A stretch of 64,000 bases of DNA from Streptomyces sp. PH10-H1 (lineage in GTDB: Bacteria; Actinomycetota; Actinomycetes; Streptomycetales; Streptomycetaceae), in contig NZ_JASISZ010000007.1 of NCBI RefSeq assembly GCF_030063355.1, forward strand, positions 1-64,000, written 5' to 3'. Shown here one piece after another: positions 1-64,000 of the stretch (positions are counted from its first letter, which is position 1; every line of letters begins with the position of its first letter). Under the pieces are notes generated by a model that saw nothing but the letters and a program-made list of their open reading frames with translations, was not told the DNA's origin and did no database searches. A program made the translations under genes and the position numbers.

Positions 1-520
1 GTCTCCACGCAAGAGCGGCACCACCAGCCGGAATAAGGCCCGTGATGCACAACGTCCTCGCTGTGTAATCGCCTCCCACCCACCCCGAAAGGCGGCGGAA
101 GGACTTTGTTTTTCAAAGGAACCTCAAACAGAACCGGAATCGGCCCTGCCCGGGGTATATAAGTCTGGCGTTGACTTTTGGCACGCTGTTGAGTTCTCAA
201 GGAACGGACGCTTCCTTTGGTGCCGTCACCGGCGCCCTCCGGGCTTCCCTTCGCGTTTCCGACTCTACCAGACGCTTTCACGCCCGATTCCCAGCCGGCG
301 GGAGTTCTACTTGTTCCTGCTTTAGCGTTTCTGCCTTTCGGCTTTCCCGCTGCACCCGACTTTAGCAGAAGCTTTCCATCGGATTTCCCGCTCTCGTTCC
401 GAAGACATACGTACCCAGTCTGAGAATTCACTCGGATTGGGTTTGCGGCGTCTTCGTCGATGAGCGAAGAAGGAAGCAGACTCTATCTGTCGGTCTCGAA
501 CATGGCTAGTTGGAGACAAC
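1..520 (-). promoter_or_regulatory. rRNA operon 5' leader (16S gene lies beyond the left edge)
   Basis: Read on the minus strand this is an untranslated rrn leader. It carries the actinomycete boxA-like antitermination/processing element CCTTGAGAACTCAACA (187-202). Two further -10-like boxes follow a shared GAAAGC-TCTG motif: TAAAGT at 359-364 and TAGAGT at 262-267, as in the tandem rrn promoters of Streptomyces. Their -35 regions are weak, which is usual for such promoters. No convincing protein-coding frame is present. The 16S start is not reached, so the identification rests on the leader alone. Confidence 0.8.
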
Positions 521-526
521 TGTTCG

Positions 527-555
527 AGTCTACCTCCCCCATCCACCCGTGTCAA
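527..555 (-). promoter_or_regulatory. Strong vegetative promoter of the rRNA operon
   Basis: On the minus strand a perfect -35 box TTGACA (550-555) is separated by 17 nt from the -10 box TAGACT (527-532). This is close to the ideal housekeeping sigma (HrdB) consensus. It is the most upstream of the tandem promoters for the rRNA leader to its left and faces away from the SpoIIM gene end at 625. Confidence 0.8.
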
Positions 556-624
556 CGGGGTTCTGGGGCGAAGAGGAGACTAACAGGTCAGCGGCGGTGA
601 TTGCACATCCAGGGACCGAGACGC

Positions 625-1632
625 TCAGGCAGCCGTCGGCAGGCCCGCGCTCCGGTCCGCGGCCTCCAGGTCGCCGGTCTCGCCGAGGCGGACCGCGCGC
701 CGGCCGGCACCGTAGACATAGCCGAGGAAGAGCAGCTCAGCGACGATGCCGATGGTGATGCGAGCCCAGGTCGGAAGGCCGGACGGGGTGACGAAGCCCT
801 CGATGGCTCCGGAGACGAAGAGGACCACGGCCAGGCCGATGGCCATGCCGATCGCCGCACGGCCTTCCTCGGCCAGTGCGGTTCTGCGGGAGCGCGGGCC
901 CGGGTCGATCACGGTCCAGCCCAGGCGCAGGCCGGTGCCCGCGGCGACGAAGACGGCGGTGAGTTCCAGGAGGCCGTGCGGGAGGATCAGGCCCAGGAAG
1001 GTGTCGAGGCGGCCGGCCGAACCCATCAGGCCGATGCCGACGCCGAGGTTGAGCATGTTCTGCCAGAGCACCCAGAGCACGGGCAGACCGAGGAAGACGC
1101 CGAATACCAGGCACATCGCGGCGGCCTGGGCGTTGTTCGTCCAGACCTGGGCCGCGAAGGAAGCGGCGGGGTGGCTGGAGTAGTACGTCTCGTACTGCCC
1201 GCCGGGCCGGGTCATCGACCGGAGCGCATCCGAGGGGCCGATGGCCGACTGCACCTCCGGGTGGGAGGCGATCCACCAGCCGATGAGCGCGGCGATGGCA
1301 GTCGACAGCAGCGCGGTGGGCACCCACCAGTGACGGGCCCGGTAGACGGCTGCGGGAAAGACGCTGGTGAAGAAGCGGGCGACGTCGCGCCAGCTCGCCG
1401 CACGGGTGCCCGCGACGGCGCTGCGGGCCCGCGCGACCAGGGTGGTCAGCCGGCCGATCATGGCCGGGTCCGGGGCGCTGGACTGGACGAGGGAGAGATG
1501 CGTCGCCGTGCGCTGGTAGAGGCTGACGAGTTCGTCGGCCTCCTCGCCGGTGAGCCGGCTGCGCCGTCCCAGCAGAGCGTCGAGCCGGTCCCACTCGTGC
1601 CGGTGGGCGGCGGCGAAGACATCTAGGTCCAT
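625..1632 (-). CDS. SpoIIM-family (stage II sporulation protein M) integral membrane protein
   Basis: 335 residues. A soluble helical N-terminus of about 105 residues is followed by about six membrane segments. The motif around FPAAVYRARHWW precedes the first membrane helix at about residue 115. Later come a conserved NN-A and LFGVFLGLP-like stretch and a LPHGLLELTAVFVAAG-like segment, typical of the SpoIIM domain. The role in actinomycetes is not established; these proteins are widespread and not confined to sporulation. It is divergent from the RDD-family gene starting at 1778, a common pairing in Streptomyces. The start at 1632 is the only well-placed one. Confidence 0.85.
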   Translation of the reverse strand: MDLDVFAAAHRHEWDRLDALLGRRSRLTGEEADELVSLYQRTATHLSLVQSSAPDPAMIGRLTTLVARARSAVAGTRAASWRDVARFFTSVFPAAVYRARHWWVPTALLSTAIAALIGWWIASHPEVQSAIGPSDALRSMTRPGGQYETYYSSHPAASFAAQVWTNNAQAAAMCLVFGVFLGLPVLWVLWQNMLNLGVGIGLMGSAGRLDTFLGLILPHGLLELTAVFVAAGTGLRLGWTVIDPGPRSRRTALAEEGRAAIGMAIGLAVVLFVSGAIEGFVTPSGLPTWARITIGIVAELLFLGYVYGAGRRAVRLGETGDLEAADRSAGLPTAA

Positions 1633-1700
1633 GGGCTGCTACTCCTGGCGGAAGAGGGCCGGACGGTGGGGAAGCCCAAGCTTGGCAGACCGGGCAGACT

Positions 1701-1757
1701 GTTCGGACGAGGGTTCGGACGAGGTTCGGGCAAAAGTTCGGGCGAGGGTTCCGGCAG
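1701..1757. repeat. 12-nt tandem repeat upstream of the RDD gene
   Basis: About four and a half imperfect copies of a 12-nt unit of the form gttcggacgagg lie in the divergent gap between the SpoIIM and RDD genes, just before the RDD Shine-Dalgarno sequence. Confidence 0.75.
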
Positions 1758-1777
1758 CGTGGAGGAGGGGTTCGCGC

Positions 1778-2731
1778 GTGAGTGGACTGGTGACGGGCGA
1801 GGCGGTGGCGCTGGGGATGGACCCGGCGAAGCTGCCGAGCCGCGCACTCGCGATATCCATTGACCTCGTCGTGTACTGGACGGGGTTCGTCGGGCTCATG
1901 TTCTTCCTCGCCGCGGCGACGGCGTCGCTCGACGACGCGGCGGTGGCGGCGGTGTCCATCGGCGGGATGCTGCTCATCCTGGTCGGCGCACCGATCGCCG
2001 TCGAGACGCTCACCCGCGGGCGGTCGCTGGGGAAGCTGGCCTGCGGGCTCCGCGTGGTGCGCGACGACGGCGGGCCGATCCGCTTCCGGCACGCGCTGGT
2101 GCGCGGGGCGGTGGGCGTGGTCGAGATCCAGCTGTCGTTGGGGGTCATCGCCTGCATCGCGTCGCTGGTGTCGGCGCGCGGGCGGCGGCTGGGGGACGTC
2201 TTCGCCGGGACGCTGGTCGTACGGGAGCGGGTCCCGGTGCAGCACTCGCAGTTGATGCCGCCTCCCCCGCCCTGGCTCGCCGGGCGGTTCACGGGAGTGG
2301 ATCTTTCGGGCGTGCCGGAGGGGCTGTGGCTCGCGGTCCGCCAGTACCTGTCGCGGATGCAGCAACTGGATCCGCAGGTCGGCTGGTCGATGGCGGAACG
2401 GTTGGCGACGGATGTCGCCGCGTGCACGGGGACGCGGGTGCCGCAGGGGACGCCGCCGGTGGCATTCCTCGCCGCGGTGGTGGCGGAACGGCAGTCACGT
2501 GACACTCAGCGGATGTTCGCCGGGGGGCGGCCTCCGGCCGGTCCTTTCAGTGATCCGCAGGTCGGTGGTGCTCAGGCGCCCTCGATGCCCTCGATGCCGT
2601 CCACGCCGCCGCTGTCCCCGGCACCTCCGGCACCCCCGGCACCCAGGGACGCGGTGCCAGCGCAGACCGCGCCGTCGCCCGCGCCCGTCCCGCCGGAACC
2701 TCCGCGTACGGGGTTCGCGCCGCCCGCTTAG
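1778..2731 (+). CDS. RDD-family membrane protein
   Basis: I choose the GTG at 1778 because GGAGGAGGGG (1761-1770) sits 7 nt upstream; longer in-frame extensions run through the intergenic repeat and the neighbouring gene. The product is 317 residues. Residues of about 15-155 form an RDD domain with three or four membrane helices: the Arg of LPSRALAISIDL in helix 1, then paired helices, then GRSLGKLACGLRVVR. A soluble C-terminal region and a Pro/Ala/Ser-rich tail (about 245-317) follow. RDD proteins are probable membrane transport or scaffold proteins; no substrate can be deduced. Confidence 0.85.
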   Translation: MSGLVTGEAVALGMDPAKLPSRALAISIDLVVYWTGFVGLMFFLAAATASLDDAAVAAVSIGGMLLILVGAPIAVETLTRGRSLGKLACGLRVVRDDGGPIRFRHALVRGAVGVVEIQLSLGVIACIASLVSARGRRLGDVFAGTLVVRERVPVQHSQLMPPPPPWLAGRFTGVDLSGVPEGLWLAVRQYLSRMQQLDPQVGWSMAERLATDVAACTGTRVPQGTPPVAFLAAVVAERQSRDTQRMFAGGRPPAGPFSDPQVGGAQAPSMPSMPSTPPLSPAPPAPPAPRDAVPAQTAPSPAPVPPEPPRTGFAPPA

Positions 2732-2773
2732 AGCGCGCGTCGAGCAGGAGCTGCACGCGACGGGCGGGCGCTG

Positions 2774-3388
2774 TCAGGCGAAGGCCGACGGCGGCGATTC
2801 GAGCTCTTCGAGCTCGATGCCCGGGGCGGAGAGGACGATGTCGCCCGCGATGTGGATCGAGCGCTGCTCACCGGTGTCGAGCTCGGTGACCTGGTACTCG
2901 TCCACTGCCAGCGGGCCACTGTCAGTCGTGTGTGCTGTCCTGTTGAGCAGGGCCCAGGACTGGTCGAGGGTGCGGGGCGCGAGTACGGGGGGTGCGAATG
3001 CGACGAGGCGTACGCGGGTGGCGGGGGTGCCCGGTTCCAAGCGCAGCAGTCGTGCGGTGGCGATCAGGAATGCGGGCGAGGCACCGGTGAAGGCGTGGGC
3101 GGGGACGTTGCCCTCCTGCGCGCGCTCCCCCGTGGGGTCGGTGCGGACCCAGGTGACGCCGTCGACGGCCGCGCCGCGGACCTGCCAGCTGGACGCGTTC
3201 AGTTCGAGGCGGATGGGGCGGCCGAGGTCGTCGATGGTGAGGTCGACGGATCCAGCGTGGTCGCCCGAGGGGGCGGTGAGCTGGGAGACGTAGCGCCAGC
3301 CGGAAGGGCCGGTGGCGCAGTGGAAGTGCTCGGCACCCAGGGGGGTGTGGTCATGCGTGTCGTAGAACGAGTAACGGCCTCGGGGCAT
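2774..3388 (-). CDS. Conserved hypothetical protein (204 aa)
   Basis: I do not recognise the family. The protein is soluble, without signal peptide or membrane segments, and starts with ATG at 3388. It is rich in beta-type sequence (WRYVSQLT, VDLTIDDLGRPIRLELN), suggesting a beta-sandwich or lipid/ligand-binding fold. The acidic C-terminus (ELEELE) is notable. It lies downstream of ahcY in the same orientation but is separated from it by the hairpin at 3411-3437, so it probably has its own promoter or depends on read-through. Confidence 0.7.
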   Translation of the reverse strand: MPRGRYSFYDTHDHTPLGAEHFHCATGPSGWRYVSQLTAPSGDHAGSVDLTIDDLGRPIRLELNASSWQVRGAAVDGVTWVRTDPTGERAQEGNVPAHAFTGASPAFLIATARLLRLEPGTPATRVRLVAFAPPVLAPRTLDQSWALLNRTAHTTDSGPLAVDEYQVTELDTGEQRSIHIAGDIVLSAPGIELEELESPPSAFA

Positions 3389-3410
3389 GGTGGGGACCTT
3401 AGACGGCGAA

Positions 3411-3437
3411 GCCCCCGCCGCAGAAAACGGCGGGGGC
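3411..3437 (-). terminator. Rho-independent-type terminator downstream of ahcY
   Basis: A perfect 10-bp GC stem (gcccccgccg / cggcgggggc) with a 7-nt A-rich loop lies 77 nt beyond the ahcY stop codon, on the side expected for minus-strand transcription. It lacks a long U-tract, as is usual in Streptomyces. Confidence 0.75.
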
Positions 3438-3479
3438 CGACGACGCGCGCAACGCTCAGCGGCTCAACAGGGTTGAGCT

Positions 3480-3513
3480 GCGGATCAGTAGCCGCGGATC
3501 AGTAGCGGGCGGA

Positions 3514-3521
<8 letters not shown>
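3480..3521. repeat. Stop-codon-bearing 13-nt repeat at the ahcY 3' end
   Basis: Three identical copies of gcggatcagtagc (3480-3492, 3494-3506, 3509-3521). The innermost copy spans the last ahcY codons and its TGA stop; the others repeat the same tail in the 3' untranslated region. Confidence 0.85.
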
Positions 3522-4965
<1,444 letters not shown>

Positions 4966-5274
4966 ACGGGCTGCTCCTCGCTGAATGCTTCGAGGTGGAC
5001 GGGGAATTGACGCAGCCGCAGGCCGACGAGACAGCGCCCTCGAGCGGACACACCCGTCCCCTTGCAGCAGCGCATTCCGTCGGAGGCCCTCTCTCCCTCG
5101 GCCGGCCACCGCTTGCGCGGTACCGCCCGACCGCCATCAGCAGCGACGTCTGGCTACAGACGAACCTACACCGGACGGGCCGGACGGCTCATCGGTCCCC
5201 GGCTCGCGATGTCCGGAACCTGTCGACGGAAAGGGAAGAAGTTCGACCGAAAGGTGCAAAAAGGACCATCGCGC

Positions 5275-5303
5275 TCAGTATCGACATGAAAGTCGAGACG
5301 CAA
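5275..5303 (-). promoter_or_regulatory. Possible ahcY promoter
   Basis: On the minus strand TTGCGT (5298-5303) and TACTGA (5275-5280) are 17 nt apart. That would give an mRNA leader of about 300 nt before ahcY. Only the spacing and partial matches support it. The rest of 4966-5495 shows no gene that I can support. Confidence 0.35.
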
Positions 5304-5495
5304 GGCCCGATCGGCGCCCTGCCTTCAGAAGACCCCGAGCCGGGCCGGGATCCTCAAGATGCCGGCCGAGATCCGGTAGCCGACGGCCGTCAACCGGTGG
5401 ATCCGGCGTTACGTGGGGGCCTCCGCGCCATACGGCGGGACCCCTACGATGCCTCCCGCGCCGTCCGAAAAGCGGAGGGCAGGCGGAGGGGCGGC

Positions 5496-5826
5496 ATGGA
5501 GAACCCGGCAGATTCACCGTGGCCCGTGCCGGTTCGCAGAGCGAGCCGGAAATGGCTGGTCGTCTGGTGTGCGGTGCTGGTGGCCGGGCTGCGGTCGACT
5601 CTTCCTGCTCGGCGACAATCGCATCAACTCCCTCGACTCCCGTTTCCACCTCGAGACGGAGCAGGGAACAGCGCCCGCCTCCGCGGTGTGGGCGCGGGCG
5701 ACGACCAGTACCGATGCGCTGATGCCCCATGCGGTGACATTCGGTTCCGGGCTGCTCATCGCGCCGGCCGGGCTGATCGGCGCCGTGGTCACCTGGGCGA
5801 AGGGCAGACGCCGGACCGCCGCATGA
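5496..5826 (+). pseudogene. Frameshifted small membrane protein gene
   Basis: An ATG at 5496 with GGAGGGG 5 nt upstream opens a frame beginning MENPADSPWPVPVRRASRKW, followed by a hydrophobic helix (LVVWCAVLVAG). That frame degenerates after about 5590. The +1 frame continues sensibly from about 5592 as a soluble loop (FLLGDNRINSLDSRFHLE) and a second membrane helix (FGSGLLIAPAGLIGAVVTWA), with its stop at 5824-5826. Removing one base near 5585-5600 would give one protein of about 109 residues with two membrane segments. I cannot tell a true mutation from a sequencing error, and the family is not recognised. Confidence 0.6.
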
Positions 5827-5845
5827 CGACCAGTAACCGGCAGCC

Positions 5846-5895
5846 GGTACGACGAAGGGCCCCGCGCTTCGCCGCGCGGGGCCCTTCGTCGTACC
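5846..5895. terminator. Bidirectional terminator hairpin
   Basis: A perfect 22-bp inverted repeat (5846-5867 with 5874-5895) encloses a 6-nt loop, ttcgcc. It lies between the small membrane gene on the plus strand and the CDF transporter gene ending at 5902 on the minus strand, so it can serve both convergent transcripts. Confidence 0.9.
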
Positions 5896-5901
5896 AGGAC
5901 C

Positions 5902-6873
5902 TCAGTGGGGATGCGGGTCGCCGCCCGGGTTCTGGGTCGGGTCGGGGCCGGCGGCAGCGGCGGCCTCGCTGTAGATGTCGGGTTCGAGATAGATGACGCG
6001 GGCGATCGGCTCGGCCGCGCGGATGCGGGCCTCGGCGGCGTCGATGGCGCGGGCGACCTCGGCGGCGGTGTCGTCGTGCTGGACGGCGATCTTCGCGGCG
6101 ACCAGCAGTTCCTCGGGGCCGAGGTGGAGGGTCCGCATGTGGATGACGCCAGTGACGGTGTCTCCGTCGACGATGGCCTCGCGGATCCTGGCCGCCGATT
6201 CGGCGTCGGCGCCCTCGCCGAGGAGCAGGGACTTGGTCTCGGCGGCGAGCACCAGGGCGATCAGGATGAGCAGGATGCCGATGCAGAGGGTGCCGACACC
6301 GTCCCACACACCCTTGCCGGTGGCCAGTGAGATGCAGACACCGCAGAGGGCGAGGACCAGGCCGACCAGTGCGCCGAAGTCCTCCAGAAGAACGACGGGC
6401 AGCTCCGGGGCCTTAGCGCGGCGGATGAAGTTCGTCCAGGACTGCTGACCGCGGGTCTCGTTGGACTCCTTGATCGCGGTGCGGAAGGAGTAGCCCTCCG
6501 CGATGATCGCGAAGACCAGGACGCCGACCGGCCAGTACCAGTGCTCGATCTCGTGCGGGTGCTTGATCTTGGTGTAGCCCTCGTAGAGCGCGAACATGCC
6601 ACCGACGCTGAAGAGCACGATCGACACGAGGAAGGCATAGATGTAGCGCTCCCGGCCGTAGCCGAAGGGGTGTTCCTCGCTGGCCTCGCGCTTGGCCTTC
6701 TTACCGCCGACGAGAAGCAGCGCCTGGTTGCCCGAGTCGGCGAGGGAGTGCACGCCTTCGGCGAGCATGGACGACGATCCGCTGAACGCCCACGCCACGA
6801 ACTTCGCCACGGCGATGGCGAGGTTGGCGCTCAATGCGGCGACGATCGCCTTGGTTCCGCCTGACGCGCTCAT
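5902..6873 (-). CDS. Cation diffusion facilitator (CDF) family metal transporter
   Basis: CDF transporters export divalent metals such as Zn, Fe or Mn from the cytoplasm by proton antiport. The product is 323 residues from the ATG at 6873; a GTG at 6915 would add 14 residues. Helix 2 carries the metal-site motif HSLADSGNQ, preceded by SGSSSMLAEGV. A conserved cytoplasmic segment EEHPFGYGRERYIYAF follows, and helix 5 has the acidic LLEDFGALVG motif. About six membrane helices precede the C-terminal cytoplasmic ferredoxin-like domain (from about residue 230), which ends in a Pro/His tail. Metal specificity cannot be read. It is the last gene of the leftward manB-manA series. Confidence 0.88.
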   Translation of the reverse strand: MSASGGTKAIVAALSANLAIAVAKFVAWAFSGSSSMLAEGVHSLADSGNQALLLVGGKKAKREASEEHPFGYGRERYIYAFLVSIVLFSVGGMFALYEGYTKIKHPHEIEHWYWPVGVLVFAIIAEGYSFRTAIKESNETRGQQSWTNFIRRAKAPELPVVLLEDFGALVGLVLALCGVCISLATGKGVWDGVGTLCIGILLILIALVLAAETKSLLLGEGADAESAARIREAIVDGDTVTGVIHMRTLHLGPEELLVAAKIAVQHDDTAAEVARAIDAAEARIRAAEPIARVIYLEPDIYSEAAAAAGPDPTQNPGGDPHPH

Positions 6874-6986
6874 AGGTGCTGGTTCGTCCCTTCCGTCGGC
6901 CCCGGCCGCTGCCACGGCCCAGTCTCCGGCCGGTGCTCGGCCTTCGCAGGCCGGTCATTCTTGCAGGCTGCCCTGCGAACGGCGCG

Positions 6987-8243
6987 TCAGGCCACCACGG
7001 TGGCCCGGAAGACGGTGCCCCCGGTGCTCCCGGTGCTCCCGGTGCTTCCGCCGCTCCCGTCCTCGGGGTCGTCGGTTCCCTCACTCGTCAGTTCGACGCG
7101 TTCGCCCGCCGGGATGAAGGCGGACTCGCCGCGCGCCAGCGTCAGGTCGCCGTGCGGGGAACGGAGCCGCACCGAGCCGTCGGTGCAGAGCAGGATCTGC
7201 GGGGTGCGGGCGTCGGGCGTGCGGGCCTCACCACCCGGGGCGAGTACATAGCGCGAGAGCCGGAACTCGTCGATCGGGGTCTCGTAGGCCTCTTCCCCGT
7301 TCGACGATGCCTCGGGGCGCATGACGCCCGGGTCGGTGGCTTCGAAGCGGACGACGCGGAGCAGTTCCGGCACGTCGACGTGCTTGGGGGTGAGGCCGCA
7401 GCGCAGCACGTTGTCGGAGTTGGCCATGATCTCGACGCCGAGGCCGTCGAGGTACGCGTGCGGGATGCCGGAGCCGAGGTAGAGGGCTTCGCCGGGCTGC
7501 AGGGTCACATGGTTGAGGAGCATGGCCGCGATGACGCCCGGGTCGCCGGGGAAGCTGCGGGCCGTGGCCGCGTAGGCGGCGAAGTCGGCGGCGTGCGGGC
7601 CGTCCTGCGCTCCGAGGCGGGCGGCGGCGTCGGCTGCGGCGTCGACCGTGTCAGCCATCGCGTCGCGGTCGGCGGTCAGTACGGCGGCGAGGACCTCGCG
7701 CAGCGCGTCGCTCCCGGGGCGGGCGCGCAGGATGTCCGCGTACGGCTTGAGCGAGTCGACGCCGAGGGCTTCGAGCACCTCGGCGGCCTCGGCGGGGTGC
7801 CGAAAGCCGCACAGTCCCTCGAAGGGGGTGAGCGCGACGATGGCTTCGGGCTTGTGGTTCGCGTCCTTGTAGTTGCGGTGCGGGGCGTCGGCGGGGATGC
7901 CGCGCGCCTCCTCGTCCGCGAAGCCCGCCTGCGCCTGGGCGAGGTCGGGGTGGACCTGGAGGGACAGCGGCGCACCGGCCGCGAGGACCTTGAACAGGAA
8001 GGGCAGCCGCGGGCCGAAGCGCTGTACGGCGGGCTCGCCGAGTTCCGCGCGCGGATCGGCGTCGATGACCTCGTTCAGCGGGATCGGTCCCGCGCCCCGG
8101 TCGATCCGCGAGGGCGCGCCCGGGTGGGCGCCCATCCACAGCTCGGCCTGTGGCTCGCCGGTGGGGGTGGTGCCGAGCAGTTCGGGGATGGCGGTCGTGG
8201 AGCCCCAGGCGTAGGGGCGCACGCTGTTGGTCAGACGGTCCAT
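6987..8243 (-). CDS. manA: Mannose-6-phosphate isomerase, class I
   Basis: This enzyme interconverts fructose 6-phosphate and mannose 6-phosphate, feeding GDP-mannose for glycoproteins and lipoglycans. It has 418 residues. The N-terminus MDRLTNSVRPYAWGS is typical. The zinc site is visible in SLQVHPD and NHKPE, and the active-site loop in GIPHAYLDG. The C-terminus ends in a Gly/Ser/Thr repeat before the last strand. The start at 8243 is chosen because homologues begin at this Met. The SIS gene ends 4 nt upstream, so the two are probably co-transcribed. Confidence 0.95.
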   Translation of the reverse strand: MDRLTNSVRPYAWGSTTAIPELLGTTPTGEPQAELWMGAHPGAPSRIDRGAGPIPLNEVIDADPRAELGEPAVQRFGPRLPFLFKVLAAGAPLSLQVHPDLAQAQAGFADEEARGIPADAPHRNYKDANHKPEAIVALTPFEGLCGFRHPAEAAEVLEALGVDSLKPYADILRARPGSDALREVLAAVLTADRDAMADTVDAAADAAARLGAQDGPHAADFAAYAATARSFPGDPGVIAAMLLNHVTLQPGEALYLGSGIPHAYLDGLGVEIMANSDNVLRCGLTPKHVDVPELLRVVRFEATDPGVMRPEASSNGEEAYETPIDEFRLSRYVLAPGGEARTPDARTPQILLCTDGSVRLRSPHGDLTLARGESAFIPAGERVELTSEGTDDPEDGSGGSTGSTGSTGGTVFRATVVA

Positions 8244-8247
8244 GACG

Positions 8248-9384
8248 TCATGATCTCTCGCTGGAGGCGACAGCAAGGTAAACCGCGGCGAAATCTGTCA
8301 GGGCGAGCAGCTCGGCGGCGGTTTCCAGGGCGCTGCCGTCCGCCGCGGCGATTTCGCTGAGCGGGGTCTCATGGGCGTAGGCCAGCTCACGGGCGGCGGG
8401 CGCCGCGGCGGCCTGCTGTCCGGCCGCCTCCCGCAGGAGGACGACGCGCAGCCGCATCGTCCGGTTGTCCTCGGTGCGGTCGCGGAAGAAGTCGTCGGGG
8501 TCGGCTCCGGCCGCGAGGGTCCCGGCGAGCAGGGCGCCGTGTGCCGCCAGCGCTTCGGGCAGTTCGGCGGCGAGCGCGGGGCGGCCGGTACGGGCGGCGA
8601 GTACGGCCGCGAAGCGGCGGGCGGCCGGGGCGCCGATCGGGCCGGTGCTCCAGAGCAGGGGCAGGGCGTCGGCGAGTTCGGTGGCGAGGGTCTTGGCGGG
8701 GTTGTTGTACGTGGCGATGGCCGGTCCGCAGCGCGCGGCGACCTCGTCGAGCCGGTCGGCCACGGCCTGGACCGCGGTCGGCGGGGCGCTGAACAGCCCG
8801 ATGCGGTCGGCGAGCGTGAGCAGCGGGGTGAGCAGCGCCCACAGCGCGCCGGGGTCGTCGCCGGAGGCGCCGGCCGCCCCGGAGGGGAGCGTGGGCGCGG
8901 GCCCGGCGAACGGGATCGTCATGCCGCGCGCCTGTTCCAGTGCCTCGGCGAGGGGCGATTTGGCGGGCGCCACGGCGGCGACGGTGCAGCCGCGCCGGTA
9001 GGCCTGCTCGACGAGGCCGACCAGGCCGTCCTCCCTGCCACTCGAAGTGGTGAGCAGCAGCAGGTCGAGGGGGCCGGTCCAGCCGGGGAGCGTCCAGTGC
9101 AGTTCGTACGAGGTCGGGCCGGCGGGCCGGAGCGGTATCACGGGGCAGCTGCCGGCGCCGAGCGCGGCGAGCACGTCGGCGACGACCGCGGTTTCCGGGC
9201 CGGTGCCGGCGACGAGCACGCTGCGCGGCCTGCCGTCCGGGCGGAGGTTCTGGACGCCCGCTTCCTGCGTGAGCCGCGCGGCGATCCGCACGCGGGCACC
9301 GGCGGCCGCGGCGCTGAGCAGCAGCCCGCGGGTGTCGGCGCGGCCGAGGGCGTCGGGGTCGTCAAGCAGCGACTCGTCGAGCAT
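8248..9384 (-). CDS. SIS-domain phosphosugar isomerase-like protein
   Basis: 378 residues from the ATG at 9384, with GGGAGGT 5 nt upstream. It resembles the actinomycete bifunctional phosphoglucose/phosphomannose isomerase-like family: the N-terminal half carries a sugar-isomerase (SIS) Rossmann-like domain and the C-terminal half has LATELADALPLLWSTGPIGA and a final helical region. It sits between manB/Trm112 and manA, arguing for a role in hexose-phosphate interconversion towards mannose. Enzyme activity is inferred, not visible from catalytic residues. Confidence 0.8.
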   Translation of the reverse strand: MLDESLLDDPDALGRADTRGLLLSAAAAGARVRIAARLTQEAGVQNLRPDGRPRSVLVAGTGPETAVVADVLAALGAGSCPVIPLRPAGPTSYELHWTLPGWTGPLDLLLLTTSSGREDGLVGLVEQAYRRGCTVAAVAPAKSPLAEALEQARGMTIPFAGPAPTLPSGAAGASGDDPGALWALLTPLLTLADRIGLFSAPPTAVQAVADRLDEVAARCGPAIATYNNPAKTLATELADALPLLWSTGPIGAPAARRFAAVLAARTGRPALAAELPEALAAHGALLAGTLAAGADPDDFFRDRTEDNRTMRLRVVLLREAAGQQAAAAPAARELAYAHETPLSEIAAADGSALETAAELLALTDFAAVYLAVASSERS

Positions 9385-9556
9385 CGGGACCTCCCGGTCC
9401 TGGTCCGTCACCCCGGGCCCGCCCTGCCGGGTGGTCACGGGGGCCCGGTCCTGGGTCCCCGTGCCGCCGGCCAGGGTGGCGGAGTGGCTGGTGCGGCTGG
9501 GTAGCTGGGTGTGACGGGATGTGACTGGTACTGGTTCTGCCGGGTGACGTGTCGCG

Positions 9557-9622
9557 GGACCCTGCCCAGGACCCTGCCCAGGACCCTGGCCGGGACCCTG
9601 GCCGGGACCCTGGCCGGGACCC
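9557..9622. repeat. 12-nt tandem repeat between the Trm112-like and SIS genes
   Basis: Five consecutive copies of a 12-nt unit (ggaccctggccg, two of them ggaccctgccca) run from 9557 to 9616, with a partial sixth. The repeat lies in the 266-bp gap between the Trm112-like gene and the SIS gene. Confidence 0.9.
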
Positions 9623-9650
9623 GTTGAGGCCGGGCGGTCAGGCCGGACTT

Positions 9651-9830
9651 TCAGGCCGGGCGGCGGGCCTCGTCGATGAGCAGGACGGGGATGTCGTCGC
9701 GTACGGGGTAGGCGAGACCGCAGCTGTCCGAGGTGCACACGAGCTCGCTCGCTTCGGTGTCCTCCCGGAGGGGGGCGTGGCACGCCGGGCAGGCGAGGAT
9801 CTCCAGAAGGCTGGCTTCGACGAGCGGCAT
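9651..9830 (-). CDS. Trm112-family zinc-ribbon protein
   Basis: 59 residues. Four cysteines form a zinc ribbon: CPACHAPL near residue 14 and CTSDSCG near residue 33, followed by the family hallmark [11 protein letters not shown]. In eukaryotes and archaea Trm112 activates methyltransferases; the bacterial role is unclear, and in actinomycetes the gene is linked to the phosphomannomutase gene as here. The ATG at 9830 follows a weak AAGGACA ribosome-binding site. Confidence 0.88.
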
Positions 9831-9967
9831 GGTGGCTTGTCCTTTGGACGGGTCGGACGGTTGGACGAGTTGCCCTGAACGGTTGGGCTGAGCGGCTGAG
9901 CGGCCGGACGGCTGGACGGCGGTATACGTTTGCGCCGTGATCAGCCTATCGCCGGGGTGGGGCCGCG

Positions 9968-11326
9968 TCAGGCCCGGATGATGGCGAGTGCCTCGTCGCG
10001 GACGCGCGCGACGGTGGCGGCGTCGCGGGCCTCGACGTTGAGGCGGAGCAGCGGCTCGGTGTTGGAGGCGCGGAGGTTGAACCACCAGTCGGCGGTGGTG
10101 ACGGTGAGACCGTCGAGCTCGTCGAGGATGACGCCGGGCCGGCTCTCGTAGGCGGCGCGCACCGCGGCGACCCGGCCCGCCTGGTCGGCGACGGTGCTGT
10201 TGATCTCGCCGGAGGCGGCGTAGCGGTCGTACTCGGCGACGAGGGCGGACAGCGTGCCGTCCTGGGCGCCGAGCGCGGCCAGCACGTGCAGCGCGGCGAG
10301 CATGCCGGTGTCGGCGTTCCAGAAGTCACGGAAGTAGTAGTGCGCGGAGTGCTCGCCGCCGAAGACCGCTCCGGTGCGGGCCATCTCCTGCTTGATGAAG
10401 GAATGGCCGACGCGGGTGCGCACCGGGTTGCCGCCGTGCTCCTTGACGACCTCGGGCACGGACCAGGACGTGATCAGGTTGTGGATGATCGTGGCGCCGG
10501 GGTGCTTGGCCAGCTCCCGGGCCGCGACCAGGGCGGTGATCGCCGAGGGGTTGACCGGCTCGCCGCGCTCGTCGACCGCGAAGCAGCGGTCGGCGTCACC
10601 GTCGAAGGCCAGGCCCAGATCGGCGCCGGTCTCCAGGACCTTCGCCTGGAGGTCGACCAGGTTCGCCGGGTCCAGCGGATTGGCCTCGTGGTTGGGGAAG
10701 GTCCCGTCCAGCTCGAAATACAGGGGGACCAGCTCCAGCGGCAGCCCGTCGAAGACAGTGGGGACGGTGTGACCGCCCATCCCGTTGCCCGCGTCGACCA
10801 CGACCTTCAGCGGCCGGATCGCGCCCAGGTCCACCAGGTCGCGCAGATAACCGGCGTAATCGGCCAGTACGTCCAGCTGGGTGATCACTCCGGGGGTGGC
10901 GACCGGCTCCGGCGCGCCCTGCTCGCTCCACCGCTCGGCCAGCGCGCGGATGTCGGCCAGTCCGGTGTCCTGCCCGACCGGGGCCGCGCCCTTGCGGCAC
11001 ATCTTGATGCCGTTGTACTGCGCGGGGTTGTGGCTGGCGGTGAACATCGCGCCGGGCAGGTCCAGTTGACCGCTGGCGAAGTACATCTCGTCCGTCGAGC
11101 ACAGCCCGATCTCGGTGACGGACGCACCGCGCGCGGCCGCACCCCGCGCGAAGGCGCGGGACATTCCGGGAGAGGAGGGGCGCATGTCATGGCCGACGAC
11201 GATCGCATCGGCTTGGGTGACGGTGGCGAAGGCCGCGCCGAAGAGCTCGGCGAGCGGCTCGCCCCACTGGTCCGGGACCACGCCGCGAATGTCGTAGGCC
11301 TTAACGATCTGCGACAAGTCGGACAC
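9968..11326 (-). CDS. manB: Phosphomannomutase/phosphoglucomutase
   Basis: This enzyme converts mannose 6-phosphate to mannose 1-phosphate (probably glucose phosphates too), the step between ManA and the guanylyltransferase. It has 452 residues, a full-length alpha-D-phosphohexomutase. The phosphoserine loop is [11 protein letters not shown] at about residue 100, the metal loop is DGDADRC at about 240, the sugar-binding loop is GGEHSAH at about 320, and the phosphate-binding C-terminal domain has [12 protein letters not shown]. It starts with [12 protein letters not shown], the usual N-terminus. Confidence 0.96.
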
Positions 11327-11432
11327 AGCACACCCCTGTTGGACAGCGCCGGACGGCGGCGCGCGGAAAACTCCCGCTCAACCTACCCCGGCGGAGCGAT
11401 CGGCCCGCTGATCGGCCCGGTGATCGGCCCGG

Positions 11433-11852
11433 TCAGGGCTCGGGCGAGCGCAGCACCCTCAGGTGGCCCCGGCGGGCGACCTCCATGGGGTCCACGTCAC
11501 GGCCCCGGGAGACGTTCGCGGGGCGCTCCGGTGGGCGGGCGGCCTCGCGTACGGCGTTGGCGAGCGCTTCGAGATCGTCACCGCTGGGGCGGACGGGACC
11601 GGTGTCCATCGCGAGCCGGACGACTTCCCAGCCGCGCGGCGCGGTGAGGCGCTCGGAGTGCTCGTGGCAGAGGTCGTAGCAGTGCGGCTCGGCGTAGGTC
11701 GCGAGCGGGCCGAGTACGGCGGTCGAGTCCGCGTAGACGTACGTCAGCGTCGCGACGGCGGGTCGGCCGCAAGCGGTCCGCGAACAGCGACGTACAGGGC
11801 TCACGACGTTGGACGCTACCGCACTCTTGAGCGGGCCGCGACGACTCTCCAC
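11433..11852 (-). CDS. DUF3499-family protein with a probable zinc ribbon
   Basis: 139 residues if translation starts at the GTG at 11852; upstream in-frame sequence looks non-coding. Two cysteine clusters, RRCSRTACGRPA near residue 25 and PHCYDLCHEHSE near residue 60, look like a treble-clef or zinc-ribbon site. The middle (YVYADSTAVLGPLA) is the conserved family core. The function is unknown. Actinomycetes keep it between manB and the metallopeptidase-like gene. An alternative start is the GTG at 11804. Confidence 0.8.
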   Translation of the reverse strand: MESRRGPLKSAVASNVVSPVRRCSRTACGRPAVATLTYVYADSTAVLGPLATYAEPHCYDLCHEHSERLTAPRGWEVVRLAMDTGPVRPSGDDLEALANAVREAARPPERPANVSRGRDVDPMEVARRGHLRVLRSPEP

Positions 11853-12047
11853 GACCTCACCCGGTCGTGTCGTCCCGGTTCGCCGGGAACGCCGGGTAGC
11901 CGGGATCACGAGCTGACCTGCGAGGAGGAGGCGGCGGCACGGATTCCCCGTGGTGGTCCCGGCGGTTTCCCCGTCACACGGTCGCGCGACATCGGGGCGG
12001 ATGGCGCGCCGCCCGGCGTCCGCCATGTACCGCGGCTCCGGGAGGAC

Positions 12048-12061
12048 TAGGCTCAAAGGCG
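12048..12061 (+). promoter_or_regulatory. Possible -10 box for leaderless transcription of the metallopeptidase-like gene
   Basis: TAGGCT at 12048-12053 ends 8 nt before the ATG at 12062, so a transcript beginning at the normal distance would start at or just before the start codon. No good -35 box is seen. Confidence 0.35.
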
Positions 12062-12523
12062 ATGGACAGCCCTGTACCTCCCTCTTCAGACCCCCGCCCG
12101 CGTCGCCGCGACCGTCATGGGCGCGGGATGCGCGGACCCATCGCGCCGCCGCAGGTGCCGCTCGCGCTCACGCGCGCCGACGCCTTCGACGACCTCGTAC
12201 GGGACGCCGCCGACCGCCTGGAAAGGCGCTGGCCGCAGCTTGCCGACGTCGAGTTCGCCGTGCAGGAGGTGCCGCTCGTCTCCGACGCGGGGAAACCGGC
12301 CACGGCTGACGACTCGGCAGACGGCAGTGTGCCGCTCGGCCGGCTGATCAGCGGCCGCAAGGACGCTCCGAACCGGATCGTGGTGTACCGCCGCCCGGTG
12401 GAGATCCGGGCCAAGAGCCACGACGAGCGGGCGATGCTCGTGCACGAGGTCGTCGTCGAGCAGGTGGCCGAGCTGCTGGGGCTCTCACCGGAGAACGTGG
12501 ACCCCAAGTACGGGCAGGACTAG
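12062..12523 (+). CDS. Metallopeptidase-like (zincin-fold) family protein
   Basis: 153 residues. A basic N-terminus (about 1-30) precedes a compact domain belonging to the DUF1025-type metallopeptidase family. The candidate helix reads LVHEVVVEQVAELLG: the HE pair is present, but the second His of a classical HExxH is replaced by Val. Catalytic zinc binding is therefore doubtful. The C-terminus NVDPKYGQD is conserved in actinomycete relatives from memory. It is divergent from the DUF3499 gene. A shorter start at the Met of MRGPIAPP is possible. Confidence 0.8.
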   Translation: MDSPVPPSSDPRPRRRDRHGRGMRGPIAPPQVPLALTRADAFDDLVRDAADRLERRWPQLADVEFAVQEVPLVSDAGKPATADDSADGSVPLGRLISGRKDAPNRIVVYRRPVEIRAKSHDERAMLVHEVVVEQVAELLGLSPENVDPKYGQD

Positions 12524-12561
12524 CACGTACGGGCAGGACTGGAGCACGTACGAGCAGGACT
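12508..12561. repeat. Stop-codon-bearing repeat at the end of the metallopeptidase-like gene
   Basis: A 14-nt core, gtacgggcaggact, occurs at 12508-12521 and 12527-12540, and with one change at 12548-12561. The first copy encodes the last residues and runs into the TAG stop. Confidence 0.85.
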
Positions 12562-12603
12562 GGAGACGGTCCGCTCGCACCTGCCCGCCCGGCCCCTCAG
12601 GCC

Positions 12604-14076
12604 CTAGTCGGTCAGGATCGACAGGTTCGGCTGGACCTTGGGGACCACGACCGTGCCCCGGTCGTCCGGCATCGGCTGGATGGTGAACATGGGGACGCCG
12701 TTGAGCGGCAGCGACAGCATGCGGGAGGCGTAGACCGGGCCGCCGGAGACCGGTTCCACGGTCACCGCGTACGCGCCCGTGCCCGACGAGGGCTGGGGCG
12801 GCTCGATCGCCAGGGTGGTACCGGCCTTGACGGTGACGGTCTTGGTGACCGGTGCTCCGCCGTCGGTGGCCGCCGAGGTGGTGACCTTCACCGTCGCCTC
12901 CTTGCCCGGCGCGACGAGGGACAGCGTCGATGCCTTCGTCCGGTTGTCGGCGACGGTGGCCCGGTCGTCGATCTTCGCCGTGGCCGGCAGGAAGGCCATC
13001 TCCTGCTTGGCGCCCGTGCCCCGGGTGATCCGCAGCGCGGCGACGATCGGTGCCGGGCTGTGCGCGTCGGTCGGGGCCAGCAGCAGGGATCCGGCCTCGC
13101 CCTTGGTGAGGTCCCCGAGGTCGACCGCAGTCGTCATACCGCTCTTGACGTGCAACGTCTCATGTCCGGCCGGGGTGATGGAGCCTGCCGGTGAGGCGAG
13201 CCGGACGGTCAGGTCGGCGTCTTCCTGGCTCGTGGCGTACGCCACGAGCTGTACGGACGTCGCGTCGCTGGGGATGCCGGGGAACACCAGGCCGCCGGCC
13301 GGGTCGGCGGCGGCGGGCAGCCAGTCGACGCCGAGCCTGCTGTCCGCCGCCTGGACGGCCGCGCCGACCCGGCCGCTGCGGACGGTGACATGCACGGTCA
13401 GATCGGGTGCCTTCTCCGCGATGAGGGTGGAGAGCAGGATCGACGTGCTGCCTTGCGACGGGACGGAAACGCCGTCGCCGGTCGTGGCCTTGAGGGCGCC
13501 GTCCTTGCCGAACAGTTCGATATCGACGACGGCGTCCATGTCGTCGGGGTTCACCAGATGCAGGAAGTCCTGGCGGTCCGCGGCGGTGCTCGCGGCGGGG
13601 AACCAGAACTCGCTGTCGGGGGCGACGCAGGAGGTGCCCAGCACGCCGCGGCCGGCGCCCGCGCTGATCACGGTGGTCTGCTGGACGCTCCAGCCGGGGG
13701 CGAGACCGCCTTCAGCAGTGCCGACCAGCGCGGGCTGATCGGGCTTGTCCACCTTGGCGGTGACCGGCACGCCCGGCTCGGTCAGCGGGGCGAGCGGCTT
13801 GGCCTGCCCGCCCGCGGCGCCCGTGGCGGGCAGCAGCTGGGCGGAGCCCTGCCGTCCCGGCTGGGTGCCCTTGGGCGTGAACGAGGTGTACGTGGTGGAC
13901 GCCAGCTCGGAGGCCGAGGGCGCCGGGCACACCAGCGCCGACCGCTGCACGGGTTGCCGGGCGGCGGAGCCGACGGGCGCGGCGGCCGGGTCGCCGGCCC
14001 CGGTGAGCACTGCCGCGCCGGTCAGGGCGACGAGGGCTGCGGTCGCTCCCGCCAGGGAGAGGATGCTGCGGTTCAC
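12604..14076 (-). CDS. DUF5719-family exported protein
   Basis: 490 residues. The N-terminus MNRSILSLAGATAALVALTG is a signal peptide or signal anchor. The mature part is a repeated beta-sandwich: conserved FWFPAAST, FLHLVNPDDMDAVVDIELFG and LVFPGIPS segments recur, as in the actinomycete DUF5719 family. It probably acts outside the membrane. It follows the large glycosyltransferase gene in the same direction (129-bp gap with a hairpin) and may work with it in envelope assembly, but no biochemical role can be assigned. Confidence 0.85.
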   Translation of the reverse strand: MNRSILSLAGATAALVALTGAAVLTGAGDPAAAPVGSAARQPVQRSALVCPAPSASELASTTYTSFTPKGTQPGRQGSAQLLPATGAAGGQAKPLAPLTEPGVPVTAKVDKPDQPALVGTAEGGLAPGWSVQQTTVISAGAGRGVLGTSCVAPDSEFWFPAASTAADRQDFLHLVNPDDMDAVVDIELFGKDGALKATTGDGVSVPSQGSTSILLSTLIAEKAPDLTVHVTVRSGRVGAAVQAADSRLGVDWLPAAADPAGGLVFPGIPSDATSVQLVAYATSQEDADLTVRLASPAGSITPAGHETLHVKSGMTTAVDLGDLTKGEAGSLLLAPTDAHSPAPIVAALRITRGTGAKQEMAFLPATAKIDDRATVADNRTKASTLSLVAPGKEATVKVTTSAATDGGAPVTKTVTVKAGTTLAIEPPQPSSGTGAYAVTVEPVSGGPVYASRMLSLPLNGVPMFTIQPMPDDRGTVVVPKVQPNLSILTD

Positions 14077-14125
14077 TGACTTTCACCTCGCGGTGTTGCC
14101 CGGGGCCGGCCGGTCGACCTGGTCA

Positions 14126-14161
14126 TGACGTGTCTGACGTGTCTGACGTACGTGACGTGCG
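14126..14161. repeat. 9-nt tandem repeat between the glycosyltransferase and DUF5719 genes
   Basis: Four adjacent copies of a 9-nt unit: tgacgtgtc twice, then tgacgtacg and tgacgtgcg. Confidence 0.85.
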
Positions 14162-14162
14162 G

Positions 14163-14198
14163 GACTCGGCGGGACGGATGCGTCCGCCTCGCCGAGTC
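14163..14198 (-). terminator. Hairpin downstream of the large glycosyltransferase gene
   Basis: The arms gactcggcg (14163-14171) and cgccgagtc (14190-14198) pair perfectly. An inner ggacg/cgtcc stem sits behind a 4-nt bulge. It begins 7 nt beyond the glycosyltransferase stop and may terminate or attenuate transcription into the DUF5719 gene. Confidence 0.65.
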
Positions 14199-14205
14199 GT
14201 GGGGA

Positions 14206-17200
14206 TCAGGGCTGGCGGTTGCCCCCGTCGTGGTGCTGGTCGCCGTCGGTGTAGTACCCGCCGCCGTCCTGCGGCTGCTGGTACGGGTCGTAGGCCGGCT
14301 GCTGGCCGTAGGTGTAGGGATCGGCGTAGGTGCCGCCGTTCTGGTCGTAGCCGCCGGGGTCGGCGGGGGCGGTGGGGGCCGCGTACTGGTAGCCGTCCCA
14401 CTGCTGTCCGTACGGATCCTGTTGCGTGACGGCGGCGTACGGGTCACCGCCCGGGTCGACCGGTCCGGCCGCGTACGGGTCGTACTGGTCGGGGACAACC
14501 GGTGATTCGGCCGGTGATTCGGCCGGTGATTCGGCGGCGGGATCGGTTCCCGCCTCGGCGGCGGCCTCGGCATCGGCGGCCGCCTGGAGGCGGCGGGCCC
14601 GCCGGCCTTCGCCGGACGCCTGCGCCGGGATCCCGGAGGTGGATGTGGCCGCGGCCGCGGCTTCCTGCTCCGGCAGGTCGTCGTCGATCTGACGGCGGCG
14701 GCCCGGCAGCGCCAGCACCACCACAACGAGCGCGAGGAAGCCCTGGGCCCACAGCCAGCCGGTGTGGGCGACCGGATCCTGGTAGGTGAGGTCCAGCCGG
14801 CCGCCGTCCGGGGGCAGTTCGAAGCCCTGCGCCCAGTCGTCGACCTTGGTGGCCTTGAGCTGCGCGCCGTCGAGTGTGGCATGCCAGCCGTCGGAGGCCG
14901 TGTCGGCGATGCGCAGGACGCGTCCGGCCTTGCCGGCCGGGATCTTGGCGTGCGCCTCGACGCGCCCGGCCCCGACGGGCACCGGTGGTGCGTCCTTGCT
15001 GACGATGGCGATGCGGGAGACGGGGATGTCGACGCGCCACAGGGCGCTGCCGTCGGCCTGGCTGACGCGGGACAGGCCGGGGGTGCTGTCGAGCACCCGG
15101 CCCATCTCGTGCGGGGCGCCCGGCTGGACGAGGACGTAGCGGACCGCGTAGCCGGCGAGCCGGCTCGCCTGGTCGGCGCCGGAGCCCGCCACGAGGTTGG
15201 CGACCGTATCGTCCAGACGGCTGTCGCGGCCCGCCTCGGCGGCGAGTTCCGCGTCGCCCAGACGCGCGCCGGCGCCGCGGACCAGGACGTACGAGACGCC
15301 CGTGGGCTTGCCGTCGAGCACCAAGGTGCGGGCCTGGTCGCGGCTGGTGCTCTCCTCCGCGACGAATGCGGGGACCTGCACGGCGTCGTGCCGCTTGAGC
15401 GGCCCGTTCGCGCCGTCCTGCACCCAGGTGAACGCGGCCAGCAGCGGAGCGGCGGCGGCGGCCAGGGCGATCAGCGCGGCGACGGGCTGCCGCCAGCCGA
15501 AGCCCTTGGCGGCGATGCGTTCCTTGGCGCCCTCCGCTCCGATCGCCGCGGCGGCCAGCAGCGCGAGTCCGTAGACGAGGGTGGCGGGGCCGGCCCAGGC
15601 TTCGCCGTTCTCCAGGATGGCGAAGAGCAGCCCGGCCAGCGCGACCGCCCACGCGGTGAGCACCGCGAGCTGCCGCTCGGAGCGCATCAGGGCGGCGAGC
15701 GCGGCGAGGACGAGGCCGATGAGCAGCAGGCCGCCGGAGCCGTTCGGGCCGCCGGGGCTGATCATCAGCAGGTCGACTGCTGAGGCGGCCTTGGTGCCGA
15801 AGGGCAGGCCCGCCTCGTGCAGAAGCCGTCCGGGGTGTGCGACCAGGGCCAGCGACCAGGGCGCGAGGAGCACGGCGGGGGTGATGAGCAGGGCCGCGGA
15901 GCGCAGCAGGTGCGGGACGAGCAGCCGCTGCTGACCGCGCACGACGCGCAGTACGAGCACACCCGCGCACAGCACCAGCGCGATCGGCCAGACCAGCGGG
16001 GTGAAGGCGGCCGTGAAGGTGAGCATCAGGGCGAGCGCCCAGGTGGCGCGCCAGCTCGGCCGGGCGCCGCGCGCGATGGCGCCGTCGGTCAGCTGCAGTC
16101 CCGCCGTGGCGACCGCGGTGCGGGCCATCAGCGGCAGCAGGATCGCCAGGACGGCGGTGCCGATGCGGCCGCCGGCCAGCGCGCCGGTGGCGGCGGGCAG
16201 GAAGGCGTACGCGACGCTGGCCCAGGCCCGCAGGAGCCGGGACTCGACCAGCCGCCGGGACGCGAAGTAGGCGGTGACGCCGGCCAGCGGGACGGAGGCG
16301 ACGAGGAGCACCGTGAGGGTGAGACCGGTGCTGCCGAACAGGACGCTGGCGAAGAGCGCGAGGACCGCGAGATACGGCGGGGCGGGCTGGGTGCCGCCGG
16401 TGCCCAGTGCGTGCCAGGCGCCGGTGTACGCGGCCCACAGGTCGGAGGCGCCGGGAGCGGCGGGCAGCAGTGCGCCGCCGGTCAGGGAGCCGGAGCCGAG
16501 CAGCGACCGGCAGGCGGCGAGCGAGACGACGAGCAGGACGGCGAAGAGCATCGGTCCCGGTTTGTGGGCGATGCGCTTCAGCCGGGCGAACTGCTCGACC
16601 TCGATGAAGTCGCCGTCCTCGTCGCCGGGTCCCGACTCGATGCCGCCGCCGTGCCGGCCGGCCGCCGCGGCGGCGGCCTCGGTACGTCCGGAGAAGTTAC
16701 TGACGACCTGGTCGACGGTGGCCCGCACGGTGGCGCCCGGCGGCGGGAAGAGCGGCCGCAGTTCGGACGGCGGGACGGCGCCCTGGCCGCGGCGGCGGCG
16801 GGCGCCGAGCACCCGGCCGGGGCGCAGCAGCACACCGAGGAGTCCGACGATCTCGTCGACGGCCTGTACCGGCACCTTGCCGACGAGGTAGGCGAGGGTG
16901 CGCAGCAGGGTGCCGAGGACGATCCGCAGCACCACGTACGGCAGCAGCGGGCCGCGGGTGTTGGCGAGCAGCGTGTAGACGGCACCGGCCTTGTCGACGC
17001 GGTGCGGATTGACGGCGGACCGGCCGGCGCAGTCGACGGGTCGGCGCTCGCGGGAGGCGGCCTCGGCATGCCGCATCACGGCGTCCGGGGCGACCAGGAC
17101 GATATGGCCGGCGGCCTGGGCGCGCCAGCAGAAGTCGACGTCGTCGCGCATGAGCGGCACATGGCGGTCGAAGCCGCCGAGCTCTTCCCACACATCGCGG

Positions 17201-17877
17201 CGGACCAGCATGCCCGCGCTGGACACCGACAGGACCTGGCGGACCTGGTCGTGCTGACCCTGGTCCTGCTCGCGGCGTTCCAGTCCGGTCCAGCGGCGGC
17301 CGCTGCGGGCGATGCTGACGCCGACTTCCAGCAGCTGGCGGCCGTCGTACCAGCTGCGCAGCTTGGGGCCGATGACCGCCGCGGAGGGGGACGCGTCGGC
17401 GGTGCGGAGCAGCGCGGCGAGGGCGCCGGGGTCGGGCTCGCAGTCGTCGTGAAGGAGCCAGAGCCATTCGACGGGTTCGCCGTGCGGATCATCGGGCTCG
17501 TCGTACGCGTCATCGTTCCAGCTGCGGCTGACGGGGTCCCATCCGCTGGCGCGCTGCAGATACGGCAGCTGCTCGGCGGTGAGCCGGCCGGCGGCACGGA
17601 CCGCCTCGTCGACGGCCGCGCCGAAACCGGTGCGGCGGGCAAGGTGGAGCACGCGCTGGGCGCCGAGGGCTCCGGCCAGCAGCCGGGCGGAGTCGTCTGC
17701 GCTGCCGGTGTCGGCGGCGATGACGTCCTGGACAGGGCGGTCCTGGGCGAGGAGGCCGGAGAGCGCGTTGGGCAGCCAGCGGGCACCGTCGTGCACGACG
17801 AGCACGGCGGTGACGACATGGCGCGGCAACTCTGGGGCGGCCGGGAAAAAGGCCGACGCTTGACTGTTCACGGACAT
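14206..17877 (-). CDS. Giant membrane-bound family-2 glycosyltransferase
   Basis: 1223 residues from the ATG at 17877 (MSVNSQASAFFP). Residues of about 20-280 are a GT-A fold GT2 domain: TAVLVVHDGARWLPNALSG, then DTGSADD, WLWLLHDDCEPDPGA with the metal-binding DD, and MRDDVDFCWRAQAAGH as the acceptor-site ED-type motif. At least ten membrane helices follow (about 430-920), then an extracytoplasmic domain and a last helix. A Pro/Tyr/Gln-rich cytoplasmic tail of about 120 residues contains AESP repeats (14502-14531). It probably moves sugar onto a lipid-linked or wall acceptor. Neighbouring whiB and the mannose genes are conserved around it. Confidence 0.85.
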   Translation of the reverse strand: MSVNSQASAFFPAAPELPRHVVTAVLVVHDGARWLPNALSGLLAQDRPVQDVIAADTGSADDSARLLAGALGAQRVLHLARRTGFGAAVDEAVRAAGRLTAEQLPYLQRASGWDPVSRSWNDDAYDEPDDPHGEPVEWLWLLHDDCEPDPGALAALLRTADASPSAAVIGPKLRSWYDGRQLLEVGVSIARSGRRWTGLERREQDQGQHDQVRQVLSVSSAGMLVRRDVWEELGGFDRHVPLMRDDVDFCWRAQAAGHIVLVAPDAVMRHAEAASRERRPVDCAGRSAVNPHRVDKAGAVYTLLANTRGPLLPYVVLRIVLGTLLRTLAYLVGKVPVQAVDEIVGLLGVLLRPGRVLGARRRRGQGAVPPSELRPLFPPPGATVRATVDQVVSNFSGRTEAAAAAAGRHGGGIESGPGDEDGDFIEVEQFARLKRIAHKPGPMLFAVLLVVSLAACRSLLGSGSLTGGALLPAAPGASDLWAAYTGAWHALGTGGTQPAPPYLAVLALFASVLFGSTGLTLTVLLVASVPLAGVTAYFASRRLVESRLLRAWASVAYAFLPAATGALAGGRIGTAVLAILLPLMARTAVATAGLQLTDGAIARGARPSWRATWALALMLTFTAAFTPLVWPIALVLCAGVLVLRVVRGQQRLLVPHLLRSAALLITPAVLLAPWSLALVAHPGRLLHEAGLPFGTKAASAVDLLMISPGGPNGSGGLLLIGLVLAALAALMRSERQLAVLTAWAVALAGLLFAILENGEAWAGPATLVYGLALLAAAAIGAEGAKERIAAKGFGWRQPVAALIALAAAAAPLLAAFTWVQDGANGPLKRHDAVQVPAFVAEESTSRDQARTLVLDGKPTGVSYVLVRGAGARLGDAELAAEAGRDSRLDDTVANLVAGSGADQASRLAGYAVRYVLVQPGAPHEMGRVLDSTPGLSRVSQADGSALWRVDIPVSRIAIVSKDAPPVPVGAGRVEAHAKIPAGKAGRVLRIADTASDGWHATLDGAQLKATKVDDWAQGFELPPDGGRLDLTYQDPVAHTGWLWAQGFLALVVVVLALPGRRRQIDDDLPEQEAAAAATSTSGIPAQASGEGRRARRLQAAADAEAAAEAGTDPAAESPAESPAESPVVPDQYDPYAAGPVDPGGDPYAAVTQQDPYGQQWDGYQYAAPTAPADPGGYDQNGGTYADPYTYGQQPAYDPYQQPQDGGGYYTDGDQHHDGGNRQP

Positions 17878-18176
17878 CGAGGTTCGGGCCCCGGTTCGCT
17901 GGACTGCGGTGGACGCTGTGACCACTGGGGTGGACGGCGCGCCTCGGACGGGCCCCCACACTAACGGCTCACGCCCGCGACCCTGCCCGGCGGCTGTGGA
18001 TAACTCCCCCACGCCGATGGCCACGACACCGGGCACGGCACCGGCCGGCCCCGGCACGGCACCGGCACGTCACCCGCACGACATCGGACACAACAACGGC
18101 CCGCCTCCCGGTGGATGAGACCGGCAGGCGGGCCGAGCAAGCTTTGGAGCGAACCGGGACCAGGGCCGGACAGGCC

Positions 18177-18440
18177 TTAGACCACGCCCTTTTTGAGCCG
18201 TCGGCGCTCGCGTTCCGACAGGCCGCCCCAGATTCCGAAGCGTTCGTCATTGGCGAGTGCGTAGTCGAGGCAGTCGGAGCGGACTTCGCAGGCGAGACAG
18301 ACCTTTTTCGCCTCGCGAGTGGATCCGCCCTTTTCCGGGAAGAACGATTCGGGATCGGTCTGCGCACACAGCGCGCGCTCCTGCCATCCGAGTTCCTCGT
18401 CAGCCTCCTCGGCCAGCAGAAGCTGGAACTGCTCGGTCAT
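18177..18440 (-). CDS. whiB: WhiB, iron-sulfur developmental regulator
   Basis: 87 residues, the same length as Streptomyces WhiB, the founder of the Wbl family. In Streptomyces it works with WhiA to start sporulation septation in aerial hyphae. The four [4Fe-4S] ligands are Cys25, Cys48, Cys51 and Cys57 (C-X2-C-X5-C spacing). The GIWGG turn is near residues 69-73 and a basic DNA-contacting tail, RERRRLKKG, ends the protein. It has its own strong promoter at 18513-18542 and lies head-to-head with the cysteine dioxygenase/fbiA side. Confidence 0.95.
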   Translation of the reverse strand: MTEQFQLLLAEEADEELGWQERALCAQTDPESFFPEKGGSTREAKKVCLACEVRSDCLDYALANDERFGIWGGLSERERRRLKKGVV

Positions 18441-18512
18441 GCGCGCCCCTCGTCTGTCTTTGCTTCCCCGTGATGTTGCCGTTACCGGTAGCGGCTGAAC
18501 GACACGAGTGAA

Positions 18513-18542
18513 ATTACAAGTGTGCCGATACGGGCCAGTCAA
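18513..18542 (-). promoter_or_regulatory. whiB promoter
   Basis: On the minus strand TTGACT (18537-18542) and TGTAAT (18513-18518) are separated by 18 nt, giving an mRNA leader of about 65 nt before whiB. The match to the housekeeping consensus is good. The remainder of 18543-19096 (about 550 bp) shows no gene that I can support. A perfect TTGACA at 18877-18882 lacks a well-spaced -10 box. Confidence 0.65.
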
Positions 18543-19096
18543 GCCGAGATCTGCTATTAGGCCCGTTATTCACTCCGCTGAACCAAGGGTTGGCAGAAAG
18601 TGTGGAAATCATCCCAAACGCCAGCATCTGTCAACCAAGGTCCAGCAGATCCACCGCTCACACCTCGTCAGACGTCGCAGCACTGGGCCGCGTTCCGCAT
18701 CGCGAGGTGAAGCGTTGTGGATCACAATCCGGCCACGGGGGCGCGACACCGTCGAGCAGGAAGACGCTCCCATGTGCAGTTGCTGCGCCACCTATCCGTA
18801 CATCTCTCCGCACAAACCTTTCACCACCTCGGCCGACCGGATCAGGTGAAAGATTTCCGACATAACGGACAACTGGTTGACAAGCACTCCCGGAGACCGG
18901 TTTCCTATACCCATGCCAGCAGTGACCCATGCGCCGTTCCGGACTCGCCGTCGCGAGTCCCACCGCGCTGTGCCGGTCCGCTGTCGCCGTTCCTGTTGTT
19001 GCCGCTGAGTCCTGGACCGCTGAGCACCTTCATCCTCATCACCGCTCAGTTCCGCACCCGCCGCCCTCCGCAGCTTTCGGCAAGGAACTTCCGCAC

Positions 19097-19612
19097 ATGT
19101 ACAGCGACGTCTCGATCGCCGGCGACCCGCTCGCCCTGCCCCACCTCCTGCCTCCCGTTCCGCAGCACCCCAGCACCGTCGCCGAATTCGCCGGCCTGGC
19201 CCGTTCCATCGCGGCCGACCGCGACCGGTGGGCGCCGCTGGTCCGCTACGACGCCACCACCCGCTGGTACGCGCGGCTGCAGACCGGACCCGGCTATGAG
19301 GTCTGGCTGCTCAGCTGGGTGCCCGGCCAGAGCAGTGGCCTGCACGACCACGGCGGCTCCTCCGGTGTGCTCACCGTTCTGCAGGGCGAGCTGACCGAGC
19401 GCGCGCTGTCCGGCGCCTCGGGCGAGGTCCGGCGCGGTCTCGTACCGGGCGGTCAGCGCGCCTTTGCGCCCGGCTATCTCCACGAGGTCGTCAATGACTC
19501 CCTCGAACCGGCCGTGAGCCTGCACATCTACTTCCCCGGCCTCACCGCGATGACCCCCTACGCGGCCTGCACCGCGCCCGCCGCGCAGGAGCCGGCCCAT
19601 GAGCCGGCATGA
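19097..19612 (+). CDS. Cysteine dioxygenase family protein
   Basis: 171 residues from the ATG at 19097, with AAGGA 10 nt upstream; upstream in-frame codons are non-coding in character. It is a cupin-fold thiol dioxygenase oxidising cysteine (or a related thiol) to the sulfinate with non-haem iron. Two iron-binding His residues are in GLHDHGGSSG and the third in YLHEVVND, with the Tyr-rich C-terminal strand LHIYFPG. The Cys of the mammalian Cys-Tyr crosslink is absent, the Gly type typical of bacterial enzymes. Confidence 0.88.
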   Translation: MYSDVSIAGDPLALPHLLPPVPQHPSTVAEFAGLARSIAADRDRWAPLVRYDATTRWYARLQTGPGYEVWLLSWVPGQSSGLHDHGGSSGVLTVLQGELTERALSGASGEVRRGLVPGGQRAFAPGYLHEVVNDSLEPAVSLHIYFPGLTAMTPYAACTAPAAQEPAHEPA

Positions 19613-19658
19613 GTCCGCGCAGGAGTCCGCGCAGGAGCCCGTGCAGGAGCCCGTGCGG
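19590..19658. repeat. 12-nt tandem repeat at the 3' end of the cysteine dioxygenase gene
   Basis: About five copies of a 12-nt unit (gcgcaggagtcc, gcgcaggagccc, gtgcaggagccc and variants) begin inside the last codons (AQEPAHEPA), cross the TGA stop and continue to just before fbiA. Confidence 0.85.
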
Positions 19659-19690
19659 GGCTGACAGAGCGGGCTGACAGACTGTCCCTC

Positions 19691-20647
19691 ATGCGAATTG
19701 TGGTATTGGCCGGCGGCATCGGGGGGGCCCGTTTCCTGCGCGGCCTCAAGGCAGCGGCACCGGAAGCGGACATCACCGTCATCGGCAACACCGGTGACGA
19801 CATTCATCTGTTCGGGCTCAAGGTCTGTCCCGACCTCGACACCGTCATGTACACCCTCGGCGGCGGCATCCACGAGGAACAGGGCTGGGGCCGGTCCGAC
19901 GAGACGTTCACCGTCAAGGCCGAACTCGCTGCGTACGGAGTCGGGCCCGAGTGGTTCGGGCTCGGCGACCGCGACTTCGCCACCCACATCGTCCGTACCC
20001 AGATGATCGGCGCGGGCTACCCGCTCAGCGCCGTCACCGAGGCGCTGTGCGAGCGGTGGCAGCCGGGTGTCCGGCTCATCCCCATGTCGGACGACCGCGT
20101 GGAGACCCACGTCCTCATCGACGTGGACGGTGAGCGCAAGGCCGTGCACTTCCAGGAGTACTGGGTGCGGTTGCACGCCTCCGTCGAGGCGCATGCCGTG
20201 GTGCCGGTCGGCGCGGAGCAGGCGAAGCCGGCCCCGGGTGTTCTGGAGGCCATCGCGAGCGCGGACATCATCGTCTTCCCGCCGTCCAACCCCGTCGTCA
20301 GCATCGGCACGATCCTGGCCGTGCCGGGGATCCGCGAGGCCATCGCGGAGGCGGGCGTCCCTGTCGTCGGGCTCTCCCCCATCGTCGGTGACGCGCCCGT
20401 GCGCGGCATGGCGGACAAGGTCCTGGAGGCCGTCGGCGTCGAGACGACCGCCGCCGCTGTCGCCGCCCACTACGGGTCAGGACTGCTCGACGGCTGGCTC
20501 GTCGACACCGTGGACGCCGGCTCGGTCCCCGGGATCGAGTCGACGGGAATCCGCTGCCGTGCGGTACCGCTGATGATGACCGACCTCGAAGCCACCACCG
20601 CCATGGCGCGCGAAGCACTGGCGCTCGCGGCGGAGGTCCGGTCGTGA
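19691..20647 (+). CDS. fbiA: Phosphoenolpyruvate/2-phospho-L-lactate transferase of F420 synthesis
   Basis: 318 residues, CofD/FbiA family. It transfers a phospholactyl or phosphoenolpyruvyl group from the guanosine-diphosphate donor to 7,8-didemethyl-8-hydroxy-5-deazariboflavin (Fo), forming (dehydro)F420-0. Hallmarks are [16 protein letters not shown] at the N-terminus, [14 protein letters not shown] with the metal/phosphate site, and [12 protein letters not shown] near residue 200. The gene ends with TGA overlapping the GTG start of fbiB by 4 bp, so the two are translationally coupled. Confidence 0.96.
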
Positions 20648-22035
20648 CCTCCCCGGCCTCCCCCGGCTCCTCCGGCTCCCCGGCCTCCTTCGGCTCCCCA
20701 GGCTCCCCGGGCTTCCGGGACTCGGCGTCCGCCCCGGCCGTCCCGTCCTTCCAGGTCCTCGCCGTGTCCGGGATCCCTGAGGTGCAGCCCGGCGACGACC
20801 TCGCCAAACTGATCGCCGGCGCGGATCCCGCCCTGGCCGACGGGGACGTGCTCCTGGTGACGTCGAAGATCGTCAGCAAGGCCGAGGGCCGGATCGTCCG
20901 CGCCGACGACCGCGAGGCCGCGATAGACGCCGAGATGGTCCGGCTGGTCGCACGGCGCGGGCCCACCCGGATCGTCGAGACCCGGCACGGCTTCGTCATG
21001 GCAGCAGCCGGCGTCGACGCCTCCAATACGGCCCCCGGGACCATACTTCTGCTCCCCGAGGACCCGGACGCGTCCGCCCGCGCGATCCGGGACGGGCTGC
21101 GCGATGCGCTCGGCGTCCAGGTCGCGGTCGTGGTCACGGACACCTTCGGGCGGCCGTGGCGCGAAGGGCTCACCGATGTGGCCATCGGCGCCGCCGGGCT
21201 GCGGGTCCTCGACGACCTGCGCGGCGGCCTCGATTCGCACGGCAACGCGCTGAGCATGACCGTCACCGCCACCGGGGACGAACTCGCCGCCGCCGGGGAC
21301 CTCGTCAAGGGCAAGGCGGCCGGGCTGCCGGTCGCCGTCGTCCGCGGGCTCGGCCACCTGGTGTCGCCGGACGACGGGCCCGGCGCCCGCGCCCTCGTCC
21401 GGGACGCGAGCACGGACATGTTCCGGCTCGGCACGTCGGAAGCCATCCGAGAGGCCGTCGCGGCACGCCGTACGGTCCGGGACTTCACCGGTGAGCCGGT
21501 GGACGGCACCGCGGTCCGGCGCGCAGTCGACATGGCCGTCACCGCACCCGCGCCGCACCACACCACGCCCTGGCGGTTCGTACTCCTGGAGTCCGCGGAG
21601 TCCAGAACGCGGCTGCTCGACGCCATGCGGGACGCCTGGGCGGCGGACCTGCGCGCCGACGGCTTCCCCGAGGAGAACGTCACCCGCCGGCTGCGGCGCG
21701 GGGACGTGCTGCGACGAGCTCCGTATCTGATCGTGCCGTGCCTGGTCGCCGACGGCGCGCACGCATATCCGGACCCGCGGCGGGCGGGAGCGGAGCGCGA
21801 GATGTTCGTCGTCGCCGTCGGAGCCGCCGTCCAGAACCTGCTGGTCGCGCTGGCGGGCGAGCAACTCGGCTCCGCGTGGGTGTCCTCCACGATGTTCTGC
21901 CGCGATGTCGTCCGCGATGTCCTCGGGCTGCCGGACGACTGGGACCCGATGGGCGCCGTCGCCGTCGGCCACGCGTCCGCCCCGCCGAAGCCCCGGCCGG
22001 AACGGACTGCGGAGGCGTTCATCACCGTCCGGTGA
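20644..22035 (+). CDS. fbiB: Bifunctional F420 gamma-glutamyl ligase / FMN reductase-like protein
   Basis: 463 residues starting at the GTG that overlaps the fbiA stop. Residues of about 40-270 are the CofE-type ligase that adds glutamates to F420-0 ([25 protein letters not shown]). Residues of about 275-463 are a nitroreductase-fold FMN domain that in mycobacterial FbiB reduces dehydro-F420 ([15 protein letters not shown], then [10 protein letters not shown]). An unusual Ser/Gly/Pro-rich stretch of about 33 residues precedes the first domain. The fusion is typical of actinobacteria. Confidence 0.95.
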
Positions 22036-22051
22036 GCCTGCGACCGGACGC

Positions 22052-22063
22052 GCTGAATTCAGC
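22052..22063. terminator. Palindrome between convergent fbiB and the DNA glycosylase gene
   Basis: Gctgaattcagc is a perfect 12-bp palindrome within a 31-bp convergent gap and is followed by ccg. The same core with longer arms recurs at 36410-36431. A terminator role is inferred from position only. Confidence 0.5.
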
Positions 22064-22066
22064 CCG

Positions 22067-22990
22067 CTAGATGCGGGCGATGTCGTTCGGCGCGAAGCGC
22101 GGCGCTCTGCGCGGGGGGACGCGGCCGCTGAGCAGGATCAGGCGGGCCGCCCGGTGGCGCTGGCCCGCGTACGGGGCCAGTAGCGCGCACATCGCCGCGT
22201 CGTCGGTGCGGTGCGCTCCGGTGAGGGCGAAGCCGATGATGTTCGGCAGGTGCAGGTCCCCGACCGTCAGCGCGTCCGGCGCCCCGTTGCTGCGCTGCAG
22301 CGTCTCGGCGGCCGTCCAGGGGCCGATGCCCGGGATCGCCTGCAGCCGGGCGGAGGCCGTCGCCAGGTCCATGGTGGCGGCCTCCTCCATCCGCGCGGCC
22401 ACCCGGACGGCGCGCAGGATCGTCGCGGAGCGCTTGTTGTCGACCCCGGCGCGGTGCCAGTCCCAGGACGGGATGAGGGACCACTGGCGCGGAGCCGGCA
22501 TCACGTACATCCCGCCGGCGGGACCGCCGGTGGCAGGCCCTGGGGCCGGTTCGCCGTGGCGCCGCAGGAGCAGCCGCCAGGCGCGATGGGCCTCGTCGGA
22601 CGTGACCTTCTGTTCCAGGATCGAGGGGATCAGCGATTCGAGTACGAGGCCGGTACGGGTCAGCCGCAGGCCCGGGTGCCGCCGGTGCGCCTCGTGCACG
22701 ACGCGGTGGCGCGGGGTGAACGGGGCGGGGTCGTCATCCGCGCCGAGCAGCGCGGGAAGCGCCTCCAGGAGCCAGTCCGCACCCTCGCCCCAGGCCTCCG
22801 CCCGTACGGTGCCGCCGGCCGCGCCGATCCGCAGCGTTCCGGGGCCCGCCGGGGTGCGGGCGGCCCGCCAGATCGCGCCGTCGGGTGCCACCTGGTACGC
22901 CGGATCCCCCGGACCGCGGCCCAGCGGGCCGAGCGTCAGGCCGAGGTCGGTCCTGACCCCCGGGGTCCAGTGGCGGGTACTCGTTCGCAT
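22067..22990 (-). CDS. AlkA-like DNA-3-methyladenine glycosylase family protein
   Basis: 307 residues from the ATG at 22990. It is an HhH-GPD superfamily base-excision enzyme: the helix-hairpin-helix is LQAIPGIGPWTAAETLQ (about residue 205-221), and the catalytic Asp is probably in DALTVGDLHLPN. SILEQKVTSDEAHRAWRLL is the conserved helix before the hairpin. It probably excises alkylated purines. It is convergent with fbiB and lies upstream of the guanylyltransferase-like gene in the same direction. Confidence 0.88.
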   Translation of the reverse strand: MRTSTRHWTPGVRTDLGLTLGPLGRGPGDPAYQVAPDGAIWRAARTPAGPGTLRIGAAGGTVRAEAWGEGADWLLEALPALLGADDDPAPFTPRHRVVHEAHRRHPGLRLTRTGLVLESLIPSILEQKVTSDEAHRAWRLLLRRHGEPAPGPATGGPAGGMYVMPAPRQWSLIPSWDWHRAGVDNKRSATILRAVRVAARMEEAATMDLATASARLQAIPGIGPWTAAETLQRSNGAPDALTVGDLHLPNIIGFALTGAHRTDDAAMCALLAPYAGQRHRAARLILLSGRVPPRRAPRFAPNDIARI

Positions 22991-23127
22991 CCGCCCGAGG
23001 GTAGCCGCACGGCGGCTCCCCGGGCCCCGCCGGGCCGCGGCCAGGTACCCGACCGGGGCTCGCGTCCTCGGTCGGCGCCCTCCGCCCGCGCCCTCGGCCA
23101 CCTACCTGGCGGTCGGCTACTCGTCGG

Positions 23128-24210
23128 CTACTGGTCCGAGGAGAAGCGGAGCGAGGCCGCGGGGATCTGCGCGCCGCACCAGACGCGGACGCCGTGGAGG
23201 AGTTCGTTGTCGGCGCCGACGGTGGCGCCGTCGCCGATGACGGCACCGTCGAGGATCGTGCGGGCGCCGATGGTGGCGCCGGTGCCGATGAGGGAGTCCC
23301 GGATGACGGCGCCGGGTTCGACGACGGCGCCGTTCAGGACGAGGCTGCCGTCGATGCGCGCACCGGCTCCGATCCGCGCGCCCGCGCCGATCGAGGTGCC
23401 GCCGCTGAGCTTGGCGCCCTCGCCGATGACGGCGCCGTCCAGGACGAGGCGCTCGCCACGCCGGCCGGGGACCGCCGGGGACGTGGCGCGGCCGAGAACG
23501 AGGTCGGCGGAGCCGCGGACGAAGGCCTGCGGGGTACCGAGGTCGAGCCAGTACGTGGAGTCGACCATGCCCTGGAGGTGGGCGCCGGAGGCGAGGAGGC
23601 CGGGGAAGGTCTCGCGCTCGACGGAGACGGGCCGGCCGGCCGGGATGCCGTCGATGACCGAGCGGTTGAATACGTACGCGCCCGCGTTGATCTGGTCGGT
23701 GACGATCTCCTCGGGGGTCTGCGGCTTCTCGAGGAAGGCCGTGACGCGCCCGGAGGCATCGGTGGGGACGAGGCCGAACGCGCGCGGGTCCGCGACCTTG
23801 GTGAGGTGCAGGGAGACATCGGCGCCCGTCGTGCGGTGGTTCTCGACGAGGGCGCGGATGTCGAGGCCGGTGAGAATGTCGCCGTTGAAGATGAGGACGG
23901 GGTCGCCGGGGGCGGACCGGAGCCTGGAGGCGACGTTGCGGATGGCGCCGCCCGTGCCGAGAGGCTCGTCCTCGGTGACGTACTCCAGACGCAGGCCGAG
24001 CGCCGAGCCGTCGCCGAAGTGCGGCTCGAAGACCTCGGCGAGGTAGGAGGTGGCCAGCACGATGTGCTCGACACCGGCCGCGCGGGCGCGGGCGAGCTGG
24101 TGGGTCAGGAACGGCACACCGGCCGCCGGGACCATGGGCTTGGGCGTGTGCACCGTCAGCGGGCGCAGTCGGGTGCCCTTGCCGCCGACCAAGAGGATCG
24201 CTTCAGTCAC
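23128..24210 (-). CDS. Mannose-1-phosphate guanylyltransferase / NDP-sugar synthase
   Basis: 360 residues from the GTG at 24210 (TEAILLVGG). The nucleotidyltransferase signature is GGKGTRLRPLTVHTPKPM, with the metal-binding Asp in FNGDILTG. From about residue 240 to the end it carries hexapeptide repeats of a left-handed beta-helix (VVEPGAVIRDSLIGTG, IGDGATVGADNELL). It probably makes GDP-mannose from the ManB product; the gene sits near fbiB in actinomycetes. UDP- or dTDP-sugar specificity cannot be excluded from sequence alone. Confidence 0.85.
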   Translation of the reverse strand: MTEAILLVGGKGTRLRPLTVHTPKPMVPAAGVPFLTHQLARARAAGVEHIVLATSYLAEVFEPHFGDGSALGLRLEYVTEDEPLGTGGAIRNVASRLRSAPGDPVLIFNGDILTGLDIRALVENHRTTGADVSLHLTKVADPRAFGLVPTDASGRVTAFLEKPQTPEEIVTDQINAGAYVFNRSVIDGIPAGRPVSVERETFPGLLASGAHLQGMVDSTYWLDLGTPQAFVRGSADLVLGRATSPAVPGRRGERLVLDGAVIGEGAKLSGGTSIGAGARIGAGARIDGSLVLNGAVVEPGAVIRDSLIGTGATIGARTILDGAVIGDGATVGADNELLHGVRVWCGAQIPAASLRFSSDQ

Positions 24211-24329
24211 CTGGGTTCTTCTCTGCTTCCTGGTGGGCGGGCCGATGGGCCGCAATCTTAGGCAGATGAACGGATGAGCTGACCACTCGCACCGTCCGCG
24301 GCCCCGGGACACCCCGGAGCCGCGGACGG

Positions 24330-24415
24330 GAACGCGGTCGAACCGCGAGTCAAAGCACGAGTCGAACTTCGCGTCGAACCACACGTCGAACCGCGGGTAG
24401 AACCGCGGTGGAACG
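24330..24415. repeat. 12-nt tandem repeat between the amidase and guanylyltransferase genes
   Basis: Six to seven imperfect copies of a 12-nt unit of the form gaaccgcgcgtc run up to 20 bp beyond the amidase stop codon. Confidence 0.8.
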
Positions 24416-24435
24416 CGCTGCAACCGAGCGGCGGC

Positions 24436-25905
24436 TCAGCGGCCCTGGAGGTCGGCTGCCGACTGGCGGACGGATCCGAGTCTGGCGTAGAGCTTGGCCC
24501 CGGGGCACTCGGTGTTGAAGCCGTCGCGATGTCCCGAGATGACGTTGAGTTTGACGCTGGTGCCCTTCGCGTACAGGTTGCCGCCACCGGAGGTCAGATG
24601 GGCGGTGCCTTCCGGATTCGATCCGAACAGTCCGAGCTTCCAGGCGAGGAGATGGGACACCCCGTTCAGGGCGGCGGCCGACGGCGCGGCGCTGGTGAAC
24701 GTACCGAGGACGGCGACGCCCATGCTGTTGGTGTTGAAGCCGAGGGTGTGAGCGCCGAAGACAGCCTTGCCGACGCCGCCCGCCCGGCCCTCGTAGATGG
24801 TTCCGCACTTGTCGACGAGGAAGTTGTACCCGATGTCCCGCCAGCCGCTGCTCTCCACGTGGTAGCGGTAGATGCTGCGGATGAGCGCGGGGCCTTCCGA
24901 GCAGCTGTAGCCGTTCCCGGTGGCGGTGTGGTGGACGAAGGCCACCTTGACGGTGTCGGTGTAGACGAAGCCGGCTTCGCGCAGGCTCTCGTCGGCGCCC
25001 CAGCCGGCCCGGGTGGTGATCTTGGGGCGCGCGCCGATGTAGGGCGTGCCACCGGCCTCGGTCGCAGTCGCAGTGGCGGAAACGGCCGCGGTCTCGGCCC
25101 TGCTGAGTGCGGGGATCTCGGCGGCGGGAGCGCCGACGGGGACGAGGCCCGGTGCCAGTCCCCGGCCGTCCAGGCCCAGCCGGAGGTCGTTCCCCGCCTG
25201 GGCCGACGCCTCCCGCACGACCTGTTCCGCGGCCTCCGGCGTCATCTCGTCGCCCGGGTCGACCATCTCCAGGCGCAGGCCCTTGGGCAGTGGTGCGGCG
25301 GCCACGGCGGAACGGTCACCGGTGTCCCTGACGACGGCTCCGGGCCGTACCCGGACCTGGACCCCGTCCGAGGCGCCGACCCACAGCGGGGCGGTGGCGC
25401 CACGGGTGGGACTGCCGCCGGGGTCGGGGGCGTCATCGTTGTGCGCCTGTACGTCCTGCCAGCCGGACCAGGCGCCGGTGGCGGCGGCCCGGGTCCGGAC
25501 CTGGACGGAGCCGTTGATGTCGGCGGTGGAGTCGTCCCAGGTGACGCCGAGCAGCGAGTACGGGGTGACCCGGCGCGCGGCCAGGCCCTGCTCGGCGGTG
25601 GCGGCGAGCGCGCGGTCGGATCCATGGGCGGTGGCGGGGGCGAGCGGGACCAGTGGAAGGGAACGGGTGCTGCCCGGGACCTTTCGGGCGGCACCGGGGG
25701 CGGCCGGCGCTGTGCCGGAGACCGGGGAAGAGGAGGAGGAGGAAGAGGTCGAGGACATGGCAACGGCCGTGCGGGAGGAGGCCGTCACGTGAACCGGCCG
25801 CTCGGGCCGTCCGCCGTTCGCGGCGGCGCCCGTGGGGACGGCGATCGGAAGCGCCAGCGCGGCCGTGCACGCGACGCCGATGGTGGAGGCAAGGTATGCA
25901 CGCAT
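24436..25905 (-). CDS. Exported N-acetylmuramoyl-L-alanine amidase (PGRP type)
   Basis: 489 residues from the ATG at 25905, with a signal peptide (MRAYLASTIGVACTAALALP). A Ser-rich linker and a beta domain (about 110-290) precede the C-terminal amidase/PGRP domain (about 310-480). The domain begins near PKITTRAGWGADESL. The zinc site shows VAFVHHTATGN and SGHRDGFNTECPG, and GYNFLVDKCGTIYEGRAGG is the typical core. It should cleave the amide bond between muramic acid and the stem peptide outside the cell. The start is chosen at the signal peptide. Confidence 0.92.
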   Translation of the reverse strand: MRAYLASTIGVACTAALALPIAVPTGAAANGGRPERPVHVTASSRTAVAMSSTSSSSSSSPVSGTAPAAPGAARKVPGSTRSLPLVPLAPATAHGSDRALAATAEQGLAARRVTPYSLLGVTWDDSTADINGSVQVRTRAAATGAWSGWQDVQAHNDDAPDPGGSPTRGATAPLWVGASDGVQVRVRPGAVVRDTGDRSAVAAAPLPKGLRLEMVDPGDEMTPEAAEQVVREASAQAGNDLRLGLDGRGLAPGLVPVGAPAAEIPALSRAETAAVSATATATEAGGTPYIGARPKITTRAGWGADESLREAGFVYTDTVKVAFVHHTATGNGYSCSEGPALIRSIYRYHVESSGWRDIGYNFLVDKCGTIYEGRAGGVGKAVFGAHTLGFNTNSMGVAVLGTFTSAAPSAAALNGVSHLLAWKLGLFGSNPEGTAHLTSGGGNLYAKGTSVKLNVISGHRDGFNTECPGAKLYARLGSVRQSAADLQGR

Positions 25906-26019
25906 GGAACAGATCGTTACATAAGCCGCAAATATGTCCAGTCGGAATCTGACGGACTGTCCGCTGCGACCGCCGTCCCCCCCACCCGTACGGACGAGGC
26001 TCCCCGACCCGGCGGCAGG

Positions 26020-26032
26020 TAGCCTGAGTCGG
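26020..26032 (+). promoter_or_regulatory. Possible -10 box for leaderless transcription of the TIGR03089 gene
   Basis: TAGCCT at 26020-26025 ends 7 nt before the GTG start, and no convincing Shine-Dalgarno sequence is present. Confidence 0.35.
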
Positions 26033-26788
26033 GTGACCGCTACCGCCAACACCCCCGCCGGCCTGCTGGATTACGCCCTCCGGACGGAGCCCGCCCGCCC
26101 GCTGGTGACCTTCTACGACGACGCCACCGGAGAGCGTGTCGAACTCTCCGTGGCCACGTTCGGCAATTGGGTGGCGAAGACCGCCAATCTGATCCAGGAC
26201 GACCTGGGCGCGCAGCCCGGCGACCGGCTCGCGCTGCTGCTGCCCGCGCACTGGCAGACCGCGGTCTGGCTGCTCGCCGGTTTCTCCACCGGGGTGGTCG
26301 TCGTCCCCGGCGGCGACCCGGCCGCCGCCGATCTGGTGGTCAGCGGCCCGGAAACCCTGGACGCGGCCCGCGCCTGCGGGGGCGAGCGGATCGCGCTCGC
26401 GCTGCGGCCGCTCGGCGGCCGCTTTCCGCAGTCGCCGGAGGGTTTCGCCGACTACGCGGTCGAGGTCCCCAGTCAGGGCGACCGCTTCGCGCCGTACGCG
26501 CCCGTCGGCCCGGACGCTCCCGCGCTGGAGCTCCCCGACGGCTCCGTACTGACGGCCGCCGAGGTGGTCGGCCGGGCCCGCGAAAGCGCCCGCGAGCTGG
26601 GCCTCGACCGTGGTTCGCGGCTGCTTTCCGGCCGGTCGTTCGACGACTGGGACGGGCTGGCCGCGGGCCTGCTGGCGCCACTGGCCGCGGACGGTTCCGT
26701 GGTGCTGTGCCGCCATCTCGGCCGGCTTCCCGCGGACCAGCTGGCCAAGCGCGAGGAGAGCGAGCGCGTCACCCACACGGCCCAGTAA
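26033..26788 (+). CDS. TIGR03089-family protein (truncated AMP-binding-like)
   Basis: 251 residues from the GTG at 26033. It looks like the N-terminal part of an adenylate-forming enzyme (TFYDDATGERVELSVATFGN, then GDRLALLLPAHWQTAVWLLA) but is far too short for one. It lacks the P-loop-like A3 motif and the C-terminal domain, so it probably does not activate acids. Family members are almost confined to actinobacteria, next to envelope genes as here. Confidence 0.82.
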   Translation: MTATANTPAGLLDYALRTEPARPLVTFYDDATGERVELSVATFGNWVAKTANLIQDDLGAQPGDRLALLLPAHWQTAVWLLAGFSTGVVVVPGGDPAAADLVVSGPETLDAARACGGERIALALRPLGGRFPQSPEGFADYAVEVPSQGDRFAPYAPVGPDAPALELPDGSVLTAAEVVGRARESARELGLDRGSRLLSGRSFDDWDGLAAGLLAPLAADGSVVLCRHLGRLPADQLAKREESERVTHTAQ

Positions 26789-26954
26789 CCGCCTCTCCCC
26801 CGGGCCTCCCGCCCCGTCCTGGGGGATGCTTGGTTGATCACACAGCCAAGCGGAAGAGCGAGCCGCGCAACCATGTACGGGATTCGGATGTCTGAACGGG
26901 TGCCGGTCGGGCCATCCCGCCCGAGAACTCCGGCACCGAGCGACTCACCGAGGG

Positions 26955-28226
26955 ATGGGCGCAGACGTGACCACGCCAGCAGGCACGCCCGCTACGCCAC
27001 CGGACCCGGACGACGCGTCGTCCACCGGGGAAGGCGTCGGCGGCGCTGACACCCCGCCCGCCGCACCCGCGGCGCGCAAGGGGCGTCGCTGGCTGCGCGT
27101 ACTCGCCGCGTGCACCGCCGTGGTCCTGCTGGCAGGCGCCGGCACCGCCTGGTACCTGTACAAGCAGCTCGACGGAAACATCAAGACCGACGTCCGCACC
27201 GCCAACGAGCTGGAGCGCTTCCAGTCCGAGCGGCCCACCCCCGGCCCGACCAAGGCCGAGAACATCCTGCTCATAGGATCGGACAACCGCGGCAACGGCA
27301 ACAGCAAGTACGGACAGGACAGCGGCACCCAGCGCTCCGACACCACGATCCTGCTCCATCTCTCCAGCGACCGGAGGAGCGCGACCGCGGTCAGCATCCC
27401 CCGCGACCTGATGTCCCACGTCCCCAGCTGCAAGCAGGCGGACGGCACCATGTCGCAGGAGAAGTTCATCCAGTTCAACTGGGCCTTCGAATTCGGCGGG
27501 GCGGCCTGCACCATCCGCACCATGGAGAAGATGACCGGCATCCGCATCGACCACCACATGATCGTGGACTTCAACGGTTTCAAGAAGATGGTCGACGCGA
27601 TGGACGGCGTCGAGGTGTGCCTCCCGAAGCCGATAAACGACCAGGAAGCGCATCTGAACCTGCCGGCCGGGGTGCAGACGCTCAACGGCGAGCAGGCCCT
27701 GGGCTTTGTACGCGCGAGGTACAGCCTCGGTGACGGCAGCGACACCCAGCGGATGGACCGCCAGCAGGAGTTCCTCGCCTCGCTGGTGCACAAGATCCGC
27801 AGCGATGGCGTGCTGCTCAACCCCACCAAGCTCTACCCGGTGTTGTCGGCGGCGACCTCGTCCCTGACCGTCGACGCGGGCCTGGACTCGCTCAGCAAGT
27901 TGTACGACCTCGCCCGCAGCCTGGAGAACACCCCGACCGGGGCGGTGCACTTCCTGACCGCGCCGCGCCAGCCGTACGCCTACGACAAAGACCGGGACGA
28001 ACTGGTCCAGCCCGAGGCCGACCAGCTCTTCGCCGCACTCCGCGCGGACCGGCCGGTCAGCGTGACGACCAAGTCCGGCGACGGGACGAGGACCGGCGGA
28101 CCGGCGGACGGCAACGGGGCGCGGGACGGCTGGACGTTCGCCGCGACGACGCCGCCGGGGCCGGGAGCCGGCCCGACGTTTCCCGGAACGACCGCAGAGC
28201 GAGACATCTGTGGTAAAGCGCAATAA
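26955..28226 (+). CDS. LytR-CpsA-Psr (LCP) family protein 1
   Basis: 423 residues. LCP enzymes transfer lipid-linked glycopolymers onto peptidoglycan or proteins outside the membrane. A Pro/Ala-rich cytoplasmic part is followed by one membrane helix (about 46-68) and the LCP domain: AENILLIGSDNRG, RSDTTILLHLSSD, TAVSIPRDLM, then GFVRARYSLGDGSD and DRQQEFLASL with the conserved Arg and Asp residues. It lacks a C-terminal LytR_C domain but ends in DICGKAQ, with a lone Cys near the end. A GTG at 26967 is an alternative start. It is the first of seven LCP genes here. Confidence 0.92.
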   Translation: MGADVTTPAGTPATPPDPDDASSTGEGVGGADTPPAAPAARKGRRWLRVLAACTAVVLLAGAGTAWYLYKQLDGNIKTDVRTANELERFQSERPTPGPTKAENILLIGSDNRGNGNSKYGQDSGTQRSDTTILLHLSSDRRSATAVSIPRDLMSHVPSCKQADGTMSQEKFIQFNWAFEFGGAACTIRTMEKMTGIRIDHHMIVDFNGFKKMVDAMDGVEVCLPKPINDQEAHLNLPAGVQTLNGEQALGFVRARYSLGDGSDTQRMDRQQEFLASLVHKIRSDGVLLNPTKLYPVLSAATSSLTVDAGLDSLSKLYDLARSLENTPTGAVHFLTAPRQPYAYDKDRDELVQPEADQLFAALRADRPVSVTTKSGDGTRTGGPADGNGARDGWTFAATTPPGPGAGPTFPGTTAERDICGKAQ

Positions 28227-28288
28227 AAGGTAAGACCAACAACCCGGCCGGATTGGAGGGTTTGTCCAGTTGTAGGGGAGTGGAGTTT

Positions 28289-28302
28289 GTCACGCACGTG
28301 AC
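28289..28302. promoter_or_regulatory. Inverted repeat upstream of LCP gene 2
   Basis: GTCAC-N4-GTGAC, a perfect 5-bp inverted repeat, lies in the 216-bp gap before the second LCP gene. Its role as an operator is only inferred. Otherwise the gap (28227-28442) shows the GGAGG ribosome-binding site and no gene. Confidence 0.3.
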
Positions 28303-28442
28303 TAGACGCTGAAGTGTGGGGCTAGTGTGAGCGATCCGGCCGGACCGGAGGATGGTCAACCGGCCGCACTCACACGAAAGACAGAAGATCGAGCGCCCAG
28401 GGGGCAGGCGCCGCGTGGCACCGACGGAGGACCCGAGTAACC

Positions 28443-30092
28443 GTGGACACGCAAGGCCGTAGGAACATCGACCCGGCGGACCAGTGGGTCCTTGATCCGG
28501 AGACTGGCAGCTACGTGCCGCGGCTCCAGACCGAAGAACCTCCGTCACCGAGCGTGTCCGTTCAGGGCGGTCGGCGTGAGCGACGTGAGCAGCAGGGCGC
28601 CGGGGCCGCCCCGTCGAGCCGTCGCAAGGCCAAGCCGCGGACGTCGAGGAAGAAGAAGGTCCTCATCTGGACCGCGGGCACGGTCGGCTTCGTGCTCGTC
28701 GCGGGCAGCATCGGCGGCTACTTCGTCTACCAGCACTTCAACAACAACATCACCACCGTCGACGTCGGCGACGCGGGCAGCAAGAACGTCACGACCGACG
28801 GCCCGGTGAACATCCTGGTGATCGGCACCGACAGCCGGGTGGGTCTCGGCAACGAGTACGGCGACGCCGGCAGCGTCGGCCACGCCGACACCACGATCCT
28901 GTTCCATGTCTCCAAGGACCGCAGCAACGCGACCGCGTTGAGCATTCCGCGCGACCTGATGACCAACATCCCGGACTGCCCGACCAAGCAGAAGGACGGA
29001 TCGACGAAGGTCGTCCCCGCCGAGCAGAACGTCCGGTTCAACACCAGCCTCGGCCAGGAGGGCCGCGACCCGGGTTGCACCATGCGTGCCGTGAAGCAGC
29101 TGACCGGCGTGAGTGTGGACCACTTCATGATGGCCAACTTCAACGCGGTCAAGGACCTGTCGACCGCGGTCGGCGGCGTCGACATCTGCCTGGCCAAGCC
29201 GATCAACGACCCCAAGTCGCATCTGAACCTCGGCAAGGGCCATCACAACGTCGCGGGCGACGAAGCGCTCGCCTTCGTGAGGACCCGGCACGCGGTCGGC
29301 TTCGGCGGCGACCTGGACCGCATCAAGCTCCAGCAGCAGTTTCTGGGCTCGATGATCCGCCAGATGAAGTCCGGCGACACCCTCACCAGCCCCAACAAGC
29401 TGTGGAAGCTGGCGAATGCCGCCACCAAGGCACTCACCGTCGACAGCGCCATCGGCAGCATCTCGAAGCTCTCCGACCTGGCGAAGGACCTCAGCTCGGT
29501 CGACACCAAGAACATCACCTTCGCCACCGTCCCGGTCATAGACAACCCGGCCGACGGGAAGGTCCACAAGACCGTCGTGCTCGACCCGACGAAGGCCTCG
29601 CAGGTCTTCTCCATGGTGCGGAGCGACATCTCGCTCACCGCGGTGACGAAGAAGAAGACCGGCACCCCCGGCTCGCCCGCGGCCCCGGACAAGCTGGCCG
29701 GCACCAAGGCCCCCGCGTCGCAGGTGCGGGTCAAGGTGTTCAACGGCAGCGGTGTGACGGGCGTGGCCCAGGACACCATCAGCTGGCTGCAGAACAGCAA
29801 GGCCGTCAACCGCTCCACGAACGGCGGCAACGCCCCGGCGGGAGTGGTGGCGACCACGACGCTGGTCTACGCCCCCAACCAGGCCGATCAGGCGCGCGCG
29901 CTGGCCGCCATGATGGGGCTGCCCGCCACCGCGCTGCAGCCGGGGACCGCGGACGCGGCGCCCAAGGCCAACATGACGCTCACCCTTGGCAGGGATTTCA
30001 AGGGTGCGGGGACACCGATCGCCGCTCCGACGACAGCGCCGGAGGGAATTCAGAAGGTCGTCGCCGACGATAAGAGCGTCTGCGCGAAATGA
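28443..30092 (+). CDS. LytR-CpsA-Psr (LCP) family protein 2 with LytR_C domain
   Basis: 549 residues from the GTG at 28443, preceded by GGAGG. The long basic cytoplasmic N-terminus (KAKPRTSRKKK) leads into a membrane helix (about 73-94). The LCP domain shows VNILVIGTDSRVG, ADTTILFHVSKD, ALSIPRDLM and ALAFVRTRHAVGFGGDLDR. From about residue 415 a LytR_C domain begins (VRVKVFNGSGVTGVA). The C-terminus KSVCAK again has a terminal Cys. The stop overlaps the start of the next LCP gene (ATGA), indicating an operon of genes 2-4. Confidence 0.93.
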   Translation: MDTQGRRNIDPADQWVLDPETGSYVPRLQTEEPPSPSVSVQGGRRERREQQGAGAAPSSRRKAKPRTSRKKKVLIWTAGTVGFVLVAGSIGGYFVYQHFNNNITTVDVGDAGSKNVTTDGPVNILVIGTDSRVGLGNEYGDAGSVGHADTTILFHVSKDRSNATALSIPRDLMTNIPDCPTKQKDGSTKVVPAEQNVRFNTSLGQEGRDPGCTMRAVKQLTGVSVDHFMMANFNAVKDLSTAVGGVDICLAKPINDPKSHLNLGKGHHNVAGDEALAFVRTRHAVGFGGDLDRIKLQQQFLGSMIRQMKSGDTLTSPNKLWKLANAATKALTVDSAIGSISKLSDLAKDLSSVDTKNITFATVPVIDNPADGKVHKTVVLDPTKASQVFSMVRSDISLTAVTKKKTGTPGSPAAPDKLAGTKAPASQVRVKVFNGSGVTGVAQDTISWLQNSKAVNRSTNGGNAPAGVVATTTLVYAPNQADQARALAAMMGLPATALQPGTADAAPKANMTLTLGRDFKGAGTPIAAPTTAPEGIQKVVADDKSVCAK

Positions 30093-31909
30093 CGTATCCA
30101 GGGGGGGCCATGCGGGACAGCGGTGTACGGGGCGGTGGGGCGCGAGATGCGGCCGGGCCGGGTGACCTCGGCTGGGACGACAGCTTGTACCAGGACCTGG
30201 ACGGGGCCGGCGCGGGCTCCGGCGCGGGCTCCCGAACGAGTTCCGGCGCGGGCACCGCCACGGGCGCGGTCACGGACCCGGGCCTGGCCCCGGACTCGGG
30301 CGAACCCGCGATACCCGGGCAGCGGAACGGCGGTACCGGCGGCGGTGCCAACGGGGATAACGGCAGCGGCGACCGCCGTGGCGGCAGCCGGCGGCAGCCG
30401 CGCAGCAGGAAGCGCCGGATATTCCGCTGGATGGCCGGCACGATGTCGCTGCTCATACTCGCCGGCGCGGGCGCCGGCTACGCGTACTACGAGTACCTCG
30501 CCGGGAAGATCCGCACAGGTGAGCTCAACAGCGGCAAGAGCGATGTGGCGCCGTCCAGGGCGAACGCGGCCGGTGAGACGCCGCTCAACATCCTGGTGCT
30601 CGGCTCCGACGCCCGTGACTCCGAGGCGAACATGCAGTTGGGCGGGGCCCGTAACACCGCGGGCGAGCCGCCCCGCGCCGACGTCATCATGCTGCTCCAC
30701 ATATCCGCCGACCGCAGCAACATGTCCGTGGTCAGCATTCCCCGTGACACCCGGGTGCCGATCCCCGAGTGCACGGACGCCGCGACCGGCAAGACGTTCA
30801 AGGCGACGGATCACGACATCATCAACGAGTCGCTGGGCCGGGGAGGTGCGGGCTGTACGCGCGCGGCCGTCCAGAACCTCACCGGCGTCTACATCGACCA
30901 CTGGATGACCGTCGACTTCGCCGGTGTGGTGAAGATGGCCGACGCCGTCGGCGATGTCGAGGTCTGCGTCAAACAGAACATCTGGGACCACCCGACCAAG
31001 GCCCAGCCGGGCGGCTCGGGGCTGAAGATGAAGGCCGGCACCTGGCCGGTCAAGGGCCAGCAGGCGCTGCAGTGGCTGCGCACCCGGCACGCCTTCGGTG
31101 ACGACGCGGGCCGCTCCAAGGCGCAGCACATGTACATGAACTCGATGATGCGCAATCTGCAGAATCAGAGCCTGTTCACCAACCCCGCCCGCCTCAACGG
31201 CCTGGCCACGAAGGCGATGGAGGCGTTCCAGGTCTCGAAGGAGATCGGTACGCCGAAGAAGCTCTACGGCCTCGGCATGGAGCTCAAGAGCGTGCCGCCG
31301 GGCCGGATGACGATGATGACGATGCCGCACGACGCCGACCCGGAGAACCCCGACGCCCACTACGTCCCGGCCAAGGCGGACGCCTCGAAGGTCTGGACGC
31401 TGCTGCGCAACGACGTCGCCATGGACACCAACGGCAAGGGCGCGAACGCTCCGAAGGCCGCCGCCAAGACCGGACCGCCCGCCGCGGCCCCGGCCGCCAT
31501 CGCGGTCACCGTGGTGAACGGCACGGCCGGGGACAAGAACGGCACCTCCGTGGAGAATCGTGCCTCCACCGTCTCCAAGGCGCTGGTCACGGGCGGTTTC
31601 ACGAAGGCGAAGGCCGCCACGACCGGCAAGCCGAGCAAAGGGACGCTCGTCAACTACCCGGCGAGCGCCGGTGAGCAGGGCAAGTCCGACGCACTGGCCG
31701 TCGCCGCGGCCCTGAAGATCCCGTCCGCCGCGGTACGGGCGGCGGCCGATGTCACGGCCGTCACCGTGACCGTCGGCGCGGACTGGACCTCGGGCACGGA
31801 CTACGGCAAGACGGCTCCGGGTGCGGGCTCCGTCCCGACCACCGCGGACGCATTGAACGGTTCCGACAAGGGCTGCATGGACGTCTACAAGCCCTACCAG
31901 TGGAAGTAG
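30089..31909 (+). CDS. LytR-CpsA-Psr (LCP) family protein 3 with LytR_C domain
   Basis: 606 residues from the ATG overlapping the upstream stop. An in-frame ATG at 30110, behind GGGGGGG, is a good alternative. The cytoplasmic part has GWDDSLYQDL near residue 28 and Gly/Arg-rich sequence; the membrane helix is at about 114-135. LCP motifs are LNILVLGSDARDS, ADVIMLLHISAD, VVSIPRDTRV and ALQWLRTRHAFGDDAGRSKAQ. A LytR_C domain (AITVT-type strand from about residue 470) is followed by GCMDVYKPYQWK. Confidence 0.93.
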   Translation: MTYPGGAMRDSGVRGGGARDAAGPGDLGWDDSLYQDLDGAGAGSGAGSRTSSGAGTATGAVTDPGLAPDSGEPAIPGQRNGGTGGGANGDNGSGDRRGGSRRQPRSRKRRIFRWMAGTMSLLILAGAGAGYAYYEYLAGKIRTGELNSGKSDVAPSRANAAGETPLNILVLGSDARDSEANMQLGGARNTAGEPPRADVIMLLHISADRSNMSVVSIPRDTRVPIPECTDAATGKTFKATDHDIINESLGRGGAGCTRAAVQNLTGVYIDHWMTVDFAGVVKMADAVGDVEVCVKQNIWDHPTKAQPGGSGLKMKAGTWPVKGQQALQWLRTRHAFGDDAGRSKAQHMYMNSMMRNLQNQSLFTNPARLNGLATKAMEAFQVSKEIGTPKKLYGLGMELKSVPPGRMTMMTMPHDADPENPDAHYVPAKADASKVWTLLRNDVAMDTNGKGANAPKAAAKTGPPAAAPAAIAVTVVNGTAGDKNGTSVENRASTVSKALVTGGFTKAKAATTGKPSKGTLVNYPASAGEQGKSDALAVAAALKIPSAAVRAAADVTAVTVTVGADWTSGTDYGKTAPGAGSVPTTADALNGSDKGCMDVYKPYQWK

Positions 31910-31914
31910 GGGAC

Positions 31915-33642
31915 GTGGATCACCGGCGAACCAGGGGTGCGGCGACGCGGAGCGACGTTCCCGCGCAGAGCAGTCCCTCCGAACTCGGCTGGGACGACGG
32001 CCTGTACCGGTCGGAGTCCGGGGCGGCGCCCGACGCGGAATCGTCCCGGCCGGCCGACCCGCAGGACGCGTCCGGGAGCGGCCACCGCAGGGGCGGCACC
32101 CGTTCCCGCAAGGCACCGAAGGGCCCCAAGAGCCGCAAGCGCCGTGTGCTGCGCTGGATCGGGATCGGCACCGCGGTGGCGATCCTCGGCACGGCCGGCG
32201 CCGGCTGGGCGTACTACGAGCACCTCAACGCGAACATCAAGAAGGACGAGCTCAACCTCAGCGACTCGAAGCTCTCCAAGTCGCAGGCGAACGCGGACGG
32301 CCAGACGCCGCTCAACATCCTGCTGCTGGGCTCCGACAGCCGTAACTCCGACGAGAACGTGAAGCTCGGCGGCGCCAGGGACACCAGGGGCGAGAAGCCC
32401 CGTGCCGATGTCGAGATGCTGCTGCACCTCTCGGCGGACCGCACCAACATGACGGTCATCAGCATCCCGCGCGACACCCGGGTGACCATCCCCAAGTGCA
32501 CCGACCCGCACGACGGCACGGTCTACAAGAAGTCCGAGGACATCATCAACGCCAGCCTCACCCACGGCGGTCCCGGCTGCACGGTCGCCACGTGGGAGGA
32601 GATGACCGGCATCTCCATCGACCACTTCATGATGGTCGACTTCGCCGGTGTGGTGAAGATGGCCGATGCCATCGGCGGCGTCCCGGTCTGCGTGGACAAG
32701 AACATCTACGACAAGCAGTCCGGGCTGCGGCTCAAGGCGGGTAGGACGACCGTCATGGGCGAGCAGGCCCTGCAGTGGCTGCGCACCCGGCACGGCTTCG
32801 AGGACGGCACCGACCTCGGCCGTACTCACGCGCAGCACATGTACATGAACTCGATGATCCGCGAGCTCAAGAAGGGCGCGAAGCTCACCGACCCCGGGCA
32901 GCTCACCGGCCTCGCCGAGGCGGCGACCAAGTCGGTCACCGTGGACACGGGTCTCGGCACCGTCAAGAAGCTCTACGACCTGGGCAATGAGCTGAAGAAG
33001 GTGCCCTCCAACCGGATCACCATGACCACGATGCCGTGGAACTGGGACCCCACGAACAAGGCGCACGTCATTCCCAAGCCCGGTGACGCCGAGAAGCTCT
33101 TCGCGCTCGTGCGGGCGGACAACCCGGCCGACGGCAAGGCCAAGGAGCCGGCCCCCGGGGCGGCCGCGAGTTCCTCCCCCGCCGACCCCGCCGCGCCCAC
33201 GGGCGAGATCGCCGTCACCGTGCGGAACGGCACCGGCACCGCGTCCAGGGCCGCGGTGAGCGGCCGTGCCAAGGTCATCGCCGGCCGGCTGAACGCCCTC
33301 GGCTTCACCAAGGCCGTCGCCGACACCAGCCCGCAGACGCAGGCCGACACCACGGTCAGCTACCCGAGCGCGTCCCTGAAGGGCGACGCCCAGGCCGTGG
33401 CCAAGGCGCTGGGTCTGCCGGACAGCGCGGTGCGGGTCTCCAAGAGCGTGACCACGGTGACGCTGGTCGTCGGCTCCGACTGGCGTACGGGCACCAGCTA
33501 TCCGAAGACCGCCGGGTCATCGGGTACCGCCGGTTCCGGGACTCCGAACAAGGCACCGGACACCTCGTCCGCGCTCAATGGGGCCGACACCTCGGCGTGC
33601 ATGAAGGTGAACACCTTCCCGGGCGCCCACTACGTCTGGTAG
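31915..33642 (+). CDS. LytR-CpsA-Psr (LCP) family protein 4 with LytR_C domain
   Basis: 575 residues from the GTG at 31915, which has AGGGG close upstream; a GTG at 31900 inside the previous gene is an alternative. Near the N-terminus is GWDDGLYRSE, the same cytoplasmic motif as in LCP 3. The membrane helix is at about 80-100. The LCP domain reads LNILLLGSDSRNS, ADVEMLLHLSAD, VISIPRDTRV, ALQWLRTRHGFEDGTDLGR. A LytR_C domain (IAVTVRNGTGTASRAAVSG) and the C-terminus SACMKVNTF follow. LCP 3 and 4 are clearly recent duplicates. Confidence 0.93.
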   Translation: MDHRRTRGAATRSDVPAQSSPSELGWDDGLYRSESGAAPDAESSRPADPQDASGSGHRRGGTRSRKAPKGPKSRKRRVLRWIGIGTAVAILGTAGAGWAYYEHLNANIKKDELNLSDSKLSKSQANADGQTPLNILLLGSDSRNSDENVKLGGARDTRGEKPRADVEMLLHLSADRTNMTVISIPRDTRVTIPKCTDPHDGTVYKKSEDIINASLTHGGPGCTVATWEEMTGISIDHFMMVDFAGVVKMADAIGGVPVCVDKNIYDKQSGLRLKAGRTTVMGEQALQWLRTRHGFEDGTDLGRTHAQHMYMNSMIRELKKGAKLTDPGQLTGLAEAATKSVTVDTGLGTVKKLYDLGNELKKVPSNRITMTTMPWNWDPTNKAHVIPKPGDAEKLFALVRADNPADGKAKEPAPGAAASSSPADPAAPTGEIAVTVRNGTGTASRAAVSGRAKVIAGRLNALGFTKAVADTSPQTQADTTVSYPSASLKGDAQAVAKALGLPDSAVRVSKSVTTVTLVVGSDWRTGTSYPKTAGSSGTAGSGTPNKAPDTSSALNGADTSACMKVNTFPGAHYVW

Positions 33643-33646
33643 CGAG

Positions 33647-33678
33647 CGGGGCCGGTGCCATTACCGGCACCGGCCCCG
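33647..33678. terminator. Terminator between LCP 4 and the GT2 gene
   Basis: The 13-bp arms cggggccggtgcc (33647-33659) and ggcaccggccccg (33666-33678) pair perfectly around a 6-nt loop. They lie between the convergent LCP gene and glycosyltransferase gene. Confidence 0.88.
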
Positions 33679-33699
33679 TCGTCGTTATGGACGGCCGGG

Positions 33700-34731
33700 T
33701 CAGACACCGGCCGTCGTCACACTGGGACGGCGGCTGGCGATGACCTTGTTCGCGAGGGACCGCGGGCTGGTGAGATAGCCCCAGCCCCAGCACATGTGCA
33801 TGGTCGCGAGCGCGACCGGGATCCGTGCGCGGGCGGCGAGCGACAGGCCCCTGCCCGCAGGGAGGGAGCCGAGCGTGATGGCGGCGAGGTATCCGGCCGG
33901 GACCACCCAGCCGAACGGGGTGACGGCCACGCCCACCACGATGCCCGCCGCGATGCCGAGAACGGCCGCCGGGGGCGCGAGGTAGCGCATGTTGACCGAG
34001 CCGCGGTGGTAGCGGGCGACGACATGGCGCCAGCGGCCGTAGTTCCGGTACTGCTTGGCCAGCTCGCGCACGCTCGGCCGCGGCCGGTACGAGACCTTCA
34101 GCTCGGGCGAGAACCAGACGAGGTGACCGGCCTCGCGGATCCGGTAGTTCAGCTCCCAGTCCTGGGCGCGGATGAACTCCACGTTGTAGCCGCCCTGCTC
34201 CTCCAGCACCTCGCGGCGGAAGACGCCGAGGTAGACGGTGTCGGCCGGGGCCGCGGTGCCGCCGGTGTGGAAGGACGCGTTGCCGACGCCGATCTTGGAG
34301 GTCATGGCGGCGGCCACCGCCTCCTCCCAGGAATTCTCGCCCTCGGCGTGCATGATGCCGCCGACGTTGGCCGCACCGGTCTCCGCCAGCAGCCGGACGG
34401 CGGTGGCGATGTAGTCGGGCGACAGCATCCCGTGCCCGTCGACCCGGACCACGACCGGATGCCGGGACGCCTTGATCGCGGCGTTCAGCGCGGCGGGGGT
34501 GCGGCCGGTCGGGTTGGGCACGGTGTGGATCCGGGGATCCTCCGCGACCAGTTCGGCGGCGATCTCGTCCGTGCGGTCCGCGGAGGGGCCGAGTGCGATG
34601 ACCACCTCGAGCTCACCCGGGTAGTCCTGCTCCAGGATGTGCCGGACGGAGTCGCGCAGATGACGTTCCTCGTTGAGCACCGGCATGATCACGGAGACAG
34701 CGGGGAGGGCGGGGTCGTTGGCAGCGTTCAT
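33700..34731 (-). CDS. Family-2 glycosyltransferase with C-terminal membrane helices
   Basis: 343 residues from the ATG at 34731. The GT-A domain begins VSVIMPVLNEERHLRDSV. The sugar-nucleotide and metal sites are VVRVDGHGMLSPDYI and the catalytic Asp is in FIRAQDWELNYRIREAGH. R-YG-RW (QYRNYGRWRHVVARYHRG) resembles the acceptor loop of succinoglycan/ExoA-like enzymes. Two or three C-terminal helices (about 255-310) anchor it. It sits alone on the minus strand inside the LCP cluster and probably builds a polymer that LCP proteins attach. Confidence 0.9.
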   Translation of the reverse strand: MNAANDPALPAVSVIMPVLNEERHLRDSVRHILEQDYPGELEVVIALGPSADRTDEIAAELVAEDPRIHTVPNPTGRTPAALNAAIKASRHPVVVRVDGHGMLSPDYIATAVRLLAETGAANVGGIMHAEGENSWEEAVAAAMTSKIGVGNASFHTGGTAAPADTVYLGVFRREVLEEQGGYNVEFIRAQDWELNYRIREAGHLVWFSPELKVSYRPRPSVRELAKQYRNYGRWRHVVARYHRGSVNMRYLAPPAAVLGIAAGIVVGVAVTPFGWVVPAGYLAAITLGSLPAGRGLSLAARARIPVALATMHMCWGWGYLTSPRSLANKVIASRRPSVTTAGV

Positions 34732-34842
34732 CGCGGGAAACGTTACCGCGAATGGGGGACCCGAGCGTGTGGGGGGCACGAATGACTGTCCGTTTTGTCT
34801 AGCCTGATCGGGTCCCCTGTCTCCCCGCGGAGGTGCGCCCCG

Positions 34843-36402
34843 ATGACGGTCCCGCCCGCTCGCCCGCCCGCCACCCCGTCCCGCAGGTCCCGCACCCCCG
34901 TGAAGACCGGGCGGCGCCCCGGTGGACAGCCACCTCGACAGCCCGGTCGGCGGCCCGTCCGCTGGAGCAGCCGGATCGCCGGCGGACTGGCGCTGATGGT
35001 CATCACGGCCAGCGGCATCGGCCATGCCGTGGTCAGCGGGGTGGACAAAGGCATCGACCGGGTCGACGCCTTCGGCGGGATGCGGGACCGCCCCGGCGGC
35101 AGCAAGGGCATGAACTTCCTGCTGGTCGGCACCGACGGACGCGACGGTCTCGACCCGGACGCCAAGAAGCGGTACCACCTCGGCGGCGCACCCTGCCACT
35201 GCACCGACACGATCATGCTGGTGCATCTGTCGGAGAACCGCGCCCGCGCGAGCGTGGTCAGCATCCCGCGCGACAGCTACGCCATGCTGCCGGAGCATGT
35301 CGGGGCGTCCGACGGCGTGAAGCACGCGAGCCACCCCGCCAAGATCAACGCGGCCTACGCGGACGGCGGCCCCTCGCTCAGCGTCGCCACCGTCGAGAAG
35401 ATGACCGGTGTGCACATCGACCACTACCTGGAACTCGACTTCACCAGCTTCATGAAGACCGTGGACGTCATCGGCGGCGTCCAGGTCTGCACGGTGCGCC
35501 GGCTGCAGGACTCCTACACCGGCCTCGACCTGCCGGTCGGCACCTCGACGCTGACCGGCGGCGAGGCCCTGCAGTACGTCCGCTCCCGCCATCTCGACGG
35601 CGCCGCCGACCTGGGCCGGATGCAGCGCCAGCAGCGCTTCCTCGCCCAGATCATCCACCGGGTCACCAGCGGCGGCCTGCTCACCAACCCCGTCAAGCTC
35701 AGCGAGGTCGCCTCCACGGTGCTCGGGTCGGTCCGCGCCGACCAGGACCTCAGGCCGAAGGACCTGATCGCGCTGGCCCAGGGGATGCGGGGCTTCACGC
35801 CCGGCTCGTCGGAGTTCACCTCGGTGCCGATCGGCGTCATGGGCTTCCCGGTCAAAGGCATCGGCTCGACCGTGAAGTGGGACGACGCCAAGGCCGGCAA
35901 GCTCTGGGCCGCGATCCGTGCGGACCAGCCGCTGGCCGTCCACGCGCCGGCCCAAGCGCCTGTCCAGGCCAAGGGCCCCGCCACCGGGCCCGCCGATGCG
36001 CCCGCCACCGGGCCCGCGCCCAAGGTCGAGGTGGATGTCGACCCCGGCTCGGTCCGGGTCAAGGTCGACAACGGCACCGCCGTCAGCGGCCTGGGCGACA
36101 AAGCCGACAAGGCGCTGCGCGCCACCGGCTTCGCCACCACCCGCGCCCCCGGGAACGCGAACGTGCACAACGTGCCGCGCACCGTCATCCGCTACGACCC
36201 CCGGTGGGACCGTTCGGCGAAGTCACTGGCCGTCGCCCTGCCGGGCGCGGAACTGGTGCCGGCCACCGGGCAGGGGCCCGTCATGCAGGTGACCATCGGC
36301 GCCGGATACCGGGGCGTCACACCGGTCCGGGCCCAGGGCCTCGCACCGGCCGCGGGCACCGCGACGGGCGCGGTGACCGGCGACCAGGTGGTCTGCCCGT
36401 AG
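34843..36402 (+). CDS. LytR-CpsA-Psr (LCP) family protein 5 with LytR_C-like domain
   Basis: 519 residues from the ATG at 34843, with GGAGG about 9 nt upstream. A Pro/Arg-rich cytoplasmic part precedes the membrane helix (about 48-66). LCP motifs: MNFLLVGTDGRDG, TDTIMLVHLSEN, VVSIPRDSYAML, KINAAYADGG, ALQYVRSRHLDGAADLGRMQ. Two extra Cys (PCHCTD) occur before the DT motif. From about residue 400 a divergent LytR_C domain follows (VRVKVDNGTAVSGLG), and the protein ends DQVVCP, again with a near-terminal Cys. It is divergent from the GT2 gene. Confidence 0.92.
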   Translation: MTVPPARPPATPSRRSRTPVKTGRRPGGQPPRQPGRRPVRWSSRIAGGLALMVITASGIGHAVVSGVDKGIDRVDAFGGMRDRPGGSKGMNFLLVGTDGRDGLDPDAKKRYHLGGAPCHCTDTIMLVHLSENRARASVVSIPRDSYAMLPEHVGASDGVKHASHPAKINAAYADGGPSLSVATVEKMTGVHIDHYLELDFTSFMKTVDVIGGVQVCTVRRLQDSYTGLDLPVGTSTLTGGEALQYVRSRHLDGAADLGRMQRQQRFLAQIIHRVTSGGLLTNPVKLSEVASTVLGSVRADQDLRPKDLIALAQGMRGFTPGSSEFTSVPIGVMGFPVKGIGSTVKWDDAKAGKLWAAIRADQPLAVHAPAQAPVQAKGPATGPADAPATGPAPKVEVDVDPGSVRVKVDNGTAVSGLGDKADKALRATGFATTRAPGNANVHNVPRTVIRYDPRWDRSAKSLAVALPGAELVPATGQGPVMQVTIGAGYRGVTPVRAQGLAPAAGTATGAVTGDQVVCP

Positions 36403-36409
36403 CGGATCG

Positions 36410-36463
36410 GACGGGCTGAATTCAGCCCGTCCAGGGGGCACCTCCCAGCGGTAGCTGGGGGAG
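36410..36463. terminator. Palindromic terminator-like elements after LCP 5
   Basis: A perfect 22-bp palindrome at 36410-36431 (gacgggctgaa and its complement, no loop) is followed by a second hairpin, ctcccagc at 36442-36449 with gctgggggag at 36454-36463. Both resemble short palindromes scattered through Streptomyces intergenic regions. They lie between convergent genes. Confidence 0.7.
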
Positions 36464-36477
36464 ATTGAGGACAGGCC

Positions 36478-37017
36478 CTAGTCGTCGAGGCCCTCCGCTG
36501 CACGGTTCTGGCGCAGCTCGACGATCGCGCGGCGACGCGAGAGGCGGTGGGTGCGGCGGATCTGCGCCTCCTGGTAGCGGCGGCGGTCCTGGTCGGTCTC
36601 GGGCCGCACCTGCGCCACGGAGCGGGGCTTGCCCTCGGCGTCGACGGCGACGAAGACGAGGTAGGCGCTGGCCACCTGCTTGGCGGGTCCCGATTCGTTC
36701 CACCGCTCGGCCACCACCCGTACGCCGACCTCCATGGAGGTCCGGCCGGTCCAGTTGACCTGGGCCTTCACATGCAGCAGATCGCCGACCCTGACCGGCT
36801 CCAGGAAGATCATCTCGTCCATGGCGCCGGTCACCGCCGGACCCTCGGAGTGCCGCCCGGCGACCGCGCCGGCCGCGTCGTCGACGAGCTTCATGACGAC
36901 GCCGCCGTGCACCGTGCCCAGCAGGTTGGTGTCGTGTGCGCTCATGATGTGGCTGAGCGTGATGCGCGACACGGAGGTCGGCTTGTCCGGGATCTCCGTG
37001 ACGGAAGGCTCGATCAT
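36478..37017 (-). CDS. Hotdog-fold acyl-CoA thioesterase
   Basis: 179 residues. The hotdog domain carries the family signature NLLGTVHGGVVMKLVDDAAG, with the catalytic Asp in the last part of that segment, and a central strand DEMIFLEPVRVGDLLHVKAQ. It belongs to the YciA/BFIT-like thioesterases that hydrolyse medium- to long-chain acyl-CoA. The basic C-terminal tail (RRTHRLSRRRAIVELRQN) is an extension. The acyl-CoA dehydrogenase about 5 kb away may be functionally related. Confidence 0.9.
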   Translation of the reverse strand: MIEPSVTEIPDKPTSVSRITLSHIMSAHDTNLLGTVHGGVVMKLVDDAAGAVAGRHSEGPAVTGAMDEMIFLEPVRVGDLLHVKAQVNWTGRTSMEVGVRVVAERWNESGPAKQVASAYLVFVAVDAEGKPRSVAQVRPETDQDRRRYQEAQIRRTHRLSRRRAIVELRQNRAAEGLDD

Positions 37018-37038
37018 GCCTGTCAGCCTATGTCCGCT

Positions 37039-38271
37039 CTACGATCCCAGCCGCACCGGAAGGTCGCGCAGGCTGTTGACGAGGATCGACGGGTTGTTCG
37101 CGAGCTGCTCCTCGGGCACCGCGAGCGTGAGGCCGGGGAAGCGGTCGAAGAGTGCGGGGAGGGCGACCTGGGCCTCCAGCCGGCCGAGGGGGGCGCCGGG
37201 GCAGACGTGCGGGCCGTAGCCGAAGGAGAGGTGGCGGGCGGTGCGGCGGGTGATGTCGAACTCCTCGGCGGTCGGGCCGTGCTGGACCTCGTCGCGGCCG
37301 ATGGCGCCGTAGGAGACCATCACGGCGTCGCCCTCCTTGATGACCACATCGCCGATCGCGATGTCCTCGGTGGCGTAGCGGAACAGGAAGTTGGTGGTCG
37401 GCGGCGACCAGCGCAGCGTCTCCTCGACGACCGTGTCCCAGCCGCAGCCGCCGCCGCGCACCAGCGCCAGCTGGTCGGGATGGGTGAGGAGCCCGCGTAC
37501 GGCGCTGACCAGCAGGTTGATGGTGGTCTCATGGCCTGCGGCGATCATGACCAGGAGGGTGCCGACGAGCTCCTCGTCGGACAGCCGGTCGCCGCCCTCG
37601 GTCGCGGCGAGCAGCGCGCTGGTGAGGTCGTCGCCGGGCCGCCGCTTCTTCTCCTCGACCACGCCCGCGAAGAACGCGAACAGCTCGGCCATGGCGGCCC
37701 GCACCTCGTCGGCGGGGGTGACGCTGCTGAAGAAGGTGTCGTACAGCGCGCGCAGCCGGGAGTGTTCCGCGGCCTCGACGCCCATCAGCTCGCTGATGAC
37801 GCGCATCGGCAGTTTGAACGCGAACCCGCTCTTGAAGTCCACGACGGCGCCGCCCGCGCCGGCGGCCTCGAACTCGTCGAGGATCGTGCGGGTGATCTCC
37901 TCGATACGCGGTCGCAGCCGCTCCATCCGGCGCGGGGTGAGCGCCTGGGCGGTGAGCACCCGCTGCCGCTTGTGCTCGTCGCCGTCGGCGGTGACCATGC
38001 TCGTGCCGGGGGCGACCAGGCCGATCAGCGGCCAGGTCGTGGGGATCTCGCCACGGGTCCAGGCGCCCCAGCGGTTGATGTCCTTCACCAGGCGCGCGTC
38101 GGTGAGCAGTCTGCGGGCTTCGGCGTGGCGCGTCACCGCCCAGCACGCGACTCCGCCGGGCACCTCGATCGCGACCACCGGCCCGGCCTGTCGCAGCCGG
38201 GCGCCCTCTCCGACGAGATCACGTACGAGTGGGTCGAGGGCGATACGGCCGTGGTCGACGGGGCAGGTCAT
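37039..38271 (-). CDS. Cytochrome P450
   Basis: 410 residues from the ATG at 38271, with TTGGAGG 5-6 nt upstream. It is a soluble class I bacterial P450 needing ferredoxin partners not encoded here. The oxygen-activation motif of the I helix is IAAGHETT (about residue 245), the K-helix is EETLRW, and the haem loop is FGYGPHVCPGAPLGR with the thiolate Cys at about residue 352. The substrate is unknown. It has a well-formed promoter/operator region (38299-38325). Confidence 0.95.
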   Translation of the reverse strand: MTCPVDHGRIALDPLVRDLVGEGARLRQAGPVVAIEVPGGVACWAVTRHAEARRLLTDARLVKDINRWGAWTRGEIPTTWPLIGLVAPGTSMVTADGDEHKRQRVLTAQALTPRRMERLRPRIEEITRTILDEFEAAGAGGAVVDFKSGFAFKLPMRVISELMGVEAAEHSRLRALYDTFFSSVTPADEVRAAMAELFAFFAGVVEEKKRRPGDDLTSALLAATEGGDRLSDEELVGTLLVMIAAGHETTINLLVSAVRGLLTHPDQLALVRGGGCGWDTVVEETLRWSPPTTNFLFRYATEDIAIGDVVIKEGDAVMVSYGAIGRDEVQHGPTAEEFDITRRTARHLSFGYGPHVCPGAPLGRLEAQVALPALFDRFPGLTLAVPEEQLANNPSILVNSLRDLPVRLGS

Positions 38272-38298
38272 GGTTGCCTCCAAGTGGGTTCCAAAAGC

Positions 38299-38325
38299 TG
38301 ACAGTTGTAGCTACCCCGTTGTCAA
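38299..38325 (-). promoter_or_regulatory. P450 promoter -35 box overlapping a nested palindrome
   Basis: A perfect minus-strand TTGACA (38320-38325) forms one arm of TGACA-N16-TGTCA (38299-38324), which encloses the 8-bp palindrome gtagctac. The -10 box is not clear. The layout suggests a repressor or MerR/TetR-type operator over the promoter. The rest of 38326-38712 has no gene that I can support; a 74-codon minus-strand frame there lacks family features. Confidence 0.4.
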
Positions 38326-38712
38326 TAGCCTTTCAACCACCGCTGTTTCCCAGCGCGGGACGGTACGTAAGTCCGCGGGTGCGGCGGCGAGCGCCGGCAG
38401 GCTCGCGGCCGCGGTGATGACACCCGCGGCCAGGGGGGCGGTCACTGCTCCGCCCAGCGGCAGGCGGCCGGCGCGGTGGGGGTGCGGTCATCGATCGGGT
38501 CCTCGCGAAGGGCGGCGGGATTCCTCTGCCGCAGGTCAGGAGGGGTGACCCGGACCGCGGGCCAAGGGAGGCACCGGCGCACCACGGTCACCTCAGCGGC
38601 AACCAGGCCGCCCGTGTAGCTTCGCGGTAGCTTCCGTTGCGCCAACGCGCGTTCACTGTCCGTCATTTGACGGCGCTAGAGTGCGGCATTCGACTGCCGA
38701 GGAGGGGGACGC

Positions 38713-40347
38713 ATGCCGGGGAACGGCGCCGTGACCGGCGGGGAACAGCCTTTGAGCCACCCGTTGAGTTGCATACGCGCGGAGCGCGGCTGGACCTACC
38801 AGGACGTGGTCGACATCGTCGCCCGCCGGGTCGGCAACATGTCCGCGCGCCGGGAGAAGGCGTGGCGCTGGGAACACCGCGGAGTCGTACCCGACCTGGA
38901 GACACAGCAGGCCCTCGCCAGCGAACTCGGGGTTCCGCAGGCCCAGTTGACCACCACTCCGTGGCCCGGCTGGCTGCCGGTGGGCGACCGTACGGCGGCG
39001 CGCGTCGCCTGGACACCGCAGGACTGCGTCGCCGCGCTCGACGCGACGGCCGGGACGGCGCTGCTGGACCGGCGCGGGTTCATGGTCGCGGGCGCGGGCA
39101 GCGCCGCGACGGCCGCGCAGCGGTGGCTCGCGCTCGCCCCGCTGTCGTGGCCCCAGCCACAGCCCATGACCGTGCCCTCGCCCGTGCCCTCATCCGAATC
39201 CGCGTCGCCGTCCGCGTCGCCGTCCGCGTCCGTGGCCGTGCTCGCACCGGTGGCCGTGCCCGCGCCGGCACCCTTCGCGGCGTCCCAGTCCGTGCCGCGG
39301 CCACGCGGCGGCTCGTCCGCCGCACACGCCACGCCCGCGCTGCTCGCCGCGATCGGCGCGCTGGAGGAGCGGGTCCCCGCGCTGCGCCGGCTGGAGGCCG
39401 CGCTCGGCGGTGGACCGGTCCGCGCGGCGGCCGACGCCGAACTGCGTCTGGTCACCGATCTGCTGGCCCGCAGACCCACGGCGCGGCTCGGTCCCGCCGA
39501 TGCCGCCGGGCTCCCGGCGCGGCGGCTGTTCACGGTCGCAGGCGAGTTGGCGTGCCTGACGGGCCGCGCCTGTCTCGACACCGGCCACGAGGCCGCCGCC
39601 GAGCGGTACTTCACCGCCGCGCTGTCGGCCGCCCACGCCGCCGGTGACCGCCCGCTGGGGGCGCGGGTCCTCGCCGCGATGAGCCTGCAGTGCCTGACCG
39701 CCGGCCGTCCGCAGGAGGCGCTGGCCATCGCGCGGGCCGCCCGCGAGGGCCTCGTCCGGGAAGCGGCCACGGGCGAGGGGCGCGCCGCCGGCACGTCCAC
39801 GGCGCACGGGTACGCCGCGGACGAACGCGATGCCGATCCGCGCGCGGCGGGAGGGCTCCCGGCCGACGTACTCCGCTCCTCGGCGCTGCTCATGGCCCGG
39901 CAGGCGCGGGCCCATGCCGTACTGGGCCAGGCCGGCGGGTGCCAGCGGCTGCTCGCCGCGGCGGGCGCCATCCTGACCCCCGACACCCGGAGCGGCGCCG
40001 ACCACCGGGCCGACTACTGCGCGGAGGCCGCGGCCTGCGAGCTCGCGCTGGACCGCCCTGCCGCCGCCGACCACTGGCTCCGGCGGACCCTCTCCGCGCT
40101 GCCCGAGGGCCGGGCCCGCGACCGCGCGGGCACCCTCGTCCTGCGGGCCGGGGCCGCACTCGACCTGGGCGCCGTGGATCGGGCCCGGGAGCTGGCCACG
40201 GAGGCCGGACGTGCCGTCGAGGGCATCGACTCCCCCCGGGTGCGGCACGCCCTGGCAGCGCTGTGGGAGCGGCTGCACGGCCGTCCCGTACGGCAGCGCG
40301 GGGGCAGGGAGGCGCCCGGCCGGGACCTCGCGATGACCGCCCTGTAA
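38713..40347 (+). CDS. TPR-type transcriptional regulator-like protein (NsdA/XRE-like)
   Basis: 544 residues from the ATG at 38713, with GAGGAGGGGG upstream. The N-terminus (HPLSCIRAERGWTYQDVVDI to about residue 80) resembles a helix-turn-helix domain with the KAWRWEHRGVVPD motif. A Ser/Pro/Ala linker (about 155-195) contains five-residue repeats. The rest is helical repeat sequence, with TPR-like stretches such as ALSAAHAAGDRPLGARVLAAMSL. The layout matches the NsdA-type regulators that restrain development and antibiotic production in Streptomyces; specificity here is unknown. Confidence 0.75.
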   Translation: MPGNGAVTGGEQPLSHPLSCIRAERGWTYQDVVDIVARRVGNMSARREKAWRWEHRGVVPDLETQQALASELGVPQAQLTTTPWPGWLPVGDRTAARVAWTPQDCVAALDATAGTALLDRRGFMVAGAGSAATAAQRWLALAPLSWPQPQPMTVPSPVPSSESASPSASPSASVAVLAPVAVPAPAPFAASQSVPRPRGGSSAAHATPALLAAIGALEERVPALRRLEAALGGGPVRAAADAELRLVTDLLARRPTARLGPADAAGLPARRLFTVAGELACLTGRACLDTGHEAAAERYFTAALSAAHAAGDRPLGARVLAAMSLQCLTAGRPQEALAIARAAREGLVREAATGEGRAAGTSTAHGYAADERDADPRAAGGLPADVLRSSALLMARQARAHAVLGQAGGCQRLLAAAGAILTPDTRSGADHRADYCAEAAACELALDRPAAADHWLRRTLSALPEGRARDRAGTLVLRAGAALDLGAVDRARELATEAGRAVEGIDSPRVRHALAALWERLHGRPVRQRGGREAPGRDLAMTAL

Positions 40348-40429
40348 CACATGTACGGGTATGCATCGGGTCTGCTACAGAACCGCCTGCGATTGCCGGT
40401 CTCGCACCCCCAGCGGGCACACTTTCCCC

Positions 40430-41614
40430 ATGAGCGGATGGTCCAACGAAGCAGAGCAGCGCCGGCGCACCGAGCCACCGCTGCCCCCCGAGCTGTCGCC
40501 GCGCCGTGGCGCGGCCGCCGCGGCCGGTGTACCCCCGCAGCCTTCGCGGGGCGGGGCCGGCGGCGGCGACTACGGGCCGCCGAGCACCGGCGGCGGTGGC
40601 CGCGGTTCCGGCCGCCGGCCCGGCAGCCGGGCCCGTAAGGTGAAGATCACCCTGCTGAGCCTGGTCCTGGTGCTGCTGGTGGTCTCCGCCGGTACGTATT
40701 TCTGGGCCGACGGCAAGGTGCGCCGCGAGGTGGACCTCAGCAAGGTCGAGGACCGGCCGGCCGGCGGTAAGGGCACGAACTATCTGATCGTCGGCTCCGA
40801 CAGCCGCGAGGGGCTGTCCAAGCAGCAGGAGCAGGATCTGCACACCGGCTCGGCCCAGGGCAAGCGGACCGACTCGATGATGGTCCTGCACGTCGGTGGC
40901 AACGGGAACACCATGCTCAGCCTGCCGCGTGACTCGTACGTCACGATCCCGGCCTTCACCGGCCAGCAGTCCGGCAAGCGCTACCCGGCCGCCACCCACA
41001 AGCTCAACCGGGCCTACGCGGACGGTGGCCCCGAGCTGCTCACCCGGACCGTCGAGTACAACACCGGTCTGCACATCGACCACTACGCCGAGATCGGGTT
41101 CTCCGGCTTCGTGAACCTGGTGGACGCGCTCGGCGGCGTCGACATGTGCCTCGACAAGCCGCTCAAGGACAAGGCGTCGGGCGCGGACTTCCCGGCCGGC
41201 TGCCAGACGCTGAACGGCAAGCAGGGCCTCGCCTTCGTCCGGCAGCGGCACCAGGAGGCCGACCAGGACCTCGGCCGGATGCGGAACCAGCAGAAGTTCC
41301 TGTCGACGCTCGCCCACCAGGCGGCCTCGCCCAGCACCGTGCTGAACCCGTTCACTCTCTACCCGGTGATCGGTTCCGGCCTCGACACCCTCATCGTCGA
41401 CAAGGGCATGAGCCTGTGGAACATCAGCTCGATGTTCTGGGCGATGAAGGGCGTGACGAGCGGCGACGGCAAGTCGATGACCGTCCCGATCTCCACCGCC
41501 AGTCTGCCCACCCGCGGCGACGGCGTCGCGGTGAAGTGGAACCAGGCGAAGTCCAAGCAGCTATTCGCCCAGCTGAAGAACGACGAGACGGTCACGGTCA
41601 CCGACAAGGGCTGA
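40430..41614 (+). CDS. LytR-CpsA-Psr (LCP) family protein 6
   Basis: 394 residues from the ATG at 40430 (MSGWSNEAEQRRR). A Gly/Pro/Arg-rich cytoplasmic region precedes the membrane helix (about 72-92). LCP motifs: TNYLIVGSDSREGLS, RTDSMMVLHVGGN, MLSLPRDSYVTIP, KLNRAYADGG, GLAFVRQRHQEADQDLGRM. The protein ends soon after the LCP domain (VTVTDKG), so there is no LytR_C domain and no terminal Cys. CACACT lies 6 nt before the ATG and no Shine-Dalgarno is seen, so the message may be leaderless. Confidence 0.92.
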   Translation: MSGWSNEAEQRRRTEPPLPPELSPRRGAAAAAGVPPQPSRGGAGGGDYGPPSTGGGGRGSGRRPGSRARKVKITLLSLVLVLLVVSAGTYFWADGKVRREVDLSKVEDRPAGGKGTNYLIVGSDSREGLSKQQEQDLHTGSAQGKRTDSMMVLHVGGNGNTMLSLPRDSYVTIPAFTGQQSGKRYPAATHKLNRAYADGGPELLTRTVEYNTGLHIDHYAEIGFSGFVNLVDALGGVDMCLDKPLKDKASGADFPAGCQTLNGKQGLAFVRQRHQEADQDLGRMRNQQKFLSTLAHQAASPSTVLNPFTLYPVIGSGLDTLIVDKGMSLWNISSMFWAMKGVTSGDGKSMTVPISTASLPTRGDGVAVKWNQAKSKQLFAQLKNDETVTVTDKG

Positions 41615-41636
41615 CCGGTCGGCGTCCCTCAGCAAC

Positions 41637-41668
41637 AAAGCCCCGGACGGGAATTCGTCCGGGGCTTT
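41637..41668. terminator. Bidirectional terminator between LCP 6 and the acyl-CoA dehydrogenase gene
   Basis: Perfect 13-bp arms (aaagccccggacg / cgtccggggcttt) around ggaatt, with flanking A and T runs on both strands, lie in the convergent gap. Confidence 0.92.
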
Positions 41669-41716
41669 CGCGCACGGCTTTCGCGTACGGCGTCCTGAGT
41701 TACGCCGCGACCTCGG

Positions 41717-42892
41717 TTACTTCGGCAGGTTGCGCGCCATCACGATGCGCTGGACCTGGTTCGTACCCTCGTAGATCTGGGTGATTTTGGCGTCGCGCAT
41801 CATGCGCTCGACCGGGTAGTCGCGCGTGTAGCCGTAGCCGCCGAGCAGCTGGATGGCGTCGATGGTGACCTCCATCGCGACGTCGGAGGCGAAGCACTTG
41901 GCGGCGGCGCCGAAGAAGGTGAGGTCCTCGTCCTTGCCACCGGCGGAGATGCGCTCGGACTTGGCGGCGGCCGCGTAGGTCAGCTGGCGGGCGGCCTCGA
42001 GCTTCATGGCCATGTCGGCGAGCATGAACTGGACGCCCTGGAACTCGGCGATGGCCTTACCGAACTGCTTGCGTTCGTGCACATAGCCCTTGGCGTAGTC
42101 GAGGGCGCCCTGCGCGATGCCGATCGCCTGGGCGGCGATGGTGACGCGGGTGTGGTCGAGGGTCTTCATCGCGGTGGCGAAGCCGGTGCCCTCGTCGCCG
42201 ATCATGCGATCGGCGGGGATCCGCACATTGTCGAGATAGACCTCGCGGGTCGGCGAGCCCTTGATGCCGAGCTTCTTCTCGGGGGCGCCGAAGGAGACGC
42301 CCTCGTCGGCCTTCTCGACGACGAAGGCGCTGATGCCCTTCGAGCGCTTCTCCGGGTCGGTGACGGCCATCACCGTGTAGTACTCGCTGACGCCCGCGTT
42401 GGTGATCCAGCGCTTCACGCCGTTGAGGACGTAGAAGTCGCCGTCACGTACCGCGCGGGTCTTCATACCGGCCGCGTCGGAGCCCGCCTCGGGCTCGGAC
42501 AGGGCGTACGAGAACATCGCGTCGCCCTTGGCCAGCGGGCCGAGGTACTTCTTCTTGAGCTCCTCGGAACCGGACAGGATCACCGGGAGCGAGCCGAGCT
42601 TGTTCACGGCCGGGATGAGGGAGGACGACGCGCAGACGCGGGCCACCTCCTCGATCACGATCACGGTGGCCAGGGCGTCCGCGCCCGCGCCGCCGTAGGC
42701 CTCCGGGACGTGCACGGCGTGCAGGTCGGCGGTGATGAGGGCGTCGAGGGCCTCCTGCGGGAAGCGGCCCTCCTCGTCCACCTCCGTCGCGAAGGGGGCG
42801 ATCTTCGCCTCGGCGAGCGAACGGACCGAGTCGCGGAGCATGTCGTGCTCCTCGGACGTCCGGTAGAGGTCGAAATCGGAAGAACCGGCCAA
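41717..42892 (-). CDS. Acyl-CoA dehydrogenase
   Basis: 391 residues; the TTG at 42892 gives the usual N-terminus (SSDFDLYRTSEEHDML), with GGGGAG 11 nt upstream. The FAD enzyme introduces the 2,3 double bond into acyl-CoA in fatty-acid or branched-chain catabolism. Motifs: MFSYALSEPEAGSDAAG and WITNAG at the flavin site, GGYGYTRDYPVERMMRDAKI, and the catalytic-base segment IYEGTNQVQRIVMAR near the C-terminus. The Glu in YEGTNQ fits a short/branched-chain type. Confidence 0.95.
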   Translation of the reverse strand: MAGSSDFDLYRTSEEHDMLRDSVRSLAEAKIAPFATEVDEEGRFPQEALDALITADLHAVHVPEAYGGAGADALATVIVIEEVARVCASSSLIPAVNKLGSLPVILSGSEELKKKYLGPLAKGDAMFSYALSEPEAGSDAAGMKTRAVRDGDFYVLNGVKRWITNAGVSEYYTVMAVTDPEKRSKGISAFVVEKADEGVSFGAPEKKLGIKGSPTREVYLDNVRIPADRMIGDEGTGFATAMKTLDHTRVTIAAQAIGIAQGALDYAKGYVHERKQFGKAIAEFQGVQFMLADMAMKLEAARQLTYAAAAKSERISAGGKDEDLTFFGAAAKCFASDVAMEVTIDAIQLLGGYGYTRDYPVERMMRDAKITQIYEGTNQVQRIVMARNLPK

Positions 42893-42980
42893 GGCTGTCT
42901 CACTCCCCGAGTGCTTGCTAACTACCGTTAAGTAACCAACCGATCGTAGGCCCGATCGGGCCGCCCGGCATACGTGAGCT

Positions 42981-44231
42981 TCACGACACCTTGCTGCCCA
43001 GCCGGTCCACGGTGTTCGCTCCGATGTAGTCCGCCATCGTGTCGTTCCGCACCGCTTCCCACAGCGCCGACGTGCCGTTCCGGTCGAGAAGGACCACCTC
43101 CTGGCCCTTGATCATGTCGAAGCCGGCGACGGGCGCGTTCATGAACACCATGTCGGAGGACCTGGTGCCCTTCATGCCCCAGATCAGGTCCCGCAGATCG
43201 CCGTCGGAGAGCCGGTCGTCGACGCTCACCGAGTTCGTCACCTGGTCCAGCATCCGCTTCGCCTTGAGCGGATTGCTGAGCGTGTCCCCCGCCAGCACCT
43301 TGGCCAGCACGGCCCGCAGGAAGTTCTGCTGCCGGTGGGTACGGTCCAGGTCGCCGCGCGGCAGGCCGTACCGCTCGCGTACGTAGTCCAGCGCCTCGTC
43401 GCCGTCCATGTGGTGGGTGCCCGCGTCCCACATCCCCGCGCCGTTGCGCGGGGAGACGGTCTTGTCGACGGTGATGTCCACCCCGCCGATGGCGTCGGTC
43501 AGCTTCTTGAAGCCGCTCCAGTCGATCACCGCGAGATGGTCGACCTTCACATGGGTGAGCCGCTGCACCGTGTCGATCAGCAGCGGCGGGCCGCCCCAGG
43601 AGAAGGCCGCGTTCAGCTTGTCGCTGCCGTGGCCCGGAATCGGCACCCAGGAGTCACGGGGCAGCGAGACGACATACGCGTGCTTCCCGTCGGCCGGCAG
43701 GTGCACCAGCATCATCGTGTCGCTGCGCTGCGCGCCCGACTGCCACTCCGGCGCCTTGGCGCCCTTGCCGGTGGTCGGCAGGTCCGAGCGCGCGTCGATA
43801 CCGACCAGCAGGAATGTCTGACCGCCCTTGCCGGGCGCGGGCTGCGCCTCGGGCGGCACGTTCGTCGGGAACGCGTTCGGGATCCGGTCGACCCGGCCGG
43901 TGTAGTGCTCGTACGCGTACCAGACCGTGCCGACGATCAGCAGCGCGCCGGTACACAGCAGCAGCACGGCGGCGAGCAGCACCCGGCGGGTTCTGCGCCG
44001 GCGACGGGCCCTGCGGTCCTTCGGCTCCGGCGGCTCCCCGGGCAGCGCCGCCCCGGCCTGCACGGGTTCCCCGGCCTGCACGGGTTCCCCGGTCTGCACG
44101 GGTTCCCCGGTCTGCACGGGTTCCCCGGTCTGCTCGGGTTCCCTGATGTGCTCTGACCCCTCGGCCTGCCCACCCGGTTCGGGACCCTCTTCACTTCTCG
44201 GTACCGCGTCCTCTTGGCTGGCTCGTGCCAC
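42981..44231 (-). CDS. LytR-CpsA-Psr (LCP) family protein 7 with repeat-rich N-terminus
   Basis: 416 residues from the GTG at 44231, with GGAGG 3 nt upstream. The cytoplasmic part contains five copies of a 6-residue EPVQTG/EPVQAG repeat, then RRARRRRRTRR and a membrane helix (about 86-107). LCP motifs: QTFLLVGIDARSD, RSDTMMLVHLPAD, VVSLPRDSWVPIP, KLNAAFSWGG, ALDYVRERYGLPRGDLDRTH. There is no LytR_C domain. It is the only LCP gene here on the minus strand, divergent from UDP-glucose dehydrogenase by 93 bp. Confidence 0.92.
   Translation of the reverse strand: MARASQEDAVPRSEEGPEPGGQAEGSEHIREPEQTGEPVQTGEPVQTGEPVQAGEPVQAGAALPGEPPEPKDRRARRRRRTRRVLLAAVLLLCTGALLIVGTVWYAYEHYTGRVDRIPNAFPTNVPPEAQPAPGKGGQTFLLVGIDARSDLPTTGKGAKAPEWQSGAQRSDTMMLVHLPADGKHAYVVSLPRDSWVPIPGHGSDKLNAAFSWGGPPLLIDTVQRLTHVKVDHLAVIDWSGFKKLTDAIGGVDITVDKTVSPRNGAGMWDAGTHHMDGDEALDYVRERYGLPRGDLDRTHRQQNFLRAVLAKVLAGDTLSNPLKAKRMLDQVTNSVSVDDRLSDGDLRDLIWGMKGTRSSDMVFMNAPVAGFDMIKGQEVVLLDRNGTSALWEAVRNDTMADYIGANTVDRLGSKVS
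44054..44152. repeat. 18-nt tandem repeat inside LCP 7
   Basis: About five copies of an 18-nt unit (cggcctgcacgggttccc and variants) encode the EPVQTG/EPVQAG hexapeptide repeat in the cytoplasmic N-terminus. Copy number may vary between strains. Confidence 0.9.
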
Positions 44232-44312
44232 GGCCTCCACCCCCTCAGCTGTGTACGCGTTGTGGCCATCTGACCACGGCTCCACCCTGGATTTCACACA
44301 CCGGGACGCGAC

Positions 44313-44324
44313 TATGCTCTTCGC
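44313..44324 (+). promoter_or_regulatory. Possible -10 box giving leaderless ugd mRNA
   Basis: TATGCT at 44313-44318 ends 6 nt before the ATG. A transcription start at normal distance would fall on the A of the start codon. The -35 region is weak. Confidence 0.4.
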
Positions 44325-45668
44325 ATGCCTCTGAAGCTCACCGTCATCGGCACCGGTTACCTCGGCGCCACCCACGCGGCCGCCATGGCCGAGCTCGGCT
44401 TCGAGGTACTGGGGCTCGATATCGACCCCCGCAAGATCGAGATGCTGTCGGCCGGCAAGGTCCCGATGTACGAGCCGGGTCTCGAGGAACTGCTCGCCCG
44501 GCACGTCGCCGGCATCGAGGGATCCACCGGACGGCTGAGGTTCACCACCTCCTGGGAAGAGGTCGCCGAATTCGGTGATGTCCACTTCGTCTGCGTCAAC
44601 ACCCCGCAGAAGCACGGCGAGTACGCCTGCGACATGTCCTACGTCGACAGCGCCTTCGAAACGCTCGCACCGCATCTGCGGCGGCCCGCCCTGGTCGTCG
44701 GCAAGTCCACCGTGCCGGTGGGCAGCGCCGCCCGGCTCGCCGCCCGGCTCGCCGAACTGGCTCCGGCCGGGGCCGACGCCGAGCTGGCCTGGAACCCCGA
44801 GTTCCTGCGCGAGGGCTTCGCCGTCCAGGACACTCTGCACCCGGACCGGGTCGTCGTCGGCGTCGCGAGCGCGCACGCCGAAAAACTGCTGCGCGAGGTG
44901 TACGCGACACCCGTCGCGGAAGGCTCGCCGTTCGTCGTCGCCGACTACCCCACCGCCGAACTGGTCAAGACCGCCGCCAACGCCTTCCTCGCCACGAAGA
45001 TCTCCTTCATCAACGCCATGGCCGAGGTGTGCGAGGCCGGCGACGGCGATGTCGTGAAGCTCGCGGAGGCGATCGGCCACGACGACCGGATCGGCCACAA
45101 GTTCCTGCGGGCCGGCATCGGCTTCGGCGGCGGCTGCCTGCCCAAGGACATCCGCGCCTTCATGGCGCGCGCCGGTGAACTCGGCGCCGATCAGGCACTG
45201 ACCTTCCTCCGCGAGGTCGACTCGATCAACATGCGGCGGCGCGGCCACATGGTCGAGCTCGCCCGCGAAGCGGTCGGCGGCGACAGCTTCCTCGGCAAGC
45301 GGATCGCCGTACTCGGCGCCGCCTTCAAGCCGGACTCCGACGACGTACGGGATTCGCCCGCGCTCAATGTGGCCGGGCAGATCCACCTCCAGGGCGGCCA
45401 GGTCACCGTCTACGACCCCAAGGGCATGGACAACGCGCGGGCGCTGTTCCCCACGCTCGCGTACGCGGGCAGTGCGCTGGATGCCGTGCGGGGGGCGGAT
45501 GTGGTTCTTCACCTCACCGAATGGCGCGAGTTCCGGGACCTCGACCCCGCGGCCCTCGGCGAGGTCGCCACGACGCGGCACATCATCGACGGCCGCAACG
45601 CGCTCTCTCCCGAGCTGTGGCGCGCGGCGGGCTGGAAGTTCCGCGCGATGGGCCGTCCTTCGGCCTGA
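44325..45668 (+). CDS. ugd: UDP-glucose 6-dehydrogenase
   Basis: 447 residues. It oxidises UDP-glucose to UDP-glucuronate with two NAD, supplying uronic-acid units for wall polymers or glycosides. The N-terminal Rossmann motif is LTVIGTGYLGATHAAAMAEL, the catalytic Cys lies in GFGGGCLPKDIRAF (about residue 268), and ELVKTAANAFLATKISFINA is the conserved central helix. A second Rossmann-like domain follows (FLGKRIAVLGAAFKPDSDDV). GDP-mannose or UDP-N-acetylmannosamine dehydrogenase is a less likely alternative. The LCP neighbours suggest envelope polymer synthesis. Confidence 0.92.
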   Translation: MPLKLTVIGTGYLGATHAAAMAELGFEVLGLDIDPRKIEMLSAGKVPMYEPGLEELLARHVAGIEGSTGRLRFTTSWEEVAEFGDVHFVCVNTPQKHGEYACDMSYVDSAFETLAPHLRRPALVVGKSTVPVGSAARLAARLAELAPAGADAELAWNPEFLREGFAVQDTLHPDRVVVGVASAHAEKLLREVYATPVAEGSPFVVADYPTAELVKTAANAFLATKISFINAMAEVCEAGDGDVVKLAEAIGHDDRIGHKFLRAGIGFGGGCLPKDIRAFMARAGELGADQALTFLREVDSINMRRRGHMVELAREAVGGDSFLGKRIAVLGAAFKPDSDDVRDSPALNVAGQIHLQGGQVTVYDPKGMDNARALFPTLAYAGSALDAVRGADVVLHLTEWREFRDLDPAALGEVATTRHIIDGRNALSPELWRAAGWKFRAMGRPSA

Positions 45669-45726
45669 CGGCTTTGGTGCCGGGTCCCTGCGGGAGCGTT
45701 GCCGGGCCGGGGCCCGGTGGCTCCGG

Positions 45727-45800
45727 GGTAGGGGTCCGAAATCGACTATTTACGGGCCTGGCGGCCCACAAATAGCTCGGCAGCATTTCGGACCCCTACC
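45727..45800 (+). terminator. Large nested hairpin downstream of ugd
   Basis: Perfect 16-nt outer arms (ggtaggggtccgaaat at 45727-45742, complement at 45785-45800) enclose ctattt/aaatag and gggcc/ggccc stems. The 74-nt element is locally AT-rich compared with its surroundings. It begins 58 bp beyond the ugd stop and may act as a terminator or a structured RNA 3' end. The remaining 105 bp before the CGNR gene hold nothing else that I recognise. Confidence 0.7.
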
Positions 45801-45905
45801 CCTGCGCCCCCGTTCCCCTCCGAGTTCCCGTGCGTCCCGTGCGCAAGTGCTCGGCCGCCTTCCGCTGCCCCTGCGCCCCCGTATGTCGTGTCCGACCGTC
45901 CTGCT

Positions 45906-46469
45906 TTACGGCGTACGGCTGCGGTATGCGCGCATTTTGGCTCGGCTGCCGCAGACGGCCATCGTGCACCAGCGGCTGCGGCCCGCTGGGCTGCGGTCGT
46001 AGTAGACCCAGCGGCAGTTGTGGGCTGCGCAGGCTTTGAGCCGGGGCCAGGTGCCGTCGGCGACGGCGGTGGTGATGCCGGCGGCGAGGTGGGCGGTGAG
46101 GGCGGCGGCGCCGGTGAGGCCTTCTGCCGGGCGCAACGACGCGCCGCCCCGCGGGTCGATCGAGAGCACCAGCGGCGCGGCTCCCAGCAGCCGCCGCAGT
46201 TCTGTTCCCGTTGCTTCCGGCACGTCCGTTCCGGTGTGTGCCTGGCAGGCGTCGCGCAGTGCCTCGCGGAGTGCGATGACGTCGGCGAGGTCCGTGGTGC
46301 CCGAGGCGGGGCCGTGCAGGCCGTGGTCCCGTGCCCAGGTGTCCAGGTCGGCCGGGGTGCGCAACTGGTCGTCGGCCGACTCGATATCGACGGTGTTCGC
46401 CAGATCCTGGACCAGAAGGAGTGGTCCGGGAGCGGGGGCGCGTTCTCCGGGCTGCTGCACCCTTGCCAC
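45906..46469 (-). CDS. ABATE / CGNR-type zinc-finger protein (putative regulator)
   Basis: 187 residues from the GTG at 46469. An N-terminal ABATE domain of about 130 residues (LLLVQDLANTVD) is followed by a C-terminal zinc finger: LKACAAHNCRWVYYDRSP, then WCTMAVCGSRAKMRAYR. Four Cys are in place, but the signature CGNR reads CGSR. Such proteins are putative stress-linked transcription regulators. It is divergent from the VOC gene, with an inverted repeat between them. Confidence 0.88.
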   Translation of the reverse strand: MARVQQPGERAPAPGPLLLVQDLANTVDIESADDQLRTPADLDTWARDHGLHGPASGTTDLADVIALREALRDACQAHTGTDVPEATGTELRRLLGAAPLVLSIDPRGGASLRPAEGLTGAAALTAHLAAGITTAVADGTWPRLKACAAHNCRWVYYDRSPAGRSRWCTMAVCGSRAKMRAYRSRTP

Positions 46470-46500
46470 GTTACTGCTTGAAGGGCATGATGCAGTAACG
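46469..46500. promoter_or_regulatory. Inverted repeat at the CGNR/VOC divergent promoter region
   Basis: CGTTACTGC (46469-46477) and GCAGTAACG (46492-46500) form perfect 9-bp arms 14 nt apart, starting at the GTG of the CGNR gene. A further ggttaccggttaacc follows. The position suits an autoregulatory operator. Confidence 0.5.
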
Positions 46501-46545
46501 GTTACCGGTTAACCACGATCACAGGTAACGAGCGAAGGAGACAGC

Positions 46546-46911
46546 ATGAGCATCGGAACGCTGGGCAGCGTCGTCCTGGACTGTCCGGACCCCAAGGAAT
46601 TGGCCACGTTCTACGCGGCCGTGGTCGGCGGTGACGTGGAGGCGGACGACGACGACTGGGTGGAGCTGCGCGCGGCCGACGGCGTCAAGGTGTCGTTCCA
46701 GCGGGCGCCGGAGCTGCGCGCGCCGCAGTGGCCCGACCCGGAGCGGCCGCAGCAGTTCCATATCGACGTGGCGGTCGAGGACCTGGACGCGGCGCAGGAA
46801 GCGGTGCTCGCCCTCGGAGCGAAGCTCCTGGAGGACGATCACGGCGGCGAACGGGACTGGCGGGTCTTCTCCGACCCGGCGGGACACCCTTTCTGTCTCT
46901 GCGCCTGCTGA
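46546..46911 (+). CDS. VOC-superfamily (glyoxalase/bleomycin-resistance fold) protein
   Basis: 121 residues, one vicinal-oxygen-chelate module of paired beta-alpha-beta-beta-beta units. It begins GTLGSVVLDCPDPKELATFY and has FHIDVAVEDLDAAQEAVLALG at the start of the second half and FSDPAGHPFCLC at the end. No substrate can be inferred; metal ligands of true glyoxalase I are not conserved. GAAGGAGA precedes the ATG. Divergent regulation with the CGNR protein is likely. Confidence 0.88.
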   Translation: MSIGTLGSVVLDCPDPKELATFYAAVVGGDVEADDDDWVELRAADGVKVSFQRAPELRAPQWPDPERPQQFHIDVAVEDLDAAQEAVLALGAKLLEDDHGGERDWRVFSDPAGHPFCLCAC

Positions 46912-46933
46912 GGCAGAAAGGGCGCCCCGGCCG

Positions 46934-48118
46934 TCAGCCGTCGAGCTCGCCGATCGTCGCGTTGGACGGGCCGCGCTTGGCCTGGGCCACGACGGCGGCC
47001 GACTCGGCGTCGCGCAGCACCCGGACGGCGTTGCGCCACGTCAGCTTGGCGAGGTCGGCGTCGGACCAGCCCCGGCCGAGGAGTTCGGCGATGAGGTTCG
47101 GGTAGCCGGACACGTCGTCGAGACCCGAGGGAGTGAACGCCGTGCCGTCGAAGTCGCCGCCGATGCCGAGGTGGTCGATGCCGGCCACCTCGCGCATGTG
47201 GTCGAGGTGGTCGGCGACGGTGGCGGGGGTGGCGACGGGGCGCGGGTGCTCAGCCTCGTACGCGCGCTGGACCTTCATGCCGGCGGGCGTGGTGTCGAGG
47301 TGGTGCAGGCCGTTGGCGCGCATGTTCTCGTCGGCGGCGCTGGTCCAGGCGACCGCGTCGGTGAGGATGAACTTCGGGACGAAGGTGGCCATGGCGACGC
47401 CGCCGTTGGCGGGCAGCAGGGCCAGGACGTCGTCCGGGATGTTGCGGACGTGGTCGCAGACCGCGCGCGCGGACGAGTGCGAGAAGATCACCGGCGCTTC
47501 GCTGACCCGGATCGCGTCCCGCATCGTGTCGGCGGAGACATGCGACAGGTCGACGAGCATGCCGCAGCGGTTCATCTCCCGGACGACCTCCTCGCCGAAC
47601 GCGGTGAGACCGCCCGCCCGCCGCTCGTCGGTCGCCGAGTCCGCCCACGGAAGGTTGTCGTTGTGGGTGAGCGTCATATAGCGGACGCCGAGCTGGTGCA
47701 GCGCACGCAAGGTGGCGAGTGAGCTGTTGATGCTGTGGCCGCCCTCGGCGCCCATCAGGGAGGCGATACGGCCCTCGGCGCGCGCCGTCTCCATGTCGTC
47801 GGCGGTGAGCGCGAGCCGCAGATCGTCGGCGTAACGCTCCGTCAGCCGCAGCACCACGTCGATCTGTTCGAGGGTCGCGCAGACCGCGTCGTCGCCGGCC
47901 ATGTCGCTGCGGACATAGACGGACCAGAACTGCGCGCCGACGCCGCCGGCGCGCAGCCGCGGGATGTCGGTGTGCAGCGAGGCGCTCTGGTCGGTGCCGA
48001 TGTCGAGCAGGTCGAGGTCGTAGCGGACCTGCTCGCGCAGCGCCCACGGCAGGTCGTTGTGTCCGTCCACGACGGGGTGGGCGGCGAGCAGTTCCGTGGC
48101 GCGGGCGAGAAGGTCCAT
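46934..48118 (-). CDS. Membrane dipeptidase family (M19) metallopeptidase
   Basis: 394 residues from the ATG at 48118. It is a renal-dipeptidase-like TIM-barrel zinc enzyme. Metal ligands are visible in [10 protein letters not shown] (HxD), in [10 protein letters not shown] (bridging Glu), in VDLSHVS and in [11 protein letters not shown], and the late loop is GIGGDFDG. No signal peptide is present, so it is probably cytoplasmic and cleaves dipeptides, possibly including D-amino-acid ones. It lies 20 bp downstream of purE in the same direction. Confidence 0.92.
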
Positions 48119-48138
48119 CGACGTCTCCTTGATACGGG

Positions 48139-48666
48139 TTACTTGCCGAACCCGAAGCCTGCCGCACCCTGGACCTTGGCGCGCAGCCGCTTGCCCTTGT
48201 CGGTGGCCTGTTCGTTCAGCTCTTCCTGGAAGTGCCGCATTTTGGCGAGCAGTTCGGGGTCGTGCGCGGCGAGGATGCGGACCGCGAGCAGCCCCGCGTT
48301 GCGTGCGCCCGCGACGGACACCGTGGCGACGGGGACGCCGGCCGGCATCTGGACGATGGACAGCAGTGAGTCCATGCCGTCGAGGTACTTCAGCGGCACG
48401 GGAACACCGATGACCGGCAGCGGGGTGACGGAGGCGAGCATGCCCGGCAGGTGGGCGGCGCCGCCCGCACCCGCGATGATCGCCTTGAGGCCGCGGCCGT
48501 CGGCCTGCTCGCCGTACGCGATCATCTCGCGCGGCATGCGGTGTGCGGAGACGACGTCGACCTCGTAGGGGACCTCGAACTCGTCCAGCGCCTGGGCGGC
48601 GGCTTCCATGACGGGCCAGTCGGAGTCGGAGCCCATGACGATGCCGACGAGAGGGGACGTTGTCAT
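48139..48666 (-). CDS. purE: N5-carboxyaminoimidazole ribonucleotide mutase
   Basis: 175 residues. This class I PurE moves the carboxyl group of N5-CAIR to give CAIR in purine synthesis. Motifs: [14 protein letters not shown] (phosphate and substrate loop), [11 protein letters not shown] with the catalytic His, and [13 protein letters not shown]. The start ATG overlaps the purK stop by 4 bp (ATGA). A basic tail after KRLRAKVQ is an extension. Confidence 0.96.
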
Positions 48667-49802
48667 TCGGTGATCGTTCCTCGCAGGTAGTCGGCGGCAT
48701 GCCGGGCGCGCTCGCGCACATCCGCCAGGTCGTCGCCGTAGGTGTTGACATGGCCGACCTTGCGGCCGGGCTTCACGTCCTTGCCGTACATGTGGATCTT
48801 GAGCTGCGGGTCGCGGGCCATGCAGTGCAGATACGCGGAGTACATGTCGGGGAATTCGCCGCCGAGGACGTTGGCCATGACGGTCCACTTCGCGCGCGGG
48901 CGCGGGTCGCCGAGCGGCAGGTCCAGTACGGCGCGCACATGGTTGGCGAACTGGGAGGTGATCGCGCCGTCCTGCGTCCAGTGGCCGCTGTTGTGCGGGC
49001 GCATCGCCAGCTCGTTGACCAGGATCCGCCCGTCGCGGGTCTCGAAGAGCTCGACGGCGAGATGCCCGACGACGCCCAGCTCTCCGGCGATGGTCAGCGC
49101 GAGCTGCTGGGCCTGCGCCGAGAGATCGGCGGAGAGGTTCGGCGCGGGGGCGATCACGGTGTCGCACACCCCGTTGACCTGCACGGATTCCACGACCGGA
49201 TAGGAGACGGCCTGGCCGTGCGGCGAGCGCACCACATTCGCGGCCAGCTCCCGTACGAAGTCGACCTTCTCCTCCGCGAGCACCGGGACGCCGGCCAGGA
49301 ACGGATCCGCGGCCTCGTCCTCGCTGCGGACGACCCACACGCCCTTGCCGTCGTACCCGCCGACCACGGTCTTGAGCACGACGGGGAAGCCGTCCCCCTC
49401 AGCCGCGAACCGCGTCACATCCGCCGGGTCCGCGACGATCCGGTGCCGTGGGCACGGCACCCCGATCTCGCTGAGCCTGGCCCGCATGACGCCCTTGTCG
49501 TGGGCGTGCTGCAGAGCGCCGGGCCCCGGGCGGACGGCGATGCCGTCGGCCTCCAGGGCCCGCAGGTGCTCGGTGGGGACATGCTCATGATCGAATGTGA
49601 TCACGTCGCAACCGTGGGCGAAGGCCCGCAGTGTCGCCAGATCGCGGTAGTCGCCGATGACGACATCGCTCACCACCTGCGCCGCCGAGTCCTGCGGAGT
49701 GTCGCTGAGGAGTTTGAACCTGATACCGAGCGGGATACCCGCTTCGTGGGTCATACGGGCGAGCTGGCCGCCGCCGACCATGCCGACTACCGGGAATGTC
49801 AC
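48663..49802 (-). CDS. purK: N5-carboxyaminoimidazole ribonucleotide synthase
   Basis: 379 residues from the GTG at 49802. It uses ATP and bicarbonate to carboxylate AIR, supplying the PurE substrate. The ATP-grasp enzyme has the N-terminal [16 protein letters not shown], the ATP lid [16 protein letters not shown], and [19 protein letters not shown] in the active site. It is overlapped by purE, forming a purK-purE-dipeptidase operon, and is divergent from the GtrA gene. Confidence 0.96.
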
Positions 49803-49925
49803 GTTCCCCAGGATATCGGGCGTCCGAGTACCCGAATGACGCCACCCACAGGCAGCGCTTCCCACCGTGCGGTTAGCATGAAGAGCCAGTACGACCACAC
49901 CGACAGACAAGGCCGAGCGATCACC

Positions 49926-50459
49926 ATGGGCGGACGCCAAACCGTGCAGTCGCGTTTGGGATCGCTGTATCGAGAGGTCGCCAGGTTCGGCGTGGTCGGT
50001 GGCGCGGGCGTTCTGGTGAACGTCGGGGTCTTCAACCTGGTGCGGCACAGCACCGGGCTGCAGACGGTCCGGGCGAGCATCATCGCCACCGCCGTATCGA
50101 TTCTCTTCAATTACGTCGGCTTCCGGTACTTCACCTACCGGGATCGCGACCGCAGCAGCCGCTCGAAGGAACTGGGCCTCTTCCTCGGCTTCAGCGCCGT
50201 CGGCCTGGTCATCGAGAACGCGGTGCTCTACGTGGCGACGTACGGGTTCGGCTGGGACAGCTCGCTGCAGAGCAACATCTTCAAGTTCGCCGGCATCGGC
50301 GTGGCCACCCTCTTCCGCTTCTGGTCCTACCGGACCTGGGTCTTCAAGGCGCTGCCCGCACGCGGGGTCCGGGAGCAGGCGGAGTCGATACTGGCCGAAG
50401 CCGCGCCCGGGACCGAGACCGGAGCGGGACCGCAGCCGAACATCCGCTCCCCGAAGTAG
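49926..50459 (+). CDS. GtrA-family membrane protein
   Basis: 177 residues from the ATG at 49926; an ATG at 49878 would add 16 residues but coincides with a TAGCAT -10-like sequence. Four membrane helices with the family core RFGVVGGAGVLVNVGVFNLV and FNYVGFRYFTYRDR, ending RFWSYRTWVFK. GtrA proteins are thought to move polyprenyl-phosphate-linked sugars across the membrane, supporting wall polysaccharide glycosylation. The C-terminal cytoplasmic tail (about 30 residues) is extra. Confidence 0.9.
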   Translation: MGGRQTVQSRLGSLYREVARFGVVGGAGVLVNVGVFNLVRHSTGLQTVRASIIATAVSILFNYVGFRYFTYRDRDRSSRSKELGLFLGFSAVGLVIENAVLYVATYGFGWDSSLQSNIFKFAGIGVATLFRFWSYRTWVFKALPARGVREQAESILAEAAPGTETGAGPQPNIRSPK

Positions 50460-50489
50460 GAACTCTCCGCAGGAGGAACTCTCCGCAGG
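50458..50489. repeat. Stop-codon-bearing 16-nt direct repeat after the GtrA gene
   Basis: Two perfect copies of aggaactctccgcagg (50458-50473 and 50474-50489). The first begins with the last two bases of the TAG stop codon. Confidence 0.85.
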
Positions 50490-50511
50490 AGTCGCTCTCG
50501 CGGGAGACGCG

Positions 50512-51798
50512 CTACACCGGAGGACCGGCCACGTCCCCGCGCGGCTGGCGCGGCTGTCCCGCCGGATCCTCCTGGGCCAGGAAGAGCGCGAAGACCGGCG
50601 GCCGCTGCTGCAACAGCTCCAGCCGCCCGCCGTCCGCCTCGGCCAGATCGCGGGCCACCGCCAGCCCCAGTCCGGTGGAATTGCGACCGCTCACCGCCCG
50701 CTCGAAGACCCGTGCTCCGAGGTCCGGCGGTACGCCCGGCCCGTCGTCCGTGACCTCGACGACCGCTTGATTCCCTGTCACCCGGGTGTGCAGGCCGACC
50801 GTGCCCGCGCCGTGCATGAGCGAGTTCTCGATCAGGGTGGCCAGCACCTGGGAGACCGCACCCGGGGTGCCGACGGCCCGCAGTCCCGGGGTACCGGACC
50901 GGATGATGGAGCGCCCCTCGCTCTGCGACGCCGGGCGCCACTCCTCCATCTGCTGCTTGATCACATCGTCGAGGTCGAAGTCGACCGCCGAGCCGGAGCG
51001 CGGGTCGCGGGCGTTGGTCAGCAGCCGCTGCACCACATCGGTGAGCCGCTCGACCTGGCCCAGCGCGATCGCCGCCTCTTCCTTGACGGCGTCCTCGTCG
51101 TCGGCGGTGGCGATGATCTCCTCCAACCGCATCGAGAGCGCCGTCAGGGGCGTACGGAGCTGGTGCGAGGCGTCGGAGGCGAGCCGCCGCTCGGCGGTCA
51201 GCATCCGGCCGATTCGCTCCGCGCTCGCGTCGAGGACGTCGGCGATCCGGTCCAGCTCGGGAACGCCGTAGCGGCGGTGCCGCGGGCGCGGATCGCCGGA
51301 TCCGAGCCGTTCTGCGGTCTCCGCGAGGTCGGTCAGCGGGCTGCCGAGCCGGCGCGCCTGCCGTACCGCGAGCACCACGGCCGCCAGCACCGCGAGCAGC
51401 GCGACCGCCAGGATGACCAGCAGGGTCCTGCCGATCTCCTGGCTGATCTTGGAGCGGGACTCCTCGACGACCACGGTCGCACCGTTGTCGCCGGTCTGGG
51501 TGGACTTGATCACCCGGCCGCCCGGCGGCGTCCCGATCTCGATCGGCGCGCTGCCCGGCACCCGCACGATCGCGAACCGGTCGGCGGCGACCTGCTGGGC
51601 CAGCGAGTCGGCGTCGACCTTCTCCCCGCTGGCGCGCCGGCTGTCGACGCTGCCCGACAGCCGCACCGCCTCGGAGTCGACGCTCTCCTGCGCGCTGTTC
51701 TCGATCGTGCGGGTCTCGACGATGACGAGCGAGAGCCCGAAGACGGCGATGACGACGAGCACGACAGCGAGCGTGGAGGAGATCAGTCGGCGGCGCAT
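50512..51798 (-). CDS. Two-component sensor histidine kinase
   Basis: 428 residues. Two membrane helices (about 6-27 and 125-147) flank an extracytoplasmic sensor of about 95 residues. A HAMP-like linker, the H box SDASHQLRTPLTAL with the phospho-accepting His (about residue 215), and the HATPase domain (VLATLIENSLMHGAG, VTDDGPGV, STGLGLAVA) follow. It lies 23 bp downstream of the response-regulator gene, its likely partner. The signal is unknown. Confidence 0.93.
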   Translation of the reverse strand: MRRRLISSTLAVVLVVIAVFGLSLVIVETRTIENSAQESVDSEAVRLSGSVDSRRASGEKVDADSLAQQVAADRFAIVRVPGSAPIEIGTPPGGRVIKSTQTGDNGATVVVEESRSKISQEIGRTLLVILAVALLAVLAAVVLAVRQARRLGSPLTDLAETAERLGSGDPRPRHRRYGVPELDRIADVLDASAERIGRMLTAERRLASDASHQLRTPLTALSMRLEEIIATADDEDAVKEEAAIALGQVERLTDVVQRLLTNARDPRSGSAVDFDLDDVIKQQMEEWRPASQSEGRSIIRSGTPGLRAVGTPGAVSQVLATLIENSLMHGAGTVGLHTRVTGNQAVVEVTDDGPGVPPDLGARVFERAVSGRNSTGLGLAVARDLAEADGGRLELLQQRPPVFALFLAQEDPAGQPRQPRGDVAGPPV

Positions 51799-51821
51799 GG
51801 GAGAAGGGTGTCAGCCTTCGG

Positions 51822-52496
51822 CTAGTTCTTCTCGAACCGGAACCCGACACCGCGCACGGTGGAGATGTACCGGGGAGCCGTCGCGTCGTCGCCGAGCTTC
51901 TTGCGCAGCCACGAGATGTGCATGTCGAGGGTCTTGGTCGACGACCACCAGGTGGTGTCCCAGACCTCGCGCATCAGCTGCTCACGGGTGACCACCCGGC
52001 CCGCGTCCCGTACCAGGACACGCAGCAGGTCGAACTCCTTCGCGGTGAGTTGCAGCTCGTCGTCGCCCATCCAGGCGCGGTGCGACTCGACGTCGATCCG
52101 TACCCCGTGGGTGGACGGCTGCGGCGCGTCGGTGGTGCCGCGGCGCAGCAGCGCCCGGACCCGCGCCAGCAGTTCGGCGAGCCGGAACGGCTTGGTGACG
52201 TAGTCGTCGGCACCGGCGTCCAGGCCGACCACCGTGTCGACCTCGTCGGCCCTGGCCGTGAGCACCAGCACCGGGAAGGTGTGCCCCTCGGTACGGATCC
52301 TGCGGCACACGTCCAGGCCGTCCATGCCGGGCAGCCCCAGGTCGAGCACCACCAGGTCGACAGCGCCCAGCAGGGCGGCTTCGAGCGCGGTGGGCCCGTC
52401 CTCGCGCACCTCGACCTCGTAACCCTCGCGGCGCAGGGCGCGCGCGAGCGGTTCCGAGATGGATGCGTCGTCCTCGGCAAGAAGTACGCGGGTCAT
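51822..52496 (-). CDS. OmpR-family response regulator
   Basis: 224 residues from the ATG at 52496. The receiver domain has the acidic pocket LLAEDDA, the phospho-accepting Asp in VDLVVLDLGLPGMDG (about residue 51) and the KPF Lys near 101. The winged-helix domain (about 130-220) contains LTAKEFDLLRVLVRDAGRVV and WLRKKLGDD. It precedes the histidine-kinase gene; the pair resembles the Streptomyces systems linked to envelope stress, but the regulon cannot be inferred. Confidence 0.94.
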   Translation of the reverse strand: MTRVLLAEDDASISEPLARALRREGYEVEVREDGPTALEAALLGAVDLVVLDLGLPGMDGLDVCRRIRTEGHTFPVLVLTARADEVDTVVGLDAGADDYVTKPFRLAELLARVRALLRRGTTDAPQPSTHGVRIDVESHRAWMGDDELQLTAKEFDLLRVLVRDAGRVVTREQLMREVWDTTWWSSTKTLDMHISWLRKKLGDDATAPRYISTVRGVGFRFEKN

Positions 52497-52841
52497 GGGC
52501 TTGATGGTAGACCGCGTGGACAGGCGGCGACGTAGCGGTGCCAACAGCCCTGTGAGGTAGGTCTCAAGACGCCCTATAACACGTGTTCGGCTGTCATAAA
52601 GTATTGAATCGCCCGTAGCAGCACTCTGGGACCTTCTGCGCGCAACCCGCGCCGAAGGCCTCTTCTGTGACGGGGCTGGTGCAAACCAGCGAGAGTGACT
52701 GACCTGACGGCCGGGTCCGCCGCGCAAGACCGCGCGGCGGGCGTGGATCCCGGCACGCCCCCATAGCGTGCCGGTGCCGGCCACCCCCCACCGGGCGCGC
52801 GGACTGTTCCGTCGCGCGTCCCGAGCGAACAAGGATCGACC

Positions 52842-54371
52842 ATGGCGTCCAGCCTGACGAAGGACGCCGCCCCGCAGGAGACCCCTGTACCGGGCGGCAA
52901 GACCTTCTTCGGCCACCCCCGCGGCCTGGCCACTCTCTTCATGACCGAGATGTGGGAGCGTTTCAGCTTCTACGGCATGAAGGCCCTTCTCCCGCTCTAC
53001 CTGATCGCCGGCGGTCCCGCCGCCGACAAGGGCGGCCAGGGAGGCGGCCTCGCGATGACCGGGGCCACGGCCATCGCCATCTACTCCATCTACATGGCGA
53101 TGGTGTACCTGCTCGCCATGCCGGGCGGCTGGTTCGGAGACCGGGTCTGGGGACCGCGCAAGACGGTCGCCATCGCGGCCGGCATCATCATGGCCGGCCA
53201 CCTGACACTGGCGATCCCCGGCCAGGCGACGTTCTTCGCCGGCCTCGGACTGGTCGCCCTCGGCTCCGGCCTGCTCAAGGCGAACATCTCGACGATGGTC
53301 GGCCACCTCTACGACGGGCCGGACGACCCGCGTCGCGACGGCGGCTTCACCGTCTTCTACATGGGCATCAACATGGGTGCCTTCTTCGCCCCGCTGGCCA
53401 TCGGCACCGTCGGCCAGAACTACAGCTGGCACCTGGGCTTCGCCCTCGCCGCGGTCGGCATGGCGCTGGGCCTGGTCCAGTTCCTGCTCGGCACCCGTCA
53501 CCTGAGCGAGCGCAGCAGCGTCGTCCCCAAGCCGCTGACGACCGCGGAGCGCGACGCGACCCTGCACAAGGGCCTGATGTGGCTGCTCGCGGCCGTGGCC
53601 TTCTACGGCGTGGTCGTCCTCAGCGGCCACTACACGCTCAACTGGGCGCTGGTCCCGATCACCGTCATCGGTCTGGTGATCCCGGTCGGCGTCCTGGTGC
53701 GCATAAAGCGCGACAAGGATCTGTCGGCCCCCGAACAGTCCAAGATGAGCGGCTACATCTGGTTCTTCGTTGCCGCCGCCGTCTTCTGGATGATCTACGA
53801 CCAGGGCGGATCGACCATGTCGATCTTCGGCGACACGAAGACGCAGGGCGCTCTGTTCGGCTTCGACTTCCCGTCCTCGTGGTTCCAGTCGGTGAACCCG
53901 CTGTTCGTCATGGCGCTGGCTCCGGTCATCGCCTGGGGCTGGATCTGGCTGTCGAAGAAGAACCGCGAACCCAGCACCACGGTGAAGTTCGCCATGGGCC
54001 TGTTCCTCATCGGCGCCTCGTTCTTCGTCTTCGTCGTCCCGATGGGACTGGCCTCGGACGGCACGAAGGTCAGCCCGATGTGGCTGGTCTCGATCTACAT
54101 GATCCAGACCATCGGTGAGCTCTGCCTCTCCCCGGTCGGCCTCTCGGTCACCACCAAGATGGCTCCGGCCAAGTACGGCAGCCAGATGATGGGGGTCTGG
54201 TTCCTCGCGGTCACCGCGGGCGACTGCACCACCAGCCTGCTGTCGATCGCGGGTGTGGACCTGAACGGGACCGGCATGGTCGGCCTGGAGGCCGCCCTCG
54301 CCGTCGTCGCCGGCCTGGCCGTGTGGATGTACCGCAAGAAGGTCGTCGCGCTGATGGGCGACGTCCGCTGA
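52842..54371 (+). CDS. POT/PTR-family peptide transporter
   Basis: 509 residues with about 14 membrane helices. The proton-coupled di-/tripeptide transporter signature in helix 1 is TEMWERFSFYGMKALLPLYL (ExxER motif plus FYG). The PTR2 signature region is visible as FTVFYMGINMGAFFAPLAIG in helix 5. An AAGGAT ribosome-binding site precedes the ATG. It may import peptides for nutrition or signalling. The 345 bp before it contains a 10-bp palindrome (aacacgtgtt, 52578-52587) and no gene. Confidence 0.93.
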   Translation: MASSLTKDAAPQETPVPGGKTFFGHPRGLATLFMTEMWERFSFYGMKALLPLYLIAGGPAADKGGQGGGLAMTGATAIAIYSIYMAMVYLLAMPGGWFGDRVWGPRKTVAIAAGIIMAGHLTLAIPGQATFFAGLGLVALGSGLLKANISTMVGHLYDGPDDPRRDGGFTVFYMGINMGAFFAPLAIGTVGQNYSWHLGFALAAVGMALGLVQFLLGTRHLSERSSVVPKPLTTAERDATLHKGLMWLLAAVAFYGVVVLSGHYTLNWALVPITVIGLVIPVGVLVRIKRDKDLSAPEQSKMSGYIWFFVAAAVFWMIYDQGGSTMSIFGDTKTQGALFGFDFPSSWFQSVNPLFVMALAPVIAWGWIWLSKKNREPSTTVKFAMGLFLIGASFFVFVVPMGLASDGTKVSPMWLVSIYMIQTIGELCLSPVGLSVTTKMAPAKYGSQMMGVWFLAVTAGDCTTSLLSIAGVDLNGTGMVGLEAALAVVAGLAVWMYRKKVVALMGDVR

Positions 54372-54395
54372 CGTCCCTCCCCGCGCACGCCTGAT

Positions 54396-54427
54396 GAGGC
54401 CCGGTGACCGTACGGTCACCGGGCCTC
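54396..54427. terminator. Terminator between the POT transporter and the surface-protein locus
   Basis: A perfect 32-bp palindrome with 16-bp arms (gaggcccggtgaccgt) and no loop sits in the convergent gap, 25 bp beyond the transporter stop codon. Confidence 0.85.
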
Positions 54428-54515
54428 GTCATGTCGCGGGCGCTGTCACGCCCGCGAGCGAGGTGCGTGTCGTGCCCGCTGTACGTGTTGTGCCTGCCGT
54501 GCCTGCTGTGTGCGG

Positions 54516-55901
54516 TCAGTGGCGCAGCTTGCGCCAGGGAGTGAAGGTGAAGACGGCGCCGCCGATGAGGAGGACGGTGCCCGCGACGAGGCCGAGGGCC
54601 CGCAGGGAGCCGTCGTTCTCGGCGCCGGTGTTGGCGAGGCCGCCGGAGGTGGCCGAGTTGTTGTCGCCGGTGGTGCCGCCGGAGACGCCGCCGCTGCTGC
54701 CCTTCTCCTTGATGTCGAGGGTGAGCGAGGCGTCGACGGCCTTGGTCGGAGTGCAGGTGGCGACCGTGGTTCCGCCATCGGTGAGCTTGATGACGATGGC
54801 GCCGGGAGTGAGCGTCACCTTGCCGGTCTTACCCGGCGAATACGTGCCCTTCAGATCATCGAGGGTGACCGGGGAGTTCGCGGTGACCGCCTGGGTGTTG
54901 GGCGGGCCGGTGACGGCGACCGTGCCGGAGTCGGCGCCGCCGACCTTGACGGCCATGCTCGGAGTGATGAAGCCCTTGGGGAAGGGCGCGGGGGAATTCA
55001 TGACGCTGCCGATGAACTTCACCGCGAGGTCGTAGCCCCCGCTGCTCTTGGTGGCGTCGATGGCGATCTTGGCGGTCGGCTTGCCGAACGTCCCGCAGTC
55101 GACGGGTACGGAGACCGTGGTGCCCTTGTGGACGGTGCCGTTGGGCTCACCGCTCCCTCCCGTCGTGCCGCCGGAGGTCGTGGTGCCGCCGGTCGTTCCT
55201 CCGGAGGCCGTCGTGCCGCCGGAGGTTGTACCGCCGGAGGCCGTGGTGCCGCCCGACGCGGTCGTGCCACCAGCGCTCGTCGTTCCGCCGGAGGTCGTCG
55301 TGCCACCGGACGTCGTCGTACCGCCCGTGCCGCCGCTGCCCGTCACCTTGATGGTTACCGCGACCGGGACGCCGGCGGTCGGCGCGCAGGCGGTGTCGGT
55401 CGACATGATGTAGTTGGCGTTGATGTTGTACGCGCCGGGCGACAGGGTGACGTCACCGGCGGCGGTCAGCTTGAGCTTGCCCTTCATGTCGGACAGCACC
55501 ATGGGGCTGTTCTTGGGGATCGGGGGGTTCGTCCGCGTGCCGGCGACGTCCAGCGACCCGGTCTGCGCGCCGCCGATCGTGACCTTGCCGGTGGGCAGGA
55601 CCGAGTTGGCGGGCAGATCGGCGACGCCGGGGTTCTCCGAGGCGGCCTGCACCATCTTCCATGTCACGTCGATGGTGTCGCCGACCTTGGCGGTCGCGGG
55701 CGCGGTGACGTCCGCCTTGGTGGTCCCGTTGATGTCGGGCAGGTTCGCGATCTTCGGCGGTATGCACTTGGTCGCGAATGAGGACACGGCGGCCTGCGCG
55801 GGTGCCGCGATCAGCAGCGCCGAGCCGCCGCCGAGCATGAGCGCGAGACTGACCGCGGTCGCGGTCCTGCTCCTCCGCGGTCGCGTTGGTCGATTCGTCA
55901 C
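54516..55901 (-). CDS. LANTG-anchored surface protein with Gly/Thr/Ser linker
   Basis: 461 residues from the GTG at 55901 (overlapping the upstream stop). A signal peptide (TAVSLALMLGGGSALLIAAPAQA) leads to a beta domain of about 165 residues (FATKCIPPKIANLPDING). A long GGTTTSGG-type linker (55160-55340) follows, then a second beta domain (KVGGADSGTVAVTGPPN). The C-terminus is a wall-sorting signal: LANTG, about 27 mostly hydrophobic residues, and RKLRH. Streptomyces class E sortases recognise LAxTG, so wall anchoring is likely. Both domains have relatives in this locus. Confidence 0.85.
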   Translation of the reverse strand: MTNRPTRPRRSRTATAVSLALMLGGGSALLIAAPAQAAVSSFATKCIPPKIANLPDINGTTKADVTAPATAKVGDTIDVTWKMVQAASENPGVADLPANSVLPTGKVTIGGAQTGSLDVAGTRTNPPIPKNSPMVLSDMKGKLKLTAAGDVTLSPGAYNINANYIMSTDTACAPTAGVPVAVTIKVTGSGGTGGTTTSGGTTTSGGTTSAGGTTASGGTTASGGTTSGGTTASGGTTGGTTTSGGTTGGSGEPNGTVHKGTTVSVPVDCGTFGKPTAKIAIDATKSSGGYDLAVKFIGSVMNSPAPFPKGFITPSMAVKVGGADSGTVAVTGPPNTQAVTANSPVTLDDLKGTYSPGKTGKVTLTPGAIVIKLTDGGTTVATCTPTKAVDASLTLDIKEKGSSGGVSGGTTGDNNSATSGGLANTGAENDGSLRALGLVAGTVLLIGGAVFTFTPWRKLRH

Positions 55902-57121
55902 GTGCTTCCCTTCGAAGGTGGACGTTCGGTACTCGGTGCGGATGCCGGTGGGGGTGCGGGAGTCGGTGGGGGTGCGGGAGTCGGTGCGGATGCGGGAGTC
56001 GGTGCGGATGCCGGTGTGGCAACCGGTGGGGATGCCGGTGCGGCCGGCAGGGTGCCCTGGCTGAACCAGGGCAGGGCCCCCGTGTCGTCCGCCGGACGGG
56101 AGTCCGGCGGGTGCGCGCCGTTGGGCGACGGCTTCGGGGGCGGCGACCGCCGTGGCGCGGGCAGGTGGAACAGCGCGGCGGGCCGACAAGGGGCCTTGCG
56201 GCGACGGCCGGAGGCATAGATCGTGCCGGGCAGCCGCGGGCGCGCCTTGTCGACCACGGCCATGCCGATACGGAAGACCGCGGCCGGGACGACCACGCAC
56301 AGCAGGATCCAGAAGAGGGTGATGCCCCACGGCCGGCCGACGTCCCACGGTTCGGTGACGAGCACCTTGCCGCCGTACTTGAGCTGGACCTTGTAGTCGC
56401 CGTGCGCACCGGAGGCCAGCTCGACGGGCAGCTTGATCTGCTGCTTCATGCCCGGCGCCACACTGCCGCGCCACTGCTGCTCCTCCCACTGCGGCGCGAA
56501 GACCCCGTGCGAGACACCGACCTGGAACACCGGGTCCTTGGTCGGCGCCGAGCCGAGATTGCCGACGGTGAAGACGAGTTGGCGCTGCGGCGGTGAGCCG
56601 AACCAGTTGAGCAGACCGCTGCTCCCCTCAAGCCTGGCCGTGAGCACCGCGAGCCGCCCGCCGCCGGCCGGCTGCGGCCGATCGGCGACCGGGTGTCCGG
56701 TGACGACGAAGGGCGCGTCGACGGAGACGGAGTCGCCCATCACCGTCGCGACATGCACCACGCAGGGGCAGGGCTTGGGCGGTGCGGCGGCCAATAGCTT
56801 CTGGGTGAAGCCGCCCTTGGCGTCGGTGGTGACCGCCCGGCCGGACTCGTTGGAGCAGGAGTTGGTGCCGCCGATCGCGTTCTGGCCGCAGACCAGCAGG
56901 GTGAGCAGCGTGGCCGGCTTCCAGCCCCGCCCGGTGACGGTGATCTCCGCGCCGGGCTTGGCCTGTTGCGGGGAGAGCGCCACCGCGGGTTTCTGATCCG
57001 CCGATGGTGTCAGGACCGTCGCGCGCGCGGGCTGCGCGGTGAGCGCGGACAGTACGAGCAGCCCCGCGGCGAGCACGGCGGCCGCCAGCGCCCGGAGTCG
57101 TTCCCTGTGCATCGTGCTCAC
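55898..57121 (-). CDS. Membrane-anchored surface protein with neocarzinostatin-like domain
   Basis: 407 residues from the GTG at 57121, which overlaps the stop of the DUF916 gene. A signal peptide (LRALAAAVLAAGLLVLSAL) is followed by VALSPQQAKPGAEITVTGRGW and a Cys-rich Ig-like fold resembling the neocarzinostatin apoprotein family (CGQNAIGGTNSCSNES). A second beta domain precedes a membrane helix (about 275-297) and a Pro/Ala/Thr-rich cytoplasmic tail of about 100 residues. It may be an envelope scaffold. The neocarzinostatin resemblance is by eye. Confidence 0.78.
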   Translation of the reverse strand: MSTMHRERLRALAAAVLAAGLLVLSALTAQPARATVLTPSADQKPAVALSPQQAKPGAEITVTGRGWKPATLLTLLVCGQNAIGGTNSCSNESGRAVTTDAKGGFTQKLLAAAPPKPCPCVVHVATVMGDSVSVDAPFVVTGHPVADRPQPAGGGRLAVLTARLEGSSGLLNWFGSPPQRQLVFTVGNLGSAPTKDPVFQVGVSHGVFAPQWEEQQWRGSVAPGMKQQIKLPVELASGAHGDYKVQLKYGGKVLVTEPWDVGRPWGITLFWILLCVVVPAAVFRIGMAVVDKARPRLPGTIYASGRRRKAPCRPAALFHLPAPRRSPPPKPSPNGAHPPDSRPADDTGALPWFSQGTLPAAPASPPVATPASAPTPASAPTPAPPPTPAPPPASAPSTERPPSKGST

Positions 57122-58200
57122 GCCTGTCCGCCCCTGCTTCCCACGCTTGTCACGCTTGTCACGCCGGCCGTTGTCTCCTCCGCTGCGCCCTCCGGAGCTT
57201 CCTCCGGTGACCGCGGCGGACGGTTCCTGCGGCGCCGGACGGTGAACCAGGCGGACAGGAGCGCGAGTCCGGCGAGCAGCACTCCGACGGCGAGCCACGG
57301 GACGGCGTAGAACGAGGCGCTGCCGGTCTCGTTCAGCTCGCCCCGGTCGGTGGTGACGGTCAGTTTCACGCTCACCCGGTCGAACTGCGGCGCCCCGGCC
57401 CATTTCTCGGTCAGTTCGACCTGCTGGCCGGGCAGCAGCTCCAGCGGCAGTCCCTTGGCCTGGCGGTCCAGCAGGGTGCTGCCGAACAGCCCGGTGGCCT
57501 TGAGCCGCAGGCGCGGCAGCAGGGAGACGTTGCCGCGGTTGACGAGGGTGTAGTGGATGGTGGCGTTGCTCGCGCCGGTGCCGGGCAGCCAGGGCTGGCC
57601 GTGGTCGATACGGACGTTCTCGACGGACAGCGCGGGGAGGCTGGGCCCGCTCACCCGGAGGTAGATCCGGGCCCCGACGGCCCGCCGTACGCCGACCGCG
57701 ACGTTGCCCTTGCTCTTGTCGGTCTCGGTGTTGAGGGCGACGATCGCGCCGGGATGGTCCCCGGGGGCGGCGGTGTCGGGGACGGTGAGGGTGAACGGGA
57801 TGTCGGCGCGGGTCCTGGGCGGCACGGTGAGACTGCCCTGTGCGAGCTTCACCCAGGTGCCGATGTCCTTGTTGGTCTCCTCGGGACCGCGGACGGCGAA
57901 GCCGCCGTCGCGCGGGGTGTTGTAGGCGTCGGCGCCGTAGATCTTGAAGGTCATGGGCGCGTCGGAGAGGTTGGAGACCGAGACCTTGTCCTTCACGGTG
58001 GTCCCCGGGCCCGCCTCCAGGGTGAAGAACTGACGTTCCTGGCTGGTGCTCGTCCTGTCCTTCGCCCCGCCCGCGGGGGCGGGGAAGACCGACCAGCGCC
58101 CGTTGTCCGCGGCGCCGGCCGGTCCTGCCGCGGGACCGAGGCCGATGCCGAGCAGCGCGGCGACCGTCAGCAGCACTGCGTACGCCTTGGCCCTCGACAT
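57118..58200 (-). CDS. DUF916-type WxL peptidoglycan-domain protein
   Basis: 360 residues from the ATG at 58200, with GAGGGAG about 9 nt upstream. Signal peptide, then a domain with FTLEAGPGTTVKDKVSVSNL and ADIPFTLTVPDTAAPGDHPG, features of the DUF916/WxL-interacting peptidoglycan-binding domain. A second Ig-like domain, a membrane helix (about 300-322) and a charged cytoplasmic tail follow. In Firmicutes these partners bind WxL proteins on the wall; the gene immediately upstream encodes a WxL-like protein, supporting the same pairing here. Confidence 0.85.
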   Translation of the reverse strand: MSRAKAYAVLLTVAALLGIGLGPAAGPAGAADNGRWSVFPAPAGGAKDRTSTSQERQFFTLEAGPGTTVKDKVSVSNLSDAPMTFKIYGADAYNTPRDGGFAVRGPEETNKDIGTWVKLAQGSLTVPPRTRADIPFTLTVPDTAAPGDHPGAIVALNTETDKSKGNVAVGVRRAVGARIYLRVSGPSLPALSVENVRIDHGQPWLPGTGASNATIHYTLVNRGNVSLLPRLRLKATGLFGSTLLDRQAKGLPLELLPGQQVELTEKWAGAPQFDRVSVKLTVTTDRGELNETGSASFYAVPWLAVGVLLAGLALLSAWFTVRRRRNRPPRSPEEAPEGAAEETTAGVTSVTSVGSRGGQA

Positions 58201-58239
58201 GTCTGGCATCTCCCTCGGTCCGAGTCAACTGACTGTGCG

Positions 58240-59574
58240 TCAGGTGAGAGTCAGGGTCAAGACTCCGGAATAGGTTCCTGGAGCGGAGTAGGCCGGCACG
58301 TTCAGCGACAGACCCGCGCCGGCGGTGAACTCGCCTCCGGTCACGGTGCCGTTGGGCGTAGTGGCCAGCGTGGCGCCCGTCGTACCCACGGCGCCGGGCG
58401 AACCGGCGGCACAGGCACTGAGGCTGCCGGCCTTGGCGGTGCAGGACGGCGTCCAGCTGAGCTTGTCGGCGCCGATGACGGCACCCGCCGGACCCTTGAA
58501 GTCGGTGACCGAGCCGGTCAGCGACCAGCCGGCGGCGGCGCCGCGGAAGTCCTTGACGGTGACTGTCTGCAGCGCGCCGGTCGAGGGACCGCCCTGACCG
58601 AAGTTCACCGGGGTCATCGCCACGGTGTCACCGGCCTGGGTCATGGACAGCGTCCCCGGGATGACCGAAGCGTTGAGCTTCTGACTCCCCGGCGGGACCG
58701 GGGTGTTGTCGTTGACCTTGTACGCGATCGGGCCCGCGGCGGTGGCCGGGTCGTAGCTCACGCCCTCGAAGGCCACGATGCCGGTGGTCGCGAGGTCTTT
58801 GACCACGAGCGGGGCGGAGAAGCCGCCCTGCGCGTCAGCGGTAGCGGTGGTCACGTCGCCGGTGGGATGGGACCCGGCCAGCGCGAGGATCGTCACCTTG
58901 GCACCGGCGGTGAACTTGGTACCGGTGACGGCGACCGTGGCACCCGGGTCGCCCTGTGCGGAACCGAGCGCGAGAGTGCGCGGGTTCGGCTGGGTCGCCG
59001 GGCTCGCGGTGACGGTCTCGGAGACCGGCGCGGGCGGGTTGGTGACCGTGCAGACGGTGTCCAGCTCCAGGACGTAGCTGGTGTGGATCGTGTAGTCGCC
59101 GGGCGACAGGGTGATGGCCCCGGCCGCGGTGGCGGTGAAGCTCCCCGTCATGACCAGCGCCGGGAAGGAACCCTTGCCCGGGATGGGCGGGTTGCTCTTG
59201 GGGCCGGTCACGGCGACCGTCCCGGTCTGCGCTCCGGCCAGTACGACGACGGCCCGGGGGGTGACGACATCGGCGGGCAGCGCGATATCGGTCGGGTTGC
59301 TGGCGGCGGCCTTGGAGAGGGTGTAGGTGACCTTGACGGTGTCACCGACCTTCGGGCTCGCGTTGTCTACGGTGACGGACGCGGTGGACGTGCCGTCGAT
59401 GGGCGGAAGCCCGGCCACGGCCGGCGGTATGCAGTGCGTCGGAAAGTCCACCGGAGTACTCGCCTGGGCGGGTGCCGCGAGAACCGCGCCACCACCCACC
59501 ATGAGTGCGGCGGCCCCGAGCACCGCGGCCAGTCTCCGTCCCCGCGTAATGGATCTTCGCGCGTGAGCGATCAT
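58240..59574 (-). CDS. WxL-like secreted surface protein
   Basis: 444 residues from the ATG at 59574 (CAAGGGGACA upstream). After the signal peptide, residues of about 40-190 (FPTHCIPPAVAGLPPIDGTS) are related to the first domain of the LANTG protein. An Ig-like domain follows (about 195-280), then a C-terminal domain with GWSLTGSVTDFKG, the proximal W-x-L motif of WxL domains. It ends YSAPGTYSGVLTLTLT; the distal W-x-L is missing. There is no sortase motif or membrane anchor, as expected for a WxL protein held non-covalently. Confidence 0.78.
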   Translation of the reverse strand: MIAHARRSITRGRRLAAVLGAAALMVGGGAVLAAPAQASTPVDFPTHCIPPAVAGLPPIDGTSTASVTVDNASPKVGDTVKVTYTLSKAAASNPTDIALPADVVTPRAVVVLAGAQTGTVAVTGPKSNPPIPGKGSFPALVMTGSFTATAAGAITLSPGDYTIHTSYVLELDTVCTVTNPPAPVSETVTASPATQPNPRTLALGSAQGDPGATVAVTGTKFTAGAKVTILALAGSHPTGDVTTATADAQGGFSAPLVVKDLATTGIVAFEGVSYDPATAAGPIAYKVNDNTPVPPGSQKLNASVIPGTLSMTQAGDTVAMTPVNFGQGGPSTGALQTVTVKDFRGAAAGWSLTGSVTDFKGPAGAVIGADKLSWTPSCTAKAGSLSACAAGSPGAVGTTGATLATTPNGTVTGGEFTAGAGLSLNVPAYSAPGTYSGVLTLTLT

Positions 59575-59706
59575 CTTGTCCCCTTGATCACAGTCCGGGC
59601 GCAGCGTCCCTGTTCCCCTGCGCTGACGCTGGTCATTGAGACCGGGTGGCCGAAAGAAGTCAATGGCGGTGGCCGACCAGATTTGACTACCCGTCAGAAA
59701 CGTGTC

Positions 59707-59770
59707 CGAGCAGGTCAGCGCGGATATGGCGGCGGACACGCCAGCGGACACGCGAGCGGACATGCCGGGC
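59707..59770. repeat. Short imperfect repeats between the WxL-like and LPQTG genes
   Basis: About four copies of a 10-12-nt unit of the form gcggacacgc occur in the 235-bp gap. Otherwise the gap shows no coding sequence. Confidence 0.55.
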
Positions 59771-59809
59771 CGTGGCACCGGCTCGAAGGGTCGGTGCCAC
59801 GGGTCCGGA

Positions 59810-60508
59810 TCAGTGGGTTCGGGCAGCCCTGCGGGTGAGCCAGAGCGCGCCGGCGACACCGGCCAGCAGCACCGTGCCGCCGAAGGTGCCCAGCGCGACG
59901 GCGCTGTCGGCCGGACCGGTCTGCGGCAGCGTGGAGTCGTTGCCGGGCGGGGTGGTGGCGCTGCCGCCGCCCGCCGCCTTGACGTCCATCGACAGCGAGG
60001 GCTTGGGACTGTTCGTCGCGTTGCAGGTCGTGACGGTGCCGAGCGCCTTGATGATGAGCACCCCGGCCGTGAAGGTGACCTTCCCGGACTTCTTGGGCGT
60101 GTAGGTACCCGTCAGGTCATTGATCTTGATGGGAGTGTTGGCGGGGATCGCCGCGCCGTTCGGGGCCCCGGCCACCGACACCGAGCCCGAGTCCGCACCG
60201 CCGAGGATGATCGTCGCGCTCGGGTTCATCGCGCCCTTGCCCAGCTCGATCGGGCTGGACGAGACACCCTTCTGGAAGGACATCGTGATTGTGTAGCCGG
60301 ATCCGGAGGCGACGCTGGTGATGTCGATGGGCGACACCGCGTCCTTCTTCCCGATCGGCGACTGACAGCTGTAGGCGACATCCACCGTTTCGGCGTGTGC
60401 GGCCGGGGCGACCAGCAGCGCCGCACCCGCCGCGGTCGCCGTCGCGAGGAGCAGCACTCCACCCCGGGCGGCCGTTCTGCTGAGGACGCTGTTCATGACG
60501 TGTTTCAT
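59810..60508 (-). CDS. LPQTG-anchored surface protein
   Basis: 232 residues from the ATG at 60508 (MKHVMNSVLSRTAARGG) with a signal peptide. One beta domain (about 40-185; IILGGADSGSVSVAGAPNGA) is clearly homologous to the second domain of the LANTG protein, sharing GGADSG, a GTY-P-K-GKVT stretch and a VTTC-type strand. The C-terminus is a sorting signal, LPQTG, followed by about 20 hydrophobic residues and RRAARTH. It is the most upstream gene of the surface locus. Confidence 0.82.
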   Translation of the reverse strand: MKHVMNSVLSRTAARGGVLLLATATAAGAALLVAPAAHAETVDVAYSCQSPIGKKDAVSPIDITSVASGSGYTITMSFQKGVSSSPIELGKGAMNPSATIILGGADSGSVSVAGAPNGAAIPANTPIKINDLTGTYTPKKSGKVTFTAGVLIIKALGTVTTCNATNSPKPSLSMDVKAAGGGSATTPPGNDSTLPQTGPADSAVALGTFGGTVLLAGVAGALWLTRRAARTH

Positions 60509-60624
60509 CGGCTCTTCTCCCTTCCGCCACAAGTTACTGACGGCACATCAGATTCGGCGGCCGACAGTACGCCCGTGATCTTGGAGAGGGAAGAGCAATT
60601 GACGAGGAGGAAATCCGCCGGAAA

Positions 60625-61104
60625 TCAGGCGGGAGCCGCCAGTTCGGCCCACACGGTTTTCCCGGGCCGCTCAGCGTGCCGTGCGACACCCCAGTCCGTG
60701 CACAGCCGCTGCACGATGAATATGCCGTGCCCGCCGGGCCGGCCCGCACGGTGCGGAACACGCGGCGCCGGCTCCCCGGCCCCACTGTCGGCCACCTCCA
60801 GCCGCAGCACCTTGGGGCCGCGGACCAGCCGCAGCTCATCGGGGCCGTCCGCGTGCAGACAGGCATTGGTGACCAGCTCGGAGACGACCAGCAGGACGTC
60901 CTCGGCCGCCGCCCGGCGTTCCGGCGAGGAGGCCGGCAGCCAGCCCCAGGCCTGGAGCGCCTCACGAGTGAAGTCGCGGGCGCGCGGAACGATGGCACTC
61001 TCACCCAGCAACGGCAGGATCCGCGTGGAACCGGTCCCGGGCACGACAATGTCGCCCGGGTCCGATTCGCGGTCATCCGCCGCGTGGGGCCGAGTGGTGC
61101 TCAT
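60625..61104 (-). CDS. Anti-sigma factor, RsbW/SpoIIAB-like serine kinase
   Basis: 159 residues. A GHKL ATPase domain: N-box DVLLVVSELVTNACLHADG, then LEVADSGAGEP and GGHGIFIVQRLCTDWG. RsbW-type proteins bind a SigB-group sigma factor and phosphorylate the STAS antagonist. The STAS gene lies about 120 bp upstream in the same direction and a SigB-group sigma gene is divergent, making a complete partner-switching set. The set resembles the S. coelicolor SigI/PrsI/ArsI group from memory. Confidence 0.88.
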   Translation of the reverse strand: MSTTRPHAADDRESDPGDIVVPGTGSTRILPLLGESAIVPRARDFTREALQAWGWLPASSPERRAAAEDVLLVVSELVTNACLHADGPDELRLVRGPKVLRLEVADSGAGEPAPRVPHRAGRPGGHGIFIVQRLCTDWGVARHAERPGKTVWAELAAPA

Positions 61105-61227
61105 CAGCGCCTCACCTCACCGATGTCCGACAGTTTCAGGAGTCTCCTGCCCGGCGAAATCCCGAGGACACCTCGGGAGCTCTACGAAACAGGGTGGAGT
61201 GGGAGTCCGCCATCGGCGACGCTTCCG

Positions 61228-61596
61228 TCACTCCTGCAATGCCTCGTCCAGCGTGGCGTGGACGGTGAACACGGCTTCGGCACCCGTGATCTCGAACACA
61301 CGAGCGACAACCGGCAGCATACCCGTCAGATGCACCCCGCCACCGGCCGCCTCGGCCTTCAGCCGGGCACCGAGCAGCACGTTCAGCCCGGTGGAGTCAC
61401 AGAATTCCAGCTGGGAGCAGTCCACCACGAGCTTTGTGCAGCCCGCGGTCACACACGCCTCGAGCGGCTCGCTGAGCAGCTCGGCGGTGTGATGGTCCAG
61501 CTCGCCCGCAGGCGTGACAACGGCGCTCGTGCCGTGCAGTCGCACGTCCACCTGCAACCGGTCCCGGCCGGCCGTACCGACCATCCCGCGGTCCAT
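61228..61596 (-). CDS. STAS-domain anti-sigma factor antagonist
   Basis: 122 residues of the RsbV/SpoIIAA type. The phosphorylatable Ser is in LEFCDSTGLNVLLGA (about residue 68); the rest is a single STAS fold (VTPAGELDHHTAELL, FEITGAEAVFTVHATLDEAL). Unphosphorylated it should bind the anti-sigma factor and free the sigma factor. It is immediately upstream of the anti-sigma gene and divergent from the sigma gene. Confidence 0.9.
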   Translation of the reverse strand: MDRGMVGTAGRDRLQVDVRLHGTSAVVTPAGELDHHTAELLSEPLEACVTAGCTKLVVDCSQLEFCDSTGLNVLLGARLKAEAAGGGVHLTGMLPVVARVFEITGAEAVFTVHATLDEALQE

Positions 61597-61735
61597 GTGC
61601 GCTCCTCCTGGAATCTTGGGTCATACGCACTCCGAACCCTACGCGCATCGCGAATCACGCGGAAGCTGCCCCACGGCTGCCCTGCAACTGCCCCGTCCGG
61701 GGCCCGTTATGTGCCCTTCGGGCAACCGCCGGGAA

Positions 61736-61763
61736 GTTGCGCTGTCAGCGTGAAAGGGGGTAG
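61736..61763 (+). promoter_or_regulatory. Possible SigB-type promoter of the sigma factor gene
   Basis: GTTG at 61736 and GGGTAG at 61758-61763 have the arrangement of Streptomyces SigB-group promoters (G-N-N-T then GGGTA after 14-16 nt), except that the -35 T is displaced by one position. Autoregulation would follow. A leader of about 95 nt precedes the ATG at 61868. Confidence 0.4.
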
Positions 61764-61867
61764 GGGTTGAACAACACCTATTCGCAAACGGCCGCCTCGG
61801 AGGCGCAGCACACCGTAGTAGAGGCACGGCACCGGCAGCCAGATGCCGTAACCGAGGGAGAAAGAGC

Positions 61868-62749
61868 ATGACACCCCGGCTCGACGCGACAACCGCGACG
61901 ACGACAAGTCCGTCTGTCGGCTCTGACCAACAGGAGCCGGAGGGGCTGCAGGGGCTCCCCGAGATACCGCCGTTCGAAACGGTGGGTCCGGTCGACGCAC
62001 GTGCCCTGTCCAAGACTCTGTTCCGGCGCCTCGACGCGCTGGACGAGGGCACGTACGAGTACTCGTACGTCCGCAACACCCTCGTGGAGCTCAATCTCGC
62101 CCTGGTGAAGTTCGCGGCCTCCCGGTTCCGCACCCGCAGCGAACCGATGGAGGACATCGTCCAGGTCGGCACGATCGGCCTGATCAAGGCGATCGACCGC
62201 TTCGAACTCAGCCGTGGCGTGGAATTCCCCACCTTCGCGATGCCCACGATCATCGGCGAGATCAAGCGCTTCTTCCGTGACACCAGCTGGTCGGTACGCG
62301 TTCCGCGCCGCCTGCAGGAGCTGCGGCTCGACCTGGCCAGGGCCGGCGACGAGCTCGCCCAGCAGCTGGACCGCTCACCGAACGTGGCCGAACTGGCCGA
62401 GCGGCTGCAGATCAGCCCGGACGAGGTCGTCGAGGGCATGGCCGCGAGCAACGCGTACACCGCGAGCTCGCTGGACGCCCAGCCCGACGAGGACGACTCC
62501 GAGGGGGCACTGACCGACCGCATCGGCTACGAGGACCACGACCTCGAGGGCATCGAGTACGTCGAGTCGCTGAAGCCGCTGATCGCCGAGCTCCCGCCGC
62601 GCGACCGCACGATCCTCTCGCTGCGCTTCGTCGGCAATCTCACCCAGTCGGAGATCGGCGAAGAGCTCGGCATCTCACAGATGCACGTCTCGCGGCTGCT
62701 CTCCCGGACGCTGGACCGCCTCCGGCGCGGGCTGCTCGTCGAGGACTGA
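61868..62749 (+). CDS. SigB/SigF-family RNA polymerase sigma factor
   Basis: 293 residues. A short variable N-terminus precedes region 2 (EPMEDIVQVGTIGLIKAIDRF, then FPTFAMPTIIGEIKRFFRDT), region 3 (SVRVPRRLQELRLDL) and region 4 (LPPRDRTILSLRFVGNLTQS, GISQMHVSRLLSRTLDRLR). This is the SigB/SigF group without region 1.1. It is probably held by the divergently encoded RsbW-like protein. In Streptomyces such factors govern osmotic or general stress and sporulation; the closest named factor (SigI-type) cannot be settled from sequence alone. Confidence 0.93.
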   Translation: MTPRLDATTATTTSPSVGSDQQEPEGLQGLPEIPPFETVGPVDARALSKTLFRRLDALDEGTYEYSYVRNTLVELNLALVKFAASRFRTRSEPMEDIVQVGTIGLIKAIDRFELSRGVEFPTFAMPTIIGEIKRFFRDTSWSVRVPRRLQELRLDLARAGDELAQQLDRSPNVAELAERLQISPDEVVEGMAASNAYTASSLDAQPDEDDSEGALTDRIGYEDHDLEGIEYVESLKPLIAELPPRDRTILSLRFVGNLTQSEIGEELGISQMHVSRLLSRTLDRLRRGLLVED

Positions 62750-62776
62750 TCGGCCCGCACGCCGCCGGGACCCCGG

Positions 62777-63949
62777 TCAGGCCACTTGGATCCCGCCCTG
62801 CCACACCCGGCTGACCAGCGGCACTCCGGGCCGGTAGGCCAGATGTACGTGGCTGGGGGCGTCGAGCAGCATCAGGTCCGCTCGCGCTCCCGGCGTGAGG
62901 TGCCCCACATCGTCGCGGCGCAGCGCCCGCGCTCCCCCGAGCGTCGCGGCCGCGACCGCCTCGTCGGGCGTCATCCGCATGTCGCGTACGGCGACGGCGA
63001 TGCAGAACGGCATCGAACTGGTGAAACTCGACCCCGGATTGCAGTCCGTCGAGAGCGCCACCACCGCTCCCGCGTCGATCAGGCGCCGGGCGTCGGGGTA
63101 GGTGGCGCGGGTGGAGAACTCGGCGCCGGGCAGCAGCGTCGCGACCGTGCCGGTGCCGGACGCCAGCGCGTCGACATCCGCGTCCGTCAGATGGGTGCAG
63201 TGGTCGGCGGACGCCGCCCCCAGCTCGACCGCCAGCTGCACCCCGGGGCCGGGGCCGAGCTGGTTCGCGTGGACCCGCGGGACGAGGCCGCGCCGGGCGC
63301 CCGCGGTGAGGATGGCGCGCGCCTGGTCGCCGTCGAACGCCCCCTTCTCGCAGAAGACGTCCACCCAGCGGGCGTGCGGCGCGCAGGCGTCCAGCATCGG
63401 CCCGGTGACCAGATCGACGTACCCGGCCGGGTCGTCCGTGTACTCCGGCGGCACGATGTGCGCCCCGAGGTAGGTCGTCTCCGAGGTATGTCTGCCGGCG
63501 ATCCGCAGGCTGCGTGCCTCGTCCTCCGGCGTGAGGCCGTAGCCGGACTTCGTCTCGATGGTCGTGGTGCCCTGCCGCCGCGCCTCGGCCACATAGCGGG
63601 CCACGTTGGCGTCGAGTTCCTCATCGCTGGCGGCCCGGGTCGCGGCGACCGTGGTCCTGATGCCTCCGGCGGTGTACGGCGTGCCCGACATCCGGGCGTT
63701 GAACTCCTGCGTACGGTCGCCCCCGAACACCAGGTGCGAGTGCGAGTCGACGAATCCGGGGAGCACCGCCCGCCCGCCCGCGTCGAACGTCTCGTCCGCC
63801 GCCGGCGCCCGCCCGGCCGGGCCCACCCACGCGATCCGGCCGTCCTCCATGACCACCGCCGCGTCCGCGACCAGGCCGAGCGGTCCTGCGCCGAGGGATG
63901 GGTCGTTCGTGACCAGGCTGCCGATGTTGGTGATGACGGTCGTGGGCAT
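62777..63949 (-). CDS. hutI: Imidazolonepropionase
   Basis: 390 residues from the ATG at 63949. It is the amidohydrolase that opens the ring of 4-imidazolone-5-propionate to N-formimino-L-glutamate in histidine breakdown. The metal site begins [14 protein letters not shown]; substrate residues are in ETKSGYGLT, the metal/general-base His in [12 protein letters not shown], and the late Asp in [12 protein letters not shown]. Its usual hut partners would lie to the right of the window. Confidence 0.94.
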
Positions 63950-63963
63950 CGCGCGATCCTTCG

Positions 63964-64000
63964 TCGAGTTCGTCGGTTCGTCGGGTTCGTCGGGTTCGTC
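63964..64000. repeat. 9-nt tandem repeat upstream of hutI (runs off the window)
   Basis: Copies of ggttcgtcg/gggttcgtc (9-nt unit) follow one another to the right edge, just upstream of the hutI start. Confidence 0.75.

Follow-up and report, generated by a model that had tools for sequence, protein, structure and literature searches.

The five-gene operon described here (genes A to E) is probably an actinobacterial version of the WxL/DUF916 (Csc) surface system, which is known chiefly from gut bacteria; here the DUF916 protein C would dock the WxL domain of protein B via loops of its first domain, beside the predicted sortase-anchored proteins A and E and the predicted membrane protein D. The homologies of B and C, the gene order, the co-conservation, and the domains common to A, B, and E are established, as is, in the sampled family, the strict association of a locus-borne WxL gene with a DUF916 protein whose loop 2 is full-length. 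Since this same loop is cut short in 24 of 24 relatives that have no WxL gene at the locus, it is likely to be the place where B and C dock. As far as searches of the open literature show, the operon, the single-Trp form of its WxL domain, and the coupled absence of WxL gene and loops are undescribed, and the titles and abstract starts retrieved on WxL, DUF916, and WxLIP in Streptomyces or actinobacteria contained no description of the operon. What is already known is that RefSeq names relatives of C as WxL peptidoglycan-domain proteins (many of the best 120 matches are called 'WxL protein peptidoglycan domain-containing protein'). The result is a first testable model of a surface operon that is widely conserved.

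All five ORFs were found on the minus strand of the 64-kb window (the whole stretch of DNA that was analysed), at the place where an earlier sequence-only reading had put them (Table 1), in a genome of 8.5 Mb. A search of genome contigs gave only three near relatives, the closest that are named: Streptomyces sp. SPB162, H39-S7, and S. fildesensis, with 90-91% identity for C. The tight spacing and coupling proposed for the later genes was borne out: C and D overlap by GTGA, as do D and E, with the possible GTG starts of D and E overlapping the stops of C and D, respectively, and B and C are spaced by 30 bases. The spacing of A and B amounts to 235 bases. A signal peptide was read by eye in each of the five proteins. 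Related genomes repeat the A-B-C-D-E set with its order unchanged, and the arrangement is therefore not due to chance. A promoter scan detected no promoter, and the terminator-like sites (4, against 2.8 expected) were all on the plus strand.

Table 1. Positions in the window of the operon genes, their domains, motifs and loops, and the flanking regions
Feature	Position	Strand	Description
Gene A	59810..60508	-	Secreted, 232 aa, one N-type beta domain, LPQTG sorting signal; signal peptide by eye
LPQTG sorting motif of A	59915..59929	-	From sequence
Gene B	58240..59574	-	444 aa; N-domain, Ig-like domain, C-terminal WxL domain
WxL domain of B, C-terminal	58243..58719	-	By profile comparison
Proximal WxL motif of B	58519..58551	-	DFRGAAAGWSL; Asp at W-8, Arg at W-6
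Distal motif place of B	58243..58272	-	YSGVLTLTLT; Leu replaces Trp
Gene C	57118..58209	-	363 aa DUF916 (WxLIP), two Ig-like domains, C-terminal membrane helix
Loop 1 of C	57859..57933	-	Residues 93-117; contains DAYNTPRDGGFA
Loop 2 of C	57667..57732	-	Residues 160-181; hairpin between last two strands of DUF916 domain
Loop 3 of C	57562..57597	-	Residues 205-216, in second domain; shortening frequent but not strict where WxL is absent
Membrane helix of C, C-terminal	57226..57300	-	Residues 304-328 in model, hydrophobic by sequence; followed by basic tail (read from sequence)
Gene D	55898..57121	-	Neocarzinostatin-like domain, further region, membrane helix, Pro-rich tail
Gene E	54516..55901	-	LANTG protein, two N-type domains linked by Gly/Thr-rich stretch
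LANTG sorting motif of E	54624..54638	-	From sequence
Flanking regions of operon	50512-54371 and 60625-63949		DraK/DraR-type two-component system and POT transporter; sigma factor set and HutI

Protein C scored 36.6 bits against PF06030 (DUF916/PGBD), above the cut-off of 27.3, which places the DUF916 type earlier assigned to it by eye on firm ground. The DUF3324 (HBD) profile gave no match to C in the domain search; C matches the fold of EfmWxLIP1 of Enterococcus faecium (PDB 9i1y, free; 9i25, chain C, bound to a long WxL protein) over both Ig-like domains of the latter, at about 15% identity. The periplasmic pilus chaperones FimC, CfaA, and Caf1M were outranked by the WxLIP entries as well as by many single-domain glycoside hydrolase matches, and they provide an analogy to C only, without a shown sequence relationship.

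Protein B by itself remained below the cut-off of the WxL family PF13731 (18.1 bits, or 20.8 for the domain alone, against 25). Its relationship to WxL is supported through its relatives, and the lack of a significant WxL profile match, which the sequence-only reading had named as counter-evidence, did not materialise: PF13731 matched 69 of 102 WxL stretches at E up to 0.01, with a best E of 1e-11. This sample consisted of the window's own stretch and 101 of the 114 from Streptomyces-family loci, the 13 excluded being near-copies, fragments, and outliers, including both very divergent L124 stretches. B was also correctly described as having the proximal but not the distal motif. By alignment column, the Asp at W-8, the Arg at W-6, and the Trp of the proximal motif were present in 102/102 stretches, the third residue of W-x-L was Leu, Val, or Ile in 94/102, and a stricter pattern of the first motif fitted 99 of the 111 full stretches in an earlier count without selection; the features seen in B match those described for the first motif in PMC9772566. 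At the distal place, Trp was encountered in none of the 102 stretches (Leu 75, Ile 11, others 16), nor in any of the 111 full stretches of the unselected count. The missing distal Trp is thus a trait of the whole sampled clade and not a peculiarity of B. In a locus of the same genus (L133, G021:C152), the B homologue contains an in-frame stop and appears to be a decaying WxL gene.

Among the best 120 matches of B, most named relatives carry the RefSeq name 'beta-xylosidase'. Taken at face value, such names would make B a carbohydrate-active enzyme and its neighbours the surface support of that enzyme, and the only PDB matches of the WxL profile were to two glycoside hydrolase chains, albeit weakly and over about 25 residues (E 0.0015). 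This explanation is extremely improbable, as neither Pfam (searched up to E 10) nor NCBIfam (up to E 1) shows a glycoside hydrolase domain in B and the homology that was found is to WxL; because no such domain is apparent, the beta-xylosidase name is likely a propagated misname. Single-sequence searches of the PDB with B, C, and D gave no useful match.

The remaining proteins tie the WxL protein to predicted sortase substrates. Both sorting motifs that had been read, LPQTG in A and LANTG in E, are in place; A was above the cut-off for LPXTG_anchor (NCBIfam), and among 41 full or WxL-less loci the motif of A was LPxTG in 35 by script (36 with the oddly sorted L089) and that of E was LAxTG in 38. 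The N-domain of B is 47% identical to the first domain of E (E 2e-40), confirming that the WxL-like protein has a domain in common with a predicted sortase substrate, and A is 43% identical to the second domain of E (E 7e-30). E can thus be regarded as a tandem of a B-type and an A-type domain, supplied with a sorting signal. D scored 23 bits against the neocarzinostatin family (PF00960), which is below the cut-off of 25, and its membrane helix and Pro-rich tail were read from sequence. Display of B on C and peptidoglycan would be non-covalent, and E would hold relatives of the B and A domains covalently on the wall, so that anchors of two kinds would present one kind of cargo domain. The earlier proposal of an assembled complex that includes covalent members is likewise something we infer, and our most likely guess for its role is envelope architecture or hyphal adhesion.

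Co-conservation was assessed in 121 genomes of what is presumably the Streptomyces family, of which 74 contained a match to C and 62 a match to B, the latter possibly being to the N-domain alone in this survey; all 62 were within the 74. The sequence-only reading had named orthologues scattered without the DUF916 gene as evidence against it, and co-conservation together with a confident WxL-DUF916 interface as evidence in its favour. Such scattering was not seen, since 62/62 genomes with B also had a DUF916 match, which provides the co-conservation; the interface was not obtained. No B-C interface was seen in a fused AlphaFold model of the two proteins (pTM 0.40), which brought no gain in loop order over C by itself, with a mean pLDDT of 68 for C 166-175 and 66 for C 96-105, against 82-87 and 82-85 for the matching blocks in C alone. 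The fold matches listed for the fused model were nearly all on the C part. The matches listed nevertheless include WxL proteins with no DUF916 match nearby, both in close relatives of the window (e.g., G079:C1:3691308-3692441) and in genomes with many WxL proteins. In Actinobacteria at large, Pfam models detected DUF916 in 28 of 296 Actinomycetota genomes and WxL in 10 of 296, the Pfam WxL model missing the window's own B in this survey.

Mapping of the families in 118 stretches around DUF916 matches, the window included, revealed several locus types, namely the full A-B-C-D-E set, the WxL-DUF916 pair alone, the WxL-less A-C-D-E set, a large WxL protein with DUF916, and multi-WxL clusters. The clusters L059 and L062-L067, from some genera, combine several WxL genes with DUF916, D, LAxTG proteins, and a small WxL protein, a layout nearer to that of Firmicutes. 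A WxL-DUF916-D neighbourhood was also found outside the Streptomyces family (L138, L139, and L148), and the D partner may therefore be older than the family.

Evidence on the docking site comes from an alignment of 119 DUF916 rows, comprising 91 WxL-linked rows (defined by a WxL match within the fetched stretch), 24 WxL-less rows, and 4 rows from three loci that were dropped (L108, at a contig edge, and fragments, one from L119 and two from L132). The WxL gene was directly upstream or in an overlapping frame in 88 of the 91 WxL-linked rows (stop-to-stop frame gap of at most 1.7 kb); at L063, L064, and L067 the WxL gene is on the same strand and downstream, past D, and contig ends cut two of these three loci just before C. 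Loop 2 measured 19-29 residues in 91/91 WxL-linked rows and 7-15 residues in 24/24 WxL-less rows. Loop 1 measured 22-25 residues in 91/91 WxL-linked rows and at most 12 in 15 of the 24 WxL-less rows, the other 9 still having at least 19. Three segments of more than one residue lost over half of their occupancy (C 95-113, 163-174, and 205-216), the first of which contains DAYNTPRDGGFA, the 12-residue run with the highest conservation among the 31 WxL-linked rows nearest to the window. An unfiltered run of a broader WxL model gave no match at E < 0.05 in the 24 WxL-less loci (best 0.085), and it detected WxL at E < 0.01 in 106 other loci. The WxL-DUF916 interaction is supported by these DUF916 loops, which are short wherever the operon is without WxL, and the natural deletions may name residues relevant to WxL binding.

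The loops might alternatively bind the N-domain or the Ig-like domain of B, as the gene that is absent encodes all three domains. This appears quite improbable, because both loops are kept beside WxL proteins that showed no B-type N-domain (e.g., L042-L045, L105-L107, and L109-L111), and docking of the WxL domain is the preferred explanation.

The history of the WxL-less loci bears on how much can be read from the loops. In a quick tree of 116 rows with the loop columns left out, the 24 WxL-less rows fell in two groups, one consisting of two Streptacidiphilus-type loci (L092 and L093) and the other of 22 loci, and a single clade for all 24 was rejected (p-AU 3.6e-9). L092 and L093 match their WxL-bearing sister loci L056, L054, and L032 gene for gene on either side of the gap, and the genes flanking the operon in the window were present on both sides in 24/24 WxL-less loci and in none of the four WxL-DUF916 pairs tested. 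We lean towards the view that the DUF916 proteins of the Streptomyces family occur in two states, WxL-holding with docking loops and WxL-free with these loops removed, that the WxL gene was lost in place at least twice, each time with loss of the same loops, as a natural deletion mapping of the docking surface, and that the WxL-free A-DUF916-D-E set works as an independent surface machine for which WxL is dispensable. Some lineages would have dropped B from the operon, many Streptomyces-type genomes among them having a WxL-DUF916 pair elsewhere, and the DUF916 copy remaining in the operon would then have lost its likely docking loops, with retention of the A-C-D-E set. The genomes of the 24 WxL-less loci contained no WxL match in 11 cases and 17 matches in the other 13, each adjoining a DUF916 gene; the DUF916 gene is thus kept even by genomes that yielded no WxL gene. 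General decay of a weakly constrained DUF916 copy would make the loop losses uninformative on WxL docking, and it could account for the frequent loss of the third loop (205-216), which means that the change is not limited to the DUF916 domain; moreover, only two independent losses were resolved (sign test on independent pairs, p 0.5). Such decay is nevertheless unlikely, as the rest of the WxL-less C is similarly conserved (residues 118-159: 0.71 against 0.66; residues 182-300: 0.64 against 0.60) and 23 of the 24 loci still have C next to A, D, and E, L091 being the WxL-less locus with C and D only.

Outside the Streptomyces family, 20 DUF916/WxL places were fetched, yielding 19 DUF916 rows. 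Loop 2 measured 17-31 residues in the 15 rows with WxL in the stretch; the other 4 of the 19 were without WxL by profile, yet had a loop 2 of 20-23 residues. At three of these loci (L145, L151, and L153) the gene just upstream of DUF916 encodes a protein with a C-terminal tail that is WxL-like by eye and was missed by the WxL models, possibly representing divergent WxL relatives. L146 is the fourth, with its loop 2 still within the 20-23 range.

Csc clusters of Firmicutes encode CscA (DUF916), CscB and CscC (WxL), and CscD (LPxTG) (PMC1534035), the LPxTG protein being usual though not essential in Csc/WxL clusters (PMC9772566). The operon shares with these clusters (PMC1534035, PMC10599100, PMC9772566) the presence of signal peptides and the grouping, in one cluster, of sortase-type proteins, a protein whose WxL domain is C-terminal, and an adjacent DUF916 protein carrying a membrane helix. 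It differs from Csc clusters, as described there with at least two WxL genes, in that a single WxL gene was found in the whole genome, that the WxL domain is of the single-Trp form, that a neocarzinostatin-like membrane protein is added, and that the sortase-type proteins are larger, have domains in common with the WxL protein, and use LAxTG as well as LPxTG. The LANTG of E is like that of class E sortase substrates of Streptomyces (LAXTG; PMC5148588), whereas the LPxTG of A means that the operon pairs two motif types. The sequence-only reading had considered WxL and DUF916 to be known mainly from Firmicutes. This stands for most described WxL proteins, over 91% of WxL sequences being from Firmicutes (PMC9772566); the point to adjust is that the system is common in the Streptomyces family, where RefSeq has already named many C relatives. 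Earlier work interpreted the DUF916 partner as a host-binding protein, with its helix entering the host membrane (PMC10599100), and DUF916 genes are among the frequent neighbours of another protein type, Ang-2 (PMC12537917). The basic tail behind the helix of C suggests that it may be anchored in the bacterium's own membrane, and the conserved Streptomyces-type form speaks for a role that requires no animal host.

The operon is flanked on one side by genes for a DraK-type kinase, its regulator, and a POT transporter, and on the other side by genes for an anti-sigma ATPase, a STAS protein, a sigma factor, and a HutI-like protein. These would be the counterparts of DraK/R (SCO3062/63; PMC9739842) and the SigI set (SCO3066-3068; PMC9739823) of S. 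coelicolor. The DraK/DraR-POT and sigma-factor/HutI setting of the operon is conserved in 24/24 WxL-less loci. In S. coelicolor, we take SCO3176-3178 to be possible relatives.
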